Shown here: positions 1 through 64,000 of the stretch, piece after piece | How the letters are laid out: every line of letters begins with the position of its first letter | Position numbering within the stretch: position 1 is the stretch's first letter | Assembly: GCF_007641255.1 (NCBI RefSeq) | Contig: NZ_CP036259.1 | Location: 1,364,001 to 1,428,000, forward strand | DNA: 64,000 nucleotides | Direction: 5' to 3' | Source: Sporomusa termitida | Lineage (GTDB): Bacteria > Bacillota > Negativicutes > Sporomusales > Sporomusaceae | Translations under genes and position numbers: made by a program | Notes under the pieces: generated by a model | What the model was told of the DNA's origin: nothing | The model's input: the letters and a program-made list of their open reading frames with translations, nothing else | The model's database searches: none

Positions 1-1
1 C

Positions 2-379
2 TCGCATAATCTGGTAGTTTTGGCTTTTGCCAGAGCTCACAAACTTGGTGTTGATGTGGAACATATCCGGTGTATGCCGGATTTCCCGGAAATAGTGGCG
101 TGCTTTTTTCATCCCCAGGAAAAAGCAGCTTTTCAGCGCCATCCCTACGGTGCAAGGCAGCAGGCTTTTTTTGATTGCTGGACATGTAAAGAGGCATTTG
201 TCAAGGCGACAGGGGAGGGTTTGAACCGTTCCTTAGATTCCTTTTGCATCACGAGCAACAGTGAAAATAACAATACCAGGCTCAACGTGACCGGCGAAGG
301 GATCAGTACTGCAAGCTGGAATATTGCTCCCTTTAGACCTGCCCCAGGTTATGCCGGTGCTGTTGCTTTCGAGGTTTAA
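2..379 (+). CDS. 4'-phosphopantetheinyl transferase, Sfp type (5' truncated by window edge)
   Basis: C-terminal part of an Sfp/AcpT-superfamily phosphopantetheinyl transferase, which moves the phosphopantetheine arm of CoA onto carrier-protein serines (NRPS, PKS or fatty-acid carriers). The frame is open to the window edge. It reads SHNLVVLAFA, then the Mg2+-binding GVDVE motif, then WTCKEAFVKATGEG, matching the family WxxKEA motif. The chain ends about 70 residues later. The upstream SH and GVDVE spacing is typical of the family, so the first ATG/TTG-like codon visible inside the window is not the real start. A Fur-type site lies a few hundred bases downstream. Sfp-type enzymes often accompany siderophore NRPS genes, but whether that is so here cannot be seen. 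Confidence 0.88.
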   Translation, partial: SHNLVVLAFARAHKLGVDVEHIRCMPDFPEIVACFFHPQEKAAFQRHPYGARQQAFFDCWTCKEAFVKATGEGLNRSLDSFCITSNSENNNTRLNVTGEGISTASWNIAPFRPAPGYAGAVAFEV

Positions 380-601
380 CAGGAAAACCTGCGGCATACC
401 GGGCCGGGGAACAGGATAACTGATCGGCTTGCGGCTAGGCCAGCAACCCGTATTCGTGCCAGGTGGTGTTTGCGCTATTTAACGCTCTACTTGCTGCCTG
501 GCTAAAGCACTGGTGCAGCTATCAACCAGTGTCCCTTACGTTTGCAACAGAAGGTAAGGTGCTTGGGCAGCAGAAGGCCAGGTTGTTTGGGTAAGTAAAA
601 T

Positions 602-664
602 TTGACAAAGAAAAAGAATGACCATATAATTAAACGCTGGATAGATAATGATAATCAATGTTAT
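602..664 (+). promoter_or_regulatory. sigma-A promoter with overlapping downstream Fur box
   Basis: TTGACA (602-607), a 17-base spacer, and TATAAT (625-630) form a consensus sigma-A promoter. A Fur-type operator, GATAATGATAATCAATGTT, lies at 644-662 and agrees with the 19-base Fur consensus at 16 of 19 positions. It sits just downstream of the expected transcription start, which would give repression when iron is plentiful. The unit it controls is short and ends at the terminator at 789-822. The stretch 380-601 before it shows no convincing gene. Confidence 0.75.
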
Positions 665-684
665 AAAAAGAGGGGTTTATTGCA

Positions 685-750
685 GTGAGTAAACAGAGCA
701 AAAATATCTCTTATCCGGCATTTATGCCCACGAAGCTATCTAAAGCCTAG
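685..750 (+). CDS. possible 21-residue peptide in Fur-controlled transcript
   Basis: GTG-initiated reading frame of 21 codons (VSKQSKNISYPAFMPTKLSK, then A and stop). An AGAGGGG sequence lies about nine bases upstream. It is the only sensible frame between a strong promoter/Fur box (602-664) and an intrinsic terminator (789-822). No family is recognisable, and there is no membrane segment or metal-ligand cluster. The alternative is that the transcript is a non-coding iron-responsive RNA and this frame is accidental. Confidence 0.3.
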   Translation: MSKQSKNISYPAFMPTKLSKA

Positions 751-788
751 CTTTTTGCAAGTGACTGTCAATAAAATATAGCCCACAG

Positions 789-822
789 CCTGCAAATTCT
801 TGAAGTCTTGCAGGATTTTTGT
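789..822 (+). terminator. intrinsic terminator
   Basis: CCTGCAA (789-795) pairs with TTGCAGG (808-814), followed by ATTTTTGTATTTT. It closes the short Fur-controlled unit started at 602. Confidence 0.65.
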
Positions 823-943
823 ATTTTCCTGGGAATGTATTGGGTATGACGATCCGCAGTAGGAAATGGCAGTTTGCGCGAATTCGGCCCATTTGGCTAA
901 ATCTGAACAAATAAAAGGTAAATGGGACAAAGGCGGGATAGCA

Positions 944-2134
944 GTGATTGGAAAAACCTTTATTGAATTAGTGTATGAAAGTGCCCATATTCAGCGGTGG
1001 AATGACCATATCCGGCCCAAAGGCTTTACGGAATTGGACAAGCAGGCCCACAAAATGATTATTGCTTTTGTATTGGCCAGATTTGAAGAGGATGACCGGG
1101 GCGCGGTCATTAACTGGGTCAATTTAATTGAGGGGGGAATTTTCGAATTTCTGCACAGGATTTGTTTAACAGATATAAAACCTTCGGTTTTTCGTGAGCT
1201 GATGTCTACCCATGGTGATAAACTGAACCGCTGGGTATTGAATGAATTAAAGCCGAAAATAGACTGTATTGGAGAAGCGTTTTACAATAAATTTGCCAAG
1301 TATCTCCTAGAGGCACAATATTTTCACAAAGAAAAGAAAATCCTGCGGGCCGCCCATTATCTGGCGACTAACTGGGAGTTCCAGATTATCCACAACCTTA
1401 ATTCGAACATCTATGGCTTAGAAGAAACAAAGGCCAGAATTGACAATGAGATTGAAGATCATTCCGACCTGGTTGGCGTGCAGAAAATCTGGTTAGGAAA
1501 AAAGACTAATCATTTTATCAATCTCGTCGGGCAATTAAGATTTCAGCAAAGGTGGGCTCAAGCGCCCAGAGTGCCGGAGACCTCGGTGATGGGGCACATG
1601 TTAATTGTAGCAATACTTGCCTATGTATTTTCGATACAGACCGGGGCTTGCGCCCAACGGATTGCCAACAACTATTTTGGCGGGTTGTTTCATGACCTGC
1701 CGGAGGTTTTGACCAGAGACATCGTTTCCCCGGTGAAAAGATCAGTACAAGGGCTGGAAGATCTGATCAAGCAAATCGAGAGCCGCCAGATTCAGGAAAA
1801 GCTGCTGCCGCTGTTGCCTTCAGGCTGGCATAAACAGATCTATTATTTTATTCAGGATGAGTTCAGCAATAAGGTTATTGTCGACAACCAGATAGTAATT
1901 GTGGGTTCAGGGGAAATAGCCGCTAACTATAATGAAGATCAATATTCGCCGATTGATGGTGAATTGCTGAAAGCCTGTGACCATTTTGCCGCCTACATCG
2001 AAGCCAAGCTTTCTTTAGCCCATGGCATTAGTTCGCGGCACCTCCGGGAGGGCGCTGATGATCTGTACAAGATTTATGAAAAGAAAAAAATAGCAGATAT
2101 TGACTTTGGCCGGCTTTTTGATTATTTTAAGTAA
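944..2134 (+). CDS. HD-domain phosphohydrolase (YfbR-like C-terminal half)
   Basis: Protein of about 396 residues. The C-terminal half has an HD metal-phosphohydrolase signature: PETSVMGHMLIVA supplies the first histidine, and GGLFHDLPEVLTRDIV supplies the HD pair near residue 250 with the following E-x-x-x-R-D segment. This pattern is typical of YfbR/YedJ-like HD hydrolases acting on nucleotides. The N-terminal 180 residues are less conserved and have no motif I can name. The GTG at 944 was chosen because AAAGGCGGG precedes it at good distance; the frame stays open upstream to 866 without a Shine-Dalgarno site. It appears monocistronic. The substrate cannot be told from sequence. Confidence 0.72.
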   Translation: MIGKTFIELVYESAHIQRWNDHIRPKGFTELDKQAHKMIIAFVLARFEEDDRGAVINWVNLIEGGIFEFLHRICLTDIKPSVFRELMSTHGDKLNRWVLNELKPKIDCIGEAFYNKFAKYLLEAQYFHKEKKILRAAHYLATNWEFQIIHNLNSNIYGLEETKARIDNEIEDHSDLVGVQKIWLGKKTNHFINLVGQLRFQQRWAQAPRVPETSVMGHMLIVAILAYVFSIQTGACAQRIANNYFGGLFHDLPEVLTRDIVSPVKRSVQGLEDLIKQIESRQIQEKLLPLLPSGWHKQIYYFIQDEFSNKVIVDNQIVIVGSGEIAANYNEDQYSPIDGELLKACDHFAAYIEAKLSLAHGISSRHLREGADDLYKIYEKKKIADIDFGRLFDYFK

Positions 2135-2384
2135 TAGGGATGATTGCTGCAAAATCAAATTGTAGCATAAGTTTTCAGGACAGGACCACCGTCCCGCGGC
2201 TTTTTGCCGGCCCAATTATCATACATAACCTGATAGACCGCGGGTTAAACTTCTAACACTGTATCACAGCATGCAAGCTAAGCCCCCTGTGCATTTTTGC
2301 CGGCCAAGATGACAGTAACGGCTGTCCTCACGGGCGGGGCTTGGTTATTTGTATGTATCATCGTTGAAAGGTATGTGACTGCAT

Positions 2385-5039
2385 ATGTGGTTCTCAAAAG
2401 CACCGGAACAGGCGCTGAACGAATTTACTGTCAACCCGGCGACCGGGCTGACTACGGAAGAAGCCAAAGCCAGACTGGCCAAGTATGGCGAAAATAAGCT
2501 AAAGGGCAAACCCAAGAAAGGGTTAATCGCGTTATTTTTCACCCATCTGCAGGATATGCTGATTTACGTCTTGCTGGGGGCAGCAGTTATTACTGTTTTT
2601 ATTGGCGAATATGTTGACGCGGTTATTATCCTGCTGGTAGTTGTTTTAAATGCAGTTATCGGTGTTGTGCAGGAATACAAAGCGGAAAAGGCCATCGAAG
2701 CCCTGCAGGACATGACAACCCCCAGAGCACTTGTAAAACGTGATGGCGAGGTCAGGGAAATTAATTCCGAGGAGATTGTCCCCGGTGATATCATCGTCCT
2801 TGATGCCGGCCGCTTTGTCCCTGCCGATCTCAGGCTGATCGACAGCGCCAATCTTAAAATAGAGGAATCATCGCTTACCGGCGAATCTGTTCCGTCTGAG
2901 AAAAATGCCAATGCTATACATGAAAATTCTAAAACCCCGATTGGGGACCAGTCCAATATGGCATTTATGTCAACTTTAGCCACCTATGGCCGGGGGGAAG
3001 GCGTTGTTGTCGCCACGGCGATGGCTACGGAGATTGGCCGGATTGCCACGATACTGGATGAAGATATTGAAGAAATGACGCCCTTGCAAAAGCGGCTTGA
3101 TGAGCTGGGCAAAATCTTAGGGTTTCTGGCTATCGGCATATGTGTGCTTATATTTATTATCGCCCTTTTCCAACAACGTGATTTATTCGAGATGTTCATC
3201 ACCGCCATAAGTCTGGCAGTGGCGGCTATTCCGGAAGGGCTGCCGGCTATTGTTGCCATTGTTCTGGCCCTGGGGGTTACCAGAATGTCCAAAATCAACG
3301 CCATCGTCAAAAAACTCCCGGCCGTGGAATCACTGGGGTCTGTAAACATTATTTGTTCAGACAAAACAGGAACCCTGACTCAGAATAAGATGACAGTGGT
3401 AAAACTTTATACTTTCGGCAATGTAAAGGATATCCCGGCGGCGGGCACAGGACTGGAAGCCGGACAGGACGAGCAGGAGCTGATAAAATCCTTTGTATTG
3501 TGTTCTGATGCAACCTATGAAAATGGACAAAGCACCGGTGACCCCACCGAGGTGGCATTGGTTGTCCTGGGGGAAAAATATGACCTGGCCAGGAGAACGC
3601 TGCATGCCGAGTATAAACGGGTTGGCGAAAAACCATTTGATTCGGAACGGAAATTAATGTCGACCCTCAATAAAGAAGAAAATGCCTATCGGGTTCATAC
3701 CAAAGGGGCGATCGATAATATTCTGGAATTATCAACCACGGCCTTAGTGAATGGCCGGATTGTTCCCCTAACAGCCGAGATGAAAGCAACCTATCTAAAG
3801 GTTGCCGAAGAAATGTCAGATCATGCCTTGCGCGTTCTGGGCGCGGCCTTTAAAAACACAGACCGTAAGCTTGAGCAGGCCGACATGGAAACAGACTTAA
3901 CCGTGATTGGGTTAGTGGGTATGATTGATCCGCCCCGGATTGAGGTCCGCGATTCCATCCATGAAGCGATAAATGCCGGCATTACACCGATTATGATTAC
4001 CGGCGACCATAAAAATACGGCAGTAGCCATCGCCCGGGAACTGGGGATCGCCACCAGCATCGAGCAGAGTATTACCGGTGCCGAGCTGGATCAATTATCG
4101 GAGGAGGAGTTTTTAAGTAAAATAAACAATTACCGGGTCTTCGCCAGAGTGTCGCCGGAGCATAAGGTCAAAATCGTAAAAGCCTATCAGGCCCACGGCA
4201 ACGTTGTGTCTATGACCGGTGACGGCGTCAATGACGCTCCCTCATTAAAGAACGCCGATATCGGTGTCGCGATGGGGATCACCGGGACTGACGTTGCTAA
4301 GGGTGCCAGTGATATGATTCTTACCGATGATAACTTTACAACGATCGTCCATGCCATTGAAGAAGGCCGGAACATTTACAACAATATCAAGAAATCGGTT
4401 ATATTCCTGCTTTCCTGCAATCTGGGCGAGGTTGTGGCCATATTCGTTTCCGTCCTGTGCTACTGGCCGTTACCGCTTATGGCCACTCATTTGCTGTGGA
4501 TTAACCTGATTACAGATACCCTGCCGGCGATTGCCCTTGGTATTGATCCCGGCAATAAAGATGTCATGAAGAAAAAACCCCGTGACCCCAAAGAAAGCTT
4601 CTTTGCCAACGGAGACGGCTTCAGAGCGGTCATGGGCGGCCTCCTGATCGGGAGCCTTACGCTCGCCGCCTTCTATTTTGGCTTGCGGGAATACGGCTAC
4701 AGCCTGGGCTCAAGGTCTATCCCGGACGAGGTGCTGACCTATGCCCGAACGATGGCGTTTGTAGTCCTGGCCGGTTCCCAGTTATTCTACTCCTTAGCCA
4801 TGCGCGACCCGGACAAGTCCATTTTCCAAATTGGCTTATTCTCTAATAAGTTTCTGATTGGTGCAATCCTGGTCGGGTTTATTTTACAGTTTGCTGTCAT
4901 CTCCGTACCGTTCCTGGCTGCGGCCTTTAAGGTCCAAATGCTTTCTGCACACGACTGGGGCCTGGTTATCCTGTTTAGTCTGGTGCCCTTGGTATTAAAG
5001 GAAAGCTCTAAATTATTTACGCGTACAAGTGGCAATTAG
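2385..5039 (+). CDS. P2A-type calcium-translocating P-type ATPase
   Basis: An 884-residue cation pump of the SERCA/YloB group that uses ATP to export Ca2+ across the inner membrane. It has an N-terminal cation-ATPase domain, the actuator TGES near residue 165, and M4 PEGLP (about 283-287), which with the M6 sequence NLITDTLPAIALGIDP marks Ca2+-type pumps. The phosphorylation site is D326 in SDKTGTLT. The hinge is GDGVNDAPSLK near 612, and about ten membrane segments are evident. Length fits the family. ATG 2385 is preceded by GAAAGG. The 150-base leader holds an AAGCCCC...GGGGCTT pairing that could fold, but no known riboswitch class was recognised. It appears to be a single-gene unit followed by a strong terminator. 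Confidence 0.93.
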   Translation: MWFSKAPEQALNEFTVNPATGLTTEEAKARLAKYGENKLKGKPKKGLIALFFTHLQDMLIYVLLGAAVITVFIGEYVDAVIILLVVVLNAVIGVVQEYKAEKAIEALQDMTTPRALVKRDGEVREINSEEIVPGDIIVLDAGRFVPADLRLIDSANLKIEESSLTGESVPSEKNANAIHENSKTPIGDQSNMAFMSTLATYGRGEGVVVATAMATEIGRIATILDEDIEEMTPLQKRLDELGKILGFLAIGICVLIFIIALFQQRDLFEMFITAISLAVAAIPEGLPAIVAIVLALGVTRMSKINAIVKKLPAVESLGSVNIICSDKTGTLTQNKMTVVKLYTFGNVKDIPAAGTGLEAGQDEQELIKSFVLCSDATYENGQSTGDPTEVALVVLGEKYDLARRTLHAEYKRVGEKPFDSERKLMSTLNKEENAYRVHTKGAIDNILELSTTALVNGRIVPLTAEMKATYLKVAEEMSDHALRVLGAAFKNTDRKLEQADMETDLTVIGLVGMIDPPRIEVRDSIHEAINAGITPIMITGDHKNTAVAIARELGIATSIEQSITGAELDQLSEEEFLSKINNYRVFARVSPEHKVKIVKAYQAHGNVVSMTGDGVNDAPSLKNADIGVAMGITGTDVAKGASDMILTDDNFTTIVHAIEEGRNIYNNIKKSVIFLLSCNLGEVVAIFVSVLCYWPLPLMATHLLWINLITDTLPAIALGIDPGNKDVMKKKPRDPKESFFANGDGFRAVMGGLLIGSLTLAAFYFGLREYGYSLGSRSIPDEVLTYARTMAFVVLAGSQLFYSLAMRDPDKSIFQIGLFSNKFLIGAILVGFILQFAVISVPFLAAAFKVQMLSAHDWGLVILFSLVPLVLKESSKLFTRTSGN

Positions 5040-5070
5040 CATGGAAAAAAGCCGGAATTGACCTCCGGGA

Positions 5071-5110
5071 ACCCGCTTTGTCTGGCAACGGACAATAGCG
5101 GGTTTTTTTT
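5071..5110 (+). terminator. intrinsic terminator of the Ca2+-ATPase gene
   Basis: ACCCGCT-TTGTC pairs with GGACAA-TAGCGGGT around TGGCAAC, followed by eight T residues. Confidence 0.85.
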
Positions 5111-5185
5111 CCGGTTGCCCGGGACTCGGAGCAGCAGGCCTGACCACCATTGCTTTCGCCGAAGGATATTGGAATTTTATGGCGA

Positions 5186-5351
5186 ACTAGTACCTTGTCA
5201 GCCCTAATCCAGTGAATACTGCCGGTCTATTTCCCGCAACCCTTCGTTGTCGTCAGTCGGCATACGTCCGGTATGCCTCCTTCCTCCGCCTTGGTTTGCG
5301 AAAAATAGCCTCGCCATTATTCTACCGTTTTAAGGCTGCCAAGGTACTAGT
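5186..5351. repeat. nested palindromic (MITE-like) repeat
   Basis: Terminal inverted repeats ACTAGTACCTTG (5186-5197) and CAAGGTACTAGT (5340-5351) enclose further nested pairs: TCAGCC/GGCTGC, CTATTTCCCGCAA/TTTGCGAAAAATAG, and the central hairpin GGCATAC-GTCC-GTATGCC. The sequence just after it, ACTAGTACCTTGACCACATTAT, recurs almost exactly at 52734-52756. It fills most of the gap between the ATPase and the next gene. The rest of that gap (5352-5416) holds a small CCCTC/GAGGG hairpin with a T-run just before the next Shine-Dalgarno site. Confidence 0.65.
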
Positions 5352-5416
5352 ACCTTGACCACATTATATTTTAAAGCCCTCTTCCTGTTGGAGGGTTTTT
5401 AAGGAGATGATGATCA

Positions 5417-5995
5417 ATGAGCCTGTGCCGGCAAATTTTATTATGGCTTCTCGTCCTTTGTTTCGCAACGGTTGCCGGGCCTGTTTATGCGCTTACCCCG
5501 CTCACAGTGGCCGTTTTGCCTGTTATCAATACCGCCCAGTACCGGTACGCGGATGATGTGCAGATCGTGCAGGACCTTATAAAAAAGCCGTTCAAATACC
5601 CTTATTATGCGCTGCTGCCGGCAGATACGGTTGCCCAAGCCACGCAGGCCGTTAGCACTGATAAGCATCCTTTCAGACTAACGGATGAGCAGGCTATGGC
5701 CGGTCTTGCCACCACCTTGTCCGCTGATATCGTTGTTGTTGTCGAATTGTCAAAAGTCCGGCTGAAACGGTTATATCTGCCCTGGTATGATGATACCTAC
5801 ATTGACTCCGACATCGTGCTGAAAGGGTATGCCTATTCGGCCGTAACCGGCAAATATGATGTAATCAAAGTGTCTAAAGCCAAATGGGAACCGGAAAGCA
5901 TTTATACAGATGCCGCCTTTGTTTTTACCGAATTGACCGAGCAAATACTGGTTAAGCTGCCTTATAAACGCATCCCGGTGCAGGCCGGGCAATGA
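5417..5995 (+). CDS. secreted protein of unknown function
   Basis: 192 residues beginning with a clear signal peptide (hydrophobic LLWLLVLCFATVAG, then PVYA as likely cleavage site). The mature part starts LTVAVLPVINTAQYRYADD, followed by alternating helix/strand segments and a basic C-terminus. The opening strand resembles periplasmic proteins of the CsgG/TolB-N type, but no family motif is definite, so I leave it unnamed. There is no lipobox cysteine. AAGGAG lies ten bases before ATG 5417. In a diderm organism the product would be periplasmic. Confidence 0.7.
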   Translation: MSLCRQILLWLLVLCFATVAGPVYALTPLTVAVLPVINTAQYRYADDVQIVQDLIKKPFKYPYYALLPADTVAQATQAVSTDKHPFRLTDEQAMAGLATTLSADIVVVVELSKVRLKRLYLPWYDDTYIDSDIVLKGYAYSAVTGKYDVIKVSKAKWEPESIYTDAAFVFTELTEQILVKLPYKRIPVQAGQ

Positions 5996-6073
5996 ACCGG
6001 CTGCCGCCCGGCCTGCCATACGGCTTGCAGACAGCCGGAATACACCGAGTGAAATAGGAGAGAAGGGGACGGA

Positions 6074-6787
6074 ATGCGGACCGTTGATCGTATCTTAGCG
6101 ACTTCAGACCTGCACGGCCAAAACACACGCTTTGTTAACCTGTTGAAAAAAACCGGTTACGAACCAGACCAGGACCTGCTGGTGGTATGTGGCGATTTGA
6201 TAGACCGGGGCGAGGAAAACCTGGACTGCCTGGCTACTTGTTTGGAGTTACAGCAGCAGGGGGCCGTCCTGCTTAAGGGCAATCATGAGCAGTTCTTAGA
6301 ACACAGCCTGGTTGAAATGCTGACAACCGATACCTGGCGTACCCGGCCCTCTGACAGCCTGTATACCTGGATTAAGCATAACGGCGGCGCCCGGATGTAC
6401 GAGGAAATAAAAGATTTGTCACCAGGCCGGCTAACGGAAATCCTGCAGTTTGTCCGCAGCCTGCCCCTTTATCTGGCTGTCGGCAAGTTCATTTTCAGCC
6501 ATGCCGGCGCCAATACCGCCAAACCGATTGAAGCAAATACCGAAAATGAACTGGTATGGATGGAGGCAAACTTTCCTTTTTGCCCGGCCTATGCCGGCAA
6601 AGTTCTTGTATTCGGGCATATTCCCACCTGGCTTTTATATCATTACAACGACATCAAAAAGAGAAAACAGGCCAGGATCTGGTACGACCGCCAGCACCAG
6701 GACAAAATCTGCCTGGACTGCGGCGGGGTATTCGGCGGACAGCTGGCCGCCATCGAGCTGCCAAGCTGCCGCGAGTTTTATAATTAA
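6074..6787 (+). CDS. calcineurin-like metallophosphoesterase (PrpA/PrpE-type)
   Basis: 237-residue phosphoesterase with all five metal motifs of the Ser/Thr-phosphatase/Ap4A-hydrolase group: SDLHGQ near the N-terminus (GDxHG type), GDLIDRG, GNHEQ, FSHAGANT and FGHIPT. It should be a cytoplasmic di-metal enzyme acting on phosphoproteins or dinucleoside polyphosphates. The two activities cannot be separated by motif. Start ATG 6074 follows GGAGAGAAGGGGA. It begins a probable operon with the zinc-ribbon gene and the YqeK-like gene, which is also linked to dinucleoside tetraphosphate hydrolysis. Confidence 0.88.
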   Translation: MRTVDRILATSDLHGQNTRFVNLLKKTGYEPDQDLLVVCGDLIDRGEENLDCLATCLELQQQGAVLLKGNHEQFLEHSLVEMLTTDTWRTRPSDSLYTWIKHNGGARMYEEIKDLSPGRLTEILQFVRSLPLYLAVGKFIFSHAGANTAKPIEANTENELVWMEANFPFCPAYAGKVLVFGHIPTWLLYHYNDIKKRKQARIWYDRQHQDKICLDCGGVFGGQLAAIELPSCREFYN

Positions 6788-6819
6788 GTCGCCTTATTTT
6801 ATTGAAAGCGGTGATACCT

Positions 6820-7341
6820 GTGAAACTGCTGTATTGTCCCCAATGCCATGATATGTTTAGTCTGAGCTTTGTCGAGAAGCAGTGTACCTGCGGCGGCACT
6901 TACGGCCATTATGAAGCCGATGGGCTGCAGGCTGTATACAGTGGACCGGGAATCCCGCTGGGTATAGGTAATGATAGCTTCAGGGCAGCAGTCAGCCGGC
7001 AGCAGGAACTGAATCTAAGGCAAGAAATCCCCTTTCCTGGTGCTAAGTTTGAGGCCTGGATCGTGCCGGCTAACAGCAGTACCTTTACCGGCGTTTGTGG
7101 AGAGCCAAGGCTCAAGTTGTCAGGCGTACAGCTTATTATTGAAACCCTGCAACAGCAGATCACAGCCTATGATCAGGCGGCCGATGAATTCCCTGGTAAT
7201 GATGATGCCTACTTAGGGCTGGAAGCAGAGCTGGACCGGCTTGAGAAAATATTAAAATACATCCGGAAACTAAAACACCGGCAGGATAAAATGCAGGCGG
7301 AAGCCCGCCAAGAGAGGAGCAAGACAAGATTAGATGAATGA
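6820..7341 (+). CDS. zinc-ribbon protein of unknown function
   Basis: About 173 residues. The N-terminus has a CPQC...CTCGG cluster, consistent with a small zinc ribbon, then a non-repetitive middle. The C-terminal 60 residues are charged and helical (EAELDRLEKILKYIRKLKHRQDK). GTG 6820 is preferred because AAAGCGG stands just upstream; TTG 6802 in the same frame is possible. The 3' end overlaps the next gene by eight bases, indicating translational coupling. The family was not recognised. Confidence 0.65.
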   Translation: MKLLYCPQCHDMFSLSFVEKQCTCGGTYGHYEADGLQAVYSGPGIPLGIGNDSFRAAVSRQQELNLRQEIPFPGAKFEAWIVPANSSTFTGVCGEPRLKLSGVQLIIETLQQQITAYDQAADEFPGNDDAYLGLEAELDRLEKILKYIRKLKHRQDKMQAEARQERSKTRLDE

Positions 7342-7945
7342 AGTATTCTCTAATTTGATTGTTAAGTTACATTTTACGGGTAAGATTGAGACAGACGCCA
7401 TAAACCTGCTGCAGGAATATGATTGCGGTAATATTGCCGACCATAGTCGCAAAGTTGCTGCTGAAGCCCGGCGACTGGCCGGCCGGTGTGGTGCCAATGA
7501 GCAGCAGGCTGTTATTGCCGGCTATCTGCATGATATTGGCGGCATTATCCCGGATGCTGAGAAAATTGCTGCGTGCAATAAGCTGGGAATTGATATATTG
7601 GCGGCAGAGCACCTTGTACCGGCTCTTTTGCATGGTAAAATCTCAAGGCTTATGGCTGCTGAGATCTTTAACATTAAGGACCCGGCCATTCTAAGTGCCA
7701 TTGAATGTCATTCGACCTTAAAAGCCAATGCCACTTTGGCTGATATGATATTATTTGTGGCCGATAAGCTGCAGTGGGATCCTGCGCATAATGCAGGTTT
7801 TATAACAGATATTAAAGCGGCCCTGGAGGTTTCAGTGGCAGCCGGGGCTTTTGCCTATCTCCGGTATTTATACGACAACCGGCAACAGCTTAAGGCTTAT
7901 CATCCCTGGGCTTTTGAAGCCTATCGCGATTTACAGGGGAAATAG
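7334..7945 (+). CDS. YqeK-like HD-domain hydrolase
   Basis: 203 residues with the HD order of the YqeK group: DHSRKVAAEA (first H), GYLHDIGG (HD pair), then a helix with HLVPALLHGKISR, and late ECHSTLKANATLADMILFVADKLQ, which matches the YqeK H-x-T-x6-M/L-x5-aDk pattern. YqeK proteins hydrolyse Ap4A symmetrically. The GYLHDIGG and ADK elements support this, though canonical YqeK starts sooner after its first helix. It overlaps the zinc-ribbon gene by eight bases. It shares likely substrate class with the metallophosphoesterase two genes upstream. Confidence 0.7.
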   Translation: MNEVFSNLIVKLHFTGKIETDAINLLQEYDCGNIADHSRKVAAEARRLAGRCGANEQQAVIAGYLHDIGGIIPDAEKIAACNKLGIDILAAEHLVPALLHGKISRLMAAEIFNIKDPAILSAIECHSTLKANATLADMILFVADKLQWDPAHNAGFITDIKAALEVSVAAGAFAYLRYLYDNRQQLKAYHPWAFEAYRDLQGK

Positions 7946-8371
7946 GGGCAAGGTGCTTACAAGTGCATTAAGGTAGTACGTTGAGGGGCGTTGCTTGCGT
8001 ATGTTTCCAAAGTAAAGGGTAATAATTTAAAAATATATTGACAAAATTTGCAATAAAGGGAATAATTAAACGTATTCATATGCCTAAAATTTAGTGGTGT
8101 ATAGGTACGCAGAGGACTTGGCTGGAGGTTGATATTTTCTGGCACAATCCCGTTATTGAATAGGAAATACTTTAAAGCTGCATTGAGTTAGCCTGGAAAC
8201 ATGTAAGCATGGTCCGGACTGCCTGCGTAACAATCACCATTCGACCTGTGAGCGATGGGAAGGGGATTGGCTTCCTAAACGGTCATTTTCAATCTTTTGA
8301 GCAATCAGAAGATTTTTTTGTTTTAATCGGCAATAATCCAAATCATTTTACCATTTGAGGAGCTGAAGCAA
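7946..8371 (+). promoter_or_regulatory. tpsB upstream/leader region with operator half-sites
   Basis: TATGTTTCCAAA (8000-8011) is identical to one arm of the dyad before tpsA. An inverted half-site TGGAAACAT is at 8194-8202. A TTGACA-like -35 is at 8038-8043 with a weak AT-rich -10 about 17 bases on. A GC-rich segment from 8205 to 8285 could fold. It is followed by AATCTT...AAGATT (8291-8314) and a T-run (to about 8320), which looks like a weak terminator or attenuator. No known riboswitch consensus was recognised. Confidence 0.5.
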
Positions 8372-10066
8372 TTGATCTGCGACAAAAAAAATACCTGCAA
8401 ACAAATTCTGCAAACTAGCCTGATTCTCTTTATTCTGCTGCAAATAAGCCTAAGCTCAGCCTGGGCTGCGCCGACTGTAGCCGACAAAGAAGAACAAAAT
8501 CGGCGTGTCCGGCAGGAAGCCCTGGATAAAAAAGAACGCCAGGGACGCAGCGATGTCTTCCTTCAGCCCCCAAGCGAGGCCAAACCAGAAGTTGGATTGC
8601 CAGAAGAAAGCTTGAGCTTTCCTATTCAAACCATCATATTGCAGGGAGAGCACCTGGAGCAGTTTGCATGGTTGCAGGAGGCGCTGCGTAAGTACCAGAA
8701 CCGTAATATCGGTCTGCAAGGGATTAATCTGATCGTAAAACAGGCCACCAATCTTCTCATTGAGCGGGGCTATGTCACCAGCCGTCTGCTTATCCCCGCG
8801 CAGGACCTTTCCACAGGGACCTTAACCCTTGTCCTTGTACCAGGTATTATTCACGACATCCGATTTCAGGACCCTGAACAAAAAGGCAACTGGCATACTG
8901 CTTTCCCCGTCCGCCCGGGCGATATACTCAACCTGCGTGACCTGGAACAAGGACTCGAGCAACTCAAGCGGGTACCCTCACAGGATGCCGAAATGCAACT
9001 GGTGCCGGCTGAAACCCCAGGTCAGAGCGATGTTGTAATTAATCTTAAACAGACCAAACCCTGGAAGGTTATTCTCTCTATTGACGATTCCGGCAGTAAA
9101 GCCACAGGCGAGCTGCAGCTCGCCCAAACCTTTATCTATGATAACCTGTTACAAGCCAACGATCTTTTCCATTTTTCCTTTAATCAGGACGGAGAACAAA
9201 GCGGCTCTCAATATGGCACAAAAGGCCATAGCATCTATTACTCCCGGCCGGACGGTAATTTCACCTACACTATAAGTCAAAACAGCTATGATTATCATCA
9301 GACTGTCCTGGCCGGATCCCAGCCCATTAGCTACTCCGGGACTAACCGGGATACGAGATTCACTGTTGAAAAACTTATCCAGCGCGATCAAACCAGCAAA
9401 ACCCATCTGGAACTGGGGCTCGTTAAAAGGAGCAGCCAAAACTTCGTTGAGGATACTGAGATCCTCGTACAAAGAAAAAATACCACCGCTTTAACCCTTG
9501 CCTTACATGAGCGCCGCTATTTGGGACAAACCACTCTTGATACCCGTATTGCCCATCAGCAGGGCGTGCCCTGGTTTGGCGCCCAGGCTGATCTGACAGG
9601 CAGTAATCTGCCTACCACCCGCTACCATATCTGGACAATCGATGCCGCCATCGTCAAACCAGCTGCTGTTGCCGGCATTAAAAGCCAGTATAGAATGAGT
9701 ATTAGTGGTCAATACAGCAACAATCGCCTGTATGCTGCTGACAGCTTTAGCATCGGCAACCGCTATACCGTGCGGGGGTTTGACGGGGAACAAACACTAT
9801 CTGCCGAGAATGGTTGGTATTTACAGAATGAACTCATGGTGCCGGCAGGTGTTGCCAGTATCTATTGGGGGCTTGATTATGGGCAGGTCAGTGGGCCGCC
9901 AGCCGCCGGCTTAAGCAGCAAAGCCCTGGCCGGAACTGTTGTTGGAGTCAGAGGTGGAAGCGGCGGTGGGAGCTATGATCTCTTTATTGGCTGGCCGCTC
10001 AAAAAGCCGGCTGGTTTTACCAGCGCCACCCCCACTTACGGCTTTCAGTGGATCCAACAAATATAA
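8372..10066 (+). CDS. TpsB outer-membrane transporter (ShlB/FhaC/CdiB family)
   Basis: 564-residue two-partner secretion transporter. It has an N-terminal signal peptide (ILFILLQISLSSAWA), then a POTRA region (about 83-160, with the RGYVTSR motif). The C-terminal beta-barrel carries VRGF at about 467-470, the conserved tip of loop 6, followed by the NGWYLQNEL barrel strand. In this family the POTRA domains bind the TPS domain of the partner and the barrel exports it. The partner is the giant gene starting 336 bases downstream. The TTG start has GAGGAG nine bases upstream; no better ATG exists near the signal peptide. A terminator separates it from tpsA, so the two may be transcribed separately although they share operator sequences. 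Confidence 0.92.
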   Translation: MICDKKNTCKQILQTSLILFILLQISLSSAWAAPTVADKEEQNRRVRQEALDKKERQGRSDVFLQPPSEAKPEVGLPEESLSFPIQTIILQGEHLEQFAWLQEALRKYQNRNIGLQGINLIVKQATNLLIERGYVTSRLLIPAQDLSTGTLTLVLVPGIIHDIRFQDPEQKGNWHTAFPVRPGDILNLRDLEQGLEQLKRVPSQDAEMQLVPAETPGQSDVVINLKQTKPWKVILSIDDSGSKATGELQLAQTFIYDNLLQANDLFHFSFNQDGEQSGSQYGTKGHSIYYSRPDGNFTYTISQNSYDYHQTVLAGSQPISYSGTNRDTRFTVEKLIQRDQTSKTHLELGLVKRSSQNFVEDTEILVQRKNTTALTLALHERRYLGQTTLDTRIAHQQGVPWFGAQADLTGSNLPTTRYHIWTIDAAIVKPAAVAGIKSQYRMSISGQYSNNRLYAADSFSIGNRYTVRGFDGEQTLSAENGWYLQNELMVPAGVASIYWGLDYGQVSGPPAAGLSSKALAGTVVGVRGGSGGGSYDLFIGWPLKKPAGFTSATPTYGFQWIQQI

Positions 10067-10098
10067 TAAAGCAATTTGGCGAAAAGAGAGCTAACGTA

Positions 10099-10146
10099 AA
10101 GCAGGCTGCTATCATGTAGAAAAGCATGTATAGCAGCCTGCTTTTC
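10099..10146 (+). terminator. intrinsic terminator after tpsB
   Basis: GCAGGCTGCTAT pairs with ATAGCAGCCTGC with extra pairing CATG...CATG inside, followed by TTTT. It lies between tpsB and the tpsA promoter. Confidence 0.75.
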
Positions 10147-10260
10147 TGTTGCTAGAAACTGTTATCCGAGGACGATCAAAACGGCAAATTCAAGATAAAT
10201 GAAGAATTAGCCTTAAGAAAACAGGACAGTAGTCCTACTAAAATCATATTTAAAACAAGT

Positions 10261-10343
10261 TATAATATAAACAACCATATGTTTCCAAAAATGGATTAAA
10301 TTTTTGGAAACATACAATGATAATGATAATGATAATCAATTCA
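10261..10343 (+). promoter_or_regulatory. tpsA promoter, 14-base dyad operator and Fur-type box
   Basis: TATAAT (10261-10266) is a good -10, though its -35 is weak. A perfect 14-base inverted repeat, TATGTTTCCAAAAA (10278-10291) and TTTTTGGAAACATA (10301-10314), follows at the expected transcript start. Next come three direct GATAAT hexamers plus the inverted part, GATAATGATAATCAATTC (10319-10342), matching the Fur consensus. Another TTGACA stands at 10347-10352 with a poor -10. The simplest reading is iron control plus a second regulator whose half-sites are also before tpsB. Confidence 0.7.
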
Positions 10344-10401
10344 ATATTGACAAGCCGTATGGATATTCAAATAGGTAACATCATATTGCAAGGAGGAAAT
10401 T

Positions 10402-13400
10402 ATGAAAAGCCCTGTCACTTACATAAAAAGCGCCAAATGGAAGAAAGCCATTGCCTGGACCACCTTAGCCGTTTATCTAACGCAGCCGGCCTTAGCTGCC
10501 GCGCAGGTAACGGCTGATGCCAGCGCCGCCGCCCAAAACCGTCCGGTTATCGAAAAAAGCGCCAATGGAACGGAAATTGTGCAAATTGCCGCACCATCGG
10601 CAGCCGGCGTATCAAGAAACCAGTACCTCATCTTTAACATTGACGCGCAGGGACTCGTCCTAAATAACGCAAAAATCATTACCCAGACGCAGCTGGCCGG
10701 CTATATCACCGGCAATCCTCACCTCACCGGCGAGGCAGCGCGGATTATCCTCAACGAAGTTACCGGCTCGGGACCAAGTTACCTGTATGGATATACCGAA
10801 ATTGCCGGCCCAAAAGCCGACCTTATTATCGCCAACCCTAACGGTATTAGCGGGGCTGGGTTTGGCTTTATCAATGCAGGCCGTACTACCCTCACTACAG
10901 GCACGCCTGTCTTTGGCGGCAGCGGCAGCTTAGAAGCCTTCCGCGTCACCAGAGGCCAAATAGCAATAGCAGGAGCAGGGCTGAACGCCGGCGGCGTTGA
11001 CCGGGTAGATCTCATCAGCCGGGCAGTCAGCGTCAATGCCGGCCTCTGGGCCAAAGACATCAACGTTGTTACCGGCGCTAACCAAGTAGGCTATGACAAG
11101 CTGACCACTCAGGCAATCGCCGGCGAGGGCGACCGGCCGGCCGTGGCTTTGGACGTTAGTGCCTTAGGCGGCATGTATGCCGGCAAGATCAAACTGGTCG
11201 GAACTGAAAAAGGTGTTGGTGTTAATAGCCAGGGAGTTTTGGCAGCTGATAGCGGTGACCTTATGTTAAGTCAGACAGGAAAAATCACGCTGGCCGGGAT
11301 AACATCGGCAGCGGGAAACATAGATATTACAGCAAGCGAAGGTATTAGCGGCAGGGGAACGATTTATGCCGGGGAAAACAATAAATTAAGTGCAGGCGGG
11401 GTAATTGAAAACCGTGGGACCATCGCCGCCGGGAAAAACACCGAGCTGAGTGCCGCGGCCATAGACTCAAGCGGGACGCTGGCAGCGGGAACTGACAGCG
11501 AGGGCAGGCTAGGAGCAGCCGGTAACCTTAAGCTAACGGCCAGCGGGAACATCAGCGCCCACGGCCGGAATCTGGCTGGCGAAAACTTAACTATGACCGG
11601 GGCAAAGCTTGATTTAGCGGGCGCAACCAGCTATGCCGGGCAGGCTGCCAGGCTCAAAGCCACAGGCGGCAGTATCGACAGCAGCGATGCCAGGCTGGAG
11701 AGCGGGGGCGGGTTAAGCCTTTCGGCCGTTGACGGCATCAGTAATCAAAACGGACAAATACGAAGCGGCGGCGAACTGCAACTGGCCGCGCAAAACCTGG
11801 ATAACGTTAAGGGCCAAATGAGTGCCGGGGACAAACTGGCTATTGAGGCGCAGACCATTGCCAACCAGGCCGGGTCTATGCAAAGCGGCGGGGCTTTGGC
11901 AGTGAAGGCCAGCGGCAGCGTGGATAACCGGGGCGGCCAAATGGAGGCCCGGTCCGGCCTGAAACTGGCTGCCCAGGCAGTGAATAACCAAACCGGCCGG
12001 CTTGTTAGCCTCGATGAGAGAGGGCTAAGTCTGACGGTACAGCAAGGCTTGGATAACAGGGCCGGTGTCATTGGCGGTAACGGCGCGGCGGACATCAGCG
12101 CCGGCCAGCTGGATAATGCCGGCGGTGAGCTGACGGCCCAAGCTGAGCTTACGGTTAACGTTGCCGCTGCTTTAGACAATGATAAAGGACTGCTTGCCGC
12201 CGGGAGCAATCTTACTCTAACGGCAGGCAGCGCGGCCAACAAAACCGGGCAAATCATGGCCGGAAAAAACCTTAACGTGACTACTGGCACTCTGGCAAAT
12301 AGCGGGGCGATTAGCGCCGGCCAGGATGTTGCCGCAGCTATCGGCCAGACAGTGGTCAATACCGGCAAGATCCAGGCTGGCAGCAACATTAACATCCAAG
12401 CTGACGGGCAGATAACGAGCAGCGGCGCCATCGCCGGCGGCGGCAATGTGGCCTTAACGGCCTGGAGCCTTGATGCCAGCGGCAGCCTGGCCGCCGGCGC
12501 AACTGCCGACGGCAGCATGGGAACCAGCGGCAGCCTCATCATTAAGGCCGGAGGACAAATCAAAGCCACCGGCCAAAATCTGGCCGGCGCCGACCTTGAA
12601 CTCAGCGGGACAAGTATTGATCTAACCGGCGCTGCTACAACCGCCGGCGGCAATATTATTCTCAAAGCGGCCCAAGGAGGACTAAACAACACGGGCGGGA
12701 CAATTGCCGCCGGTAAAGAATTCAGCCTGCAGGCGGCCGGCAGTCTGATCAACACAGATGCCGCCCTCAGCGCCGCACAGCTAACCGTCAGTGCGGCCGC
12801 TATCGACAACCAAAGGGGCTTGATGAAACAGAGCGGGAGCGAAACAGTCAGCATCAGCACCGGCGGCAGGCTGGATAACCGCGGCGGACAAATCGCCGTC
12901 AATGCGGACCGGTTTATCCTTGCGACCGGCAGCCTCGATAACCGCCAGGGAAAAATCAGCCAGGCCGGAGCCGGGCTACTTAATGTGCAGGCCGGTACGC
13001 AGCTTGATAATCAAGACGGACAAATTGCCGCCAACGGCGAGATTCACCTGACAGCCGGGGACCTGGACAACAGCCGGGGGGAAATCCTCGCGCAACGGCA
13101 GTTGACAGTAAACACCGGTGGTTGGCAAAATCACAGCGGAAAATTAGTGGGTAAACAGGATATACAAATAACAGCCCAGGAGATTGATAATGAACAAGGC
13201 CTGGTTGAAGCGGGAGAAGGCTTAACCCTGCAAGCCCGGACACTTGTCAATGACCACGGGAAAATTACCAGCCTGGATGCAACCGGTTTAACGGTGAACG
13301 TCAGCAGGGAACTGACGAATAGCCAGGGGCTGATTGGCGGTAATGGTCAGGTAAACATAGCCGCGGCAGCAATAGATAACAGCGGCGGTCAACTGATTGC

Positions 13401-16400
13401 CAAACAAAAACAGAGCATAACCACTGGGGACCGGCTGACCAACACGGCCGGCACCATCTCGGCCGGTGCCGATTTAACCATAAGGCAAGCAGACGGAATT
13501 ATCGTAAATCAACAAGGCCTTATAGCAGCAGGCGATTACCTCAGCCTCGCAGCCGGTGCTGCCGACGTCAGTGGCGGCGAGTTTGCGGCCGGCAGCAATC
13601 TGCAGATCAGCGCCGGCAACCTGACGGGCGACAAGCTGCTGGCCGGAAAAGATATTGACCTCAAGGTGCAACAGGACGTCGGCATCCGGCAAAAGATTGA
13701 GGCCAATGGCGCCCTCACCGTCAATGCCAAAGGGAAAGTAGTCAATGACGGCGCGATAACAGCAGGCAAAGATATTTCCATAGCGAGCAGCGTTTTTAAC
13801 AATCAAACCGGCGCGGCGGCAAAAAGCGGCGGCAAACTTGCCGTGAGCGCAACTGCGGTAGAAAACAGGGGCACACTATACGGCAAACAAGCGGTGACGG
13901 TTACGGCGGAAAACGAGATAACCAGCAGCGCAACGCTGGCCAGCGGTGGTAATCTGGCCCTGCAGGCCGGAACAATTCAATCCACCGGCACGCTGGCAGC
14001 CGGTCTGGCAGATGACGGTGCGGTAGAAAGCGCCGGTGATCTTACCATTAACGCAACCGGAGCGGTAACGGCCACCGGCAGAAATCTGGCCGGCGGCGAT
14101 CTTGTCATTAGCGGGACAGATATTACGCTGCAGGGGGGACAAACCCAGGCCGGTCAGTCGGCGCAGGTTATAGCGACCGCCGGGGATATCAATAACAGCG
14201 GCGGCAGCCTGGCGGCTCAACAAGAGCTTGCGCTGGCGGCGAAAAATAAATTGGTCAATGATGCCGGTCTTAGCAATGCCGGTCAATTGCAAATTGCTGC
14301 TCAACAGATTAGCAATCGCGGCGGTGTTTTGGCCCAATCCGGCGAGAGTGACCTTAAGATCATTACCGGCGAGCTGGACAACACGGGCGGTCAAATTGCC
14401 GCCAATAGCGCGAACCTGACCCTGGCGGCGGGAACCTTAACCAACAGCCAGGGCCAGATTCAGCATGCCGGCAAGGGAGCGCTGGCAATCGCGGTAGATG
14501 GCAAGTTAGACAATGCCACCGGCGAGATTGTCGGCAACGGCGGGACCACCATAACGGCAGCAGCTATCGACAATACAGCAGGAGCCATCTTTGCCCAGCG
14601 GCAGCTGGCTATGCAGGCCGAGCAGCTAACCAACAGGCAAGGTCAGATTAGCGGTAACGAGAAAACCGAACTTCACGCCGGTGTCATCGACAACAGCCAA
14701 GGCCTGCTTGAAGCCGGCAGCGGTCTTAGCGTCAAGGCCCGGACGCTGGACAATGCCGGCGGCAAGCTGGCCAGTCTGGGGGCGGCGGCTCTGACTGTGG
14801 AAGTCAGTGGCAAGCTGTCGAATGCCGCCGGCCTCATTGGTGGCAATGGCGCAGTGAGCGTGGCAGCAGCAGAGATTGACAACACAGACGGGCAAGTGAG
14901 CGCCAGGACTGATCTGGCAGTAGCCACTGGTAATGGGCTGAACAATACCGGCGGTGCGCTGGCGGCGGGCCATGATCTGACCGTGGCGCAGGCGAGCGGC
15001 ATTTTGGCTAATGAAGAGGGAACCATGCAGGCCGGCAACAATCTTACGCTTGCGGCCAAAGCAGCGGATATCGCCGGCGGCAGCCTGGTAGCAGGCCAGG
15101 CTGTGGATATCGCTGCCGGCAGCCTGACGGTGAATCAATTGCAGGCCGGTGGAGATGTACAGATCAGTACCCTCAAGGACTTTGCCAATAAGGAGCAGGT
15201 GCAGGCCAATGGCCACCTGCGTGTCAAGGCCGGCGGCAAGCTCATCAATACTGGCGCTATGACGGGTCTGAATAGTGTAAGCATAACAGCCGCTGCGGTA
15301 GAAAACGCGGCCGCGGCGGCAATCAAAAGCGACGGCAATTTGTATATAGACGGCACAAACGTAGACAACCGGGGAACGATCTATGCCCGGCAGGCAGTGA
15401 ACGTTGCCGTTGCTGACAAACTCAGCAGTGACGGCGCCATCGCCGGGGGCGAAGATGTTGCGCTCAGCGGGAAAAGCGTTGCCTCGACCGGAACGCTGGC
15501 CGCCGGTTTGAACAGCGACGGCTCGCTAGGCGCTGCCGGCAACCTGACGGTGACTGCTGGGGAACAGATCACGGCGCAAGGACAGAATTTGTCCGGCAGT
15601 CATCTTGTCCTGCAAGGCGCGAGCGTGGACTTAAGCGGCGCCAATACCCGGTCCGGCCAGTCTGCGAGCATTACGGCGACGGTCGGAGATATCGTAACCA
15701 GCGGGGGCGCTCTGAGCGCGACAGAAACGCTGCATATTTCCGCCTCCGGCCGACTGACCAATGAGGCGGCGGAGCTTAAAGCAGACCGGCTGACCCTGAC
15801 GGCGGCGGCCATCAGCAACCGGGGCGGCACAATAGCCCAGTCCGGGCAGGAAAATTTGGCGCTCAGCACCGGCGAGTTGGATAATACCGGCGGGCAGATT
15901 GCGGCCAACAGCCGGAATCTGACGATTGCAGCCGAACAAATAACCAACCGTCAGGGCGTGATTCAGCATGCCGGTACAGGCCGGCTGTCCGTGGAGGCTG
16001 GTGGTGAATTTGACAATGCCGGCGGCCAGGTGGCCGGCAACGGCGAGACCACAATAACCGCTGCCAGCCTGGATAATAGCGAGGGTGTCATTTTCGCGCA
16101 GCGGCAGCTGGCTATCCGGGCCAGTCAGCTGAACAACCGGCAGGGGCAGATTGTCGGCAGCCAGGTGGTTGAGGTTAGCGCTGCCGTTGATAATGCCGGT
16201 GGTTTGATGGAAGCCGGCGACGGACTCAGCGTCAGTGCGCAGATCCTGAACAATGACGGCGGCAAGCTGACCAGCCTGGGGGCCGGCGGTCTGGTGGTGG
16301 ACGTCAGCGGCAAGCTATCGAATGTGTCGGGGGTCATTGGCGGCAACGGCGCCGTGAGTGTGTCGGCAGACAGTATTGATAACACAGATGGGAAACTAAG

Positions 16401-19400
16401 CACCAAGACGGATCTGACGGTAGACAACGCCAGCGGGCTGAACAACAGGGACGGCGTGCTGGCAGCAGGCCAGGATCTGACTGTTACGCAGACGAGCGGC
16501 GTTTTGGACAATAATGCTGGAACCCTGCAGGCCGGGAACAACCTTCATATTGCGGCCGATGGCGCAAACATCACCGGCGGCAGCCTGGCTGCCGGCCAAA
16601 CAGCGGGCATTAGGGCAAAAAACCTGACAGTTGCTGGGCTGCAGGCAGGTGCTGACATAGACGTTAGGACAGAACAGGACTTTGTCAATCAGGGCCAGAT
16701 CCAGGCCAATGGCGAACTGAGTGTTGCCGCCGGCGGGAAAGTAACCAATACCGGCAGCGTGGAAGGATTGGACAAGATCAATGTGACTGGCACCGTGGTA
16801 GCCAATGAAACAGGCGCGGCGATCAAAAGCGGCGCGGCGCTGGCCGTGACTGGCGGCAACGTAGACAATCAGGGCCTGCTTTATGGCCGGCAGGCAGTGA
16901 AGGTAGTAGCCGCGGATCACCTGACGACAACCGGCACCATTGCCGGTGGGGAAGACGTTGTCCTTAGCGGGAAAAGCGTGGTTTCCGCCGGCACGCTGGC
17001 CGCCGGCTTGCATAGCGATGGTTCGGTAGGAAATACCGGCAATCTGAGAGTCACGGCCACAAAAGAGATCCTGGCGACAGGGCAGAATGTAGCCGGTGCC
17101 GACCTTGTCCTGCAAGGCGGCCAGGTTGACCTCAGCGGCGCCTCTACTCAGGCGGGGCAGTCGGTGCAGGTAGCGGCGTCGGCCGGGGATATCAAGCATA
17201 ATGACGCAAGCCTGACCGCCCAAGGCCAGGTGAGACTTGCGGCCCAGGGCGCTGTAGTTAATGACGGGGCCGTAGTTAAAGCCGCCCAATTAGCCATAGA
17301 GTCCCACGGGCTTAGTAACCGGAGTGGTGTGCTGGCGCAATACGGGCAGGAAGAGTTAACGATTACTACCGGCGAGTTGGATAATACCGGTGGCCAGATT
17401 GCAGCCAATGGGGAGCAATTGACTATTGTAGCCGGAAAGGTGAACAACAGCCAGGGCGTGATTCAGCATGCCGGTGCCGGCACGCTGGCCGTTCAGGCTG
17501 GTGCTGAATTCGACAATACAGCCGGGCAAGTGGTCAGCAACGGCCAGGCCAGCCTAGTCGCCGCCAGTCTGGACAATACGGAGGGTATCATTTTCGCGCA
17601 GCGGCAGCTGGCTATTCAGGCCAGTCAACTGAACAACCGGCAGGGGCAGATTGTCGGCAAACAGGCCGTTACAGTTAGCGCTGCCATCGATAATGCCGGT
17701 GGCTTGTTGGAAGCCGGCGACGGGCTCAGCGTCAGCGCCCAGACGCTGAGCAATGACGGTGGCAAGCTGACCAGCCTGGGGGCCGGCGGTCTGGTGGTGG
17801 ATGTCAGCGGCAAGCTGTCGAATGCCGCCGGCCTCATTGGCGGCAACGGCGCCGTGAGTGTGTCGGCCGAGACGCTTGATAACACGTCCGGGCAAATGAG
17901 CGCCAGGACGGACCTGACGGTAGCCAGCGCCAGCGGGCTGACCAACAGGGACGGCGTGCTGGCGGCAGGCCGGGATCTGACTGTCACGCAGGCGAGCGGC
18001 GTTGTGGACAATAACGCCGGCACCCTGCAGGCCGGGAACAACCTGCTTATGGCGGCCAAGGGAGCAGACATCAGCGGCGGCAGCCTGTTAGCAGGCCAAA
18101 CAGCGGACATTAGCGCCCGGAATCTGACGGTCGATATATTGCAGGCAGACGCTGATGTGAAAGTTAAAACAGAGCAGGAATTTACCAATCGCGGCCAGGT
18201 GCAGGCCAATGGCGAACTGAGCGTTGCCGCCGGCGGGCAGGCAATCAATAGCGGCAATATAATCGGCTTGGAACAAGTCAGTGTAACCGGCGCAGCGGTA
18301 GCCAATGAAAGCGGCGCGGCGATCAAAAGCGGCGGTGCACTGGCTGTGAGCGGGCAAAACGTAGACAATCAGGGTATGCTTTATGGCCGGCAGGCAGTAA
18401 CGGTTGCGGCCGGGGACAACCTGACGACCAGCGGCACCATTGCCGGTAGTGAAGACGTTGCCATTAACGGGAAAAGCATTGCCTCAACCGGAACGCTGGC
18501 GGCCGGCTTGAACAATGACGGCTCGATAGGAGCTGTAGGCAACCTGACGGTGACGGCTGGGGAACAGGTCACGGCACAAGGCGACAATTTGTCCGGCAGC
18601 CACCTTGTCCTGCAAGGAGCGAGCGTGGACTTAAGCGGCGCCAATACCTGGTCCGGCCAGTCTGCGAGCATTACGGCGACGGCCGGGGATGTCATAACCA
18701 GCAGGGGGGCAGTGGGTGCGCAAGAAACGCTTCATATTTCCTCAGCCGGCCGACTGAACAATGATGCGGCGGAGCTTAAGGCGGCGAGGCTGACCCTGGA
18801 AGCGGCGGCCATCAGCAACCGGGGCGGCACAATAGCTCAGTCCGGGCAGGAAGAGTTAACGATCAGCACCGGCGAATTGGATAATACCGGCGGCCAGATT
18901 GCGGCTAATAGCCAGAATCTGTCGATTGCCGCCGAACAAATAACCAACCGTCAGGGCGTGATTCAGCATGCCGGTACAGGCCGGCTGTCCGTGGAGGCTG
19001 GTGGTGAATTTGACAATGCCGGCGGCCAGGTGGTCGGCAACGGCGAGACCACAGTAACTGCTGCCAGTCTGGACAATAGCGAGGGTGTCATTTTCGCGCA
19101 GCGGCAGCTGGCTATCCGGGCCAGTCAGCTGAGCAACCGGGAGGGGCAGATTGTCGGCAAACAGGCGGTTGCGGTTAACGCGGCCGTCGATAATGCCGGT
19201 GGATTGGTTGAAGCCGGCAATGGTCTCAGCGTCAGCGCCCAGACCCTGAACAATGACGGCGGGGAACTGACCAGCTTGACTACCGGCGGTTTGACCGTGG
19301 CTGTCAGCGGCAGGCTGTCGAATGTGTCGGGGGTCATTGGCGGCAACGGCTCCGTGAGTGTGTCGGCCGAAACGATTGATAACACAGACGGGCAAATGAG

Positions 19401-22400
19401 CGCCATGATTGATCTGACGGTAGACAGCGCCAGTGGGCTGGATAATACGGACGGTGTGCTGGCGGCAGGCCGGGATCTGGCGGTGAAACAGGCCGGCGGT
19501 GTCATCGACAATAGCGATGGAACCATGCAGGCCGGGAATACGTTCACCCTCACGGCAAGTGAGGCTGATGTCTTCCATGGCCGGCTGTTGGCAGGCCAAA
19601 CAGCGGACATTAGCGCCCGGAATCTGACTGTCGATGTGCTGCAAGCCGTTGCAGATGTACGTGTTAAAACAAAACAGGACTTTGCCAATCAAGGCCAGGT
19701 GCAGGCCAATGGCGAACTGAGCGTTGCCGCCGGCGGGCAGGCAACCAATAGCGGCAGCATGGTCGGCTTGGAACAAGTCAGTGTGACCGGCGCCGCGGTA
19801 GCCAATGAAAGCGGCGCGGCGATTAAAAGCGGCGGTGCGCTGACAGTGAGCGGCGGCAACGTAGACAACCAGGGAATGCTTTATGGCCGGCAGGCAGTGA
19901 CAGTTGCGACAGAGGACAACCTGACGACAACCGGCACCATTGCCGGTGGCGCCGATGTTGCCCTTAGCGGAAAAAATGTAGCTTCTACCGGAACGCTGGC
20001 CGCTGGCTTAAACAGCGATGGTTCGCTAGGAAATACCGGTAATTTAACAGTTACGGCCACAAAAGAGGTCACAGCAACCGGACAGAATCTGGCCGGGGCC
20101 GACCTTATTCTGCAAGGAGGCCGGGTTGACCTTAGTGGCGCGTCTACTCAGGCGGGTCAGTCGGTACAGGTGAAGGCAACGGCCGGGGATATCAAGCATA
20201 GCAATGCCAGCCTGACTGCCCAGGGCCAGGTAAGCCTTGCGGCCCAGGGCACTGTTGTCAATGACGGGGCCGTAGTAAAAGCCGCCCAATTAGCCATTGA
20301 GGCTCAAGGCATCAGCAACCGGAGCGGCGTGCTGGCCCAGTACGGGCAGGAAGAGTTGACGATTACTACCGGTGAGTTGGACAATACCGGCGGCCAGATT
20401 GCGGCCAACAGCCGGAATCTGACGATTGCCGCCGAGCAAATAACCAACCGTCAGGGCGTGATTCAGCATGCCGGTACAGGCCGGCTGTCTGTGGAGGCTG
20501 GTGGTGAATTTGACAATGCCGGCGGCCAGGTGGTCGGCAACGGCGAGACCACAGTAACTGCTGCCAGTCTGGACAATAGCGAGGGTGTCATTTTCGCGCA
20601 GCGGCAGCTGGCTATCCGGGCCAGTCAGCTGAGCAACCGGCAGGGGCAGATTGTCGGCAAACAGGCGGTTGCGATTAGCGCGGCCGTCGATAATGCCGGC
20701 GGATTGGTTGAAGCCGGCAATGGTCTCAGCGTCAGCGCCCAGACACTGAACAATGACGGCGGCAAGCTGACGAGCCTGGGGGCCGGCGGTCTGGTGGTGG
20801 ACGTCAGCGGCCAGCTGTCGAACGCCGCCGGCCTCATTGGCGGCAACGGCACTGTGAGTGTGTCGGCCGAGACGATCGATAACACGTCCGGGCAAATGAG
20901 CGGCAAGACGGACCTGACGGTAGCCAGCGCCAGCGGGCTGACCAACAGGGACGGCGTGCTGGCGGCAGGCCGGGATCTGACTGTCACACTGGAGAGCGGC
21001 GTTGTGGACAATAACGCCGGCACCCTGCAGGCAGGGAACAACCTTCATATGGCGGCCAAGGGCGCAAACATCAGCGGCGGCAGCCTGGTTGCCGGCCAAA
21101 CGGCGGACATTCGGGCGAAAAACCTGACAGTGGCTGGGCTGCAGGCGGGCGCTGACATAGAAGTTAGGACAGAACAGGACTTTGTCAATCAGGGCCAGGT
21201 GCAGGCCAATGGCGAACTGCGCGTTGCCGCCGGCGGGCAAGTAACCAATAGCGGCAGCATGGTGGGCTTGGAACAAGTCACTGTGAACGGTGCAGCAGTA
21301 GCCAATGAAAGCGGCGCGGCGATCAAAAGCGGCGGTGCGCTGGCAGTGAGCGGCGGCAACGTAGACAATCAGGGCACCCTCTATGCCCAGGAGACAGTAA
21401 CGGTTGCCGCTCAGGAGCAACTGACCACCAGTGGCACTATTGCCGGTGGGGAAGATGTTGCCCTTAGCGGGAAAAGCGTGACCTCCGCCGGAATGCTGGC
21501 CGCCGGCTTAAACAGCGATGGTTCGCTAGGAAATACCGGTAATTTAACAGTTATGGCCACAAAAGAGGTCACAGTAACCGGACAGAATCTGGCCGGGGCC
21601 GACCTTAGCCTGCAAGGCGGCCGGGTTGATCTCAGCGGTGCGTCCAGCCAGGCGGGGCAGTCGGTACAGGTGAAGGCGACGAACGGGGATATCGTAACCA
21701 GCGGCGGCATGGTGACGGCCCAAGACAAGCTAACCCTTGCAGCCACCGGCAATCTAATTAATGATGAGGCTGTAGTAAAAGCCGCGCAGCTAACCCTTGA
21801 GGCGCAAAAAATCAGTAACCGGGGTGGCGTTCTGGCCCAGTTCGGTCTGGCAGATTTGGCGATTATCACCGGCGAGTTGGATAATACCGATGGGCAAATT
21901 GCGGCTAACAGCCAGAATTTGTCCATTGAAGCAGGAACCCTTGATAACAGTGGGGGGAACATTCAGCATGCCGGTACAGATAAGCTGTCTATTCAGGCTG
22001 AGTCTAAATTTGACAATGCCGGCGGCCAGGTGGTCGGTAACGGGGAGACCACAATAGCCGCTGCCAGCCTGGACAATAGCGAAGGTGTTATTTTTGCGCA
22101 GCGGCAGCTGGCTATCCGGGCCAGTCAGCTGAGCAACCGGCAGGGGCAGATTGTCGGCAAACAGGCGGTTGCGATTAGCGCGGCCGTCGATAATGCCGGC
22201 GGATTGGTTGAAGCCGGCAATGGTCTCAGCATCAACGCCCAGACCCTGAACAATAACGAAGGCAAGCTGACGAGTCTGGGGGCCGGCGGTCTGGTGGTGG
22301 ACGTCAGCGGCCAGCTGTCGAACGCCGCCGGCCTCATTGGCGGCAACGGCACTGTGAGTGTGTCGGCCGAGACGATCGATAACACGTCCGGGCAAATGAG

Positions 22401-25400
22401 CGGCAAGACGGACCTGACGGTAGCCAGCGCTAGCGGGCTGACCAACAGGGACGGCGTGCTGGCGGCAGGCCGGGATCTGACTGTCACGCAGGCGAGCGGC
22501 GTTGTGGACAATAACGCCGGCACCCTGCAGGCCGGGAACAACCTTCATATGGCGGCCAAGGGCGCAAACATCAGCGGCGGCAGCCTGGTTGCCGGCCAAA
22601 CAGCGGACATTCGGGCGAAAAACCTGACAGTGGCTGGGCTGCAGGCAGGCGCTGACATAGAAGTTAGGACAGAACAGGAATTTGTCAATCAGGGCCAGGT
22701 GCAGGCCAATGGCGAACTGAGCATTGCCGCCGGCGGGCAAGTAACCAATAGCGGCAATATGGTGGGCTTGGAACAAGTCAGTGTGACGGGCAACGCGGTA
22801 GCCAATGAAAGCGGCGCGGCGATCAAAAGCGGCGGTGCGCTGGCAGTGAGCGGCGGCAACGTAGACAATCAGGGCACCCTCTATGCCCAGGAGACAGTAA
22901 CGGTTGCCGCTCAGGAGCAACTGACCACCAGTGGCACTATTGCCGGTGGGGAAGATGTTGCCCTTAGCGGGAACCAGGTAGCTTCTACCGGAACGCTGGT
23001 GGCGGGGCTGAACAGCGACGGTTCGGTAGGACCTGCCGGCAAGCTGACCCTCACTGCTATGGAGCAGGTTACCGCAACCGGACAGAATCTGGCCGGGGCC
23101 GACCTTGTCCTGCAAGGCGGCCGGGTTGACCTTAGTGGTGCGTCCAGCCAGGCGGGTCAGTCGGTACAGGTGAAGGCAACGGCCGGGGATATCAAGCATA
23201 GCAATGCCAGCCTGACTGCCCAGGGCCAGGTAAGCCTTGCGGCCCAGGGCGTTGTAGTTAATGATGGATCTGTAGTAAAAGCCGCCCAATTAGCCATAGA
23301 GTCCCACGGGCTCAGCAACCGGAGCGGCGTGCTGGCCCAGTACGGGCAGGAAGAGTTGGCGATTACTACCGGTGAGTTGGACAATACCGGCGGGCAGATT
23401 GCGGCCAACAGCCGGAATCTGACGATTGCCGCCGAGCAAATAACCAACCGTCAGGGCGTGATTCAGCATGCCGGTACAGGCCGGCTGTCCGTGGAGGCTG
23501 GTGGTGAATTTGACAATGCCGGCGGCCAGGTGGTCGGTAACGGGGAGATCACAATAACCGCTGCCAGTCTGGATAATAGCGAGGGAGTTATTTTCGCGCA
23601 GCGACAGCTGGCTATCCGGGCCAGTCAGCTGAGCAACCGGCAGGGGCAGATTGTCGGCAAACAGGCGGTTGCGATTAACGCGGCCGTCGATAATGCCGGC
23701 GGATTGGTTGAAGCCGGCAATGGTCTCAGCGTCAGCGCCCAGACCCTGAACAATGACGGCGGCAAGCTGACGAGCCTGGGGGCCGGCGGTCTGGTGGTGA
23801 ACGTCAGCGGCCAGCTGTCGAATGCCGCTGGCCTCATTGGCGGCAACGGCGCCGTGAGTGTGTCGGCCGAGACGCTTGATAACACGTCCGGGCAAATGAG
23901 CGCCAAGACGGACCTGACGGTAGCCAGCGCCAGCGGGCTGACCAACAGGGACGGCGTGCTGGCGGCAGGCCGGGATCTGGCTGTCACGCAGGCGAGCGGC
24001 GTTGTGGACAATAACGCCGGCACCCTGCAGGCCGGGAACAACCTTCATATTGCGGCCAAGGGCGCAAACATCAGCGGCGGCAGCCTGGTTGCCGGCCAAA
24101 CGGCGGACATTCGGGCGAAAAACCTGACAGTTGCCGGGCTGCAGGCGGGCGCTGACATAGAAGTTAGGACAGAACAGGACTTTGTCAATCAGGGCCAGGT
24201 GCAGGCCAATGGCGAACTGCGCGTTGCCGCCGGCGGGCAAGTAACCAATAGCGGCAATATGGTGGGCTTGGAACAAGTCAGTGTGACGGGCAACGCGGTA
24301 GCCAATGAAAGCGGCGCGGCGATCAAAAGCGGCGGTGCGTTGGCAGTGAGCGGCGGCAACGTAGATAATCAGGGCACCCTCTATGCCCAGGAGACAGTAA
24401 CGGTTGCCGCTCAGGAGCAACTGACCACCAGTGGCACTATTGCCGGTGGGGAAGATGTTGCCCTTAGCGGGAAAAGCGTGACCTCCACCGGAACGCTGGC
24501 TGCCGGCCTGACCAGTAGCAGCGCCGTGGGCAGCAGCGGCAACCTGACCGTGACGGCCAGCCAACAAGTGACCGCCAGCGGCCAGAACCTGGCCGGCGGC
24601 AACCTGGCTATGGCCGGGACCGGCGTAAATCTCAGCGGCGGCAACACCTACGCCGGCCAAGCAGCCAGCATCACCGCCACTGCCGGGGGCGTGGAAACCA
24701 GCGGCGGCACTCTTGCCGCCCAGGAAACGCTCACAATCAAGGCCAAAACCAAACTCAGCAATGAGCAAGCTGTGATCAAAGCCAATCAGCTCAGTCTTAC
24801 CGCCGGGGCGATCGACAACCGCGGCGGCCTGCTGGCCCAGTACGGCCAGGGCGATCTGGACATCAGCACCGCTAGCCTTGACAACCGGGGCGGTCAGCTC
24901 GCCGCCAATAGTCACAACCTAACCCTGAATGTAAATCAACTTACCAACAGTCAAGGACAAATTCAGCACGCCGGTACGGGCCGACTTACAGTAAACGCCA
25001 GCGGCCAACTCGCCAATGACGATGGCCAACTGGTCGGCAACGGAATCCTTGACTTGAGCGCAAATCAAATCGACAACCGTCAGGGAACCATATCGGCCCA
25101 GGGCGATGTAACCGCTCAGGCCGTCGGTTTCGACAACCAAGCCGGCGTTCTGGTCAGCAGCGCCAGCGTCAGTCTGGAAACAAACAATGCGCTGCTTAAC
25201 CAAAGCGGCACCGTCGAAGCCGGCCAGGGCCTGACCATTGCCGCCGGGGCCCTCAATAATGACGGCGGCAAGCTGACTAGTCTTGACCAGAGCGGCCTTA
25301 CTATAAACGTACAACAAGGGCTCAATAACCGGCAGGGCCTGATCGGCGGCAACGGCGCGGCTAACATCCGGGCCAAGACACTGGACAATCGGGCTGGACA

Positions 25401-28400
25401 GGTAGTAAGTGCGGCCAGCCTGGACCTGGTGGCGGCAGGCGGCATTAACAATGAGGCCGGCAAACTGGCGGCCGGTCAGGATGTAACTCTGGTACAGCCA
25501 GAAGCGGACTTCAACAACCGCCAGGGAACCGTGGAAGCCGGACGTAACCTTAGCCTGCAGGCGGAAACCATCGCTAACCTCCAGGGCAAACTCGCCGCCA
25601 ACACGGATACCAGCCTCAGCTTCACCGCCCTAAGCGGCGCCGGCAACATCAGCGCCGGCCGCAATCTGGGCTTGAACATAAGCGGCGACTTCACCAACGC
25701 CCAGAGCAACACCTGGCAGGCGGTTAACGATCTTACCCTGAATGCCAGCGGCACAGTCACCAACAGCGGGGCGCTGGAAGCCGGCGGCAGCCTGAGCGTT
25801 AGCGGCCAGCAGGTAAGCAATAGCGCCGGGGCCAGCATGGTGGCTAATGACCAGTTGAACGTAACGGCCGCAGAAACTGTCCTTAACCGTGGCAGTCTGT
25901 TCGGCGATACTGTCAAAGTAACGGCCAATAACATTATCAATGAAAGCAACACGGCTGCCATAGCGGCAACAGACAGTGTCAAGCTGTATGCCGGGGAGGC
26001 GATAAACAACCAGGATGGCGCGCTCATTTACAGCATGGGCGACATTGATATTGCTGGCAGCGAGACGAAAAGCAACGGGGTCTATGCCGTAAGGGCGAAG
26101 ACTCTCACCAATCAATCGGCCAATATTGAGTCTGACGGGGATATTGCCATTTATGCCGATGATGTGGTGAATAAGAAGAGTGTGTTTGAGGTTGAGCAGA
26201 CAGTGGTTTCGGATGAGTGGTATCCTTTGGAAGATGGCGGGCGGTATGAATTTGTCAAAGACATGCTTGGCTTCGACATAAATTCATTTTTTACCGAACT
26301 ACAGGTTCGAGAATCAAAACTTCAAAGATTTTATGAAGGGGAATACGGAATTTTTAGGCCAAGAAGAGCGGATTATTTATTATTCCTAGGGCAAAGTGGC
26401 ACTACAACTACAATATTTAAAGATTCGTCAGTGGGAAAGATTATTGCTGGTCAGAATTTAGTTCTTCAAACCAACAATACTCTAAATGATAATAGTTGGT
26501 TATTGGCTGGGCAAAATTTACTCAGCAGTGGCAGTGTTACTAATCAAGCGGTGAGCGGCAGTAGTGGTACGGTAAATCATTATGCGTTGGTTTATGTTGA
26601 AGATTATTTTGATGACCTTGATCAAGTTTTTATAACGATTAAAGTGAACGATCTTTACAACGAAGTAGCAGAGGATGAAGCGGCACTGGAAAGCATTACC
26701 ACCGCCCGCTTCGGCGGCGGTCAGCAGGTCGTCATCGACGGTATGAGCGTCAGCAACGTTACTGTCACCCCCGGAGGCAGCGTCGGTCCGGTCAAAACTA
26801 TCAATTCATCGGGTAAAACTGGTAATGCTACTAAAGTTCAAACAGATGGTAAAATAGTCAATACCGGCGTCAATACCAGTGTCAGCGGCGCGGCGGTTCA
26901 AGGTCCGGCTGTGGGCAGCATCACAGGATCCAGCCAAACCGGCGGTGCAAGTGTTGTCAAAGCTACAGCCGGCGATGCGGTAAACACAGGCATCCATACA
27001 GGAGTCAGCGGCACAACCATACAGGGTCCGTCAGTAGACGCCATCACCGGAGCCGGCCAAAGCAGCGGGGCTAGCGCAGTCGAAGCGGCAGCCGGTAATG
27101 CGGTCAACACGGGCATCCATACGGGAGTCAGCGGCACAACTGTACAGGTACCGTCAGTAGATGCCATTGCCAGCGCCGGCCAAAGCAGCGGGGCCAGTGT
27201 AGTTGAAGCGGCAGCAGGCAACTCAATCAATACCGGCATCCACACCGGAGTCAGCGGCACAACCGTACAAGGCCCGACTGTGAGTGCCATCACCGGTTCC
27301 AGCCAAAATAACGGGTCCGGCGCAGTGGAAGCGGCATCCGGTAATGCGGTCAACACGGACATCCATACCGGAGTCAGCGGCACAAATATACAAGGCCCGG
27401 CTGTAGACGCCATCACCAGCGCTGGTCAAAGCAGCGGGGCAAATACAGTCGAAGCCACAGGCGGCAATGGAGTAAGCACCGGCATCCACACCAGTGTCAG
27501 AGGTACGACCATACAAGGTCCGGCCGTAGATACTATCACCAATGCTGGCCAAACTAGCGGGGCCAGCGTGGTCGAAGCCGCGTCAGACACTGCGATAAAC
27601 ACCGGCGTCGAAACCGGCATCAGCAGTACGACCGTACAGGGCCCGGCAATGGATAACATCTCCCGCTCCGGTCAGCCCGATCCTGCCGCGGCAGTCGAAA
27701 CCGGCAGCGGCAGCAATCACGGTGCCATGATCGACACCAGCGTGCCCATAGCCCAACCGGCAGCTCAGCCTGCCGGTGTTACCGCCCATACCACTGCCAG
27801 CGGCGTCAGCCAGGTAACGCCAACACCGGCCGGCGGCCAAGGTGCAGCAGGCAGCGTGGACCCTGCGGCCATCGCCGCCCTGCTGCCTGCCGCCCAGACG
27901 GCAGAAGTCAAAGCTCCTCAGACCAATGGCGGCAGCACTATCACCTTGCCCCAAAACGGCCTGTACACCGTAAAGACAGACCCTACCGCCCAATATCTGG
28001 TCGAAACCAACCCCAAATTCGCCAACTACAAAACCTTTATCTCCAGCGACTTCCTGCTGGACAAGCTCAACTATGACCCAGCCGCTGTTATGAAGCGCCT
28101 GGGTGACGGCTTCTATGAACAGAAACTGGTGCGCGAGCAAATCACTGACCTGACCGGCCGGGTTTATCTCAACGGCTATGACAGCGCTGACGCCCAGTAT
28201 CAGGCCCTGCTGCAAAACGGTGCAGCCCTGGCCGGTAGTTTAAACCTGACCATTGGCACAGCCCTGACCGCCAAGCAACAGGCCGCCTTGAACCAGGACA
28301 TCGTCTGGCTCGTTGAACAGGAAGTGGAAGGGCAGAAAGTTCTCGTTCCGGTTGTCTACCTTTCCGTCCTGCATGAAGGCGACCTAACGCCAAGCGGGGC

Positions 28401-31400
28401 CATCATCAGCGCCGACAACGTCCAAATTAACGTCAGCGGCGCCGTCACCAACACCGGGACCATCCAGGCGTTGGAGAGCGTCAAAATCGGCGCTGCTAAC
28501 GTAAGTAACATCGGCGGCACCATCGACGGCGGTCAGCTCAACCAAATCAACGCCAGCCAGGACATCCTCAACCTGAGCGGCAGCATCAGCGGGGCTGACG
28601 TCAGCTTAATTGCCGGCGGCAATATTACCAGCCAGACCTACAGCACGGTCAATGAAAACCCCTATCTGTCCCAAACCATCCTTGGCAAAACAGCAACCAT
28701 TACCACCGACAGCAGCCTGACCGTGAATGCAGGCCAGGACTTGAATCTACTTGGGACAGACATTAACGCTGGCACCAACATTGACCTCAGTGCCCAACAC
28801 ATTAACGTGGGCGTGGTTACTGACACCGACAGGCTGAATTTATTTAAAGCCACTGAAACAGTGACAAACTTAGGCACTACCATCACGGCCGGCGGCAATC
28901 TCAGCCTGCAGTCCGGCCAGGACATGAATATTCAGGCGGCCGAACTTAAAGCCGGCAGCGATCTCACTCTTATCGCCGGCGACAGCCTAACCCTCGGCGC
29001 CGTCGCTGATACCTCAACCTCCGGCTACAACCTGAACGCCTATAACTTCAATAGCCAAAGCACCGTTACCCAACAACTCACTACGTTAGACGCCGGCAGC
29101 AACCTCAAGCTCAGTGCCGGCGACGACCTCACCTTAACCGGCGTCCAGGCCGCAGGCACTACTATCACGGCCCTAAGCGGCGGCGACCTGACCTTAAACA
29201 GCGTCACCGACAGTAGCTTCAGCGACATCGCCACAGGCTCCAGCCGCAACTACCAGCGCAATATGACCTATGACGAAACTGTCATTGGGACAAACCTTGT
29301 TGCCACCGAGGAAATTAGGCTATCGGCAGCCGATTCTATCACTATTTCCGCCAGTTCCGCTATCAGTGAACAAGGGGGAATAAACCTGACTGCCGGGCAA
29401 GACATCACCATTGAAGCCGTAACCGGGCAGCATGAAGCCCTGACCGAAGCCAAGAAAACAAAATCCGGTTTCTTGTCCAAAAAAACCACCACAACACGTG
29501 ATTACGCCTTGCTCAACGAAGTGGTTGGCAGCATGATTTCCGGTGAAACTGTTGATATGACAAGCGGCAATGACCTTACCGTTAGCGCTAGCAACATCGT
29601 GTCTACCAATGACCTCAACCTCACCGCCGGCAACGATCTTACCATCACCAGCCTGGCCGAAACCGGCGCGGAAGACCACTACAAAAAAACCAAAAAATCC
29701 GGCCTCTTCTCCGGTGGGGGCTTAAGCTTCACCATTGGCAGCAAAAGTGAAAAACTCACTGTTCAAGAACAAACGCTGGCCGAAATCGGCAGCACCATCG
29801 GTTCCATCGCCGGCGATGTTACCTTAACCGCAGGCAACCAGTTTTCCAGCGCCGGTGCCATCCTAAGCGCCGGACTCGACCTTGACATCACCGGGAAAAA
29901 AGTAGCGATAGACAACACCCTGGACATCTATGACAGCACCACCAAATATGAAGTCAAGCAAAGCGGCCTGAGCGTCTCCTTTGGCGGGAACATTATAAAC
30001 AAAGGGATGGACGCCGTAAACAATATCGAACGGGCCAATCAGGTAGCTGATGAACGGCTGCAAGCTCTCTATGCTTATAAAGCCTATGAGGACCTTAAAG
30101 ATCTTAATAAGGTGCAAGATCTCAAAGAAGAAGACCTGAAACAAGATATTAAGGTAAGCGTAAGCATAGGCAGCAGCAAAAGCAGCTCCGAGCAGACCGT
30201 TCATATCGAAACCGTGAACCCTGCCAACATCAGCGCCGGGAATACGGTAACCATAACGGCAACCGCCGGTGATGTGAACCTTACAGGCACAAAAATAGAC
30301 GCCCAGGATATCACGATCAAAGCGGTTGGTGATATCAACCTGAAGGCCGCCCAGAATCAGCAGCAGGTACAAAGTGACAGTAAAAGCTCCGCCTGGGGCG
30401 CAGGCCTTGAGTTAGGCACCGGCATCTTCGGCAGCTATCAACAAGGCCGCAGCAATGAAAACGCCAGTACAACCACCCACAGCGGCAGCAGCTTAATCGC
30501 GGCAGATACAATCACCCTGGTTTCGGGACAAGACACCAACCTCATTGGCTCGCAGGTCGAGGGGGCCAAAGTAGTCGCCGTAATTGGCGCCGACCTCAAT
30601 ATCGCCAGCTTGCAGGATATTGACAACTACAGCGCGAACAGCAAAAATACTGGAATACGCGTTGGTATTGGCAGCGGCATAACCGGCTCCTTCAGTAAAG
30701 GCCAAACAAATTCCGCTTATCAAAGCGTGACCGAGCAGGCCGGAATCTACGTAGGCAAAGACGGCTTCAACATTGAAGTCGGCGGCAACACCGACCTGAA
30801 GGGTGCGGTCATTGCCAGCGACGCGACTCCAGATAAAAACATACTCTCTACTGAGACTCTTACGTACTCGGATATTCAAAACCATGCGGAGTACAGCGCA
30901 AGCAGTACAGGATTTAGTTTTGATATCAAAGGTAAGATACCTATTTCTCCTACTCCTGGTATGCCAGTAAGTGGTGATGGAAGTAGTACTACTAAATCTG
31001 CAATTGAAGCAGGTGCTACTATTACGATTACTGGCAATCAAACACAAGATCTTAGCGGACTTAGTCGCGATACTGGTAATTCATTAAACGTTCTTGGTAA
31101 GATCTTTGATAAGAAAACGGTTCAAGAGAAACAAGAATTAGCGAATCTATTTGGTGAAGTAGCCTATAACGAAATTCACCGATTAAGTGTACGAAATGGC
31201 TGGGCAGAAGGTGGACCAGAAAAAGAAGCTCTTCATGCAATAGTTGCTGGATTTATGGCCCAATTGGCGGGAGGTAATTTTGCTTCTGGTGCTGCTGCTG
31301 GGGCACTAAACGAAGCTCTTGCGGTTCAATTACTCAACATTAAAGATCCTGGTCTTCGGGAAGTTGCAAGTGCAATCATCGGCGCAGCAGCGGCAAAAGC

Positions 31401-32067
31401 CGTTGGTGGTGATGCACAGATTGGTTCCGCTGTCGCAGCGAGTGGAACAAAAAATAATATCAATCTTGTTGAACCACAGACGGTTCTTATTAATGGAGTA
31501 GCGACAGTTGTTGTTGGCTATGTATTATTGCAGGAAGGAACAAAATATTTATGCGATAAGGCTGGAACGGTTATAGCAACTTGGAATTCCGATTCTGATT
31601 CTTGGATAAGTAGCCCTCCTCCTACAGATACTTCTAGTGCTAATAGTCCCTTTAAATTGGATAATCCATTGAATCCTCTATCTCCAGGCAGTACGACAAT
31701 TGAAGGGGAATTACAAGCATCAGGTTCAACGACTATTCCATTCGGTGACCCAAACAATAGAACCAGTACGACGATTCCTCTAGTGCCACAGGATAATAAT
31801 CTAGTTATTTCATCTAGCTGGAACCAGGGAAGTTTTAACAATGCTGATAGTTCCCTTGAATGGCACTTTAATAAACATGGTGCCGAAGTTGGAGCGCAAG
31901 ATGTTGAACAATATGTTAGAAAAGCGGAGGCTTTCAAACAGAACTTGAGAGGTGCTAATTCATATCCTGTATACGGAGAAGTTCCAGGTGTAACAAGATA
32001 TGTAAAAAACGGAAGATATATTGATTTAGCTCCAGACGGAAGTATAGTATCTTTTGGTACACGATAA
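10402..32067 (+). CDS. giant TpsA exoprotein, CdiA/FhaB-like, with polymorphic toxin tail
   Basis: 7221-residue secreted adhesin/contact-dependent toxin. It has an atypical signal peptide (AIAWTTLAVYLTQPALA), then a TPS haemagglutination domain with NPNG at about 146. A beta-helical stalk follows to about 5260, largely made of 500-residue super-repeats. Then come a divergent AT-rich segment (about 5263-5433), seven 41-residue repeats (about 5486-5772), and a conserved block rich in YLVETNPKFANYKTF and RLGDGFYEQKLVREQ (about 5850-6000) known from the centre of CdiA proteins. FHA-2 repeats run to about 6810, then a pretoxin region ending in ASGTKNN (about 7020), then a variable toxin. AAGGAGG precedes ATG 10402. 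TpsB upstream is the exporter and the gene after it the likely immunity partner. The VENN motif of proteobacterial CdiA appears to be replaced by GTKNN. Confidence 0.9.
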   Translation: MKSPVTYIKSAKWKKAIAWTTLAVYLTQPALAAAQVTADASAAAQNRPVIEKSANGTEIVQIAAPSAAGVSRNQYLIFNIDAQGLVLNNAKIITQTQLAGYITGNPHLTGEAARIILNEVTGSGPSYLYGYTEIAGPKADLIIANPNGISGAGFGFINAGRTTLTTGTPVFGGSGSLEAFRVTRGQIAIAGAGLNAGGVDRVDLISRAVSVNAGLWAKDINVVTGANQVGYDKLTTQAIAGEGDRPAVALDVSALGGMYAGKIKLVGTEKGVGVNSQGVLAADSGDLMLSQTGKITLAGITSAAGNIDITASEGISGRGTIYAGENNKLSAGGVIENRGTIAAGKNTELSAAAIDSSGTLAAGTDSEGRLGAAGNLKLTASGNISAHGRNLAGENLTMTGAKLDLAGATSYAGQAARLKATGGSIDSSDARLESGGGLSLSAVDGISNQNGQIRSGGELQLAAQNLDNVKGQMSAGDKLAIEAQTIANQAGSMQSGGALAVKASGSVDNRGGQMEARSGLKLAAQAVNNQTGRLVSLDERGLSLTVQQGLDNRAGVIGGNGAADISAGQLDNAGGELTAQAELTVNVAAALDNDKGLLAAGSNLTLTAGSAANKTGQIMAGKNLNVTTGTLANSGAISAGQDVAAAIGQTVVNTGKIQAGSNINIQADGQITSSGAIAGGGNVALTAWSLDASGSLAAGATADGSMGTSGSLIIKAGGQIKATGQNLAGADLELSGTSIDLTGAATTAGGNIILKAAQGGLNNTGGTIAAGKEFSLQAAGSLINTDAALSAAQLTVSAAAIDNQRGLMKQSGSETVSISTGGRLDNRGGQIAVNADRFILATGSLDNRQGKISQAGAGLLNVQAGTQLDNQDGQIAANGEIHLTAGDLDNSRGEILAQRQLTVNTGGWQNHSGKLVGKQDIQITAQEIDNEQGLVEAGEGLTLQARTLVNDHGKITSLDATGLTVNVSRELTNSQGLIGGNGQVNIAAAAIDNSGGQLIAKQKQSITTGDRLTNTAGTISAGADLTIRQADGIIVNQQGLIAAGDYLSLAAGAADVSGGEFAAGSNLQISAGNLTGDKLLAGKDIDLKVQQDVGIRQKIEANGALTVNAKGKVVNDGAITAGKDISIASSVFNNQTGAAAKSGGKLAVSATAVENRGTLYGKQAVTVTAENEITSSATLASGGNLALQAGTIQSTGTLAAGLADDGAVESAGDLTINATGAVTATGRNLAGGDLVISGTDITLQGGQTQAGQSAQVIATAGDINNSGGSLAAQQELALAAKNKLVNDAGLSNAGQLQIAAQQISNRGGVLAQSGESDLKIITGELDNTGGQIAANSANLTLAAGTLTNSQGQIQHAGKGALAIAVDGKLDNATGEIVGNGGTTITAAAIDNTAGAIFAQRQLAMQAEQLTNRQGQISGNEKTELHAGVIDNSQGLLEAGSGLSVKARTLDNAGGKLASLGAAALTVEVSGKLSNAAGLIGGNGAVSVAAAEIDNTDGQVSARTDLAVATGNGLNNTGGALAAGHDLTVAQASGILANEEGTMQAGNNLTLAAKAADIAGGSLVAGQAVDIAAGSLTVNQLQAGGDVQISTLKDFANKEQVQANGHLRVKAGGKLINTGAMTGLNSVSITAAAVENAAAAAIKSDGNLYIDGTNVDNRGTIYARQAVNVAVADKLSSDGAIAGGEDVALSGKSVASTGTLAAGLNSDGSLGAAGNLTVTAGEQITAQGQNLSGSHLVLQGASVDLSGANTRSGQSASITATVGDIVTSGGALSATETLHISASGRLTNEAAELKADRLTLTAAAISNRGGTIAQSGQENLALSTGELDNTGGQIAANSRNLTIAAEQITNRQGVIQHAGTGRLSVEAGGEFDNAGGQVAGNGETTITAASLDNSEGVIFAQRQLAIRASQLNNRQGQIVGSQVVEVSAAVDNAGGLMEAGDGLSVSAQILNNDGGKLTSLGAGGLVVDVSGKLSNVSGVIGGNGAVSVSADSIDNTDGKLSTKTDLTVDNASGLNNRDGVLAAGQDLTVTQTSGVLDNNAGTLQAGNNLHIAADGANITGGSLAAGQTAGIRAKNLTVAGLQAGADIDVRTEQDFVNQGQIQANGELSVAAGGKVTNTGSVEGLDKINVTGTVVANETGAAIKSGAALAVTGGNVDNQGLLYGRQAVKVVAADHLTTTGTIAGGEDVVLSGKSVVSAGTLAAGLHSDGSVGNTGNLRVTATKEILATGQNVAGADLVLQGGQVDLSGASTQAGQSVQVAASAGDIKHNDASLTAQGQVRLAAQGAVVNDGAVVKAAQLAIESHGLSNRSGVLAQYGQEELTITTGELDNTGGQIAANGEQLTIVAGKVNNSQGVIQHAGAGTLAVQAGAEFDNTAGQVVSNGQASLVAASLDNTEGIIFAQRQLAIQASQLNNRQGQIVGKQAVTVSAAIDNAGGLLEAGDGLSVSAQTLSNDGGKLTSLGAGGLVVDVSGKLSNAAGLIGGNGAVSVSAETLDNTSGQMSARTDLTVASASGLTNRDGVLAAGRDLTVTQASGVVDNNAGTLQAGNNLLMAAKGADISGGSLLAGQTADISARNLTVDILQADADVKVKTEQEFTNRGQVQANGELSVAAGGQAINSGNIIGLEQVSVTGAAVANESGAAIKSGGALAVSGQNVDNQGMLYGRQAVTVAAGDNLTTSGTIAGSEDVAINGKSIASTGTLAAGLNNDGSIGAVGNLTVTAGEQVTAQGDNLSGSHLVLQGASVDLSGANTWSGQSASITATAGDVITSRGAVGAQETLHISSAGRLNNDAAELKAARLTLEAAAISNRGGTIAQSGQEELTISTGELDNTGGQIAANSQNLSIAAEQITNRQGVIQHAGTGRLSVEAGGEFDNAGGQVVGNGETTVTAASLDNSEGVIFAQRQLAIRASQLSNREGQIVGKQAVAVNAAVDNAGGLVEAGNGLSVSAQTLNNDGGELTSLTTGGLTVAVSGRLSNVSGVIGGNGSVSVSAETIDNTDGQMSAMIDLTVDSASGLDNTDGVLAAGRDLAVKQAGGVIDNSDGTMQAGNTFTLTASEADVFHGRLLAGQTADISARNLTVDVLQAVADVRVKTKQDFANQGQVQANGELSVAAGGQATNSGSMVGLEQVSVTGAAVANESGAAIKSGGALTVSGGNVDNQGMLYGRQAVTVATEDNLTTTGTIAGGADVALSGKNVASTGTLAAGLNSDGSLGNTGNLTVTATKEVTATGQNLAGADLILQGGRVDLSGASTQAGQSVQVKATAGDIKHSNASLTAQGQVSLAAQGTVVNDGAVVKAAQLAIEAQGISNRSGVLAQYGQEELTITTGELDNTGGQIAANSRNLTIAAEQITNRQGVIQHAGTGRLSVEAGGEFDNAGGQVVGNGETTVTAASLDNSEGVIFAQRQLAIRASQLSNRQGQIVGKQAVAISAAVDNAGGLVEAGNGLSVSAQTLNNDGGKLTSLGAGGLVVDVSGQLSNAAGLIGGNGTVSVSAETIDNTSGQMSGKTDLTVASASGLTNRDGVLAAGRDLTVTLESGVVDNNAGTLQAGNNLHMAAKGANISGGSLVAGQTADIRAKNLTVAGLQAGADIEVRTEQDFVNQGQVQANGELRVAAGGQVTNSGSMVGLEQVTVNGAAVANESGAAIKSGGALAVSGGNVDNQGTLYAQETVTVAAQEQLTTSGTIAGGEDVALSGKSVTSAGMLAAGLNSDGSLGNTGNLTVMATKEVTVTGQNLAGADLSLQGGRVDLSGASSQAGQSVQVKATNGDIVTSGGMVTAQDKLTLAATGNLINDEAVVKAAQLTLEAQKISNRGGVLAQFGLADLAIITGELDNTDGQIAANSQNLSIEAGTLDNSGGNIQHAGTDKLSIQAESKFDNAGGQVVGNGETTIAAASLDNSEGVIFAQRQLAIRASQLSNRQGQIVGKQAVAISAAVDNAGGLVEAGNGLSINAQTLNNNEGKLTSLGAGGLVVDVSGQLSNAAGLIGGNGTVSVSAETIDNTSGQMSGKTDLTVASASGLTNRDGVLAAGRDLTVTQASGVVDNNAGTLQAGNNLHMAAKGANISGGSLVAGQTADIRAKNLTVAGLQAGADIEVRTEQEFVNQGQVQANGELSIAAGGQVTNSGNMVGLEQVSVTGNAVANESGAAIKSGGALAVSGGNVDNQGTLYAQETVTVAAQEQLTTSGTIAGGEDVALSGNQVASTGTLVAGLNSDGSVGPAGKLTLTAMEQVTATGQNLAGADLVLQGGRVDLSGASSQAGQSVQVKATAGDIKHSNASLTAQGQVSLAAQGVVVNDGSVVKAAQLAIESHGLSNRSGVLAQYGQEELAITTGELDNTGGQIAANSRNLTIAAEQITNRQGVIQHAGTGRLSVEAGGEFDNAGGQVVGNGEITITAASLDNSEGVIFAQRQLAIRASQLSNRQGQIVGKQAVAINAAVDNAGGLVEAGNGLSVSAQTLNNDGGKLTSLGAGGLVVNVSGQLSNAAGLIGGNGAVSVSAETLDNTSGQMSAKTDLTVASASGLTNRDGVLAAGRDLAVTQASGVVDNNAGTLQAGNNLHIAAKGANISGGSLVAGQTADIRAKNLTVAGLQAGADIEVRTEQDFVNQGQVQANGELRVAAGGQVTNSGNMVGLEQVSVTGNAVANESGAAIKSGGALAVSGGNVDNQGTLYAQETVTVAAQEQLTTSGTIAGGEDVALSGKSVTSTGTLAAGLTSSSAVGSSGNLTVTASQQVTASGQNLAGGNLAMAGTGVNLSGGNTYAGQAASITATAGGVETSGGTLAAQETLTIKAKTKLSNEQAVIKANQLSLTAGAIDNRGGLLAQYGQGDLDISTASLDNRGGQLAANSHNLTLNVNQLTNSQGQIQHAGTGRLTVNASGQLANDDGQLVGNGILDLSANQIDNRQGTISAQGDVTAQAVGFDNQAGVLVSSASVSLETNNALLNQSGTVEAGQGLTIAAGALNNDGGKLTSLDQSGLTINVQQGLNNRQGLIGGNGAANIRAKTLDNRAGQVVSAASLDLVAAGGINNEAGKLAAGQDVTLVQPEADFNNRQGTVEAGRNLSLQAETIANLQGKLAANTDTSLSFTALSGAGNISAGRNLGLNISGDFTNAQSNTWQAVNDLTLNASGTVTNSGALEAGGSLSVSGQQVSNSAGASMVANDQLNVTAAETVLNRGSLFGDTVKVTANNIINESNTAAIAATDSVKLYAGEAINNQDGALIYSMGDIDIAGSETKSNGVYAVRAKTLTNQSANIESDGDIAIYADDVVNKKSVFEVEQTVVSDEWYPLEDGGRYEFVKDMLGFDINSFFTELQVRESKLQRFYEGEYGIFRPRRADYLLFLGQSGTTTTIFKDSSVGKIIAGQNLVLQTNNTLNDNSWLLAGQNLLSSGSVTNQAVSGSSGTVNHYALVYVEDYFDDLDQVFITIKVNDLYNEVAEDEAALESITTARFGGGQQVVIDGMSVSNVTVTPGGSVGPVKTINSSGKTGNATKVQTDGKIVNTGVNTSVSGAAVQGPAVGSITGSSQTGGASVVKATAGDAVNTGIHTGVSGTTIQGPSVDAITGAGQSSGASAVEAAAGNAVNTGIHTGVSGTTVQVPSVDAIASAGQSSGASVVEAAAGNSINTGIHTGVSGTTVQGPTVSAITGSSQNNGSGAVEAASGNAVNTDIHTGVSGTNIQGPAVDAITSAGQSSGANTVEATGGNGVSTGIHTSVRGTTIQGPAVDTITNAGQTSGASVVEAASDTAINTGVETGISSTTVQGPAMDNISRSGQPDPAAAVETGSGSNHGAMIDTSVPIAQPAAQPAGVTAHTTASGVSQVTPTPAGGQGAAGSVDPAAIAALLPAAQTAEVKAPQTNGGSTITLPQNGLYTVKTDPTAQYLVETNPKFANYKTFISSDFLLDKLNYDPAAVMKRLGDGFYEQKLVREQITDLTGRVYLNGYDSADAQYQALLQNGAALAGSLNLTIGTALTAKQQAALNQDIVWLVEQEVEGQKVLVPVVYLSVLHEGDLTPSGAIISADNVQINVSGAVTNTGTIQALESVKIGAANVSNIGGTIDGGQLNQINASQDILNLSGSISGADVSLIAGGNITSQTYSTVNENPYLSQTILGKTATITTDSSLTVNAGQDLNLLGTDINAGTNIDLSAQHINVGVVTDTDRLNLFKATETVTNLGTTITAGGNLSLQSGQDMNIQAAELKAGSDLTLIAGDSLTLGAVADTSTSGYNLNAYNFNSQSTVTQQLTTLDAGSNLKLSAGDDLTLTGVQAAGTTITALSGGDLTLNSVTDSSFSDIATGSSRNYQRNMTYDETVIGTNLVATEEIRLSAADSITISASSAISEQGGINLTAGQDITIEAVTGQHEALTEAKKTKSGFLSKKTTTTRDYALLNEVVGSMISGETVDMTSGNDLTVSASNIVSTNDLNLTAGNDLTITSLAETGAEDHYKKTKKSGLFSGGGLSFTIGSKSEKLTVQEQTLAEIGSTIGSIAGDVTLTAGNQFSSAGAILSAGLDLDITGKKVAIDNTLDIYDSTTKYEVKQSGLSVSFGGNIINKGMDAVNNIERANQVADERLQALYAYKAYEDLKDLNKVQDLKEEDLKQDIKVSVSIGSSKSSSEQTVHIETVNPANISAGNTVTITATAGDVNLTGTKIDAQDITIKAVGDINLKAAQNQQQVQSDSKSSAWGAGLELGTGIFGSYQQGRSNENASTTTHSGSSLIAADTITLVSGQDTNLIGSQVEGAKVVAVIGADLNIASLQDIDNYSANSKNTGIRVGIGSGITGSFSKGQTNSAYQSVTEQAGIYVGKDGFNIEVGGNTDLKGAVIASDATPDKNILSTETLTYSDIQNHAEYSASSTGFSFDIKGKIPISPTPGMPVSGDGSSTTKSAIEAGATITITGNQTQDLSGLSRDTGNSLNVLGKIFDKKTVQEKQELANLFGEVAYNEIHRLSVRNGWAEGGPEKEALHAIVAGFMAQLAGGNFASGAAAGALNEALAVQLLNIKDPGLREVASAIIGAAAAKAVGGDAQIGSAVAASGTKNNINLVEPQTVLINGVATVVVGYVLLQEGTKYLCDKAGTVIATWNSDSDSWISSPPPTDTSSANSPFKLDNPLNPLSPGSTTIEGELQASGSTTIPFGDPNNRTSTTIPLVPQDNNLVISSSWNQGSFNNADSSLEWHFNKHGAEVGAQDVEQYVRKAEAFKQNLRGANSYPVYGEVPGVTRYVKNGRYIDLAPDGSIVSFGTR
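13207..25215 (+). repeat. 1500-bp (500-residue) tandem super-repeats inside tpsA
   Basis: The anchor codons for EAG in the -DNAGGLVEAG- segment occur at 13207, 14710, 16210, 17710, 19210, 20710, 22210, 23710 and 25216. Spacing is exactly 1500 bases for six successive intervals and 1503 or 1506 at the edges. Some 60-base blocks are identical between copies, for example those at 15961, 18961 and 23461, while the copy at 17461 differs there, so copies are mosaic. Each super-repeat consists of about twenty-residue beta-helix coils. An earlier, shorter relative (anchor 11944) begins the series. Confidence 0.9.
26190..26700 (+). other. AT-rich non-repetitive segment of TpsA, candidate receptor-binding region
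   Basis: Within tpsA the smooth GC-rich repeat DNA gives way to markedly AT-richer sequence. It encodes aromatic and charged residues (SDEWYPLEDGGRYEF, RFYEGEYGIFRPRRADYLLF, HYALVYVEDYFDD) unlike the coil repeats. It lies between the FHA-1-like stalk and the conserved central block, the position of the receptor-binding domain in characterised CdiA proteins. The receptor function is inferred from position and variability only. Confidence 0.5.
26857..27717 (+). repeat. seven tandem 123-bp repeats (41 residues) in tpsA
   Basis: Seven in-register units with consensus beginning VNTGIHTGVSGTTIQGP and continuing xVDAITxAGQSSGASxVEAA. Unit starts are 123 bases apart (26857, 26980 and so on). The first and last units are the most diverged, as expected for array growth in the middle. 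They link the AT-rich segment to the conserved central block and may act as a flexible or length-variable spacer. Confidence 0.88.
30823..32067 (+). other. pretoxin and C-terminal toxin region of TpsA, horizontally replaced
   Basis: From about 30823 codon use becomes clearly AT-rich compared with the upstream FHA-2 region, and near-identity with the orphan copy ends at the same point. The region encodes a helical pretoxin segment ending SGTKNN (31441-31458), then a glycine/valine hydrophobic stretch, a Ser/Pro/Thr linker, and a terminal domain with WHFNKHGAEVG, YVRKAEAFK and a closing DGSIVSFGTR. The last 70 residues resemble BECR-fold (barnase/EndoU/colicin E5/RelE-like) ribonuclease tails common in polymorphic toxins. 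The fold assignment is inference. Confidence 0.6.
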
Positions 32068-32080
32068 GGAGTGAGTAGAA

Positions 32081-32401
32081 ATGGGAGACTGGAAAACAAT
32101 TAATATCCAAGGAATAGCGTTCATTGAAAAATGTGTTGCTGAGTTCAATGTTGGAGAGCTTGTAAAAACCCCTTATTCAAAATTCAAAGTAAAAATCTTT
32201 GAGAAAAAAGATGGAACATATGTAGGTTTTACTAATCTTCAATTGAAAGACGAAGATAATATTCCGTATGCAGGGGTAGGTCATGGGGAAACAATAGAAA
32301 CAGCACTCGAAGATACAATAAAATACTTTTTAAATATGATTAATAATAAAAGAGACTTATCTAATGATGATTTTGAGTGTGTTGATTCGTATGATTTTTA
32401 G
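32081..32401 (+). CDS. probable immunity protein for the TpsA toxin
   Basis: 106-residue acidic protein starting 13 bases after tpsA, with AAGGAGTG before ATG 32081. The second half, YAGVGHGETIETALEDTIKYFLNMI, has the GETIEEAL-DTI-F pattern seen in small immunity proteins paired with BECR-type CDI toxins. AT-rich like the toxin tail. Position, size and composition support toxin neutralisation in the producing cell. No enzymatic motif is visible. Confidence 0.7.
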   Translation: MGDWKTINIQGIAFIEKCVAEFNVGELVKTPYSKFKVKIFEKKDGTYVGFTNLQLKDEDNIPYAGVGHGETIETALEDTIKYFLNMINNKRDLSNDDFECVDSYDF

Positions 32402-32494
32402 ATGAAAAGATAAACTTCATGTTCCAAAAGAGAAAAGGTCAGTGGACGTAAAAAGGGCTTGTTGACAAAAGGGTAGTAGATGAACCATATTGGC

Positions 32495-33108
32495 CTACGC
32501 GGACAGATTAAATGGCGAGTTTCTTCTGATCTCATAGCATAGCGGCGAAATGCCACCCAAAGCACTATGCCTTCTTCGGGTATTGTAATAGCTGATCCAG
32601 GCCTCGATACTGGCCGCAGCCTGTCCTTGCGTAGCAAAGGACCGTTTTTTAACATGCTCCACTTTTAAAAGCCGGAAGAAGGATTCCATCGGGGCGTTAT
32701 CATAGGGATTGCCTTTCCGACTCATACTGCCAAGGATGTTATGTTCTTTCAGCAAGTCTTTATACTTGTGCGATGTATATTGACTGCCCCTGTCGGAGTG
32801 ATGGATGAGACCTTCAGCAGGTTTTTCTTTTTCAATGGCCATTCTAAGCGCTTTACAGGCAAGGTCTGCTGTAGGGCGATTGCCCAGAGCCCAGCCAACT
32901 ATTTTGCGTCTGGCTAAATCTAAGACACAGCTAAATAACACCACTGACCACCCACACGGATGTAGGTGATGTCAGCCAGCCACACTCTGTTTATTTCTTG
33001 CACCTCAAAGTTTTGATTTAAGGTTGTCAAAGGCTTGTTCGTTTGGGTCAGCTTTGGTGGTTTGCGGCGTCCCCCGTTCAATAGACAGAAAAAGCACAAG
33101 GATAACAT
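32495..33108 (-). pseudogene. IS3-family OrfB transposase remnant (frameshifted, 5' deleted)
   Basis: The minus strand encodes the catalytic half of an IS3-family DDE transposase in two overlapping frames. INRVWLADITYIRVGGQWCYLAV (33108 downward) joins, after a frameshift near 32940, to LDLARRKIVGWALGNRP, then HHSDRGSQYTS and NPYDNAPMESFF with the final catalytic glutamate. The N-terminal helix-turn-helix part and OrfA are missing. The insertion lies beside an 18-base tract, 32437-32454, identical to the terminator stem after the second immunity gene. Confidence 0.85.
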
Positions 33109-33142
33109 AGTTTTTCACAGGATAGCTTACTATTTCGCTGAT

Positions 33143-33478
33143 TTAAGCAGCCATAGCCAACAAATAGTACTCTTCGGGAGTTCGGTATCCATTGGTGGCA
33201 TGAATTCGTTGCCGGTTATAAAAGATTTCCACATATTCAAATACGGCGGCCCTGGCCTGTTCGCGGGTCTGAAACCGTTGCCCGATCAGCCATTCATATT
33301 TCATCTTGCCCCAAAATGCCTCCATTGGTGCGTTGTCCCAACAGTTGCCCTTCCTGGACATGCTGCAAATAAATCCGCGCTCTTTGAGTACATCCTGATA
33401 ATCCTTAGAGCAATACTGGCTGCCACGATCGGAGTGAATGAGTACGCCGTGGGGCGGCCGAGCTCGCTTGTGACTCAA
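33143..33478 (-). pseudogene. second IS3-family OrfB fragment (different subgroup)
   Basis: C-terminal 110 residues of another IS3-type transposase on the minus strand: HGVLIHSDRGSQYCSK, GNCWDNAPMEAFWGKMK and a YN-RRIH-like end (FYNRQRIHATNGYRTPEEY). It lacks everything before the second catalytic aspartate. Sequence differs from the neighbouring fragment, so it is a separate insertion. Its 5' side abuts two facing IS1182-type end motifs at 33473-33500. Confidence 0.85.
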
Positions 33479-33511
33479 GGGGACGGTTCTCTTGAGTCAT
33501 TTGTTCTTCTA

Positions 33512-35607
33512 CAGCCTGCAGTCCAGCCAGGACATGAAGACCTGAAACAAGCTATTAAGGTAAGCGTAAGCATAGGCAGCAGCAAAAGCAGTTCCGAGCA
33601 GACCGTTCATATCAGCGCCGGGAATACGGTAACCATAATGGCAAACGCCGGTAATGTGAACCTTACAGGCACAAAAATAGACGCCCAGGATATCACGATC
33701 AAAGCGGTTGGTGATATCAACCTGAAGGCCGCCCAGAATCAGCAGCAGGTACAAAGCGACAGTAAAAGCTCCGCCTGGGGCGCAGGCCTTGAGTTAGGCA
33801 CCGGCATCTTCGGCAGCTATCAACAAGGCCGCAGCAATGAAAACGCCAGTACAACCACCCACAGCGGCAGCAGCTTAATCGCGGCAGATACAATCACCCT
33901 GGTTTCGGGACAAGACACCAACCTCATTGGCTCGCAGGTCGAGGGGGCCAAAGTAGTCGCCGTAATTGGCGCCGACCTCAATATCGCCAGCTTGCAGGAT
34001 ATTGACAACTACAGCGCGAACAGCAAAAATACTGGAATACGCGTTGGTATTGGCAGCGGCATAACCGGCTCCTTCAGTAAAGGCCAAACAAATTCCGCTT
34101 ATCAAAGCGTGACCGAGCAGGCCGGAATCTACGTAGGCAAAGACGGCTTCAACATTGAAGTCGGCGGCAACACCGACCTGAAGGGTGCGGTCATTGCCAG
34201 CGAGGCCACGGCGGATAAGAATAAGCTCAGTACCGATACGCTGACCTTTAGCGATATTGAGAATAAGGCCGAGTACAGCGCCAGCAGTACAGGAGTAAAT
34301 CTGGATACCAGAAAAACGGCAGATACAAAAGATGCTGGATACACTCCCAATATTGGTGTAAAAGTGTCCGATGATGCCGACAGCACGACGACATCAGCCA
34401 TAGCGGCAGGAACCATTGAAATACGGAGTAATCCGAATCAGGATGTAAGTGGATTAAGTCGCGATACAGCTAATTCCCTGAATGCCTTGGGTAAAATATT
34501 TGATAAGAAGACTGTGGAAGAGCAGCAGGAACTGGCGCAGTTGTTTGGCGAGCTAGCCTATGAGCAAGTCCATAAAATCAGTAAGGACAATGGCTGGGAT
34601 GAAAGCAGTCCTCAAAAGATAGCTTTACATGCTTTTGTTGGAGCAGTAATGGCTGATCTTGGAGGTGGGGATGCTTTATCCGGTGCTGCCGGCGCTGGAG
34701 TCAATGAAGCTGTACAAAAAGAATTAGCCAAAATATTCAAAGATAATCCTGATCTTCATCAATGGGCAAGTGCGATTATTGGCGCTGCTGCTGCGACAGT
34801 AGTAGGTGGCGATGCACAAACTGGCGGATCAACTGCAGCTAGTGGAACAAAAAATAATTTCCTCTCTGATTGGCAGAAGGAACAAAGAGAGCAAGCGATA
34901 AAAGATAAAGACTGGGAGACAGTAGCCTATTGGGATGCTATCGATAAAGCTCAAGACTTAGCGATTTACGATTTGGGGCTATATGGAGTGAATTTAAATG
35001 CTCCAGAGAATTCTGGTTTATTGCAAACAGTATCCAAACTGGGACAAGAAATAGCAGCAAGTCCTGATTTTCAGGGTTCACTTCTATCAAATGCTCCAAG
35101 TGTAGATTCCTCAACGTTAATAGCAGCAGGCGTTATAGGAACGGCTGTAGTTGTAGCAGGGGTTACATTATATAAATATAATGGTGTTTGGGTAAAAGTT
35201 GCTGGGTCAAGCACGGGAACTGCAGTAGTGACATTAAAATCACCGGAGCTTCTTAATGAATTGTCTCAAAGTGGGGCTAAGTATACAGCGGAGAATATTG
35301 TAGCGATAGAACCGCAAATGGTCAATTAGTTTGGTTGGAAACAGGAAGCACTGGAAGTAGAGGGGCGGGATTATTACACATTCTGGAGAAGCATGCAAGT
35401 GATTTTGTGGCTAAAGGTATTGAGAGTAATCAAATACCAGAGTTTATTATAACGGCATTAAGTAAGGGACGAATTGTTGGTTATCAAGGTCAGGGAACTG
35501 GAAGGCCAATATATGAAGTCATTTATCATGGTGTAAAGCAACAGGTTGCAATTACTGTGGGAAATAATGGTTTTATTGTAGGTGCAAATCCAACAACATT
35601 ACCATAG
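33512..35607 (+). pseudogene. orphan (displaced) TpsA C-terminal toxin module, frameshifted
   Basis: Lacks signal peptide, TPS domain and start. It opens with 27 bases matching tpsA 28902-28928, then jumps to sequence matching tpsA from 30130. It keeps near-identity over about 590 bases (33614-34204 against 30232-30822), apart from a 24-base in-frame deletion. A pretoxin region follows with LFGELAYEQVHKIS and SGTKNN (34840-34857), then a different toxin. The frame ends at TAG 35327-35329. Shifting one base continues as NGQLVWLETGSTGSRGAG, then HILEKHASDF and VGYQGQGTGRPIYEV, ending 35607: a BECR-like toxin fold. A single indel near 35311 therefore separates the toxin domain from its carrier. 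The 33035-33511 part of the long open frame is antisense IS3 DNA. Confidence 0.82.
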
Positions 35608-35618
35608 GGGAGTGCAGA

Positions 35619-35927
35619 ATGAAAAAATTAAGATTACTATTAGAATATCAGTGCTATCCATTATGGATCTATAATGAAAAGGGTGAAATAATACTAAATG
35701 ATTTACCGGATGAGTTAAAAACCGAAGTTGATATACAAAACCTCATAAAAGATATTCAAGTTACATATAATAGCTTATTTATTGATAACAAAGTTGAATT
35801 TAGATATAAAGGATTTGATAACGAGGCAGAGGAAAATGAGTTCCGAGATAAACTAACTAAAATGGTTCAAGCGATTGAAAAAAATATGGGAAATATTTAT
35901 AAAATAGAAAATAGTATAGATTTCTGA
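35619..35927 (+). CDS. probable immunity protein of the orphan toxin module
   Basis: 102-residue acidic, AT-rich protein, eleven bases after the displaced toxin end, with GGGGAGTG before ATG 35619. It begins MKKLRLLLEYQCYPLWIYNE, and its LNDLPDELK and helical C-terminus resemble small immunity proteins found next to BECR-type toxins. Unlike the toxin frame, this gene is intact. Keeping an intact orphan immunity gene would protect against siblings still firing that toxin. Confidence 0.65.
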   Translation: MKKLRLLLEYQCYPLWIYNEKGEIILNDLPDELKTEVDIQNLIKDIQVTYNSLFIDNKVEFRYKGFDNEAEENEFRDKLTKMVQAIEKNMGNIYKIENSIDF

Positions 35928-35974
35928 TATCAACAGGAATCGAGTTATTGACATCCTTTCCCGATTAAATCAAA

Positions 35975-36013
35975 AGAGGTCAGTGGACGTAAAAATCCGC
36001 TGACCTCTCTTTT
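35975..36013 (+). terminator. intrinsic terminator after orphan immunity gene
   Basis: AGAGGTCAG (35975-35983) pairs with CTGACCTCT (36000-36008), followed by CTTTTCC. Part of the 5' arm and loop (35978-35995) is repeated at 32437-32454 after the first immunity gene, where the 3' arm has been lost. Confidence 0.75.
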
Positions 36014-36078
36014 CCTCTCTGGTGTCGTCTGGTGAACAAACAGCAATTGGATAATATTACCTATTGGCATTCCATAAA

Positions 36079-36208
36079 TTAGAATGACTTAGTCTCATTA
36101 CCGCCACAAAACGGACACATAGCCCATAACCATTACCGGAGCAATTACCACAATAAGTACCACCACAAGGTGCATCACTATTCGGAAATTTCCTCACGTT
36201 ATCAAAAT
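36079..36208 (-). pseudogene. broken small zinc-ribbon protein, cut by IS1182-type element
   Basis: On the minus strand, starting within the edge of the IS, the frame reads PCGGTYCGNCSGNGYG. In a shifted frame it ends CPFCGGNETKSF before a stop at 36079. Together these make a CxxC...CxxC ribbon of the type common in Firmicute small proteins, with one frameshift. No intact start is left. The remaining bases 36014-36078 show nothing. Confidence 0.4.
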
Positions 36209-37905
36209 GACTCAAGGGGACGGTTCGAAACCACTGATATATCCCCGTTTTTTTAGCCTGCTTGCCTAAATAGCGGAGTCAATCGGCGATAAACTGCAAA
36301 AGTGGCCATCCGTTTCCAAACTGCATGGCCACAAAAGGATATCAGGGCTGCTATCCTTTTCAAATTTACGGCTAAGGCCGTCAGTTTAGCTTGCAGGGAC
36401 ATGCTTTTTAGACCATACCCCCGTGCACGGTCTAATCCATGGAAACGTTTCATTTCCCCGTTCTTCCACTCATGGCTGGCTCGCTTTTTGTACTTTAGCT
36501 TGAACTGATCGCTCTTGGCAAGCTGACTATGTTCGTAATATTGCGCGCAGTGTTCACTGACGCGCAGTACTTTTTTCTTCGTATTCTTGCCAGCACAGGT
36601 CAGCCGTTGCGGACACTGCACACAGTGCGATTTCACAAAATGATAGCGGTACACGTCATTTTTGTTCTTGTATTTTTGGCGCACTTTCTTCTCGGTATGA
36701 TTGCCCATTTCGCAAAACCACTGGTCGCTGTCTTTGTTGTAACTAAACCGGCTTTCGTCTAGCTTGTAGACACAGGCGTTTACGGGAATGATGGCTTCTA
36801 CCGCCTCGGTTTGTAAGGTATCTAAGATCGGTTTGCGAAAATAGGCCTTATCTCCATACACCTCTTGGATGGGTAAGCCGCAGGCTTTACTTCGCTGATA
36901 CAATTCCTCAAATTGGCTGCCGTCCACATAGGCGCCGCTTTCCACTGTTACCGCCGTAATGATCCTTGTTTCCGGGAGCATGGCAAATTCTACTTTATAG
37001 CCGTAAAAGCTGTCTGTTTTTGATTTGTAGCCTACGCGCGCCTCTTTGTCTACCAGCGATCGGACTCCTTTTTGGACCATAAATTTCGGATCTTCCAGGA
37101 TTTCTTTGGCTTCGTTAACCGCTTGTTGGCTGTTGGGCAGGATAGACAAATCGACATGGCTTTCGGTTTTCCCGATCAGTTCTTCCACATAGGACTTCAT
37201 TTTCTGCTTCGCTTCGTTGTGGTCTTCTATGAGCTTATAGTCGGGAACTTCGCTAATGAGCTCGGCGGGGATTACCCCGTTTTCTTTCTCAATGGCCCTT
37301 ATGATTCTTCTTCCCAGATGCTTCATGATTCTTTCCGGCACTTTTTTTTTAGTATTGGCCTGGGTATGCGTGGCGTCAATGCTTAGTCCGGTTCCTTTAA
37401 TTATGCCTTTTTCCACACACTGGCGAACCACTTCCTGAATCATATCATCCACACTGGTTTCTTTTAGTCTATGTTTCCTAAACTTGGCCAGCAGGCTGGC
37501 GTCCGGCAGATCCTCTTCGGGATTGAGTCCCAAAAACCACATATAGGCTAAGTTTAATCGGGCTTCTTCTATGACTTTGACATCGGATAAGTTATATAGA
37601 TATTGCAAAATGAGGATCTTGGCCAGCATTTCCGGTTCTTTGGCCGGCCTCCCCAGATGCTGGCAGTACGAATCCTTCAGCAACTCGTTAATGAAGCTAA
37701 AATCCACATTACCAGCGATAATCTTCAGAATATGATTACTGGGAATTTTATCATAGAGCACGCTATATATACTTAATTGGTGCGGCACATTTTTTAGCAA
37801 GGCAAGCCCCTCCATTACGCAAATATCTACCGTTATATTTTACCATAATTCAGGGGCGCTTGCTTTATTGACTTTTTCAGTGCTTTCGGACGGTTCTGTT
37901 GAGTC
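36209..37905 (-). mobile_element. IS1182-type insertion sequence, copy 1
   Basis: Ends are GACTCAAGGGGACGGTTC...CACTGA (from 36209) and TCAGTG...GACGGTTCTGTTGAGTC (to 37905), imperfect inverted repeats with one transposase gene between. Nearly identical to the copy at 55585-57284; differences concentrate at the 3' end of the transposase and in the right repeat. No obvious target duplication beyond two bases was seen. Confidence 0.85.
36253..37815 (-). CDS. IS1182-family DDE transposase
   Basis: 520 residues. N-terminal DUF772-like region (YSVLYDKIPSNHILKII, DSYCQHLGRPAKEPEML, LNPEEDLPDASLLAKFRKHRL), catalytic core with GLSIDATHTQANT and YGDKAYFRKP, and a C-terminal domain with a CVQCPQRLTC cysteine pair and HEWKNGEMKRFHGLDRARGYG, the usual IS1182 late glutamate region. 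Intact and full length. The last 18 residues differ from the second copy, implying a recombined or drifted end. Confidence 0.92.
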   Translation of the reverse strand: MEGLALLKNVPHQLSIYSVLYDKIPSNHILKIIAGNVDFSFINELLKDSYCQHLGRPAKEPEMLAKILILQYLYNLSDVKVIEEARLNLAYMWFLGLNPEEDLPDASLLAKFRKHRLKETSVDDMIQEVVRQCVEKGIIKGTGLSIDATHTQANTKKKVPERIMKHLGRRIIRAIEKENGVIPAELISEVPDYKLIEDHNEAKQKMKSYVEELIGKTESHVDLSILPNSQQAVNEAKEILEDPKFMVQKGVRSLVDKEARVGYKSKTDSFYGYKVEFAMLPETRIITAVTVESGAYVDGSQFEELYQRSKACGLPIQEVYGDKAYFRKPILDTLQTEAVEAIIPVNACVYKLDESRFSYNKDSDQWFCEMGNHTEKKVRQKYKNKNDVYRYHFVKSHCVQCPQRLTCAGKNTKKKVLRVSEHCAQYYEHSQLAKSDQFKLKYKKRASHEWKNGEMKRFHGLDRARGYGLKSMSLQAKLTALAVNLKRIAALISFCGHAVWKRMATFAVYRRLTPLFRQAG

Positions 37906-37928
37906 TAAGTGATATTAATATAAAAGCA

Positions 37929-37952
37929 AAAACGGCGACAAAAGCCGCCGTT
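37929..37952 (-). terminator. terminator for the minus-strand small gene
   Basis: AAACGGCG (37929-37936) pairs with CGCCGTTT (37945-37952). On the minus strand the stem is followed by TTGCTTTTATAT. Confidence 0.6.
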
Positions 37953-37998
37953 TCCGGGGAAGAAATAGGGAGATGCGGAGATTGATACTATGAGAACG

Positions 37999-38145
37999 TT
38001 ACCGTTTGCCACCGCAGCCACCGCCACAATCTTTTTCATTGCGGCGTTCTTCTACGTTAGCTAACTCACAGGCGAAATCAAGGTTCTTATGAGCCTTTTC
38101 ATTACGGCGCTGCTCATTATTTTTATTTTGGTTTTCGTTTCTCAT
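37999..38145 (-). CDS. small charged protein with C-terminal Cys/Gly motif
   Basis: 48 residues on the minus strand, too short for routine calling. It starts MRNENQNKNNEQRRNEKAHK and ends with CGGGCGGKR; a further Cys sits mid-chain. The Shine-Dalgarno GGAGGTGAT precedes ATG at 38145, and a terminator follows. It is divergent from the spore coat genes, so it may share their sporulation-stage expression. No family assigned. Confidence 0.6.
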   Translation of the reverse strand: MRNENQNKNNEQRRNEKAHKNLDFACELANVEERRNEKDCGGGCGGKR

Positions 38146-38290
38146 AATCTATCACCTCCGCTATTTATTGTGTCCGTTTTCGGAGATTTGATTGATGGAA
38201 AATAAAAGTAAGACACTTTTTTGTTATATTAATTCAGGTTTTGGAAAATATATAAATATCCTGAAATATTCAGCAGAAAGGGGAATTACA

Positions 38291-38542
38291 TTGCGCCAAT
38301 TAACAGCAGTTGAAGTGCTGTCCTTAGCAAAACTGCTAGAGCTGGAAACGAATGCACTAACTGTAGCTCAAGCCAGTTTGATGGCGATATCGGACGAGCA
38401 TTTAAAAACCATGACCCAGGCGGGAATTGCTGCAACCGAGGCCAGGATTGCGGGCTTACAGCAATTTGTGGTGGAGAACAAAATCACAGCTGCAGGTTCT
38501 GCCTTGGAAGCGCAAACGCAAGTAAGCAGGGAGGTGCAATAA
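38291..38542 (+). CDS. small spore-coat-associated protein
   Basis: 83-residue helical protein (LRQLTAVEVLSLAKLLELETNAL...). Rich in Leu, Ala and Glu, with Ala-rich heptads, like the small partners of CotF genes. It ends with TAA directly adjacent to the ATG of the CotF-like gene, indicating coupling. TTG 38291 is preferred for its AAAGGGG site; an in-frame ATG at 38195 would add 32 less-convincing residues. Role in the coat is inferred from its neighbour. Confidence 0.6.
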   Translation: MRQLTAVEVLSLAKLLELETNALTVAQASLMAISDEHLKTMTQAGIAATEARIAGLQQFVVENKITAAGSALEAQTQVSREVQ

Positions 38543-38845
38543 ATGGTTTCACTGATGGGATCAATTTTTCCCGAAAGTAGCGGTGAAGCTGGCGATAGAA
38601 CGATTGCCTATAACGCTACCTATGGTGCCGCTGCCACGGCGCAAGCCTATTTTTCCGCAGCCCTGGCGGCAACTACCCCTGAGGTCCGGGCCTTATTGGC
38701 AGGGTATTGTTCGCAAGGCCTAACAGGCCATGAGGGAATCATGAACTATATGATTCAGAAAAAATGGGTAAATCCCTATGATCAGCCGGAGCGCCAATTA
38801 TCAACGGCTGTCCAGGAGTCCCTGTCCTCCTTTAAAGCTCACTAA
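38543..38845 (+). CDS. CotF-type spore coat protein
   Basis: 100 residues of the Coat_F ferritin-like family. The core AAATAQAYFSAALAATTPEVRALLAGYCSQGLTGHEGIMNYMIQKKWVNPYDQPERQL matches the family's helix pair and its ending -k-w-y-p. It should be deposited in the spore coat and implies that the host sporulates. ATG at 38543 immediately follows the stop of the upstream partner. Confidence 0.85.
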   Translation: MVSLMGSIFPESSGEAGDRTIAYNATYGAAATAQAYFSAALAATTPEVRALLAGYCSQGLTGHEGIMNYMIQKKWVNPYDQPERQLSTAVQESLSSFKAH

Positions 38846-38884
38846 TCACAGTACCACTAATTTTCAAAGGGCTGTTGCCTGTTT

Positions 38885-38914
38885 TTGCCGCTCATCTCCT
38901 GGAGATAGCGGCAA
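38885..38914 (+). terminator. terminator of the coat gene pair
   Basis: TTGCCGCT...ATCTCC pairs with GGAGAT-AGCGGCAA, then TTTCATT. Confidence 0.6.
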
Positions 38915-39044
38915 TTTCATTGCTCTTGCCGGCTGGATAGCAGTTGTGTACCACAAGCCTTACACCTTTCATTAGCGGCTATAAAAAGTTTGGGCGCCGC
39001 ATTGCTAATCGTCTTAAAGTGTTTATGTATCCTAAATATCGACG

Positions 39045-39221
39045 TCCCACCGTCTGTCAGGCAGGCGGTATTACTATTGTGGGTTCAGTATGACAGCGCC
39101 TGCCGGCGGGAGACTCCGGCCGGCTGCTGTCGATACAGCCGGTGAAGCGGTAGTGTGAAGAGACCGGGAGCGAAACTCCTGCTGAACTTTATTGCAGTTT
39201 AGCAGGAGTTTCTTTTTTTTG
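39045..39221 (+). ncRNA. structured RNA leader ending in an intrinsic terminator
   Basis: About 175 bases with nested pairings: CCCAC/GTGGG enclosing CCGTCTG-TCAG-GCAGGCGG; GTTCAG (39083) with CTGAAC (39182); GCCGGC...GCCGGC with GGAG/CTCC inside; GGCTG...CAGCC; CCGGT...ACCGG. It ends with the strong terminator ACTCCTGCTGAAC...GTTTAGCAGGAGT and eight T residues (39175-39221). The CTGAAC segment can pair either with the upstream GTTCAG or within the terminator, so a switch is possible. It precedes the SatD-like gene by about 130 bases. It does not match a riboswitch class I can name. The 38915-39044 gap is otherwise empty. Confidence 0.5.
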
Positions 39222-39352
39222 ACCGGAATATTATAGTAGCAACCCTGGCCTTGATTTAGGTGATATACTTGCAGTTAAACTATTGAACGGAGGTATGTTT
39301 TATACCGGGTGGTCTTACTAATTAATGCAGATCTACAAACGGAGGGATAGAT

Positions 39353-40003
39353 ATGCTCTATTGCGCAATCATTGGGGATATGGTCAGATCCCGCCAAATA
39401 ACGGACAGGCAGTTTGTGCAGCGGCAGTTTTTGGCAATGGCAGCTGAGGCGAGCAGGCTTTATGCGCCAGCGATTGAGTCTCCTTTTACGGTAACAATCG
39501 GTGATGAGTTTCAGGTGCTACTGAAAACCATAGACAGTGCCCCGCAGATTGTCGAGCATGTGGTGCAGACCATGAAACCGGTGGAGCTGGTATTCGGGCT
39601 TGGGATTGGTACCATTCATACAGATATTAATCCCCGGCTGGCAATCGGCATGGACGGGCCGGCCTTCCATCTGGCCAGAGAGGCGCTGACGCAAGCAAAA
39701 AAGAAAAAACCAAAAATTGTCTATAGGTCTGATGCTGCCGCCATTGATATGGTTAACTCCCTGAACTGTTTTATAGAAACCTGTGAGGAGCGGCGGACCA
39801 AACGGCAGCAGGCAGTTTTGCAATACTTACAGCAGGGGTATACGCAGGCGGCTATTGCCGGGCAACTGGGGATCAGGCAGCAGAGTGTCCACGATATTAT
39901 CAACGCTGCTTATGTACCGGAGATCAAACAGGCTAAACAGGCGATCGCCCGTTATCTGGCCAGTATTCAGCAAACCGGACAGCTGGTTAGCCGGTCACAA
40001 TAA
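39353..40003 (+). CDS. SatD-family protein
   Basis: 216 residues. The N-terminal domain begins LYCAIIGDMVRSRQI and has FTVTIGDEFQVLL and ELVFGLGIGTIHTDINPRLAIGMDGPAFHLAREAL, the SatD-family core that resembles nucleotide-cyclase folds with a GDE-F motif. The C-terminal 60 residues form a helix-turn-helix (YTQAAIAGQLGIRQQSVHDII). The biochemical role of SatD is poorly defined. GGAGG precedes ATG 39353. It pairs with the DUF3307 membrane protein downstream, a conserved neighbour. Confidence 0.82.
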   Translation: MLYCAIIGDMVRSRQITDRQFVQRQFLAMAAEASRLYAPAIESPFTVTIGDEFQVLLKTIDSAPQIVEHVVQTMKPVELVFGLGIGTIHTDINPRLAIGMDGPAFHLAREALTQAKKKKPKIVYRSDAAAIDMVNSLNCFIETCEERRTKRQQAVLQYLQQGYTQAAIAGQLGIRQQSVHDIINAAYVPEIKQAKQAIARYLASIQQTGQLVSRSQ

Positions 40004-40133
40004 AAAACAGGCTGCAAAACCTGTAAATTAAAATACAGGGGTATGAACCTGTAAGTAAGGCTGCAGGCTTCTGAACCTGTGTCGCTGACATCAGGTTTAT
40101 ACCGATAGGGGTTAGCCGGAGTATGGGGGTGGA

Positions 40134-40997
40134 GTGGGCGTGGATGTGTACATCGTGTTGGCTTTGATGCTGTTAAGCCATGTAATAACAGACTTTGTTT
40201 TACAAACAGACCGAATTGCCGAAGGCAAGCGGACCAATTATAAAATTATGGACAGCCATGTAGGCTGTTATTTGCTGACCAACCTTATCCTGTTAGCTCC
40301 TTATCTCAGCTTTGCCAATTACCTGTGGTGCCTTATAATCGGCCTGACGTTTGCCCACTGGCTCATTGATGTGCAAAAGGTCGAGTATGATCAGGGGCAC
40401 AATAGTAATGGGCTGGCGTCATTTTTCCTGGACCAATTCGTCCATATCAGCTTAATCGGGCTAAGTTATCCCCTGCTTAGGGATATTCAGCCCACCGAAT
40501 TATTTACGGCCCTGGCCAGGTTCTTCTCGGCCCACTATCCGGTATTTGACCTGCTGACCAAACAAGCTATATGCGTCTATATCTTAATCCTGTCAGGTTA
40601 CCTTTTTAATTTTAAAGGGGCAACCATTATTACGAAGATGGTGCTTGATAAATATCTTCATTTAAAAGCACCGGCTAAGTTCTCCGTCAACCAACCAGCG
40701 GACAGCCGTACGGCTGTGGCCGAGGCGGCTGCTTCACACCTGCCGGCCGCGAATGCTAAAAATGCCGGCGAGACGATTGGCAATCTGGAAAGGCTTATCA
40801 TCGTAACCATGGTAATACAGCAGAACTATCCCGCTATTGGGCTGGTGTTTGCTGCAAAAACCATTGCCAGATATAAACAACTGGAAGAAAAGAACTTTGC
40901 CGAATATTTTCTGATTGGTACCTTTACTAGTCTTGCTGTGGCTCTCTTCATCGGGGAAGCTATTGTGGCGCTGCAGGCTTTTGCCGGCCAGCAGTAA
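40134..40997 (+). CDS. DUF3307-family membrane protein
   Basis: 287 residues. Several membrane segments, with LLSHVITDFVLQTDRIAEGKR at the start and HWLIDVQKVEYD in the first third, typical of DUF3307 proteins. These small multi-pass proteins are recurrent partners of SatD. The C-terminal part has an extra soluble loop rich in Ala/Thr before two final helices. The GTG start was chosen for GGGGGTGGAG upstream. The 130-base gap before it contains three AACCTGT copies at 28-base spacing (40018, 40046, 40074). Molecular function unknown. Confidence 0.78.
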   Translation: MGVDVYIVLALMLLSHVITDFVLQTDRIAEGKRTNYKIMDSHVGCYLLTNLILLAPYLSFANYLWCLIIGLTFAHWLIDVQKVEYDQGHNSNGLASFFLDQFVHISLIGLSYPLLRDIQPTELFTALARFFSAHYPVFDLLTKQAICVYILILSGYLFNFKGATIITKMVLDKYLHLKAPAKFSVNQPADSRTAVAEAAASHLPAANAKNAGETIGNLERLIIVTMVIQQNYPAIGLVFAAKTIARYKQLEEKNFAEYFLIGTFTSLAVALFIGEAIVALQAFAGQQ

Positions 40998-41118
40998 CTG
41001 CTGACGGCAGAGGGCAAGCTGGATTTATTAACTTAAATGGGAGGGTTACGAACAGGGAAAATTGCGTATCCAGCGTGACCGGCAGCAGTTTTCCTTGCCG
41101 ATATCGGTAAAGCTCATG

Positions 41119-41582
41119 CATACCTGGAAAGCCGCAAGGACGTCGGCAAGAGCTCCTTGATCAATTCGTTCAGCAATTAGGGCGGATAGTATGAACGCGG
41201 CGGCTGTTGGCCAATAGCCCTGTCCGTTTTTTTTGCATCTCCGGCCGGATAAAGTGCGATAACAGGAGAGCATGACACAAAAGAACCGTCCCCCTGAGTT
41301 GCCAGTTGCCCCTGAGTTGAAACAAAATCCCTGTCCCTGCGTTTCTATTTCATACCTGGAAAGCCGCAAGGCCGTCGGCAAGAGCTCCTTAATCAATTCG
41401 TTCAGCAATTAGGGCGGATAGTATGAACGCGGCGGCTGTTGGCCAATAACCCTGTCCGTTTTTTTTGCATCTCCGGCCGGATAAAGTGCGATAACAGGAG
41501 AGCATGACACAAAAGAACCGTCCCCCTGAGTTGCCAGTTGCCCCTGAGTTGAAACAAAATCCCTGTCCCCGCGTTTCTATTT
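41119..41582. repeat. 232-bp tandem duplication
   Basis: Two head-to-tail copies (41119-41350 and 41351-41582) differing at only a few positions. Each ends with an AAGAACCGTCCCCCTGAGTTG segment resembling IS1182-type ends. No gene is convincing in either; short frames on the minus strand simply repeat in both copies. It fills the gap between the DUF3307 gene and the GNAT gene. Confidence 0.85.
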
Positions 41583-41588
41583 CTCCGT

Positions 41589-42074
41589 CTAAAAATAGTT
41601 AGGGATAACATCTACACCAGCATTTATCAATTCAGGCCATACAAATTCATTGCAATAGGCCATACAAACACTGTTCTCGTATTTTTGCAGTTCTTTAGGC
41701 AATATTTGAAACCCCAATTTTTCGTAATATGATGGATTTATGTCAGAGTACAGAAAAATAATTATATTGTTATTTGGTATCAGATTAATACATTTTTTTA
41801 CGAGTTCGCTGCCATACCCTTTACCTCTGTGGTTTTTCGAAGTCAATATAGAGCCTAAACCGTAAACGTCCTTGCCCTTAATGCTGTTTAATCGCATTAA
41901 AACTGCCGAGCTAAGGATTTGGCCGCTTTCCTCAATAACATATCTTGTACCGATAGCATCGTCTTTACTGTTATCAATACAATATTGCTCGAAAGTTCTA
42001 GATTTACTCCATTCTTTGTAGCCTTCTTGAAAAAGAAACGGTATTTCCGCTTTGGCTGCCTGTCTAAAGAGCAT
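41589..42074 (-). CDS. GNAT-family N-acetyltransferase
   Basis: 161 residues. The acetyl-CoA pyrophosphate-binding loop is NHRGKGYGSELVKKCINLI (R/Q-x-x-G-x-G/A type), and IFLYSDINPSYYEKLGFQILPK is the usual motif-B end (N-P-x-F/Y-Y-x-K-x-G-F). The minus-strand Shine-Dalgarno AAGGAGAGATGAT precedes ATG 42074. Substrate not predictable. It is AT-rich compared with its neighbours. Confidence 0.85.
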   Translation of the reverse strand: MLFRQAAKAEIPFLFQEGYKEWSKSRTFEQYCIDNSKDDAIGTRYVIEESGQILSSAVLMRLNSIKGKDVYGLGSILTSKNHRGKGYGSELVKKCINLIPNNNIIIFLYSDINPSYYEKLGFQILPKELQKYENSVCMAYCNEFVWPELINAGVDVIPNYF

Positions 42075-42151
42075 TAATCATCTCTCCTTACTTTGTTTGG
42101 TACATTAACCCGGCATACAATTAAACTAGGTACTAGTTTGGACATTATAAT

Positions 42152-42177
42152 AAACAGCGTCTTTTTTGGCGCTGTTT
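42152..42177 (+). terminator. hairpin between divergent genes
   Basis: AAACAGCG pairs with CGCTGTTT around TCTTTTTTGG, followed by GTATTTTATT. Preceded by GGTACTAGTTTGGACATTATAAT, which resembles the ACTAGTACCTTGACCACATTAT repeat end. Confidence 0.45.
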
Positions 42178-42272
42178 GTATTTTATTGTTAAGTATTTCG
42201 GTGTAATTTTCGATGCATTATTTAATAAGGGATTTAGCGTGATGAAATAATGATTATTGGAGTGGATATATA

Positions 42273-42932
42273 ATGCCTGTCGATCAAATGGGCTTAAATA
42301 ACTTATTGGCTAAATTGAACCCTAAGAATAATTTAACTGCGTTAAGAGACTATCGCGATGGTTTACAAAAAAAGCTTGAACAAGAAGCTATTGGCAACAA
42401 AGAAATGCATGCTAAGCCAGACGCTAATCATACTACTACTGATATTAAGCAAGTTATCGTAGAACTGCAAGCGGCTGACAAGCAGATCCAGCAAACCATA
42501 TATAAAGAAGAAACCAGGAAACTTGAGCTAGAGAGGTTGAAAAGAGAAGAGGCGGCGGCAAAAAAACTGCGTGATCGGGAAAAGGCCTTAGCCAGGCATG
42601 AGCGTGTTCTACTCAACGCCAGTATGGGTAAACTGCTTTCGGCTGCTGTCAAAGCGTCCCAGGGTAATACTATAGGCGGGACGGGTATGGTGGTTGCCTG
42701 TAGCCCGTCAGCAGCAAAGCCAAGCAATACCGAAAATTCGCCATATAGCCTGACCGGAAAGAGCGATGAAATCGAAAGAGATCTTAAAGAATCTGTTGAA
42801 TTTGGGATTGCGGCAGCCGAGGTTGCCCGCAGGCGGAAAGCTAATGAGCTGAAGGCTGACCGCGAAGAAGCTGCTGGCAAAAAGGCCAAGAAAGAAAAAG
42901 CTAAAAAACGCAACATAAATATAACTATATGA
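42273..42932 (+). CDS. charged coiled-coil protein of unknown function
   Basis: 219 residues. Asn-rich N-terminus, then a long charged coiled coil (EETRKLELERLKREEAAAKKLRDREKALARHERVLL), a short Gly/Ser linker, then a second helix and a Lys-rich tail (KKAKKEKAKKRN). No signal peptide or membrane segment. ATTGGAGTGG precedes ATG 42273. No family is recognised. The basic tail suggests nucleic-acid or cell-surface association, but that is speculation. Confidence 0.55.
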   Translation: MPVDQMGLNNLLAKLNPKNNLTALRDYRDGLQKKLEQEAIGNKEMHAKPDANHTTTDIKQVIVELQAADKQIQQTIYKEETRKLELERLKREEAAAKKLRDREKALARHERVLLNASMGKLLSAAVKASQGNTIGGTGMVVACSPSAAKPSNTENSPYSLTGKSDEIERDLKESVEFGIAAAEVARRRKANELKADREEAAGKKAKKEKAKKRNINITI

Positions 42933-42993
42933 AAAGCGGCGGTTTACACTAAAAATTGCAAGAACTGAAGAGAATTGGGTTCATATAGAAGCG

Positions 42994-43833
42994 CTAAAGC
43001 CTTGGGCGCAGCGCCTCGGCCGTAATGTGGGCTTCGTAAGTCAGCACTCCGCTCAATACCAGCAGGGACAGATAGGCAATGCCTATCTGCAGGCGAAACC
43101 CGGCAGCGGTGTCATAATAGGGATCATTGCGGTGCTTCCAGAACTCCCAGGCCCGGTGAACCGCCCCGAACAACACCAGGATTAGGATCGGGCTGAAGCT
43201 AACCCAAATTAGAATTACGATCAGGGGAATGCCCAGAAACCAGATATAGGGTGAGACAGCCCCGGCAATCCGCCCGCCATCAAGGGGCGAGGCCGGAATG
43301 AGATTAAACAGGGTCAGGAAATAACCGGTAAACGCCAGGGAGAAGAGGAGGGGCGACTGCAAGCCATAGGCGGCCGCATGCACACAGGCTGTCGCTGCAA
43401 AACCAAACAACGGGCCGCCTAAAGCGATGATACTTTCTGTTGCCGCATCCTTAGGCGGTTCTTTAATGCCAATCATTGCCCCCAGGAACGGGATAAAGAC
43501 CGGCGCGGTTACGGCGATATTCTGCCGTTTCGCGGCAAACATATGCCCGTATTCATGGATGGCAATCAGCAGGATAAAACCGGCTGCCCACTGGAACCCA
43601 TAGAACCAGGCGTACACGCCGATCGTCGCCAGCATCGATAAGGTTGTGACCCCAAACTTGCTGAACTTAACCACCAGAAAGATTCCTTTGAGAAAACTGA
43701 GAATGCTCTTCCATTTCAGCAGCGCCAGCAGTACTGTAACTGCCCCGCCCAGCCCTATTCTTTTATACCAGGGCTTCTGCGCCGGCGGCTGGGGATTGTC
43801 CCGCGACTCTATTATTTCATCTTCTCTATTCAA
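42994..43833 (-). CDS. M50-family site-2 protease-like zinc metallopeptidase
   Basis: 279-residue polytopic protein. The HEYGHMFAAKR zinc-binding helix (HExxH) lies in the second or third membrane segment, and NLIPASPLDGGRIAG carries the third metal ligand. The order and length fit M50 peptidases of the Rv2869c/YwhC type, which cut within the membrane. A hydrophilic N-terminus (EIIESRDNPQPPAQKPW) precedes the first membrane span. No PDZ insert is seen. No obvious operon partner. Confidence 0.87.
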   Translation of the reverse strand: MNREDEIIESRDNPQPPAQKPWYKRIGLGGAVTVLLALLKWKSILSFLKGIFLVVKFSKFGVTTLSMLATIGVYAWFYGFQWAAGFILLIAIHEYGHMFAAKRQNIAVTAPVFIPFLGAMIGIKEPPKDAATESIIALGGPLFGFAATACVHAAAYGLQSPLLFSLAFTGYFLTLFNLIPASPLDGGRIAGAVSPYIWFLGIPLIVILIWVSFSPILILVLFGAVHRAWEFWKHRNDPYYDTAAGFRLQIGIAYLSLLVLSGVLTYEAHITAEALRPRL

Positions 43834-44257
43834 AGCAATACCTCAATTCTTAATTAATCGTATCGCAGGGAACTGGTTCGTCCCTTGGTTACTGACGAAA
43901 TTCCGCCTTACATCACTTACCTCCATACACAAAGTTTACCATTGACTTGTATAGGTGTCTACACTCGGCGGTGAAGTCTGAAATATTGTCCTAAGGAATT
44001 CAAGCAGGAAAATGCGCATAGCAATAAACCATCAGCAAGACGCCCGATGGTAAAAAATGTAATTGATAAATGGCCGTTAACAGCATGCGCTCAATGGCAA
44101 TGATGGCTCGCTTGTGGCCCCTTCTTTAATTGCAAATAGCGGTTCCCAGTTGAATGTTGCTATCCCTGTATTGTAAGCATACAAAAAAATCGCTCCAAGC
44201 TAAACGGATTTCATTCCGTTTTGTGCCTTGAGCGTAGCGAAAGGAATGGTTATAAGT
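43834..44257. other. intergenic region without a convincing gene
   Basis: No frame with a plausible start and Shine-Dalgarno site. The only structure is an imperfect hairpin at about 44190-44236 (CGCTC...AAACGGA-TTTCAT-TCCGTTT...GAGCG). It may be a decayed repeat. Confidence 0.4.
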
Positions 44258-44347
44258 ATGAAAACAAGTATTATTGTTTTCAGTATATTGCTGAGTTTTT
44301 GCTTTTCCAGCCTCTCATTGGCTGCAGGCAGCAGAGTTTGCACATAA
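44258..44347 (+). pseudogene. stub of a secreted protein (signal peptide only)
   Basis: MKTSIIVFSILLSFCFSSLS then LAAGS, RVCT and stop: a perfect signal peptide with almost no mature part. GAAAGGAATGG lies upstream. The next bases, ACCGTCTCCTGCGT (44347 onward), recur near 58440, suggesting a small insertion or deletion junction removed the rest. Confidence 0.4.
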
Positions 44348-44467
44348 CCGTCTCCTGCGTCATTGGTTGTTTTGGGAATATAAAATATAAAGGGATTAGA
44401 ATATTATTTGTAGAAAATTACGTTAAACAAACTTAAAAAGCAATTTAAGCAAAGGAGACATTTTACC

Positions 44468-45940
44468 ATGGAGGCGCGAGATCTGAGGCCAATCACTGAG
44501 GTCGCTTATCTAACAACTGAAAATGCCTGGCGCTACCGGTCAATATTGCGCTATTTTTATACCCAGCATGAAAAGCTGCGGCATTATCTCTATCCTGAGG
44601 AGCTTTACAGCCATCTAAAGCAAAATCCGTATTTTGACCAATATACTGTCGAACAGCTGCAATCAGACTTAAAACAACTTAGTGACTGGAAAAACATTAT
44701 TCCCCGCCAGGAAACAGGACGGGTAGCAACCATTGAGGATTTTAAAAAAAAGAAATTTCGTTATCAGTGTACTCCCTACACCGTAGAGATTGAACGGATG
44801 GTAGAGCGGTTAAGCGAATTGGGTCAGTCGTTTGGCGGTTCGCTTGAAGCCACGCTTTTTGACAGGCTGCTGGCTGCTCTCAGACAGTTTGTGGCAGCGG
44901 CCGACAGCCCGGACGGTGCCCAGCTCAACCAAGCTTGGGAGGATGTCTATAGTTATTTTCGCAAAATTGTCGAAAATGCCTCAGACTATATTGCCTACTT
45001 AAAAAGTGAAAAAGTGGAAGAACGTATGATGAGTGAGGCGTTTCTTGTCTATAAAGATGCGTTTGCCGACTATATTAAGCGGTTTATTCTGGGTTTGCAA
45101 AAAACCTCCTATAATATAGAAACGGTGTTAAAACAACTTAATGCTGAACAGTTCGTCCGGGCTGCCGGTCGAATTGCCGACTATCAGCTCAGTATTCCCC
45201 GGCTGGATGAACGGCTTGACCATACCGGACTGGTGGAAAAGTATCAGGAGCAATGGGCAAGCCTGGGGGAGTGGTTTTTTGGTTCGTTCGGGCGGGACAG
45301 CGAATTGGCGTCGTTGGAACGGGAAACAACCGAAACGATTCGCCGTATTACCCGGTTTGCCCAACGGGTGGGCGAAAAACATCAGGCGCTGCGCAGCCGG
45401 CACCGGGACTACCTGTTGCAGGCAAACTGGTTTGCCTGTATTGAAAATGTCACCGAAGCCCACGAAGTGGCGGCCATGTTATTCGGTACGTCCGGCGCCC
45501 GCCACATCTATGCCGAACCTGCGGCCAGTGATGATATGTACCGGGAGTTATGGGAAAGTCCGCCAACGGTAGTCACGGTAAAACCCAGCCTTGCCGGTTA
45601 CCGGGAGAAAACCAGACCGGGGGCTGTCCTCAATCACCTGGCCCAGCAACAGGCGGCTTTGGCGGAGTATCTCAGGGAGCGGGCGGCGGAGGAAGCCTTA
45701 TTAAACAGTCTGGTTGTAGACAAGCGAATTACCATTGACAGTCTTGCCTGTCAGTCTCCTTTTGTCCGTAAGACCTTGTTGAATTGGGTTGGCCGGTGTA
45801 TGGCCAATAAAGAGCGAATAACCAAGACTGAGACCGGGCGCAAGGTGCGGCTTATCACCTTAAGCAGCCGCCAAATTACCCTTGATAGTACGGATGGGCG
45901 GTTGACATTGCCCGATTTTGCTTTTGAGTTTTTAGCGTGA
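44468..45940 (+). CDS. jetA: Wadjet type II JetA (DUF2397/TIGR02677)
   Basis: 490 residues, first gene of a four-gene condensin-like anti-plasmid operon. The start LRPITEVAYLTTENAWRYRSILRYFY, the winged-helix-like next segment (LYPEELYSHLKQ), and the Glu/Arg-rich helices match DUF2397. JetA is the kleisin-type subunit that bridges the SMC-like motor heads. AAAGGAGA precedes ATG 44468. Four-gene order, overlaps and the three downstream families make the assignment secure as a system; residue-level function of JetA is inferred from the family. Confidence 0.9.
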   Translation: MEARDLRPITEVAYLTTENAWRYRSILRYFYTQHEKLRHYLYPEELYSHLKQNPYFDQYTVEQLQSDLKQLSDWKNIIPRQETGRVATIEDFKKKKFRYQCTPYTVEIERMVERLSELGQSFGGSLEATLFDRLLAALRQFVAAADSPDGAQLNQAWEDVYSYFRKIVENASDYIAYLKSEKVEERMMSEAFLVYKDAFADYIKRFILGLQKTSYNIETVLKQLNAEQFVRAAGRIADYQLSIPRLDERLDHTGLVEKYQEQWASLGEWFFGSFGRDSELASLERETTETIRRITRFAQRVGEKHQALRSRHRDYLLQANWFACIENVTEAHEVAAMLFGTSGARHIYAEPAASDDMYRELWESPPTVVTVKPSLAGYREKTRPGAVLNHLAQQQAALAEYLRERAAEEALLNSLVVDKRITIDSLACQSPFVRKTLLNWVGRCMANKERITKTETGRKVRLITLSSRQITLDSTDGRLTLPDFAFEFLA

Positions 45941-45963
45941 CAACAGGACCGGAGGGCTGAAAC

Positions 45964-47175
45964 ATGGCCAGTTTGATCGAAAAATTTGATGATGACGACC
46001 GCGAAGCGGCGTATTACCTGCTGGAAAACTTCTGGATACTGCGGGAGCGTCAGCCTGAAGTCTACCAGCTGATTAGAGAGCGGGAACATAAGCTGCGCAA
46101 CTATTTTTCGGATAAATGCGGCTTTCAGCTTATCCTGAACAGGCAGTTTGCTAAGCTGGAAAAGATCCCCGATAAACCGGAAAGCTGGATGGGGGTAACA
46201 AGCTTTCAGCACTGCCGGGACTATGCCCTGTTGTGCTGTCTCCTGGCTTTTTTAGAAGAAAAAAGTGTTGACGAACAGTTTTTGCTGAGCGAGCTGTGTG
46301 AGACACTGCTGTCTTTATACCCGGCAGAGGCCGACACCGGCGCGACTGTGATCAACTGGGAAAGCTATGAGTGCCGGAAATCATTAGTGCGGGTGTTGAC
46401 TATGGCGATTGACTACGGCATTGTCGTAAGCGTAGACGGCGACATTGCCGGCTTTACCAGCAGTGCCGACAGTGAGGCTTTGTTCGAGGTTCCGGTGATG
46501 GCGCGGTATTTCATCAGGTCAACCCCTAAAGACTTAGCTCAGTATAACAGTATAGATGCCCTCATCAGGGCCGGCAGCCAGGAGGAAGAGGAATTAACCG
46601 GCCGCAGCCGCAAGCAGCGGGTGTACAGACAGTTGTTTCTAACTCCGGGATTTGAACGGCATGAAGCCAAAGATGAGGATTTTCTCTATCTTCGCAATCT
46701 GCGCAACCGGCTGCGGGAAGATATTGAGGACCATACCTGGTTTCGCTTTGAATTATATAAAAATGCTGCCTTACTCACTGTTCCCGCCGATAAACGGTTT
46801 CAAATGACATCTTTCCCGGACCGGACCGGCATGAGCGGCGTTATGCTGCATTTTGCCGCCACTATCCGTGATTATGTACACGCGGCTGAGCAGCGGCGGG
46901 ACAGGGACTGTCTGACGCTGACACCAATAGAGTTCGACCGGATATTGGCTGCTTGCCGTCAGGCTACCGGTTCAGGCTGGACCAAGGAATACCGGGACAT
47001 GAGTCAGAGTAAGCTGGTCCAGGAACTGGTCAGATCTCTGTCGGACTGGAAGCTGGCCCGGCAGGACAGCGAGCTTAACCTGATTGTGATAAGTCCGCTT
47101 TTAGGCCGGACAATCGGGGCTTATCCTGCTGATTATCAGCAAACCAAGACGGAGGAGAATGCTATAGATGAGTGA
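45964..47175 (+). CDS. jetB: Wadjet type II JetB (DUF2398/TIGR02678)
   Basis: 403 residues of the DUF2398 family: REAAYYLLENFWILRERQPEVYQLI at the N-terminus, QFAKLEKIPDKPESWMG, and RSTPKDLAQYNSIDAL with RVYRQLFLTPG in the middle. It is the KITE-like accessory subunit of the JetABC complex. It starts 23 bases after jetA with GGAGG upstream of ATG and overlaps jetC by eight bases, so translation of the operon is coupled. Confidence 0.9.
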   Translation: MASLIEKFDDDDREAAYYLLENFWILRERQPEVYQLIREREHKLRNYFSDKCGFQLILNRQFAKLEKIPDKPESWMGVTSFQHCRDYALLCCLLAFLEEKSVDEQFLLSELCETLLSLYPAEADTGATVINWESYECRKSLVRVLTMAIDYGIVVSVDGDIAGFTSSADSEALFEVPVMARYFIRSTPKDLAQYNSIDALIRAGSQEEEELTGRSRKQRVYRQLFLTPGFERHEAKDEDFLYLRNLRNRLREDIEDHTWFRFELYKNAALLTVPADKRFQMTSFPDRTGMSGVMLHFAATIRDYVHAAEQRRDRDCLTLTPIEFDRILAACRQATGSGWTKEYRDMSQSKLVQELVRSLSDWKLARQDSELNLIVISPLLGRTIGAYPADYQQTKTEENAIDE

Positions 47176-50100
47176 AAACAAGTGGGTTATGCACCGGGCC
47201 GGTCTGATTAATTTTTGGTATTACAGTGATGAAGAATATCATTTTGCCAATGGCAAGCTGCTTTTAAGAGGTCTCAACGGTTCCGGCAAGTCAGTCACTA
47301 TGCAGAGCCTGATTACGGTACTGCTGGATGGTAAGATTACCGCCAACCGGCTTGATCCTTTTGGCTCGAAGGACAGACGGATGGAGGACTACCTGCTTGG
47401 TGAAAAGGATATTATCGACCGGGATGAGCGGACCGGTTATCTCTATCTGGAATATAAACGGGAAAATAGCGACCAATATCTTACGACCGGTGTTGGTTTA
47501 AAGGCGCGGCGTGGCGGCAGTCTGGATTTCTGGGGGTTTGTTGTCACTGATAACCGGCGGATTAAGCAGGAGCTGCAGTTGTTAAAAACCGAGTTTAGTG
47601 CTGTAGACGGTCAGGAAGAGCGAATTCCGCTGACCCGCCCTGAGCTTGAGCGCCTTATCGGCCCGCAGGGCGGTTTTGTCGTACGCAGCCAGGGGGAATA
47701 TGCCGCCCTTGTGAATAAATATGTATTTGGCTTTGCCACAGTGGACGCCTACAAGGATTTAATGGAGCTGCTAATTCAGTTAAGAAGCCCCAAATTGTCC
47801 AAGGATTTTAAGCCCAGTGTCATTCATGAAATACTTACCAATTCCCTGCCGTCCCTGTCTGATGAAGAATTGCGGCCCCTGGCGGATACTATTGAGAATA
47901 TGGAGCAAACGAAACAGCAGATTGCAGAGCTGCTACGCGATCAGGCCGCATTGGCGAGGCTTAGCCGCCAGTATCGTGAATATAATGCAGCCGTATTGGC
48001 GGAAAAAGCACGGGAAGTGGTCCAGTCCGGAAAAAGCAGGCACAAAGTCGAGCAGGCCTATCTGGAAAAGTCCAAAGAGCGGCAAATCAAAACCCAGGAG
48101 CTGATACAGCAGCAGGAACAGCGGCTGGTTTATGAACGGGAGACCGAGGTTCTGACAAGACAAAAAGAAGAACTGGACAGCCATGATGTATTTAAGGCTG
48201 AAGTCAGGAAACAGAATGTAGAAGAAACCATCAGGGTTATCCAACAAAAGCAACAGGATAAGGCCGCTGCTCTGGCCGGCAAGCAACAGATTGAAATTCG
48301 GGAAAAGTCTTTGCTTACCCGGGAAGAGGAGCAGCTGGACCAGGCCGAGACGCAAATGCTGGAAGTGCTGGATGAATTGAGTGCCCTTGCTGCCGAAAAC
48401 TGTTTTACCGAGCATGATGCTTTGGCCGGCAGCTTTGAAAAAAACTACGCCGGCGATTATAGCTTCAGGCAGTGGAAACAGGAACAGAGCACTCACCAGC
48501 GGCGGCTGGAGGATATCCTGGCTAAAATCCGCAGTCATATTGCCGCCAAACGGGAGCAGCATGAAGCAGCGGTGAGTGCTGAAGCGGCGCAGCTGGCGTT
48601 TGACAGTGTGCGGGAGGCGGCAAGAAAGGCTGAGCAGGAGTTCTTTGATAACCGGCAGGAAATACTCGCTGCCCTTTATCAATGGATAACAGCCTGCCGG
48701 GAGGTCTTGCCGCTGGAAGCGGGAACGATCAGCCGTGTGGCCGGTGCTGTTCAGCAGTTATATGAAGGCGCTGACTGGCGCAGTGTGAAGGAACCGGTAG
48801 AGCAGGCGTATAAACAGCAGGAGGATTGCTGGCGCCGGCAAGCGCTTGAACTGGCTGTACAGGAGCAGCAAAAACAAGCGGAACGCCAAATACTGACAAC
48901 TGAACTTGCCGGGTGGAAGACCAAAAAAGAACCGGAGCCGCCGCGGCATCCTGAACTGGTGGCAACCCGTAACAGGCTTGTTGAGGCAGGGATTCCCTTC
49001 GCACCATTTTATGCGGCAGTGGAGTTCAGGGCTGGTGTTCCGGCTGGCGAGCGGGAGCGAATTGAGGCAGTTTTGGGTGAAATAGGACTACTGGATGCTC
49101 TGATCGTGCCGCGTGAAAGTCTAAAAAAACTGCCTGACGGGATGATTGACAGAGTAATATATCCGGAGCCTGCTATTTTGAGCGCCACGTTAGCCGATTA
49201 TCTGGAGCCAACGCCACCGGCAACCGGAACAGTCCGGGCAAGTGACATTGATGAGGTACTGCGCAGCATTATTGTCAATGAAGTTGAACCGGCCGGATTA
49301 ACAGCAGCAGGTGCGATAACCCCTGTGGTATCTGTTCAATGTGGAACCTACCGGAGCGGCATTGTGGCCGGCCGTGCCCCGACGCAGGCTACTGCCCTGT
49401 ATATCGGACAGGAAGCGCGGCGGCGGCATCGCGAGCAGGAAATGGTTAAACTGGAGGCCGCTATTGCCGCCATTGATGATGTCCTGAGAGGTCTGGCGGC
49501 AGAACAAACTGCTGTTAGGGAAGAGATAATTGCACTGGCAGCGGTATTGGACCTTTTTCCTCAGGCGCAGCCGGTGGAAGCCGCCTACAATCGCTGGCAG
49601 GACAAGCTGCGGGAGTCCAGGGTGGAAGAGGAAAATGCAAGACGTAAAAATGTTTTACTGCGGGAGATTATGAATAAAGTTCAGGTAATTATGAACCAGC
49701 TGCGGCAGGTGTCTGCAGGACTACAACTGCCACTCGGCGAGGAAGCTTATGTTGCTGCCTGCCGGCAGGCAGCGGCATACCGGGAGGAACTCTATAAGCT
49801 TGAGCTTGCCAGGCAGACCTATCTGCATAGTTTGAAAAATACCGAGCAAACAAAACTCCGGCTGGTGGAAGCGATGGATGATGTCAATGCGCTCAAAGGG
49901 GAATGCCTGGTATTGGCCGGTGAGTTAGCCAAATATGAGCTGGAGTACCAGCACCTGCTGGCCCTGCTGGTCGAAATGGGAGCCGCTGATATCCGCCGCC
50001 GGAGCGGGGAGATTATCAGGCGTCTGGCAGAACTTCCCAGTCAAATGGAAAATACGATTGAAGCGATGGCCCAATGTAAAGCAGCTCTTAGCGAACTTGA

Positions 50101-51346
50101 CCGGCAACTGGCCGGCCTGGAGGAAGAACGAATCTTCAGTCAGCAAATCCATGACTGCTGGCGTGAGATTTATGCCGGAGAAGCCGCCCTTAGGCTGACT
50201 GACGAACAGCGCGATGGCGAAGGGGAGCTGCCTGAACCGCTGGCAGTAATCAGCCGGTATGACCCTGCCAGTCTGGCTGACTTAGACCGGCCTAAGCTGG
50301 CTGAACGTCTCAATGAAAGCTATTACCGCGAACAGGCCGTACTGGTAGAATACCGGCTGGAGCTTAATGATCTGTTTACCGAGGAGGTAGCGGTTCCGGA
50401 ACTGCCACCTGCCGGGGATAACGAAAGCTATCAGCGACGGGTCAGTCTCTTAAAACAGGTGGCCCGCCGTAAACAGGTGACGCTGGAGTATGATGGCCGG
50501 CGCGTGAGTCCGCCGGCGGCGCTGGCCCTGATTGAACAACATATTGCCGAGCAGCAGGCCGTGCTCTCGGAGCAAGACCGGGAACTCTACGAAGAGGTTA
50601 TCATGAACAGCATCGGGCGGCTTATTAGTCGGCGCATTAACAGTGCGGAAAAATGGGTGGCCCAGATGAATGACCTTATGGAAAGTTTGGATACCTCAAG
50701 CGGACTGGCTTTTTCCCTGCAGTGGAAGCCGCATACGGCAGATCATGACGACCAGCTTGATACCCAGGAGCTTGTCAGCCTGCTCCGGGCCGATCACCGC
50801 TTATTGAAAGAGGAGGATATTAAACGCGTTGTCCGGCATTTCCAATCCCGTATTGAGCAGGCTAAAGCGCAGGCTGCCGCCAGGACGGCCTCCTTTCAGC
50901 AGGTTGTGAAGGAAATGCTGGATTTTAGGCAGTGGTTTGCTTTTACCCTTTATTACCGCCGGGAAGGACTGCCCAAGAAAGAGCTCACCAACAACGTCTT
51001 TGGCAAATTCAGCGGCGGGGAAAAGGCGATGGCGATGTATACACCCTTGTTTTCGGCTGCCTATTCACGCTACCGCGAAGCCAAGCCGGATGCGCCGCAT
51101 GTAATCTCACTGGACGAGGCATTTGCCGGAGTGGACGAGAATAATATCAGAGAAATGTTTGATTTGGTTGAAAAAATGGGTTTTAACTATATTATAAATT
51201 CCCAAGCCCTATGGGGCGATTACGATACTGTTCAGCAGCTGTCAATCTGTGAACTGGTCAGGCCCAAGAACGCTCCTTTTGTTACCGTCGTAAGGTATTT
51301 GTGGGATGGCAATTGCCGTCGCCTGCTCTATAATGAGGTGAGTTGA
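47168..51346 (+). CDS. jetC: Wadjet type II JetC, SMC-like ATPase (TIGR02680)
   Basis: 1392 residues, the motor of the Jet complex. Walker A is GLNGSGKS at 35-42. Very long charged coiled coils occupy most of 240-1250 with a central hinge-like segment. The signature SGGEK lies at about 1281-1285 (FGKFSGGEKAMAMY), and Walker B is HVISLDEAFAGVDE at about 1308-1322. In this family the ATPase extrudes DNA loops and detects small circular DNA, and JetD then cuts it. Length matches type II JetC. It starts inside the jetB end, and its stop overlaps jetD. Confidence 0.93.
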   Translation: MSENKWVMHRAGLINFWYYSDEEYHFANGKLLLRGLNGSGKSVTMQSLITVLLDGKITANRLDPFGSKDRRMEDYLLGEKDIIDRDERTGYLYLEYKRENSDQYLTTGVGLKARRGGSLDFWGFVVTDNRRIKQELQLLKTEFSAVDGQEERIPLTRPELERLIGPQGGFVVRSQGEYAALVNKYVFGFATVDAYKDLMELLIQLRSPKLSKDFKPSVIHEILTNSLPSLSDEELRPLADTIENMEQTKQQIAELLRDQAALARLSRQYREYNAAVLAEKAREVVQSGKSRHKVEQAYLEKSKERQIKTQELIQQQEQRLVYERETEVLTRQKEELDSHDVFKAEVRKQNVEETIRVIQQKQQDKAAALAGKQQIEIREKSLLTREEEQLDQAETQMLEVLDELSALAAENCFTEHDALAGSFEKNYAGDYSFRQWKQEQSTHQRRLEDILAKIRSHIAAKREQHEAAVSAEAAQLAFDSVREAARKAEQEFFDNRQEILAALYQWITACREVLPLEAGTISRVAGAVQQLYEGADWRSVKEPVEQAYKQQEDCWRRQALELAVQEQQKQAERQILTTELAGWKTKKEPEPPRHPELVATRNRLVEAGIPFAPFYAAVEFRAGVPAGERERIEAVLGEIGLLDALIVPRESLKKLPDGMIDRVIYPEPAILSATLADYLEPTPPATGTVRASDIDEVLRSIIVNEVEPAGLTAAGAITPVVSVQCGTYRSGIVAGRAPTQATALYIGQEARRRHREQEMVKLEAAIAAIDDVLRGLAAEQTAVREEIIALAAVLDLFPQAQPVEAAYNRWQDKLRESRVEEENARRKNVLLREIMNKVQVIMNQLRQVSAGLQLPLGEEAYVAACRQAAAYREELYKLELARQTYLHSLKNTEQTKLRLVEAMDDVNALKGECLVLAGELAKYELEYQHLLALLVEMGAADIRRRSGEIIRRLAELPSQMENTIEAMAQCKAALSELDRQLAGLEEERIFSQQIHDCWREIYAGEAALRLTDEQRDGEGELPEPLAVISRYDPASLADLDRPKLAERLNESYYREQAVLVEYRLELNDLFTEEVAVPELPPAGDNESYQRRVSLLKQVARRKQVTLEYDGRRVSPPAALALIEQHIAEQQAVLSEQDRELYEEVIMNSIGRLISRRINSAEKWVAQMNDLMESLDTSSGLAFSLQWKPHTADHDDQLDTQELVSLLRADHRLLKEEDIKRVVRHFQSRIEQAKAQAAARTASFQQVVKEMLDFRQWFAFTLYYRREGLPKKELTNNVFGKFSGGEKAMAMYTPLFSAAYSRYREAKPDAPHVISLDEAFAGVDENNIREMFDLVEKMGFNYIINSQALWGDYDTVQQLSICELVRPKNAPFVTVVRYLWDGNCRRLLYNEVS

Positions 51347-52728
51347 TGGATACTGAAGCAAGGGAAAAGGCTGCCCAGGCGGCCGCTTTTTTCCGCAGTC
51401 AGCCAGGGTTTACCCGCTTTTTTGAGTTGCTTGGCCAGAAGTACCGGCGTCTGGGAAGATCGGGCGGCAGCATCAGGCTGCTGAAGCTTACTGCTGAGGA
51501 ACGGCAGGCACTATCTGCTTTTTTTCGCATCAATTTTGAGGGTAAAGATTCGATCCGGATATCGTTTTCACAGTTTGCGGCCGGCTTGGGACAGACCTGC
51601 TTCTTTGACATTGATGTTATTGCGTTGCTTCAGGCTTATCACGGTGGTCAGTTGCTAACAAATCATGAACAGCTGGCGGCAGCAGAGACCGCCAGACAGC
51701 AGTTTTTTACTGAACTACGGGCAGCCAGCCGGGAATCGCTTAGTTTACTATGGCTGTCCGGGGTCGAAGCCAAATTGCCAGGCACCAGGCGGGCCCAGGC
51801 TGTGTACGAACAAGGCCGGCCGGAAAATATCGCCGTCTTCAAGGTAGTACTGTCAGCGCTGGACAGTCTGCCGGCAGACTACCTGCGGTTACCCTTATTT
51901 GCCCAGCAGATCGCAGGTCAGCCACACGCTCTTGATAACAATACCGGGGCGGGGCGACTATTTTTAGAAGCACTGCGAGTCATTAAGCAGGAACAGGGAG
52001 AGGCCACTGAAGGCGAAACCCAGGCAGGGCTTACAGCGGTGGAGCAGGAAGCAGAATTGCTATACAGTGTTAAACTGCTCAGGGATGATTTGCTTAATTT
52101 CGTAACCTGTGCCGGACTTGTGGCTTACGATAACCAAACCGGCGGCTGGCGGCCTGTTGCTTATTGGCAGCAGGCTTGGGAGACCGGGGCGGTTCTTAAT
52201 GTACCTTTAAGGGAAACTGTAAAATATTCCGCGCTAGTCCCGGCTCAGCGTAGCGATACGGCTGAACAAACAGCGAAAAGGGTGTTTATAGTCGAAAACT
52301 CCGGTGTATTTTCGGCCATTGTGGATAAAGCCGCCGGGCAGGGATACCCCCTGCCGCCGCTTGTTTGTCTGCACGGTCAGTTTAAACTGGCATCATGGGC
52401 CGCCCTGGACCTGCTGGCGGCTGGTGGCTGTACTCTATATTACTCAGGGGATTTTGATCCTGAAGGGCTGCTCATGGCTGAGCGTCTCGTAAAGCGTTAT
52501 CCTGAGGCCCAGCTTTGGCACTATAGTGTTGATGAGTACAATACCAGCCTTCTGCGCAACAATACCGGCTATGGAGATGAAGCAATTAGTAACAGTCGCC
52601 TTAAGCAACTGGATGGTTTGACTATACCCCAGCTTCGTGCTATTGCCGGCCGCCTGCGGGAAACAAAACGTGCCAGCTATCAGGAATCTTTTATCGAACG
52701 GCTCGCAGAAAACTGTATTTTGGGCTAG
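51346..52728 (+). CDS. jetD: Wadjet type II JetD, Toprim nuclease subunit (DUF2399/TIGR02679)
   Basis: 460 residues. The N-terminal DUF3323-like part ends near 200. The C-terminal DUF2399 Toprim-like fold has VFIVENSGVF (acidic first motif, about residue 315) and LYYSGDFDPEGLLMAERL (DxD about 370), the metal-binding residues used for DNA cleavage in JetD. ATG 51346 overlaps the jetC stop by one base. The preceding TTG in the same frame would add one residue. No terminator directly after; the next 140 bases hold an ACTAGTGCCTTGACC repeat end. Confidence 0.92.
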   Translation: MDTEAREKAAQAAAFFRSQPGFTRFFELLGQKYRRLGRSGGSIRLLKLTAEERQALSAFFRINFEGKDSIRISFSQFAAGLGQTCFFDIDVIALLQAYHGGQLLTNHEQLAAAETARQQFFTELRAASRESLSLLWLSGVEAKLPGTRRAQAVYEQGRPENIAVFKVVLSALDSLPADYLRLPLFAQQIAGQPHALDNNTGAGRLFLEALRVIKQEQGEATEGETQAGLTAVEQEAELLYSVKLLRDDLLNFVTCAGLVAYDNQTGGWRPVAYWQQAWETGAVLNVPLRETVKYSALVPAQRSDTAEQTAKRVFIVENSGVFSAIVDKAAGQGYPLPPLVCLHGQFKLASWAALDLLAAGGCTLYYSGDFDPEGLLMAERLVKRYPEAQLWHYSVDEYNTSLLRNNTGYGDEAISNSRLKQLDGLTIPQLRAIAGRLRETKRASYQESFIERLAENCILG

Positions 52729-52864
52729 TCACTAGTGCCTTGACCACATTATCTTTTACCGTACTAGCCTCATTGCTGAGTAACTAAGGGGGGACTGCTG
52801 ATTTTTATTTGCAAGTAGGTATAGCGAATTCCTATAGCCCACATTTGGGCCAATGTAATAAAAA

Positions 52865-52972
52865 TGACTCAAGAGAACCGTCCGAAAGCACTGAAAAAGT
52901 CAATAAATAAAACAAGTACCCCTTTCATTATGGTAAAATATAACTGTAGATATTTGGCGTAATAAATGAACA
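52865..52972 (+). repeat. solo IS1182-type end carrying transposase promoter region
   Basis: GACTCAAGAGAACCGTCCG then AAAGCACTGAAAAAGTCAATAAA matches the inverted right end of the IS at 36209-37905. The similarity continues through CCCCT-TTATGGTAAAATATAAC-GTAGATATTTG-CGTAAT, that is, into the IS sequence just before the transposase start. Everything else of the element is absent. The retained part includes the likely transposase -10 region and points at the small gene starting at 53013. Confidence 0.75.
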
Positions 52973-53012
52973 AACCTGCGGCCGAAGGAATTTTTAATAA
53001 AGGAGACAAAAA

Positions 53013-53189
53013 ATGGGTAAAGTTGCAAAATGTATGAAATGCGGAAAAGTATTTGATACCGAGGGAACGGTATTGAGACCAATAGGTGACGGTGGATATC
53101 TAGAATGTTGTCCTACATGCGGTAGTACTAATGTTTATTATACGGATTACTTCCCCAGTGAAGAGGAGAACTCATGGCGAGGTTTTTGA
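53013..53189 (+). CDS. 58-residue zinc-ribbon protein
   Basis: Short protein MGKVAKCMKCGKVFDTEGTV...ECCPTCGSTN..., with two CxxC pairs (C-M-K-C-G and C-P-T-C-G) typical of a rubredoxin/zinc-ribbon knuckle pair. AAAGGAGAC lies eight bases before ATG, and a terminator follows at 53280. It lies just past jetD and next to the solo IS end. It may be a transcription-type or regulatory ribbon; function unknown. Compare the broken ribbon gene beside the first IS copy (36079-36208). Confidence 0.75.
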   Translation: MGKVAKCMKCGKVFDTEGTVLRPIGDGGYLECCPTCGSTNVYYTDYFPSEEENSWRGF

Positions 53190-53279
53190 GCAGGAAATAA
53201 AAATGTTTATTATTTAAGGATTTGACAGCCGATTTAGCTAACTGTCTGCCGGATCTGGTGGGCGGCTGTTGTTGCCTGG

Positions 53280-53306
53280 GCCCCGGACTTTGGTTTGGGG
53301 CTTTTT
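53280..53306 (+). terminator. intrinsic terminator
   Basis: GCCCC pairs with GGGGC around GGACTTTGGTTT, then TTTTT. Confidence 0.65.
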
Positions 53307-53394
53307 ATTTTGCAATAATTAAACATTATTTGTAAAAAAATGAAACATAATTGTAATATTTAGATGGTAAAATTCTCAAAAAGGAGGCTATAAC

Positions 53395-54033
53395 ATGAGT
53401 ATATCGTCCATAGACAGTAGTAGCATGGCGGAATTATTGAGCCAGTATTACTACCAGAATCGAACAGCTAATAACAACACGAATTGCAGTAACAGCACGT
53501 CAACTGTTGACAGCCTGAAAGGAGTAACATCCATCAATTCCGATGGTGACACTTTTCAAATGTCTGGGCTGACGCAGCTGTCAATAGCGGTAATGTATAG
53601 TAAAATGGACACCGACGGTGATGATTCAGTAAGCAAGTCGGAATTTGGGGCATTACGTCCCAGTGATGTTACCGAGGAAAAGGCAAATAATCTTTATAGC
53701 AGCTTCGACACCGACAGTTCAGGATCATTGTCAGAATCGGAATTTGAAACGGCCATGAACAATGTACTTTCTTTAAATACAGTTTCAGCAACCAGTACCA
53801 ATAACAGCACCGCATCTACTCAAAGTACAAGTGCGGGTGGCGGTGGTATGGCCGCAGCCAGTAGTTCATGTCCTGTAGGTAATAGTACCTGCACAAGCTG
53901 TGGGCAGTGTGGCAAAACAACACTAAGCAGCTCCAGTTCTACTCAGAATACAAATACCCAAACAAGTATATCTACCGATTACCTTTCATCTATTGCCATG
54001 ATGGCTTATGAAATGAATTCTGTATATTTATAG
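53395..54033 (+). CDS. EF-hand calcium-binding protein
   Basis: 212 residues. Two EF-hand loops: DTDGDDSVSKSEF and DTDSSGSLSESEF, with standard 12-residue Ca2+ ligand spacing, followed by a Ser/Thr/Asn-rich linker and CPVGNSTCTSCGQCG, a small cysteine cluster that could bind metal. No classical signal peptide. AAGGAGG precedes ATG 53395. Similar EF-hand proteins with N-terminal Ser/Asn-rich regions occur in many Negativicutes. Function unknown; secretion route unclear. Confidence 0.8.
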   Translation: MSISSIDSSSMAELLSQYYYQNRTANNNTNCSNSTSTVDSLKGVTSINSDGDTFQMSGLTQLSIAVMYSKMDTDGDDSVSKSEFGALRPSDVTEEKANNLYSSFDTDSSGSLSESEFETAMNNVLSLNTVSATSTNNSTASTQSTSAGGGGMAAASSSCPVGNSTCTSCGQCGKTTLSSSSSTQNTNTQTSISTDYLSSIAMMAYEMNSVYL

Positions 54034-54039
54034 GATTGT

Positions 54040-54073
54040 GCCGTTCCATATTTTTGGATGGTACGGCTTTTTT
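54040..54073 (+). terminator. terminator of the EF-hand gene
   Basis: GCCGTTCCAT pairs with ATGGTACGGC around ATTTTTGG, then seven T residues. Confidence 0.8.
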
Positions 54074-54197
54074 ATTTTGGGCAACCCACATTGCTTTGGC
54101 GAATGCTTTTTTACCGTTTAACACAGATATAAATGTCGAAATTATAATCTTTATGGTATAATTTTAGCAGATATCAGTGGCTGGATGGTGATTCACT

Positions 54198-54368
54198 CTG
54201 AAATGGCTAATCGGTTGTATCCTATCAGGAATACTGGCTTTAGCGGGAGCTGTAGCTGTACTGACTTCTGAAGTAGGGGGGGAGAACTCTGCGAATAGTT
54301 TTCTGTTTACCATATTAATGTTTTTTGTTGGAATATGGTTTTATATGAAGTATGAGAATTCCCAATGA
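54198..54368 (+). CDS. 56-residue two-pass membrane protein with apparent CTG start
   Basis: The frame CTG-KWLIGCILSGILALAGAVAV...SFLFTILMFFVGIWFYMKYENSQ gives two clear membrane helices separated by a short acidic loop. An in-frame TGA lies four codons upstream of the CTG, and no ATG/GTG/TTG exists at the N-terminus. GGATGGTGA lies at Shine-Dalgarno distance. A TATAAT at 54157-54162 and a strong terminator at 54374-54402 bracket it exactly, supporting a real single-gene unit. A base error or mutated ATG could also explain the missing start. Confidence 0.45.
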   Translation: MKWLIGCILSGILALAGAVAVLTSEVGGENSANSFLFTILMFFVGIWFYMKYENSQ

Positions 54369-54373
54369 TGATA

Positions 54374-54402
54374 AAATGTCTGCAGTTGTGCAGACATTTT
54401 TT
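54374..54402 (+). terminator. intrinsic terminator
   Basis: AAATGTCTGCA pairs with TGCAGACATTT around GTTG, followed by TTTTT. Confidence 0.8.
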
Positions 54403-54432
54403 GTTTCCATGCCTCGAATGACAATTTATTAC

Positions 54433-54451
54433 ATGAGAATTATCATATAAT
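54433..54451 (+). promoter_or_regulatory. possible Fur-like site over the tctC promoter
   Basis: ATGAGAATTATCAT (54433-54446) resembles a Fur half-palindrome and runs into TATAAT (54446-54451), a possible -10. Agreement with the Fur consensus is weaker than at 644 or 10319. Confidence 0.3.
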
Positions 54452-54516
54452 TTAATTAATAATTTGTCCACTTGTGGAAAGTAGTAATATTTTGCAGAAC
54501 AAGGGGGAGGCGTACA

Positions 54517-55539
54517 GTGCGGAGAAAAGTACTGGTTTTATTGTCAGTAGCATCATTGGTTATTTCTATCATAATCGGAGGTTGTAGCGAGGTGGAAAAG
54601 GTGGCAATACCTGTGAAAACTGAAAAATATCCCGAGAGGCCTATTACTGTAATCGTTCCATACAGTCCTGGCGGTGGTCTGGATCTGACGATACGTTCAT
54701 TAGAAAAATTTGCTATTCAGCATTTGGGACAACCATTGGTCATTATTAATAAGCCCGGGAGCGCCGGCGCCATTGGCTGGAATGAAACAGTGGCCGCGCC
54801 GACTGATGGCTACACCATGGGAGCAACTGCGATTGATATGCTATTATTGTCACTATACGACACCGGTAAATACAATTACGTAACAGCATTAAGCCCAATT
54901 GCCCAAGTCACAGCACTGCCGATGCTGCTGGCAGTTCAGTCTGGTCAACCATATCAAACCCTGAACGAGCTGGTTGAATATGAGAAAAAGCACCCAGGGA
55001 AAATAAAATTTGGCAATGTAGGCACAGGTTCATTTGGGCATGTTCTATGCGAGATGCTTAATCGTGAGGCCGGAATTAACATTGAGCAAGTTCCTTTTTC
55101 CGGCGGGGGTGAGACAATACCCGCGTTATTAGGTGGTCATGTTCAGCTTATATTTATTAATCCCGTATCCATCAAAGAGCATGTAAAAAACGGCACGGTA
55201 AGAATCCTGGCCGTAACGGGTGAACGCCGTATGGCTGACCCAGTATTTGCCCATGTGCCAACTTTAAAAGAACAAGGTCTTAATATCACTATAGACAACT
55301 GGCAAGGAATCGCGGTCCCGAAAGAAACGCCGGTTGCGATAAAAAATAAGCTGGCAGAAGGGTTTAAGGCTATTATCAATGACCCTGAATTTAAAGAAAA
55401 TATGGAGAGGGTCGGAAATCAGGTCGAATATTTAGGACCACAAGAGTCAGTAGCCAAATGGCTTGCTGATAGCCAAAAGCTGCAGAAAACATTGCAAGAA
55501 AGCGGTATATTAGAGCAGATTAAAACCCAGAAAAAATAA
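54517..55539 (+). CDS. TctC/Bug-family solute-binding lipoprotein (orphan)
   Basis: 340 residues. N-terminal lipoprotein signal VISIIIGGC gives a lipid-anchored periplasmic receptor. Bug/TctC features follow: YPERPITVIVPYSPGGGLDLTIR, VVIINKPGSAGAIGW-like loop (LVIINKPGSAGAIGWNETV), GHVLCEMLN and the late helix AEGFKAIINDPEFKENMERVG. These proteins bind carboxylates for tripartite tricarboxylate transporters or for sensing. The usual tctA and tctB genes are absent nearby. GTG 54517 was chosen because AAGGGGGAGG lies six bases before it and it gives a proper lipobox. Confidence 0.88.
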   Translation: MRRKVLVLLSVASLVISIIIGGCSEVEKVAIPVKTEKYPERPITVIVPYSPGGGLDLTIRSLEKFAIQHLGQPLVIINKPGSAGAIGWNETVAAPTDGYTMGATAIDMLLLSLYDTGKYNYVTALSPIAQVTALPMLLAVQSGQPYQTLNELVEYEKKHPGKIKFGNVGTGSFGHVLCEMLNREAGINIEQVPFSGGGETIPALLGGHVQLIFINPVSIKEHVKNGTVRILAVTGERRMADPVFAHVPTLKEQGLNITIDNWQGIAVPKETPVAIKNKLAEGFKAIINDPEFKENMERVGNQVEYLGPQESVAKWLADSQKLQKTLQESGILEQIKTQKK

Positions 55540-55584
55540 TATCGTCATTGAATGACTCACGGGGACGGTTCGAAACCACTGAAT

Positions 55585-57284
55585 GACTCAAGGGGGACGG
55601 TTCGAAACCACTGATATAAGCCTGTTTTTTTTAACTAACCTTGGGTAAAAATCGGAGTCAATCGGCAATAGGCTGCAAAATTGACAATTTGTTGCATAAA
55701 CGCATGGCCGCAAAAGGATATCAGGGCTGCTATCCTTTTCAAATTTACGGCTAAGGCCGTCAGTTTGGCTTGCAGGGACATGCTTTTTAGACCATACCCC
55801 CGTGCACGGTCTAATCCATGGAAACGTTTCATTTCCCCGTTCTTCCACTCATGGCAGGCTCGCTTTTTGTACTTTAGCTTGAACTGATCGCTCTTGGCAA
55901 GCTGACTATGTTCGTAATATTGCGCGCAGTGTTCACTGACGCGCAGTACTTTTTTCTTCGTATTCTTGCCAGCACAGGTCAGCCGTTGCGGACACTGCAC
56001 ACAGTGCGATTTCACAAAATGATAGCGGTACACGTCATTTTTGTTCTTGTATTTTTGGCGCACTTTCTTCTCGGTATGATTGCCCATTTCGCAAAACCAC
56101 TGGTCGCTGTCTTTGTTGTAACTAAACCGGCTTTCGTCTAGCTTGTAGACACAGGCGTTTACGGGAATGATGGCTTCTACCGCCTCGGTTTGTAAGGTAT
56201 CTAAGATCGGTTTGCGAAAATAGGCCTTATCTCCATACACCTCTTGGATGGGTAAGCCGCAGGCTTTACTTCGCTGATACAATTCCTCAAATTGGCTGCC
56301 GTCCACATAGGCGCCGCTTTCCACTGTTACCGCCGTAATGATCCTTGTTTCCGGGAGCATGGCAAATTCTACTTTATAGCCGTAAAAGCTGTCTGTTTTT
56401 GATTTGTAGCCTACGCGCGCCTCTTTGTCTACCAGCGATCGGACTCCTTTTTGGACCATAAATTTCGGATCTTCCAGGATTTCTTTGGCTTCGTTAACCG
56501 CTTGTTGGCTGTTGGGCAGGATAGACAAATCGACATGGCTTTCGGTTTTCCCGATCAGTTCTTCCACATAGGACTTCATTTTCTGCTTCGCTTCGTTGTG
56601 GTCTTCTATGAGCTTATAGTCGGGAACTTCGCTAATGAGCTCGGCGGGGATTACCCCGTTTTCTTTCTCAATGGCCCTTATGATTCTTCTTCCCAGATGC
56701 TTCATGATTCTTTCCGGCACTTTTTTTTTAGTATTGGCCTGGGTATGCGTGGCGTCAATGCTTAGTCCGGTTCCTTTAATTATGCCTTTTTCCACACACT
56801 GGCGAACCACTTCCTGAATCATATCATCCACACTGGTTTCTTTTAGTCTATGTTTCCTAAACTTGGCCAGCAGGCTGGCGTCCGGCAGATCCTCTTCGGG
56901 ATTGAGTCCCAAAAACCACATATAGGCTAAGTTTAATCGGGCTTCTTCTATGACTTTGACATCGGATAAGTTATATAGATATTGCAAAATGAGGATCTTG
57001 GCCAGCATTTCCGGTTCTTTGGCCGGCCGCCCCAGATGCTGGCAGTACGAATCCTTCAGCAACTCGTTAATGAAGCTAAAATCCACATTACCAGCGATAA
57101 TCTTCAGAATATGATTACTGGGAATTTTATCATAGAGCACGCTATATATACTTAATTGGTGCGGCACATTTTTTAGCAAGGCAAGCCCCTCCATTACGCA
57201 AATATCTACCGTTATATTTTACCATAATTCAGGGGCGCTTGCTTTATTGACTTTTTCAGTGCTTTCGAACCGTCCCCTTGAGTC
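55585..57284 (-). mobile_element. IS1182-type insertion sequence, copy 2
   Basis: Inverted ends GACTCAAGGGGGACGGTTCGAAACCACTGA (from 55585) and TCAGTGCTTTCGAACCGTCCCCTTGAGTC (to 57284) surround the transposase. The left end is doubled: an extra copy at 55554-55582 lies 31 bases upstream. A partial second right end, CGTCCCTTGAGTC, follows at 57286-57298. This suggests insertion into, or next to, an older end of the same family. Confidence 0.88.
55635..57194 (-). CDS. IS1182-family DDE transposase, copy 2
   Basis: 519 residues, identical in almost all positions to the product of copy 1 (36253-37815), with the same YGDKAYFRKP core, CPQRLTC cysteine pair and HGLDRARGYG segment. Differences are few: one Ser to Cys (RASHEW to RACHEW) and a divergent final 18 residues. 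It is intact, so either copy could mobilise the MITE-like and solo ends in the window. Confidence 0.92.
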   Translation of the reverse strand: MEGLALLKNVPHQLSIYSVLYDKIPSNHILKIIAGNVDFSFINELLKDSYCQHLGRPAKEPEMLAKILILQYLYNLSDVKVIEEARLNLAYMWFLGLNPEEDLPDASLLAKFRKHRLKETSVDDMIQEVVRQCVEKGIIKGTGLSIDATHTQANTKKKVPERIMKHLGRRIIRAIEKENGVIPAELISEVPDYKLIEDHNEAKQKMKSYVEELIGKTESHVDLSILPNSQQAVNEAKEILEDPKFMVQKGVRSLVDKEARVGYKSKTDSFYGYKVEFAMLPETRIITAVTVESGAYVDGSQFEELYQRSKACGLPIQEVYGDKAYFRKPILDTLQTEAVEAIIPVNACVYKLDESRFSYNKDSDQWFCEMGNHTEKKVRQKYKNKNDVYRYHFVKSHCVQCPQRLTCAGKNTKKKVLRVSEHCAQYYEHSQLAKSDQFKLKYKKRACHEWKNGEMKRFHGLDRARGYGLKSMSLQAKLTALAVNLKRIAALISFCGHAFMQQIVNFAAYCRLTPIFTQG

Positions 57285-57384
57285 ACGTCCCTTGAGTCGT
57301 GGCGAGGAGAATAGCGTCCGGCATCTTTTATACTTCTGGTGGGCATGATATAACTATTCTACAAATCTAGGAGGTTATTGTACA

Positions 57385-58401
57385 ATGCCGACAGCAAATA
57401 AATTGCCGTTGACTTCTGCCGAGATTAGTAATTTATGGAACATGTATATGAGTGATACCCTGGTGGTGTGTGTGAAGAAATATTTGCTTGCCAAAGCGGA
57501 AGACCAGCAGATACGGACGATCCTGCAACAAGCGCTAACCGTCTCGGAGAAGCGTTCCCGCGACATAGCCGCTATTTTCAGTAGTAGTAATGTGGCCATT
57601 CCGGTTGGCTTCAGCGACAAAGACGTAAATATAGAAGCCCCCCGTCTGTATTCGGATACTTTTGCGCTCTACCATGCTTTATCAAGAGCTAAATATGCCT
57701 TGCAAATGTCGGCCCTATTTCTTTTTCTAGCCGATCGCCCAGATGTAAGGAACCTGTTCCAGGAAGCGATTGCTGCTTGTGCAAAATTACTCGAAGACGC
57801 GAAGCAGGTTGCACTAACAAAAGGGATACTAATACGATCACCTATTGTCAGTATACCGCAAACGCCCAATTTTGTGGAAAAGCCTAGTTATATCGGTCAC
57901 ATAATTGGTGGACAGCGTCCGCTCCATGTCGTGAGCCTCATGCATATTTTTCTGTCTATTCAAGAGAATCTCTTAGGTAAAGCATTAATTTCCGGGTTTA
58001 GCCAGGTCGCCCGTGACACGGAATTAAGGAAGTTCTTCCTCCGGGGAGTGGAAATTGGGGCAAAGCAGATTAAAGGGCTAAGCTCCTTTTTGAGTGATGA
58101 GGACGTTCCGATACCGTCAAGCCCGGACTCTATGCTCACCAGTTCTACCATACCACCTTTTTCCGATAAACTCATGATGAATCACATCATCTTGCTAAAC
58201 CAGTTTAACCTAGCTGATATTGGGGTTGCTGTAGGACAGAGCACCAGAACGGACATCGCCGCTGATTATATGCGTATGGCCGCGGAAATTATTCAATATG
58301 GAGAAGATGGGATAAATATTGCAATCAAGAACGGATGGATGGAAGCGCCCCCGCAAGTTGTGAGTCATAGGGAACTGGCTATGAGCGGTAAAAGCCGGTA
58401 G
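57385..58401 (+). CDS. DUF3231-family protein (two tandem domains)
   Basis: 338 residues composed of two similar halves (each about 165 residues) of the DUF3231 type: LTSAEISNLWNMYMSDTLVVCVKKYLLAKAEDQQIRTIL in the first, and LHVVSLMHIFLSIQENLLGKALISGFSQVARDTELRKFFLRGVEIGAKQI in the later part. Helical bundle proteins of this kind are common in spore-formers; biochemical function is unknown. AGGAGG lies before ATG 57385. A -10-like TATAAC is a few bases after the second IS element. Confidence 0.85.
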   Translation: MPTANKLPLTSAEISNLWNMYMSDTLVVCVKKYLLAKAEDQQIRTILQQALTVSEKRSRDIAAIFSSSNVAIPVGFSDKDVNIEAPRLYSDTFALYHALSRAKYALQMSALFLFLADRPDVRNLFQEAIAACAKLLEDAKQVALTKGILIRSPIVSIPQTPNFVEKPSYIGHIIGGQRPLHVVSLMHIFLSIQENLLGKALISGFSQVARDTELRKFFLRGVEIGAKQIKGLSSFLSDEDVPIPSSPDSMLTSSTIPPFSDKLMMNHIILLNQFNLADIGVAVGQSTRTDIAADYMRMAAEIIQYGEDGINIAIKNGWMEAPPQVVSHRELAMSGKSR

Positions 58402-58509
58402 GCAAAGGGGGGCGTGTACAGCTGGTGGTTAATAAACGAACCGTCTCCTGCGTTAGCTGGCGCCAACCGGACTTGACACTTGCTATGGGCCTGAGGACGT
58501 CTGTAGGTA

Positions 58510-59016
58510 TTAATATTTTTCATAGTGGATTCTAGATGAATCAAACCGATCGACAAACTTGTTAGCAGGGGAATAGCCAATGGCCAGCATGGAAAATGCT
58601 TCTACGCCCGGGGGGAGTTTAAACAATTCCCGGATATAGGACATTCGCTCTGCTGCCGGTGCAAGCCCCAGCCATACAGCTCCTAATCCAAGTTCTACTG
58701 CCGCCAGCAGGATATTTTCTGTGGCTGCTGACAAATCCTGCTGCCAGTATTTATCAGCTATTAAGTACTTTGCATTTAATAACACGATAATTCCCAGCGG
58801 TGCGTTTTTCATAGGGGTAGCATACATATGTGCATTGGCTAATTTTATCAGAGTTTCTTTATCTTCAACCACAATAAACTCCCAGGGTTGTTGATTGGCT
58901 GCGGATGGTGCCTGCATGCCCGCTTTTAATAACTTCGCAATAATTTCTTTTTCTACTGGCCGGTTCTCATACTGCCGAATACTCCGCCTGGTTTGTATTC
59001 CCTCGTATAAATTCAT
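58510..59016 (-). CDS. nitroreductase-family flavoprotein
   Basis: 168 residues. FMN-binding RRSIRQYENRPVEKE at the N-terminus, AGMQAPSAANQQPWEFIVVED, and GLGAVWLGLAP, typical of small nitroreductases that reduce nitro compounds or flavin-linked substrates with NAD(P)H. C-terminus GYSPANKFVDRFDSSRIHYEKY fits. The ATG at 59016 (MNLYEG) is chosen because AAAGGAG lies eight bases upstream; a frame extending to 59025 lacks a site. Single gene. Confidence 0.9.
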   Translation of the reverse strand: MNLYEGIQTRRSIRQYENRPVEKEIIAKLLKAGMQAPSAANQQPWEFIVVEDKETLIKLANAHMYATPMKNAPLGIIVLLNAKYLIADKYWQQDLSAATENILLAAVELGLGAVWLGLAPAAERMSYIRELFKLPPGVEAFSMLAIGYSPANKFVDRFDSSRIHYEKY

Positions 59017-59282
59017 AAGTAGCACTCCTTTACTGGTTTATTTTACAGATGAACATACTTTAGGCTGAGAAAAGGTAAGCTTTTCGGTCTTGAGTCTTCA
59101 TTGCGCTGCGCACGGAGTAACGGCTGCAGTCCAGTCCGAAGGGGCGGTTAAAGCCCCGCGTGGTTGGGGCAGCATCAGTCAAAATTATAGTAGTCGCGAT
59201 GGCCGGTGTCACAATGGCCAAGGTTGTGTTCAGAGATATACCGGGGCTTCTCAAGACTAGTAATGCTGGATAAGGAAAAAGT
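59017..59282. other. intergenic region with possible 3' gene remnant
   Basis: On the plus strand a frame reads KPRVVGAASVKIIVVAMAGV then TMAKVVF...DIPGLLK before a stop near 59272. This could be the tail of a lost membrane protein. No start or Shine-Dalgarno site is present. Opposite-strand frames look random. Confidence 0.25.
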
Positions 59283-59438
59283 GACTCAAGAGAACCGTCC
59301 GTAACCACTGAAAAAGTCAATATTAAAACCGATTTCCTACAATATATTGAGAATGAAATTATATTGGACAACTATATATAGTATGTATTCGAGGACGAGT
59401 GGCACTTTTTCAGCAGTTTCGAACCGTCCCCTTGAGTC
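59283..59438. repeat. 156-bp MITE with IS1182-type ends
   Basis: GACTCAAGAGAACCGTCCG then TAACCACTGAAAAAGT at the left and ACTTTTTCAGCAGTTTCGAACCGTCCCC then TTGAGTC at the right form long imperfect inverted repeats. The AT-rich centre carries no transposase. The ends match the full copies at 36209 and 55585, so those transposases could move it. It has inserted into the 3' end of the minus-strand gene ending here. Confidence 0.8.
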
Positions 59439-59750
59439 TTGCTGCTGCAGGAAGGTCATAAGCTCCTGGCGGACCTGGCTGCTGTCCTTTAACCCCTGCC
59501 TGTAGGCAATTTCCGCCGCCTGCCCGGACTCCAGCGCCGCCCAAGCCTCGAAATCCATGACCAAACCGGTCATTTCCGGCTGCTCGGCCTTCAGGGCCCG
59601 GGCCAGCACCAGCAGCCGGTCCAGGGCGGCGCTGACTTCCCGGGCCGTTTTACTGTAGCCGGCATCGTTGGTGCCGGCCCGGTTGAGGATATGATCGACT
59701 CTGGTAAAAATGTACTGGTCAAAAGCCTGGGTTAACGTCCTGGTTAGCAT
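59337..59750 (-). pseudogene. small helical protein truncated by the MITE
   Basis: 137 codons on the minus strand starting MLTRTLTQAFDQYIFTRVDHIL. AGAGGA lies eight bases before ATG 59750. Residues 1-104, to FLQQQ, are native GC-rich sequence rich in helices (LDRLLVLARALKAEQPEM). Residues after that come from the MITE and end in low-complexity hydrophobic codons. A longer open frame upstream (to 59909) is Arg/Pro-rich and unlikely. No family was recognised. Confidence 0.55.
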
Positions 59751-60196
59751 TAGCCAATCCTCTTGTCCGGCCCCGGGCTGCTGGCGCCCCAAGCCCGGCG
59801 CCGGGCGCCGGCGGCCCGGCCGGCAGAGCGACCGCCGTCTGGATCTGGACGCGTAGACCGCTGGCCGGAGTTGGGTTCCGTTTTTATCAAACACATGTAT
59901 ACCCCCCATACTGAGGCTGGGGCAGAGTGCTGCAGGGCAGCACTGCCGCCAGCTTTTTACAGGGGGAAATCAAAAAACGCATGCGAGGTTTTTACCCTAC
60001 ACATGCGCTTGGCTTTGATGTCTGTTACATCCTCCATCCCAATAAGGCCGGACATAGCGGCCTGGCCAACAAGTTAGTCAGTGTTGGCCCTGCGGCCGAC
60101 AATTGGCTGGTGAGGAGAGGCTGAATGCGCTGCTGCGTCCAATCGCACTCACAGCCCGGCGCCGGCGGCAACGTCTTTTATACCTGTTCTCCCGGC
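59751..60196. other. unresolved region with an orphan reading frame
   Basis: Contains GC-rich Arg/Pro-coding sequence on the minus strand (59760-59880) and a plus-strand frame at 59927-60124 reading GFDVCYILHPNKAGHSGLANKL...ADNWLVRRG. That looks protein-like, but it has no good start or Shine-Dalgarno site. It could be the tail of a deleted gene. Confidence 0.25.
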
Positions 60197-60333
60197 TTGT
60201 CTTCCAGGCGAACGCCAGTGTATAATAGAAATGTCGTCGTGGACAGCTTGGCTGTTACGTGTAGGTGCCTTGGTTCACCTGCGCGGGCCTGGAAGTGGTG
60301 GTGACACTTTCAGGTCACGGCGATTTTTAATTT
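60197..60333 (+). ncRNA. candidate small RNA, cloverleaf-like, with own promoter
   Basis: Promoter TTGTCT (60197-60202), 18-base spacer and TATAAT (60221-60226) would start a transcript near 60233. A closing stem TCGTCGTG (60234-60241)/CACGGCGA (60316-60323) encloses three hairpins: ACAGC-TTG-GCTGT, AGGTG-CCTTGGTT-CACCT, and CCTGGAAGTG-GTGGTGA-CACTTTCAGG. A T-run, TTTTTAATTT, follows the closing stem. No reading frame of note. Three arms plus a closing stem resemble a tRNA only in outline; arm lengths and conserved tRNA bases do not fit. Confidence 0.6.
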
Positions 60334-60428
60334 CCACCTATTTCTAATTATAGCCTGTTTGCGGGGAATTGCAAGTACAGTTCAGCCGGCCGGCAGGGAT
60401 TTTTCCTGAAAGGACGGAGACCGAAACT

Positions 60429-60456
60429 AACCCCCTGTAAAAGCAGGGGGTTAGAA
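60429..60456 (-). terminator. terminator of the SPFH gene
   Basis: CTAACCCCCTG pairs with CAGGGGGTTAG around a six-base loop. On the minus strand it is followed by TTTCGG. Confidence 0.65.
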
Positions 60457-60475
60457 CTGTTTAATGCAGGCAGAG

Positions 60476-61318
60476 CTATTTCACTGAATTGGCATCAATG
60501 AACGGGGTCACGCCACCTGTTACAGAAGGTAGTTTACCGTCCCATTTCTCAATGGCTCGCATTTGCGTTTCAATTCGTCTTAAGTCAATCAGTTCCTGGG
60601 TAACCTCTTGTTTTTGCAGACGCAGGGATTCAGCCTCCGCTTTAGCCCGTTCAATTGTTTGCTGGGACTCAACTTCGATCCGCTGCAGGTCAAGTTTCGC
60701 TTTTAAGGCGTTTTGCTCAGCGATTTGTTTTTGCTCAATGGCGTTATTGTATTCTGTACTAAACTTGAACTCGGTAATGTTGATTTCGTCAAGCGCCATA
60801 TAGTAGGTTGACAGTTTAGAGGCCAGGGTTTCCTTGACCTTAGAGCTAACCTCTGAACGTTTGGAAATCAGTTCTTCCGCCGTATATTGGGCAGTAACCG
60901 CTTTAACGGCTTCGCCAATGGCCGGGGCGACGATGCGGTCATCATAGGCTAAACCAACATTTTGATACAGCTTATTGACTTCGTCCGGCACCAGGTGAAA
61001 GTTTACCGCAATTGTGGTGGTAACAATTTGCAGGTCCCGGGAAGCCGCAGTCTGATCGGACTGGGCTTTGCCAACCCGCACGTCAATGGGGATAACTTTT
61101 TGAATGAACGGAATTTTAAAATGAAGTCCTTCATTCAAGACCAGCGGTTGCACTGCACCTAGCTGGAGTACGATTCCACGGGTACCGGCTTGGACAATAA
61201 CGATGGAGTTAAAAGCCAAAAAAAGCAGAATAATCCCTACAGCAGCAATAGGAATTAATACTCTAGTCATTTTTTCGCTAGGCCTGAGATTCATTTTTAA
61301 TACATTATCCTTGTCCAT
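60476..61318 (-). CDS. prohibitin-type SPFH membrane protein
   Basis: 280 residues. One N-terminal membrane segment (LIPIAAVGIILLFLAFNSIVIV), then the SPFH/band-7 domain (VQAGTRGIVLQLGAVQPLVLNEGLHFKIPFIQKVIPIDVRVGKAQ) and a coiled-coil region (EQKQIAEQNALKAKLDLQRIEVESQQTIERAKAEAESLRLQKQEV). In the family these form membrane microdomain scaffolds or protease-control complexes. GGAGG precedes ATG 61318. No hflK-type or NfeD partner is adjacent. Confidence 0.9.
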   Translation of the reverse strand: MDKDNVLKMNLRPSEKMTRVLIPIAAVGIILLFLAFNSIVIVQAGTRGIVLQLGAVQPLVLNEGLHFKIPFIQKVIPIDVRVGKAQSDQTAASRDLQIVTTTIAVNFHLVPDEVNKLYQNVGLAYDDRIVAPAIGEAVKAVTAQYTAEELISKRSEVSSKVKETLASKLSTYYMALDEINITEFKFSTEYNNAIEQKQIAEQNALKAKLDLQRIEVESQQTIERAKAEAESLRLQKQEVTQELIDLRRIETQMRAIEKWDGKLPSVTGGVTPFIDANSVK

Positions 61319-61539
61319 TAGTCAGCCTCCTTAATAAATCAGTAATTTTACTGTACTTCAGATTATAGCAGCATTATACAGAATATGCAAAAAGTTCTGC
61401 TTGTTTTATGCAAAAATTTATAGCAAACACTGCTTGCTATACCCTAAAGCTGCGTCGGAATGCTATGCTGCCTGCATCTGGGGCAGGTTTTCCGGAAGCC
61501 CCGGCGTCCAGGTCGGGCCAGGACCGCTGCGGTGGGCCG

Positions 61540-61620
61540 GTTAAGGAAAAGATTAAGCTGACAGAGGGGCTTCAAGCCATTGTTACTGATCCGGAATTTG
61601 CCAGGCAATATGTTTTTTAA
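61540..61620 (+). pseudogene. 3' remnant of a TctC/Bug-family gene
   Basis: [26 protein letters not shown] matches, in order, the C-terminal helix AIKNKLAEGFKAIINDPEFKENM of the intact TctC at 54517-55539. It is joined upstream to unrelated sequence with no Shine-Dalgarno site. Only about 27 residues are left. Confidence 0.5.
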
Positions 61621-61666
61621 TGGTATAATTAGTTTAAATAAAAGAGATTCTCAATGGGAGGCAGTT

Positions 61667-61993
61667 ATGGAAGTATTAAAATCCATGGGCTATTTTATTC
61701 TTGCCGGTTTGTTTGAAATCGGGGGTGGTTATCTGGTTTGGCTGTGGCTGCGGGAGGGAAAAGGGATTACTTACGCAATTGCGGGGGCGATCATACTTGT
61801 TATGTATGGCGTGATTCCCACACTCCAGCCAGCCAGCTTTGGCCGGGTTTATGCGGCGTATGGCGGCGTGTTTATAGTCCTGTCCATTTTGTGGGGCTGG
61901 GGTATAGATAAGGTTGCGCCGGATAAATTTGATATTATTGGCGGCTTTATTTCCTTAGTCGGGGTATTGGTGATTATGTACTGGCCGCGATAA
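61667..61993 (+). CDS. ynfA: YnfA/UPF0060 family small membrane protein
   Basis: 108 residues with four membrane helices: [73 protein letters not shown] and [18 protein letters not shown], exactly the UPF0060 pattern (E-I-G-G, Q-P, F-G-R-v-y-A-A-Y-G-G). It resembles small multidrug exporters, but its substrate is unknown. GGGAGG precedes ATG 61667 and TATAAT lies at 61624. A longer in-frame extension upstream lacks a site. Confidence 0.92.
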
Positions 61994-62022
61994 CTCCCGG
62001 CCGAACTTACTATGGCCGCAGT

Positions 62023-62049
62023 AAAGCCTGCCGGCAGGAGGCTTTTTTT
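62023..62049 (+). terminator. terminator of ynfA
   Basis: AAAGCC pairs with GGCTTT around the self-pairing TGCCGGCA, then a T-run. Confidence 0.7.
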
Positions 62050-62199
62050 ACCCCGGCAGAATTTATAAAAATTTGCTGCTATTATCTAAGGGATAAGAAA
62101 AATCTTTACCCTAAAGGTCACAGGCGGCTTCTACCGGCAGCCAGGTTTTTCTAAAGTGATTATTTATCAGGTCCTGCCGACAACCGGATAATACAGGCA

Positions 62200-62233
62200 A
62201 ATCAACCCCCGGGCAATGCGCCCGGGGTTGATT
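62200..62233 (-). terminator. terminator for the minus-strand small His-rich gene
   Basis: AATCAACCCCGGGC-type stem with GCCCGGGGTTGATT around a short loop; on the minus strand it is followed by TGCCTGTATT. The 62050-62199 stretch holds nothing else. Confidence 0.5.
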
Positions 62234-62240
62234 AAAGAGG

Positions 62241-62375
62241 TTAGTCGCGGTCATGGTGCCAGCGATGCATGGTTCTGAAGCCGACATACATCAGGGCGCC
62301 CACAGCCATGACTTTTAATAATGAGGAGCCTCCCATGTCGCAGCGATGACGGCGCGAATGCTTGTGACAGGACAT
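62241..62375 (-). CDS. 44-residue His/Arg-rich small protein
   Basis: MSCHKHSRRHRCDMGGSSLL then a single hydrophobic segment and FRTMHRWHHDRD. His, Cys and Arg at both ends flank one membrane-spanning stretch. TTAGGAGGTGG gives a very strong Shine-Dalgarno site before ATG 62375, and a terminator follows. It is probably a metal-interacting or membrane microprotein; no known family. Confidence 0.65.
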   Translation of the reverse strand: MSCHKHSRRHRCDMGGSSLLKVMAVGALMYVGFRTMHRWHHDRD

Positions 62376-62564
62376 TATTAACCACCTCCTAAGCTAGTTT
62401 GCCAATTATCGTGATAATTTATTGCTGGCGATGATAACGATTGCAGTTACAAGCGGGCAGCGGCAACCGCGGCGCAGAATTACCGGCCGCAAAATTTCAC
62501 TAACCGTCACAGCCGGTGGTGCATACATTGCAATAAAAGCAATCGGAACCGGGAGTGTGACGTG

Positions 62565-62663
62565 ATGGATATGGTTATTGAGAAACTATACATGACAGTG
62601 GTTATTGGCGTAATATCCTATTGTGCCTACAGTTTTGCGCAGGTGATAGGAGCTTGCGGGTAA
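62565..62663 (+). CDS. 32-residue membrane microprotein
   Basis: MDMVIEKLYMTVVIGVISYC then AYSFAQVIGACG: one hydrophobic helix with two cysteines. GGGAG lies nine bases before ATG. Short, so it may be a chance frame, but the Shine-Dalgarno site and helix argue for a real product. Confidence 0.4.
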   Translation: MDMVIEKLYMTVVIGVISYCAYSFAQVIGACG

Positions 62664-62955
62664 AGGCGGGAATTTTATTTGGCCGGCAGCAGCGCCGGGA
62701 AGAAAAAAGTCTTCCCCGAGCAATAGAAAGCTGTTTTTTATCCTCAAAGTATAGTATAATAATATTGTTGCAACGGAGTGTGGGGGGCCGATAAGGTTGT
62801 GGAAGGCTTTAAAGGCTGGGTGGAGCTCCGTTGCTCGGTCGCTAGTCAGAGTCCTCGCTGTGGCGGGGGCTTTTTTGTCTTGCTAAAAAGGTTGATTTTC
62901 TCCCCGGGGCAGCATAGTATATATATAACTCAGCAATAAGTAAGGGGATGGTTAT

Positions 62956-63114
62956 ATGGCGTTCCTCTTTAACAACTGTAAGGGGGCCTTTCCAGGCAAT
63001 TGCTGCAATTGTGGCGGCAAGTGCCGGCACGGTAACGGCTGGGGGATTATTATCATCATTGTTGTTATCCTGATCTTTCGCTGGTTTGAGGATACCTGCA
63101 CTTCCGTATTTTAA
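62956..63114 (+). CDS. 52-residue Cys-rich membrane protein
   Basis: MAFLFNNCKGAFPGNCCNCG then GKCRHGNGWG, followed by the hydrophobic helix IIIIIVVILIF and a short Cys-containing tail. Four closely spaced cysteines plus His look like a metal-binding patch. AAGGGGATGG precedes ATG 62956. Confidence 0.55.
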   Translation: MAFLFNNCKGAFPGNCCNCGGKCRHGNGWGIIIIIVVILIFRWFEDTCTSVF

Positions 63115-63238
63115 TTAAAATAGTTTAGGTGATGACAAAACAATCCATAATTTCTAAATTTATTCTAAAAATACTGGGTTATTATTAAGTCAGCTGATAT
63201 CATTGATACCAGATAAAGGCAAAGGAAGTGGAGATATA

Positions 63239-63556
63239 ATGAAGAGTACCGCCAAAAAACTAGTTATTTATTCAATGGTAGGGCTTCTGCAATTAGGGTT
63301 ATTTGCTTCGGCGGCCGAAGCGAAAACCAGACACCCTGAACCGCCGCGTTATGAGCAGCGCAACGATCATCACCGGCAAGACCGGGAAAGGGAAAAAGAA
63401 AAAGAGCGCCGGCTGCACGAAGAAAATAAGCGGCACGAAAAAGAGATGAAGCGGCGTCCTTTTGAATCGCAGCGGAAATGGCATGACCGGCAAAAAAAAG
63501 AGATTGAACGTCATAAGAGAGCGATACACGACATAATGAGGATGGGCCGCAGGTAG
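63239..63556 (+). CDS. secreted, highly charged small protein
   Basis: 105 residues. Signal peptide MKSTAKKLVIYSMVGLLQLG then LFASAAEA, with a mature part composed almost entirely of Arg, Lys, Glu and His (DREREKEKERRLHEENKRHEKEMKRR). AGTGGAGATA lies before ATG 63239. The frame could open 12 codons earlier without a site. The His-rich, charged mature part may bind metal or polyanions. No family. Confidence 0.65.
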   Translation: MKSTAKKLVIYSMVGLLQLGLFASAAEAKTRHPEPPRYEQRNDHHRQDREREKEKERRLHEENKRHEKEMKRRPFESQRKWHDRQKKEIERHKRAIHDIMRMGRR

Positions 63557-63572
63557 CTTAATTTTGTACATA

Positions 63573-63612
63573 AATCAGCCTCTGGCCAACGCCAGGGGCT
63601 GATTTCGTTTTT
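63573..63612 (+). terminator. terminator
   Basis: AATCAGCC...CTGGC pairs with GCCAG...GGCTGATT, followed by TCGTTTTTG. Confidence 0.7.
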
Positions 63613-63759
63613 GAATTTTTGGGGGTGAAGCTGGTATTGGCAGTAAAAATGGATAATAATAGAAAATTTTTAATGCAATGGTAAGAAAATAATGGTATAA
63701 TAATATTAGTTATTTAATAATTAATGGCAATTACTATAAAAAATATATTTTAGGAGGGA

Positions 63760-63867
63760 ATGAAAATGCCAGTTGATGGTAAAAGACCGGAGAAAAATTC
63801 CTGGCCGGTAAAAGGAAGTATCGCTGTGTTTGCCAGTATCATGTACTTGGTCCTAATGCTGGTATAG
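63760..63867 (+). CDS. 35-residue membrane microprotein
   Basis: MKMPVDGKRPEKNSWPVKGS then IAVFASIMYLVLMLV: a polar N-terminus with a Pro/Trp motif and one membrane helix. TAGGAGGG lies immediately upstream at a short distance, and a terminator follows at 63921. Well-supported start and stop; no family known. Confidence 0.6.
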   Translation: MKMPVDGKRPEKNSWPVKGSIAVFASIMYLVLMLV

Positions 63868-63920
63868 TGAGCCGGCGTTAGGGACAGGCTCCTGTTGACA
63901 ATTTGAGAATACTTGATGCA

Positions 63921-63949
63921 GCCGCTCTTGTTGACCAAGAGCGGCTTTT
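63921..63949 (+). terminator. terminator of the 35-residue gene
   Basis: GCCGCTCTTG pairs with CAAGAGCGGC around TTGAC, then TTTT. Confidence 0.8.
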
Positions 63950-64000
63950 GGCCTGCCGGCGGGGCTGCTGCAGGCGTTATCCCGGTGCCAAACGTTTATT

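What the first reader, a model, noticed from the sequence alone, without database searches (positions are those of the whole stretch)
60197..60333. Cloverleaf-like ~100-nt RNA gene with its own promoter
TTGTCT-18-TATAAT, a closing eight-base stem with three internal hairpins and a trailing T-run sit alone between decayed sequence and the SPFH gene. It is not a tRNA (no anticodon or T-arm features) and matches no class I can name, so it is a good candidate for a new sRNA family.
Basis: partly seen in the sequence, partly recalled or inferred. Interest (0 to 1): 0.6.

Follow-up and report, generated by a model that had tools for sequence, protein, structure and literature searches.

The report
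Multi-copy antisense RNA gene switch
The cloverleaf is one of 25 copies in this Sporomusa genome of an undescribed structured RNA that lies opposite the start of a small gene's message and probably switches that gene off, and each copy carries its own pair of loop sequences, as if to act only on its own gene.

Summary
The + strand RNA at 60233-60328 folds far better than shuffles (z -5.6), its stems covary across 63 diverse relatives, and it matches no Rfam family. The reading as a lone new sRNA is incomplete. The element occurs 25 times in this genome, in 30 of 300 sampled Negativicutes genomes, and in Desulfosporosinus. Every copy here sits divergently next to a small protein gene. A conserved opposing promoter (TTGCAA-16-TATAAT, 60374-60347) just past the RNA's 3' end would make that gene's mRNA, whose first ~110 nt would be antisense to the whole RNA. 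The mRNA leader carries a conserved terminator-like hairpin and a U/C tract complementary both to the mRNA's 5' end and to the Shine-Dalgarno site, which are mutually exclusive pairings. Best reading: a cis-antisense attenuator, pT181-like in logic and type I toxin-antitoxin-like in layout, in which the RNA captures the mRNA 5' end and the ribosome site is then masked. The hairpin loops are unique to each copy and differ even between recent duplicates that are otherwise almost identical, which fits locus-specific recognition. No transcript has been shown. The toxin role is unproven.

The parts
60197..60226 (+). Promoter of the antisense RNA (TTGTCT-18-TATAAT; family consensus CTTGTN..TATAAT)
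   Evidence: The -10 box and CTTGT are conserved in nearly all copies while the spacer varies.
60233..60328 (+). Cloverleaf antisense RNA: closing stem 60233-60241/60316-60323, hairpin 1 60242-60256, hairpin 2 60258-60285, hairpin 3 60288-60314, T-run 60324-60328 (5' end inferred)
   Evidence: fold and covariation; 25 copies in the genome.
60268..60275 (+). Hypervariable loop 2, proposed locus-specific contact site
   Evidence: 24 of 25 distinct in the genome; 0.415 mean departure from majority against 0.19 in the promoter spacer and <=0.04 in the stems.
60298..60304 (+). Hypervariable loop 3, proposed second contact site
   Evidence: 0.370 departure from majority; loop2+loop3 combination unique in all 25 copies.
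60347..60374 (-). Promoter of the partner mRNA (TTGCAA-16-TATAAT), pointing back through the RNA gene; predicted start near 60340
   Evidence: strict pattern in 84 of 133 distinct loci, with lineage variants such as TTGCAA-17-TAATAT in most others.
60324..60340 (-). 5' end of the partner mRNA (TAGGTGGAAATTAAAAA), complementary to its own leader tract and to the antisense RNA tail
   Evidence: permutation test 0/5000.
59977..60008 (-). Leader hairpin (terminator-like) with invariant GUGUAGG, a 7-mer shared with hairpin 2 of the antisense RNA
59959..59977 (-). Leader tract TTTTTTGATTTCCCCCTGT: U-tract of the terminator-like hairpin and anti-Shine-Dalgarno
59902..59907 (-). Shine-Dalgarno GGGGGG of the partner gene
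   Evidence: pairs with the leader tract in predicted folds.
59337..59894 (-). Partner gene (GTG start, 185 aa as read here; conserved 104-residue all-helical domain 59439-59750)
   Evidence: 23 of 25 RNA copies have this paralogue, the other two a SymE-like and an HTH gene.
59283..59438 (.). MITE-like insertion (35-nt inverted arms) abutting the end of the partner's conserved domain, displacing its stop codon
   Evidence: and the boundary.

Best explanation
The cloverleaf is the antisense RNA of a two-gene cassette. The opposing promoter makes the partner gene's mRNA. Its first ~110 nt are the exact complement of the cloverleaf, followed by a leader with a terminator-like hairpin, a U/C tract, the Shine-Dalgarno site and a small ORF. 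Without the antisense RNA, the mRNA's 5' domain pairs first with GUGUAGG in the hairpin's 5' arm and then with the U/C tract, so the terminator is hindered and the Shine-Dalgarno stays open. When the cloverleaf binds the 5' domain, starting at its exposed loops, the tract is released, the terminator-like hairpin stands, and the tract masks the Shine-Dalgarno: the gene is off. Each copy has its own loops, so each antisense RNA silences mainly its own gene. Shown from sequence: structure, strand, both promoters, pairing capacities, covariation, association with the partner gene, loop diversification. Inferred: transcription, duplex formation, repression, termination, and any toxicity of the product.
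For: RNA structure and strand. Association: all 25 RNA copies in the genome have a divergent small gene and 23 of the 24 genes of the main partner family have the RNA. The orphan gene keeps the leader. Conserved convergent promoter. Leader hairpin with stem covariation 0.162 against 0.120 in shuffles and <=0.062 slid. The tract matches the mRNA 5' end locus by locus: helix score 30.3 own against 27.98 +- 0.27 permuted, 0/5000, and 15.7 with shuffled sequence, for example TTTTAAATTCCC on both sides in L053. Tract:Shine-Dalgarno pairing is predicted in most of 68 leaders, and the site is more open with the 5' domain free in 55 of 68. GUGUAGG:CCUACAC pairing probability averages 0.665 over 83 loci before the hairpin's 3' arm emerges. 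Loops: L010/L016 differ at 0/85 stem, 0/16 spacer and 6/234 leader positions but 6/7 of loop 2; L020/L023 differ by 3.7% in gene and leader but at 9 of 16 loop positions. Several partners are SymE-like, PF08845 E 3.6e-11.
Against: No expression data were available. In many leaders, including most of this genome, the minimum-energy fold already masks the Shine-Dalgarno with the 5' domain free, so the ON state must be kinetic or need a further factor. The permutation test ignores relatedness. Partner proteins are diverse and mostly of unknown function. About a third of loci lack the strict opposing-promoter pattern (84/133 have it), and a few have lost it to an intron or other insertion. GUGUAGG is invariant in both RNAs, which pairing alone does not require. 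Some partner ORF starts in distant loci were picked by rule and may be wrong.
Confidence: 0.68

Rival explanations
1. Protein-decoy model: one RNA-binding protein recognises the GUGUAGG...CCU hairpin in both the cloverleaf and the mRNA leader. The cloverleaf titrates that protein, and the antisense overlap is secondary.
For: GUGUAGG is invariant in both RNAs while the leader stem around it varies.
Against: Does not explain the locus-by-locus match of leader tract and mRNA 5' end, the conserved opposing promoter or the hypervariable loops.
Confidence: 0.12
2. Stand-alone trans-acting sRNA family: each copy uses its variable loops to pair with distant mRNAs.
For: Own promoter, stable fold, loops unlike those of other copies.
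Against: Near-perfect linkage to a divergent gene and its leader; convergent promoter making a fully complementary transcript.
Confidence: 0.1
3. Inert repeat: a MITE-like palindromic repeat whose fold is incidental.
For: 25 dispersed copies.
Against: Compensatory changes, strand bias of G-U pairs, conserved promoters with variable spacers, conservation across genera and into Desulfosporosinus.
Confidence: 0.03

Closest known systems
pT181 repC antisense transcription attenuator (dual transcription/translation form, PMC5435934)
   Same: Antisense RNA from the opposite strand of the leader; kissing hairpins; antiterminator sequestering the 5' arm of a terminator; antisense binding gives termination and ribosome-site occlusion. 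Loop changes are also used to build non-cross-reacting pairs in the laboratory (PMC3753616).
   Different: Chromosomal and multi-copy, small genes instead of a plasmid rep gene. The Shine-Dalgarno is masked by a tract after the terminator stem, not by the stem itself. Cloverleaf antisense RNA with no detectable sequence relation to a known family.
Type I toxin-antitoxin loci with divergent antitoxin RNA and long 5' UTR (TisB/IstR-1, Zor/Orz, LDR repeats; PMC4147584)
   Same: Divergent small gene and antisense RNA; complementarity lies in a long 5' UTR away from the start codon; LDR loci are also repeated in one genome.
   Different: Toxicity untested. Most partners are soluble-looking helical proteins rather than small hydrophobic peptides.
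SymE/SymR of E. coli (PMC4147584)
   Same: A minority of partners here are SymE-like proteins (PF08845) with an antisense RNA.
   Different: SymR overlaps the start codon and ribosome site. Here the overlap ends about 220 nt upstream of the leader hairpin in this genome, and the RNA is a different, structured family.
AapA/IsoA of Helicobacter pylori (PMC8167048)
   Same: Several paralogous loci per genome, Shine-Dalgarno sequestration by long-range pairing, kissing-loop recognition by the antisense RNA.
   Different: The switch here uses the mRNA 5' end against a leader tract, with no evidence for a 5'-3' end interaction.

Membership tests
Any Rfam 15 family | Covariance-model score at or above gathering | tested here: not met
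tRNA/tmRNA | ARAGORN detection | tested here: not met
Type I toxin-antitoxin system | RNA fully complementary to part of the mRNA of an adjacent small gene | tested here: met
   Sequence level only: the opposing promoter lies past the RNA's 3' end, so the predicted mRNA contains the whole complement.
Type I toxin-antitoxin system | Partner protein inhibits growth when overproduced | not testable with these tools
   SymE-like domain in some partners only.
Type I toxin-antitoxin system | RNA represses translation or stability of the mRNA | not testable with these tools
   Predicted only.
SymE/SymR | Antisense RNA overlaps start codon and ribosome site | tested here: not met
   The RNA lies more than 300 bp from the start codon.
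SymE/SymR | SymE domain partner | tested here: not met
   Window partner family has no Pfam match above cutoff; SymE in L031 and other loci only.
pT181-type antisense attenuator | Terminator in the mRNA leader plus an upstream segment able to pair with its 5' arm | tested here: met
   hairpin plus U-tract; P 0.665. Function not shown.
pT181-type antisense attenuator | Controls a plasmid replication gene | tested here: not met
   Chromosomal; no match in plasmids or phages.
IS110 bridge RNA | Linked IS110 recombinase | tested here: not met
   No such gene appears among the linked partners, which are the small proteins.

The most novel reading that the evidence does not exclude
A natural library of antisense attenuators that do not cross-react: a family spread through spore-forming Negativicutes and Desulfosporosinus in which one scaffold controls many unrelated small genes, and in which the recognition loops of each new duplicate are changed first, by strong selection or by a dedicated diversifying process, so that 25 switches work independently in one cell.
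Probability: 0.35. Interest if true: 0.88.

Novelty: new variant of a known kind. Interest (0 to 1): 0.72.

Why it matters
It is an undescribed RNA family with up to 25 paired copies per genome. It offers a natural test of how antisense RNAs with a common scaffold avoid cross-talk, a question so far studied mainly with plasmid incompatibility and engineered attenuators. It also gives a handle on several small-protein families of unknown function (DUF6809-like, SymE-like and others) that share this control.

Tried and rejected
tRNA and Rfam membership: none. Phage or plasmid origin: no match in viral contigs, plasmids or phages; the viral scan was an exact pattern. A conserved ORF inside the RNA was dismissed because loop lengths vary by single bases. 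Bridge RNA was considered because of the variable loops, but no recombinase is linked. The weak match in another genome of the phylum (L195, 44.5 bits) was read and left out as unproven. AlphaFold model of the partner: all-helical but low confidence (pLDDT 59), so no fold search was made. A link between the window's partner family and DUF6809 rests on a 20-residue match only (78% probability). Paper searches found no description of the element.

Full report
WHAT IS THERE. The + strand at 60233-60328 encodes a ~95-nt RNA: closing stem (60233-60241 with 60316-60323), three hairpins and a T5 tail, behind TTGTCT-18-TATAAT. It folds at -53.2 kcal/mol, z -5.6; the minus strand of a longer stretch gives z -1.4. 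ARAGORN and Rfam find nothing.

IT IS A REPEAT FAMILY. The element has 25 copies in the 5.3-Mb genome. Related copies occur in 23 of 60 genomes searched by BLAST, the window's own included. With a covariance model built here it is found in 30 of 300 sampled genomes of the class, 15 of 97 genera, but in only 3 genomes outside the class in a phylum-wide draw of 398: two of one genus, and one weak unproven match. In the named collection the hosts are Sporomusa, Pelosinus, Propionispira, Propionispora, Anaerospora, Massilibacillus and, outside the class, Desulfosporosinus. Contig lengths identify G001 as Sporomusa sp. KB1 and G049 as Pelosinus fermentans JBW45, so the window's genus is Sporomusa. 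Per-genome counts are lower bounds, because only 9-12 candidates per genome were scored. Viral contigs, plasmids and phages gave no match.

THE STRUCTURE IS REAL AND ON THE + STRAND. On 63 diverse sequences the structure pairs 96.2% of cells (31-48% when slid), with 10 pairs changed on both sides and a covariation score of 0.177 against 0.109 +- 0.004 in shuffles. Hairpin 3 carries most of the compensatory changes. G-U pairs are frequent on the + strand: 302 cells, against 17 A-C cells that would be G-U on the other strand. Pairing is therefore 96.2% for + and 82.9% for -, and mean fold z is -6.0 and -3.2.

THE NEIGHBOUR. About 320-345 bp upstream, on the opposite strand, every one of the 25 copies has a small gene. 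Twenty-three carry a 104-residue helical family, two of these truncated and one frameshifted. One carries a SymE-like protein (PF08845, 3.6e-11) and one an HTH protein. A genome search for the main family finds 24 loci, 23 of them beside the RNA. The single orphan keeps the leader but lost the RNA. Elsewhere the partners include DUF6809 proteins (8e-24 in L048), SymE-like proteins, and several small families without a Pfam match. Some distant ORF assignments are rule-based and may be wrong. In the window the partner is 59894-59337, and its conserved domain ends exactly where a MITE-like inverted-repeat insertion begins.

THE OPPOSING PROMOTER AND LEADER. Just past the RNA's 3' end lies TTGCAA-16-TATAAT on the minus strand. 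The strict pattern is present in 84 of 133 distinct loci, and most others have lineage variants. A transcript from it would start near 60340, run through the complement of the whole cloverleaf, and reach the partner gene. Its leader contains, in nearly all loci, a hairpin with invariant GUGUAGG in the 5' arm, whose stem covaries (0.162 against 0.120 shuffled, at most 0.062 slid). A tract such as CUUUUUAAUUUCCCCC follows, then the Shine-Dalgarno. The tract resembles the antisense RNA's own tail, that is, the complement of the mRNA 5' end, and it does so locus by locus (TTTTAAATTCCC in L053, CTTTCGATTC in L131, ATAATTTCC in L144). The helix score is 30.3 for own pairs, 27.98 +- 0.27 for permuted pairs (0 of 5000) and 15.7 for shuffled 5' ends. 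Relatedness is not removed by this permutation.

PROPOSED MECHANISM. In 68 modelled leaders the tract pairs with the Shine-Dalgarno in most. Masking the first 125 nt of the mRNA, as a bound antisense RNA would, raises tract:Shine-Dalgarno pairing from 1.09 to 1.38 (relative units) and closes the site further in 55 of 68. Before the 3' arm of the leader hairpin is made, GUGUAGG pairs with CCUACAC in the mRNA 5' domain with mean probability 0.665 over 83 loci; once the leader is complete but before the Shine-Dalgarno is made, the tract pairs with the mRNA 5' end. This is the logic of the pT181 attenuator: the antisense RNA removes the antiterminator, and terminator plus ribosome-site occlusion follow (PMC5435934). 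At equilibrium many leaders are predicted closed even without masking, so the ON state would be kinetic. All functional steps are inferred.

THE LOOPS. In this genome the stems depart from the majority at 0-4% of positions, the promoter spacers at 16-19%, and loops 2 and 3 at 37-42%, as much as unrelated flank. All 25 copies have distinct loop pairs. The closest duplicates show the point best. L010 and L016 are identical in RNA stems, spacer and tail and differ at 6 of 234 leader positions, but at 6 of 7 positions of loop 2. L020 and L023 differ by 3.7% over gene and leader but at 9 of 16 loop positions. Neutral drift in an unconstrained loop would not be expected to run this far ahead of the spacers; selection for locus-specific recognition would, as loop changes separate plasmid incompatibility groups (own knowledge) and engineered attenuators (PMC3753616).

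COMPARISON. What it works like: pT181-type attenuators and type I toxin-antitoxin loci with long 5' UTRs (PMC4147584, PMC8167048). Membership: the complementarity and layout of a type I system are met at sequence level; toxicity and repression are untested. It is not SymE/SymR, since the RNA is far from the start codon and SymE is only one of several partners. The RNA family itself is in no library searched here, and the paper searches found no description, though only open-access papers are held.

Noticed in passing
L015 around 3145-3720; L068 and L069 downstream of the RNA: A ~580-bp shared insertion (97% identical) starting GTGCGCAC lies at the same site just past the RNA in Sporomusa and Pelosinus; in L068 it leads into a reverse-transcriptase/maturase-like ORF, so probably a group II intron that recognises this terminator region and removes the opposing promoter.
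   Followed up: partly
L217 1117-1165 (G000:C1 about 566617-566665): A lone copy of the leader hairpin (GCGCATGTGTAGGGTATAAAGCCTCGCATGCGCTTTTT) sits downstream of another gene without RNA or partner, perhaps reused as a plain terminator.
   Followed up: partly
Window 59977-60008 and 60258-60285: The 7-mer GUGUAGG is invariant in both the leader hairpin and hairpin 2 of the antisense RNA across all lineages; pairing alone does not demand this, so a shared protein or ribosomal target is possible.
   Followed up: partly
Window 59283-59438: MITE-like element with 35-nt inverted arms (GACTCAAGAGAACCGTCC...), inserted at the 3' end of the partner gene.
   Followed up: no
Window 55635-57194 (-): A full-length 519-aa transposase-like ORF about 3 kb from the cassette.
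   Followed up: no
L195 139-244: Weak covariance-model match (44.5 bits) with hairpins and a T-run in another genome of the phylum; possible distant relative.
   Followed up: partly
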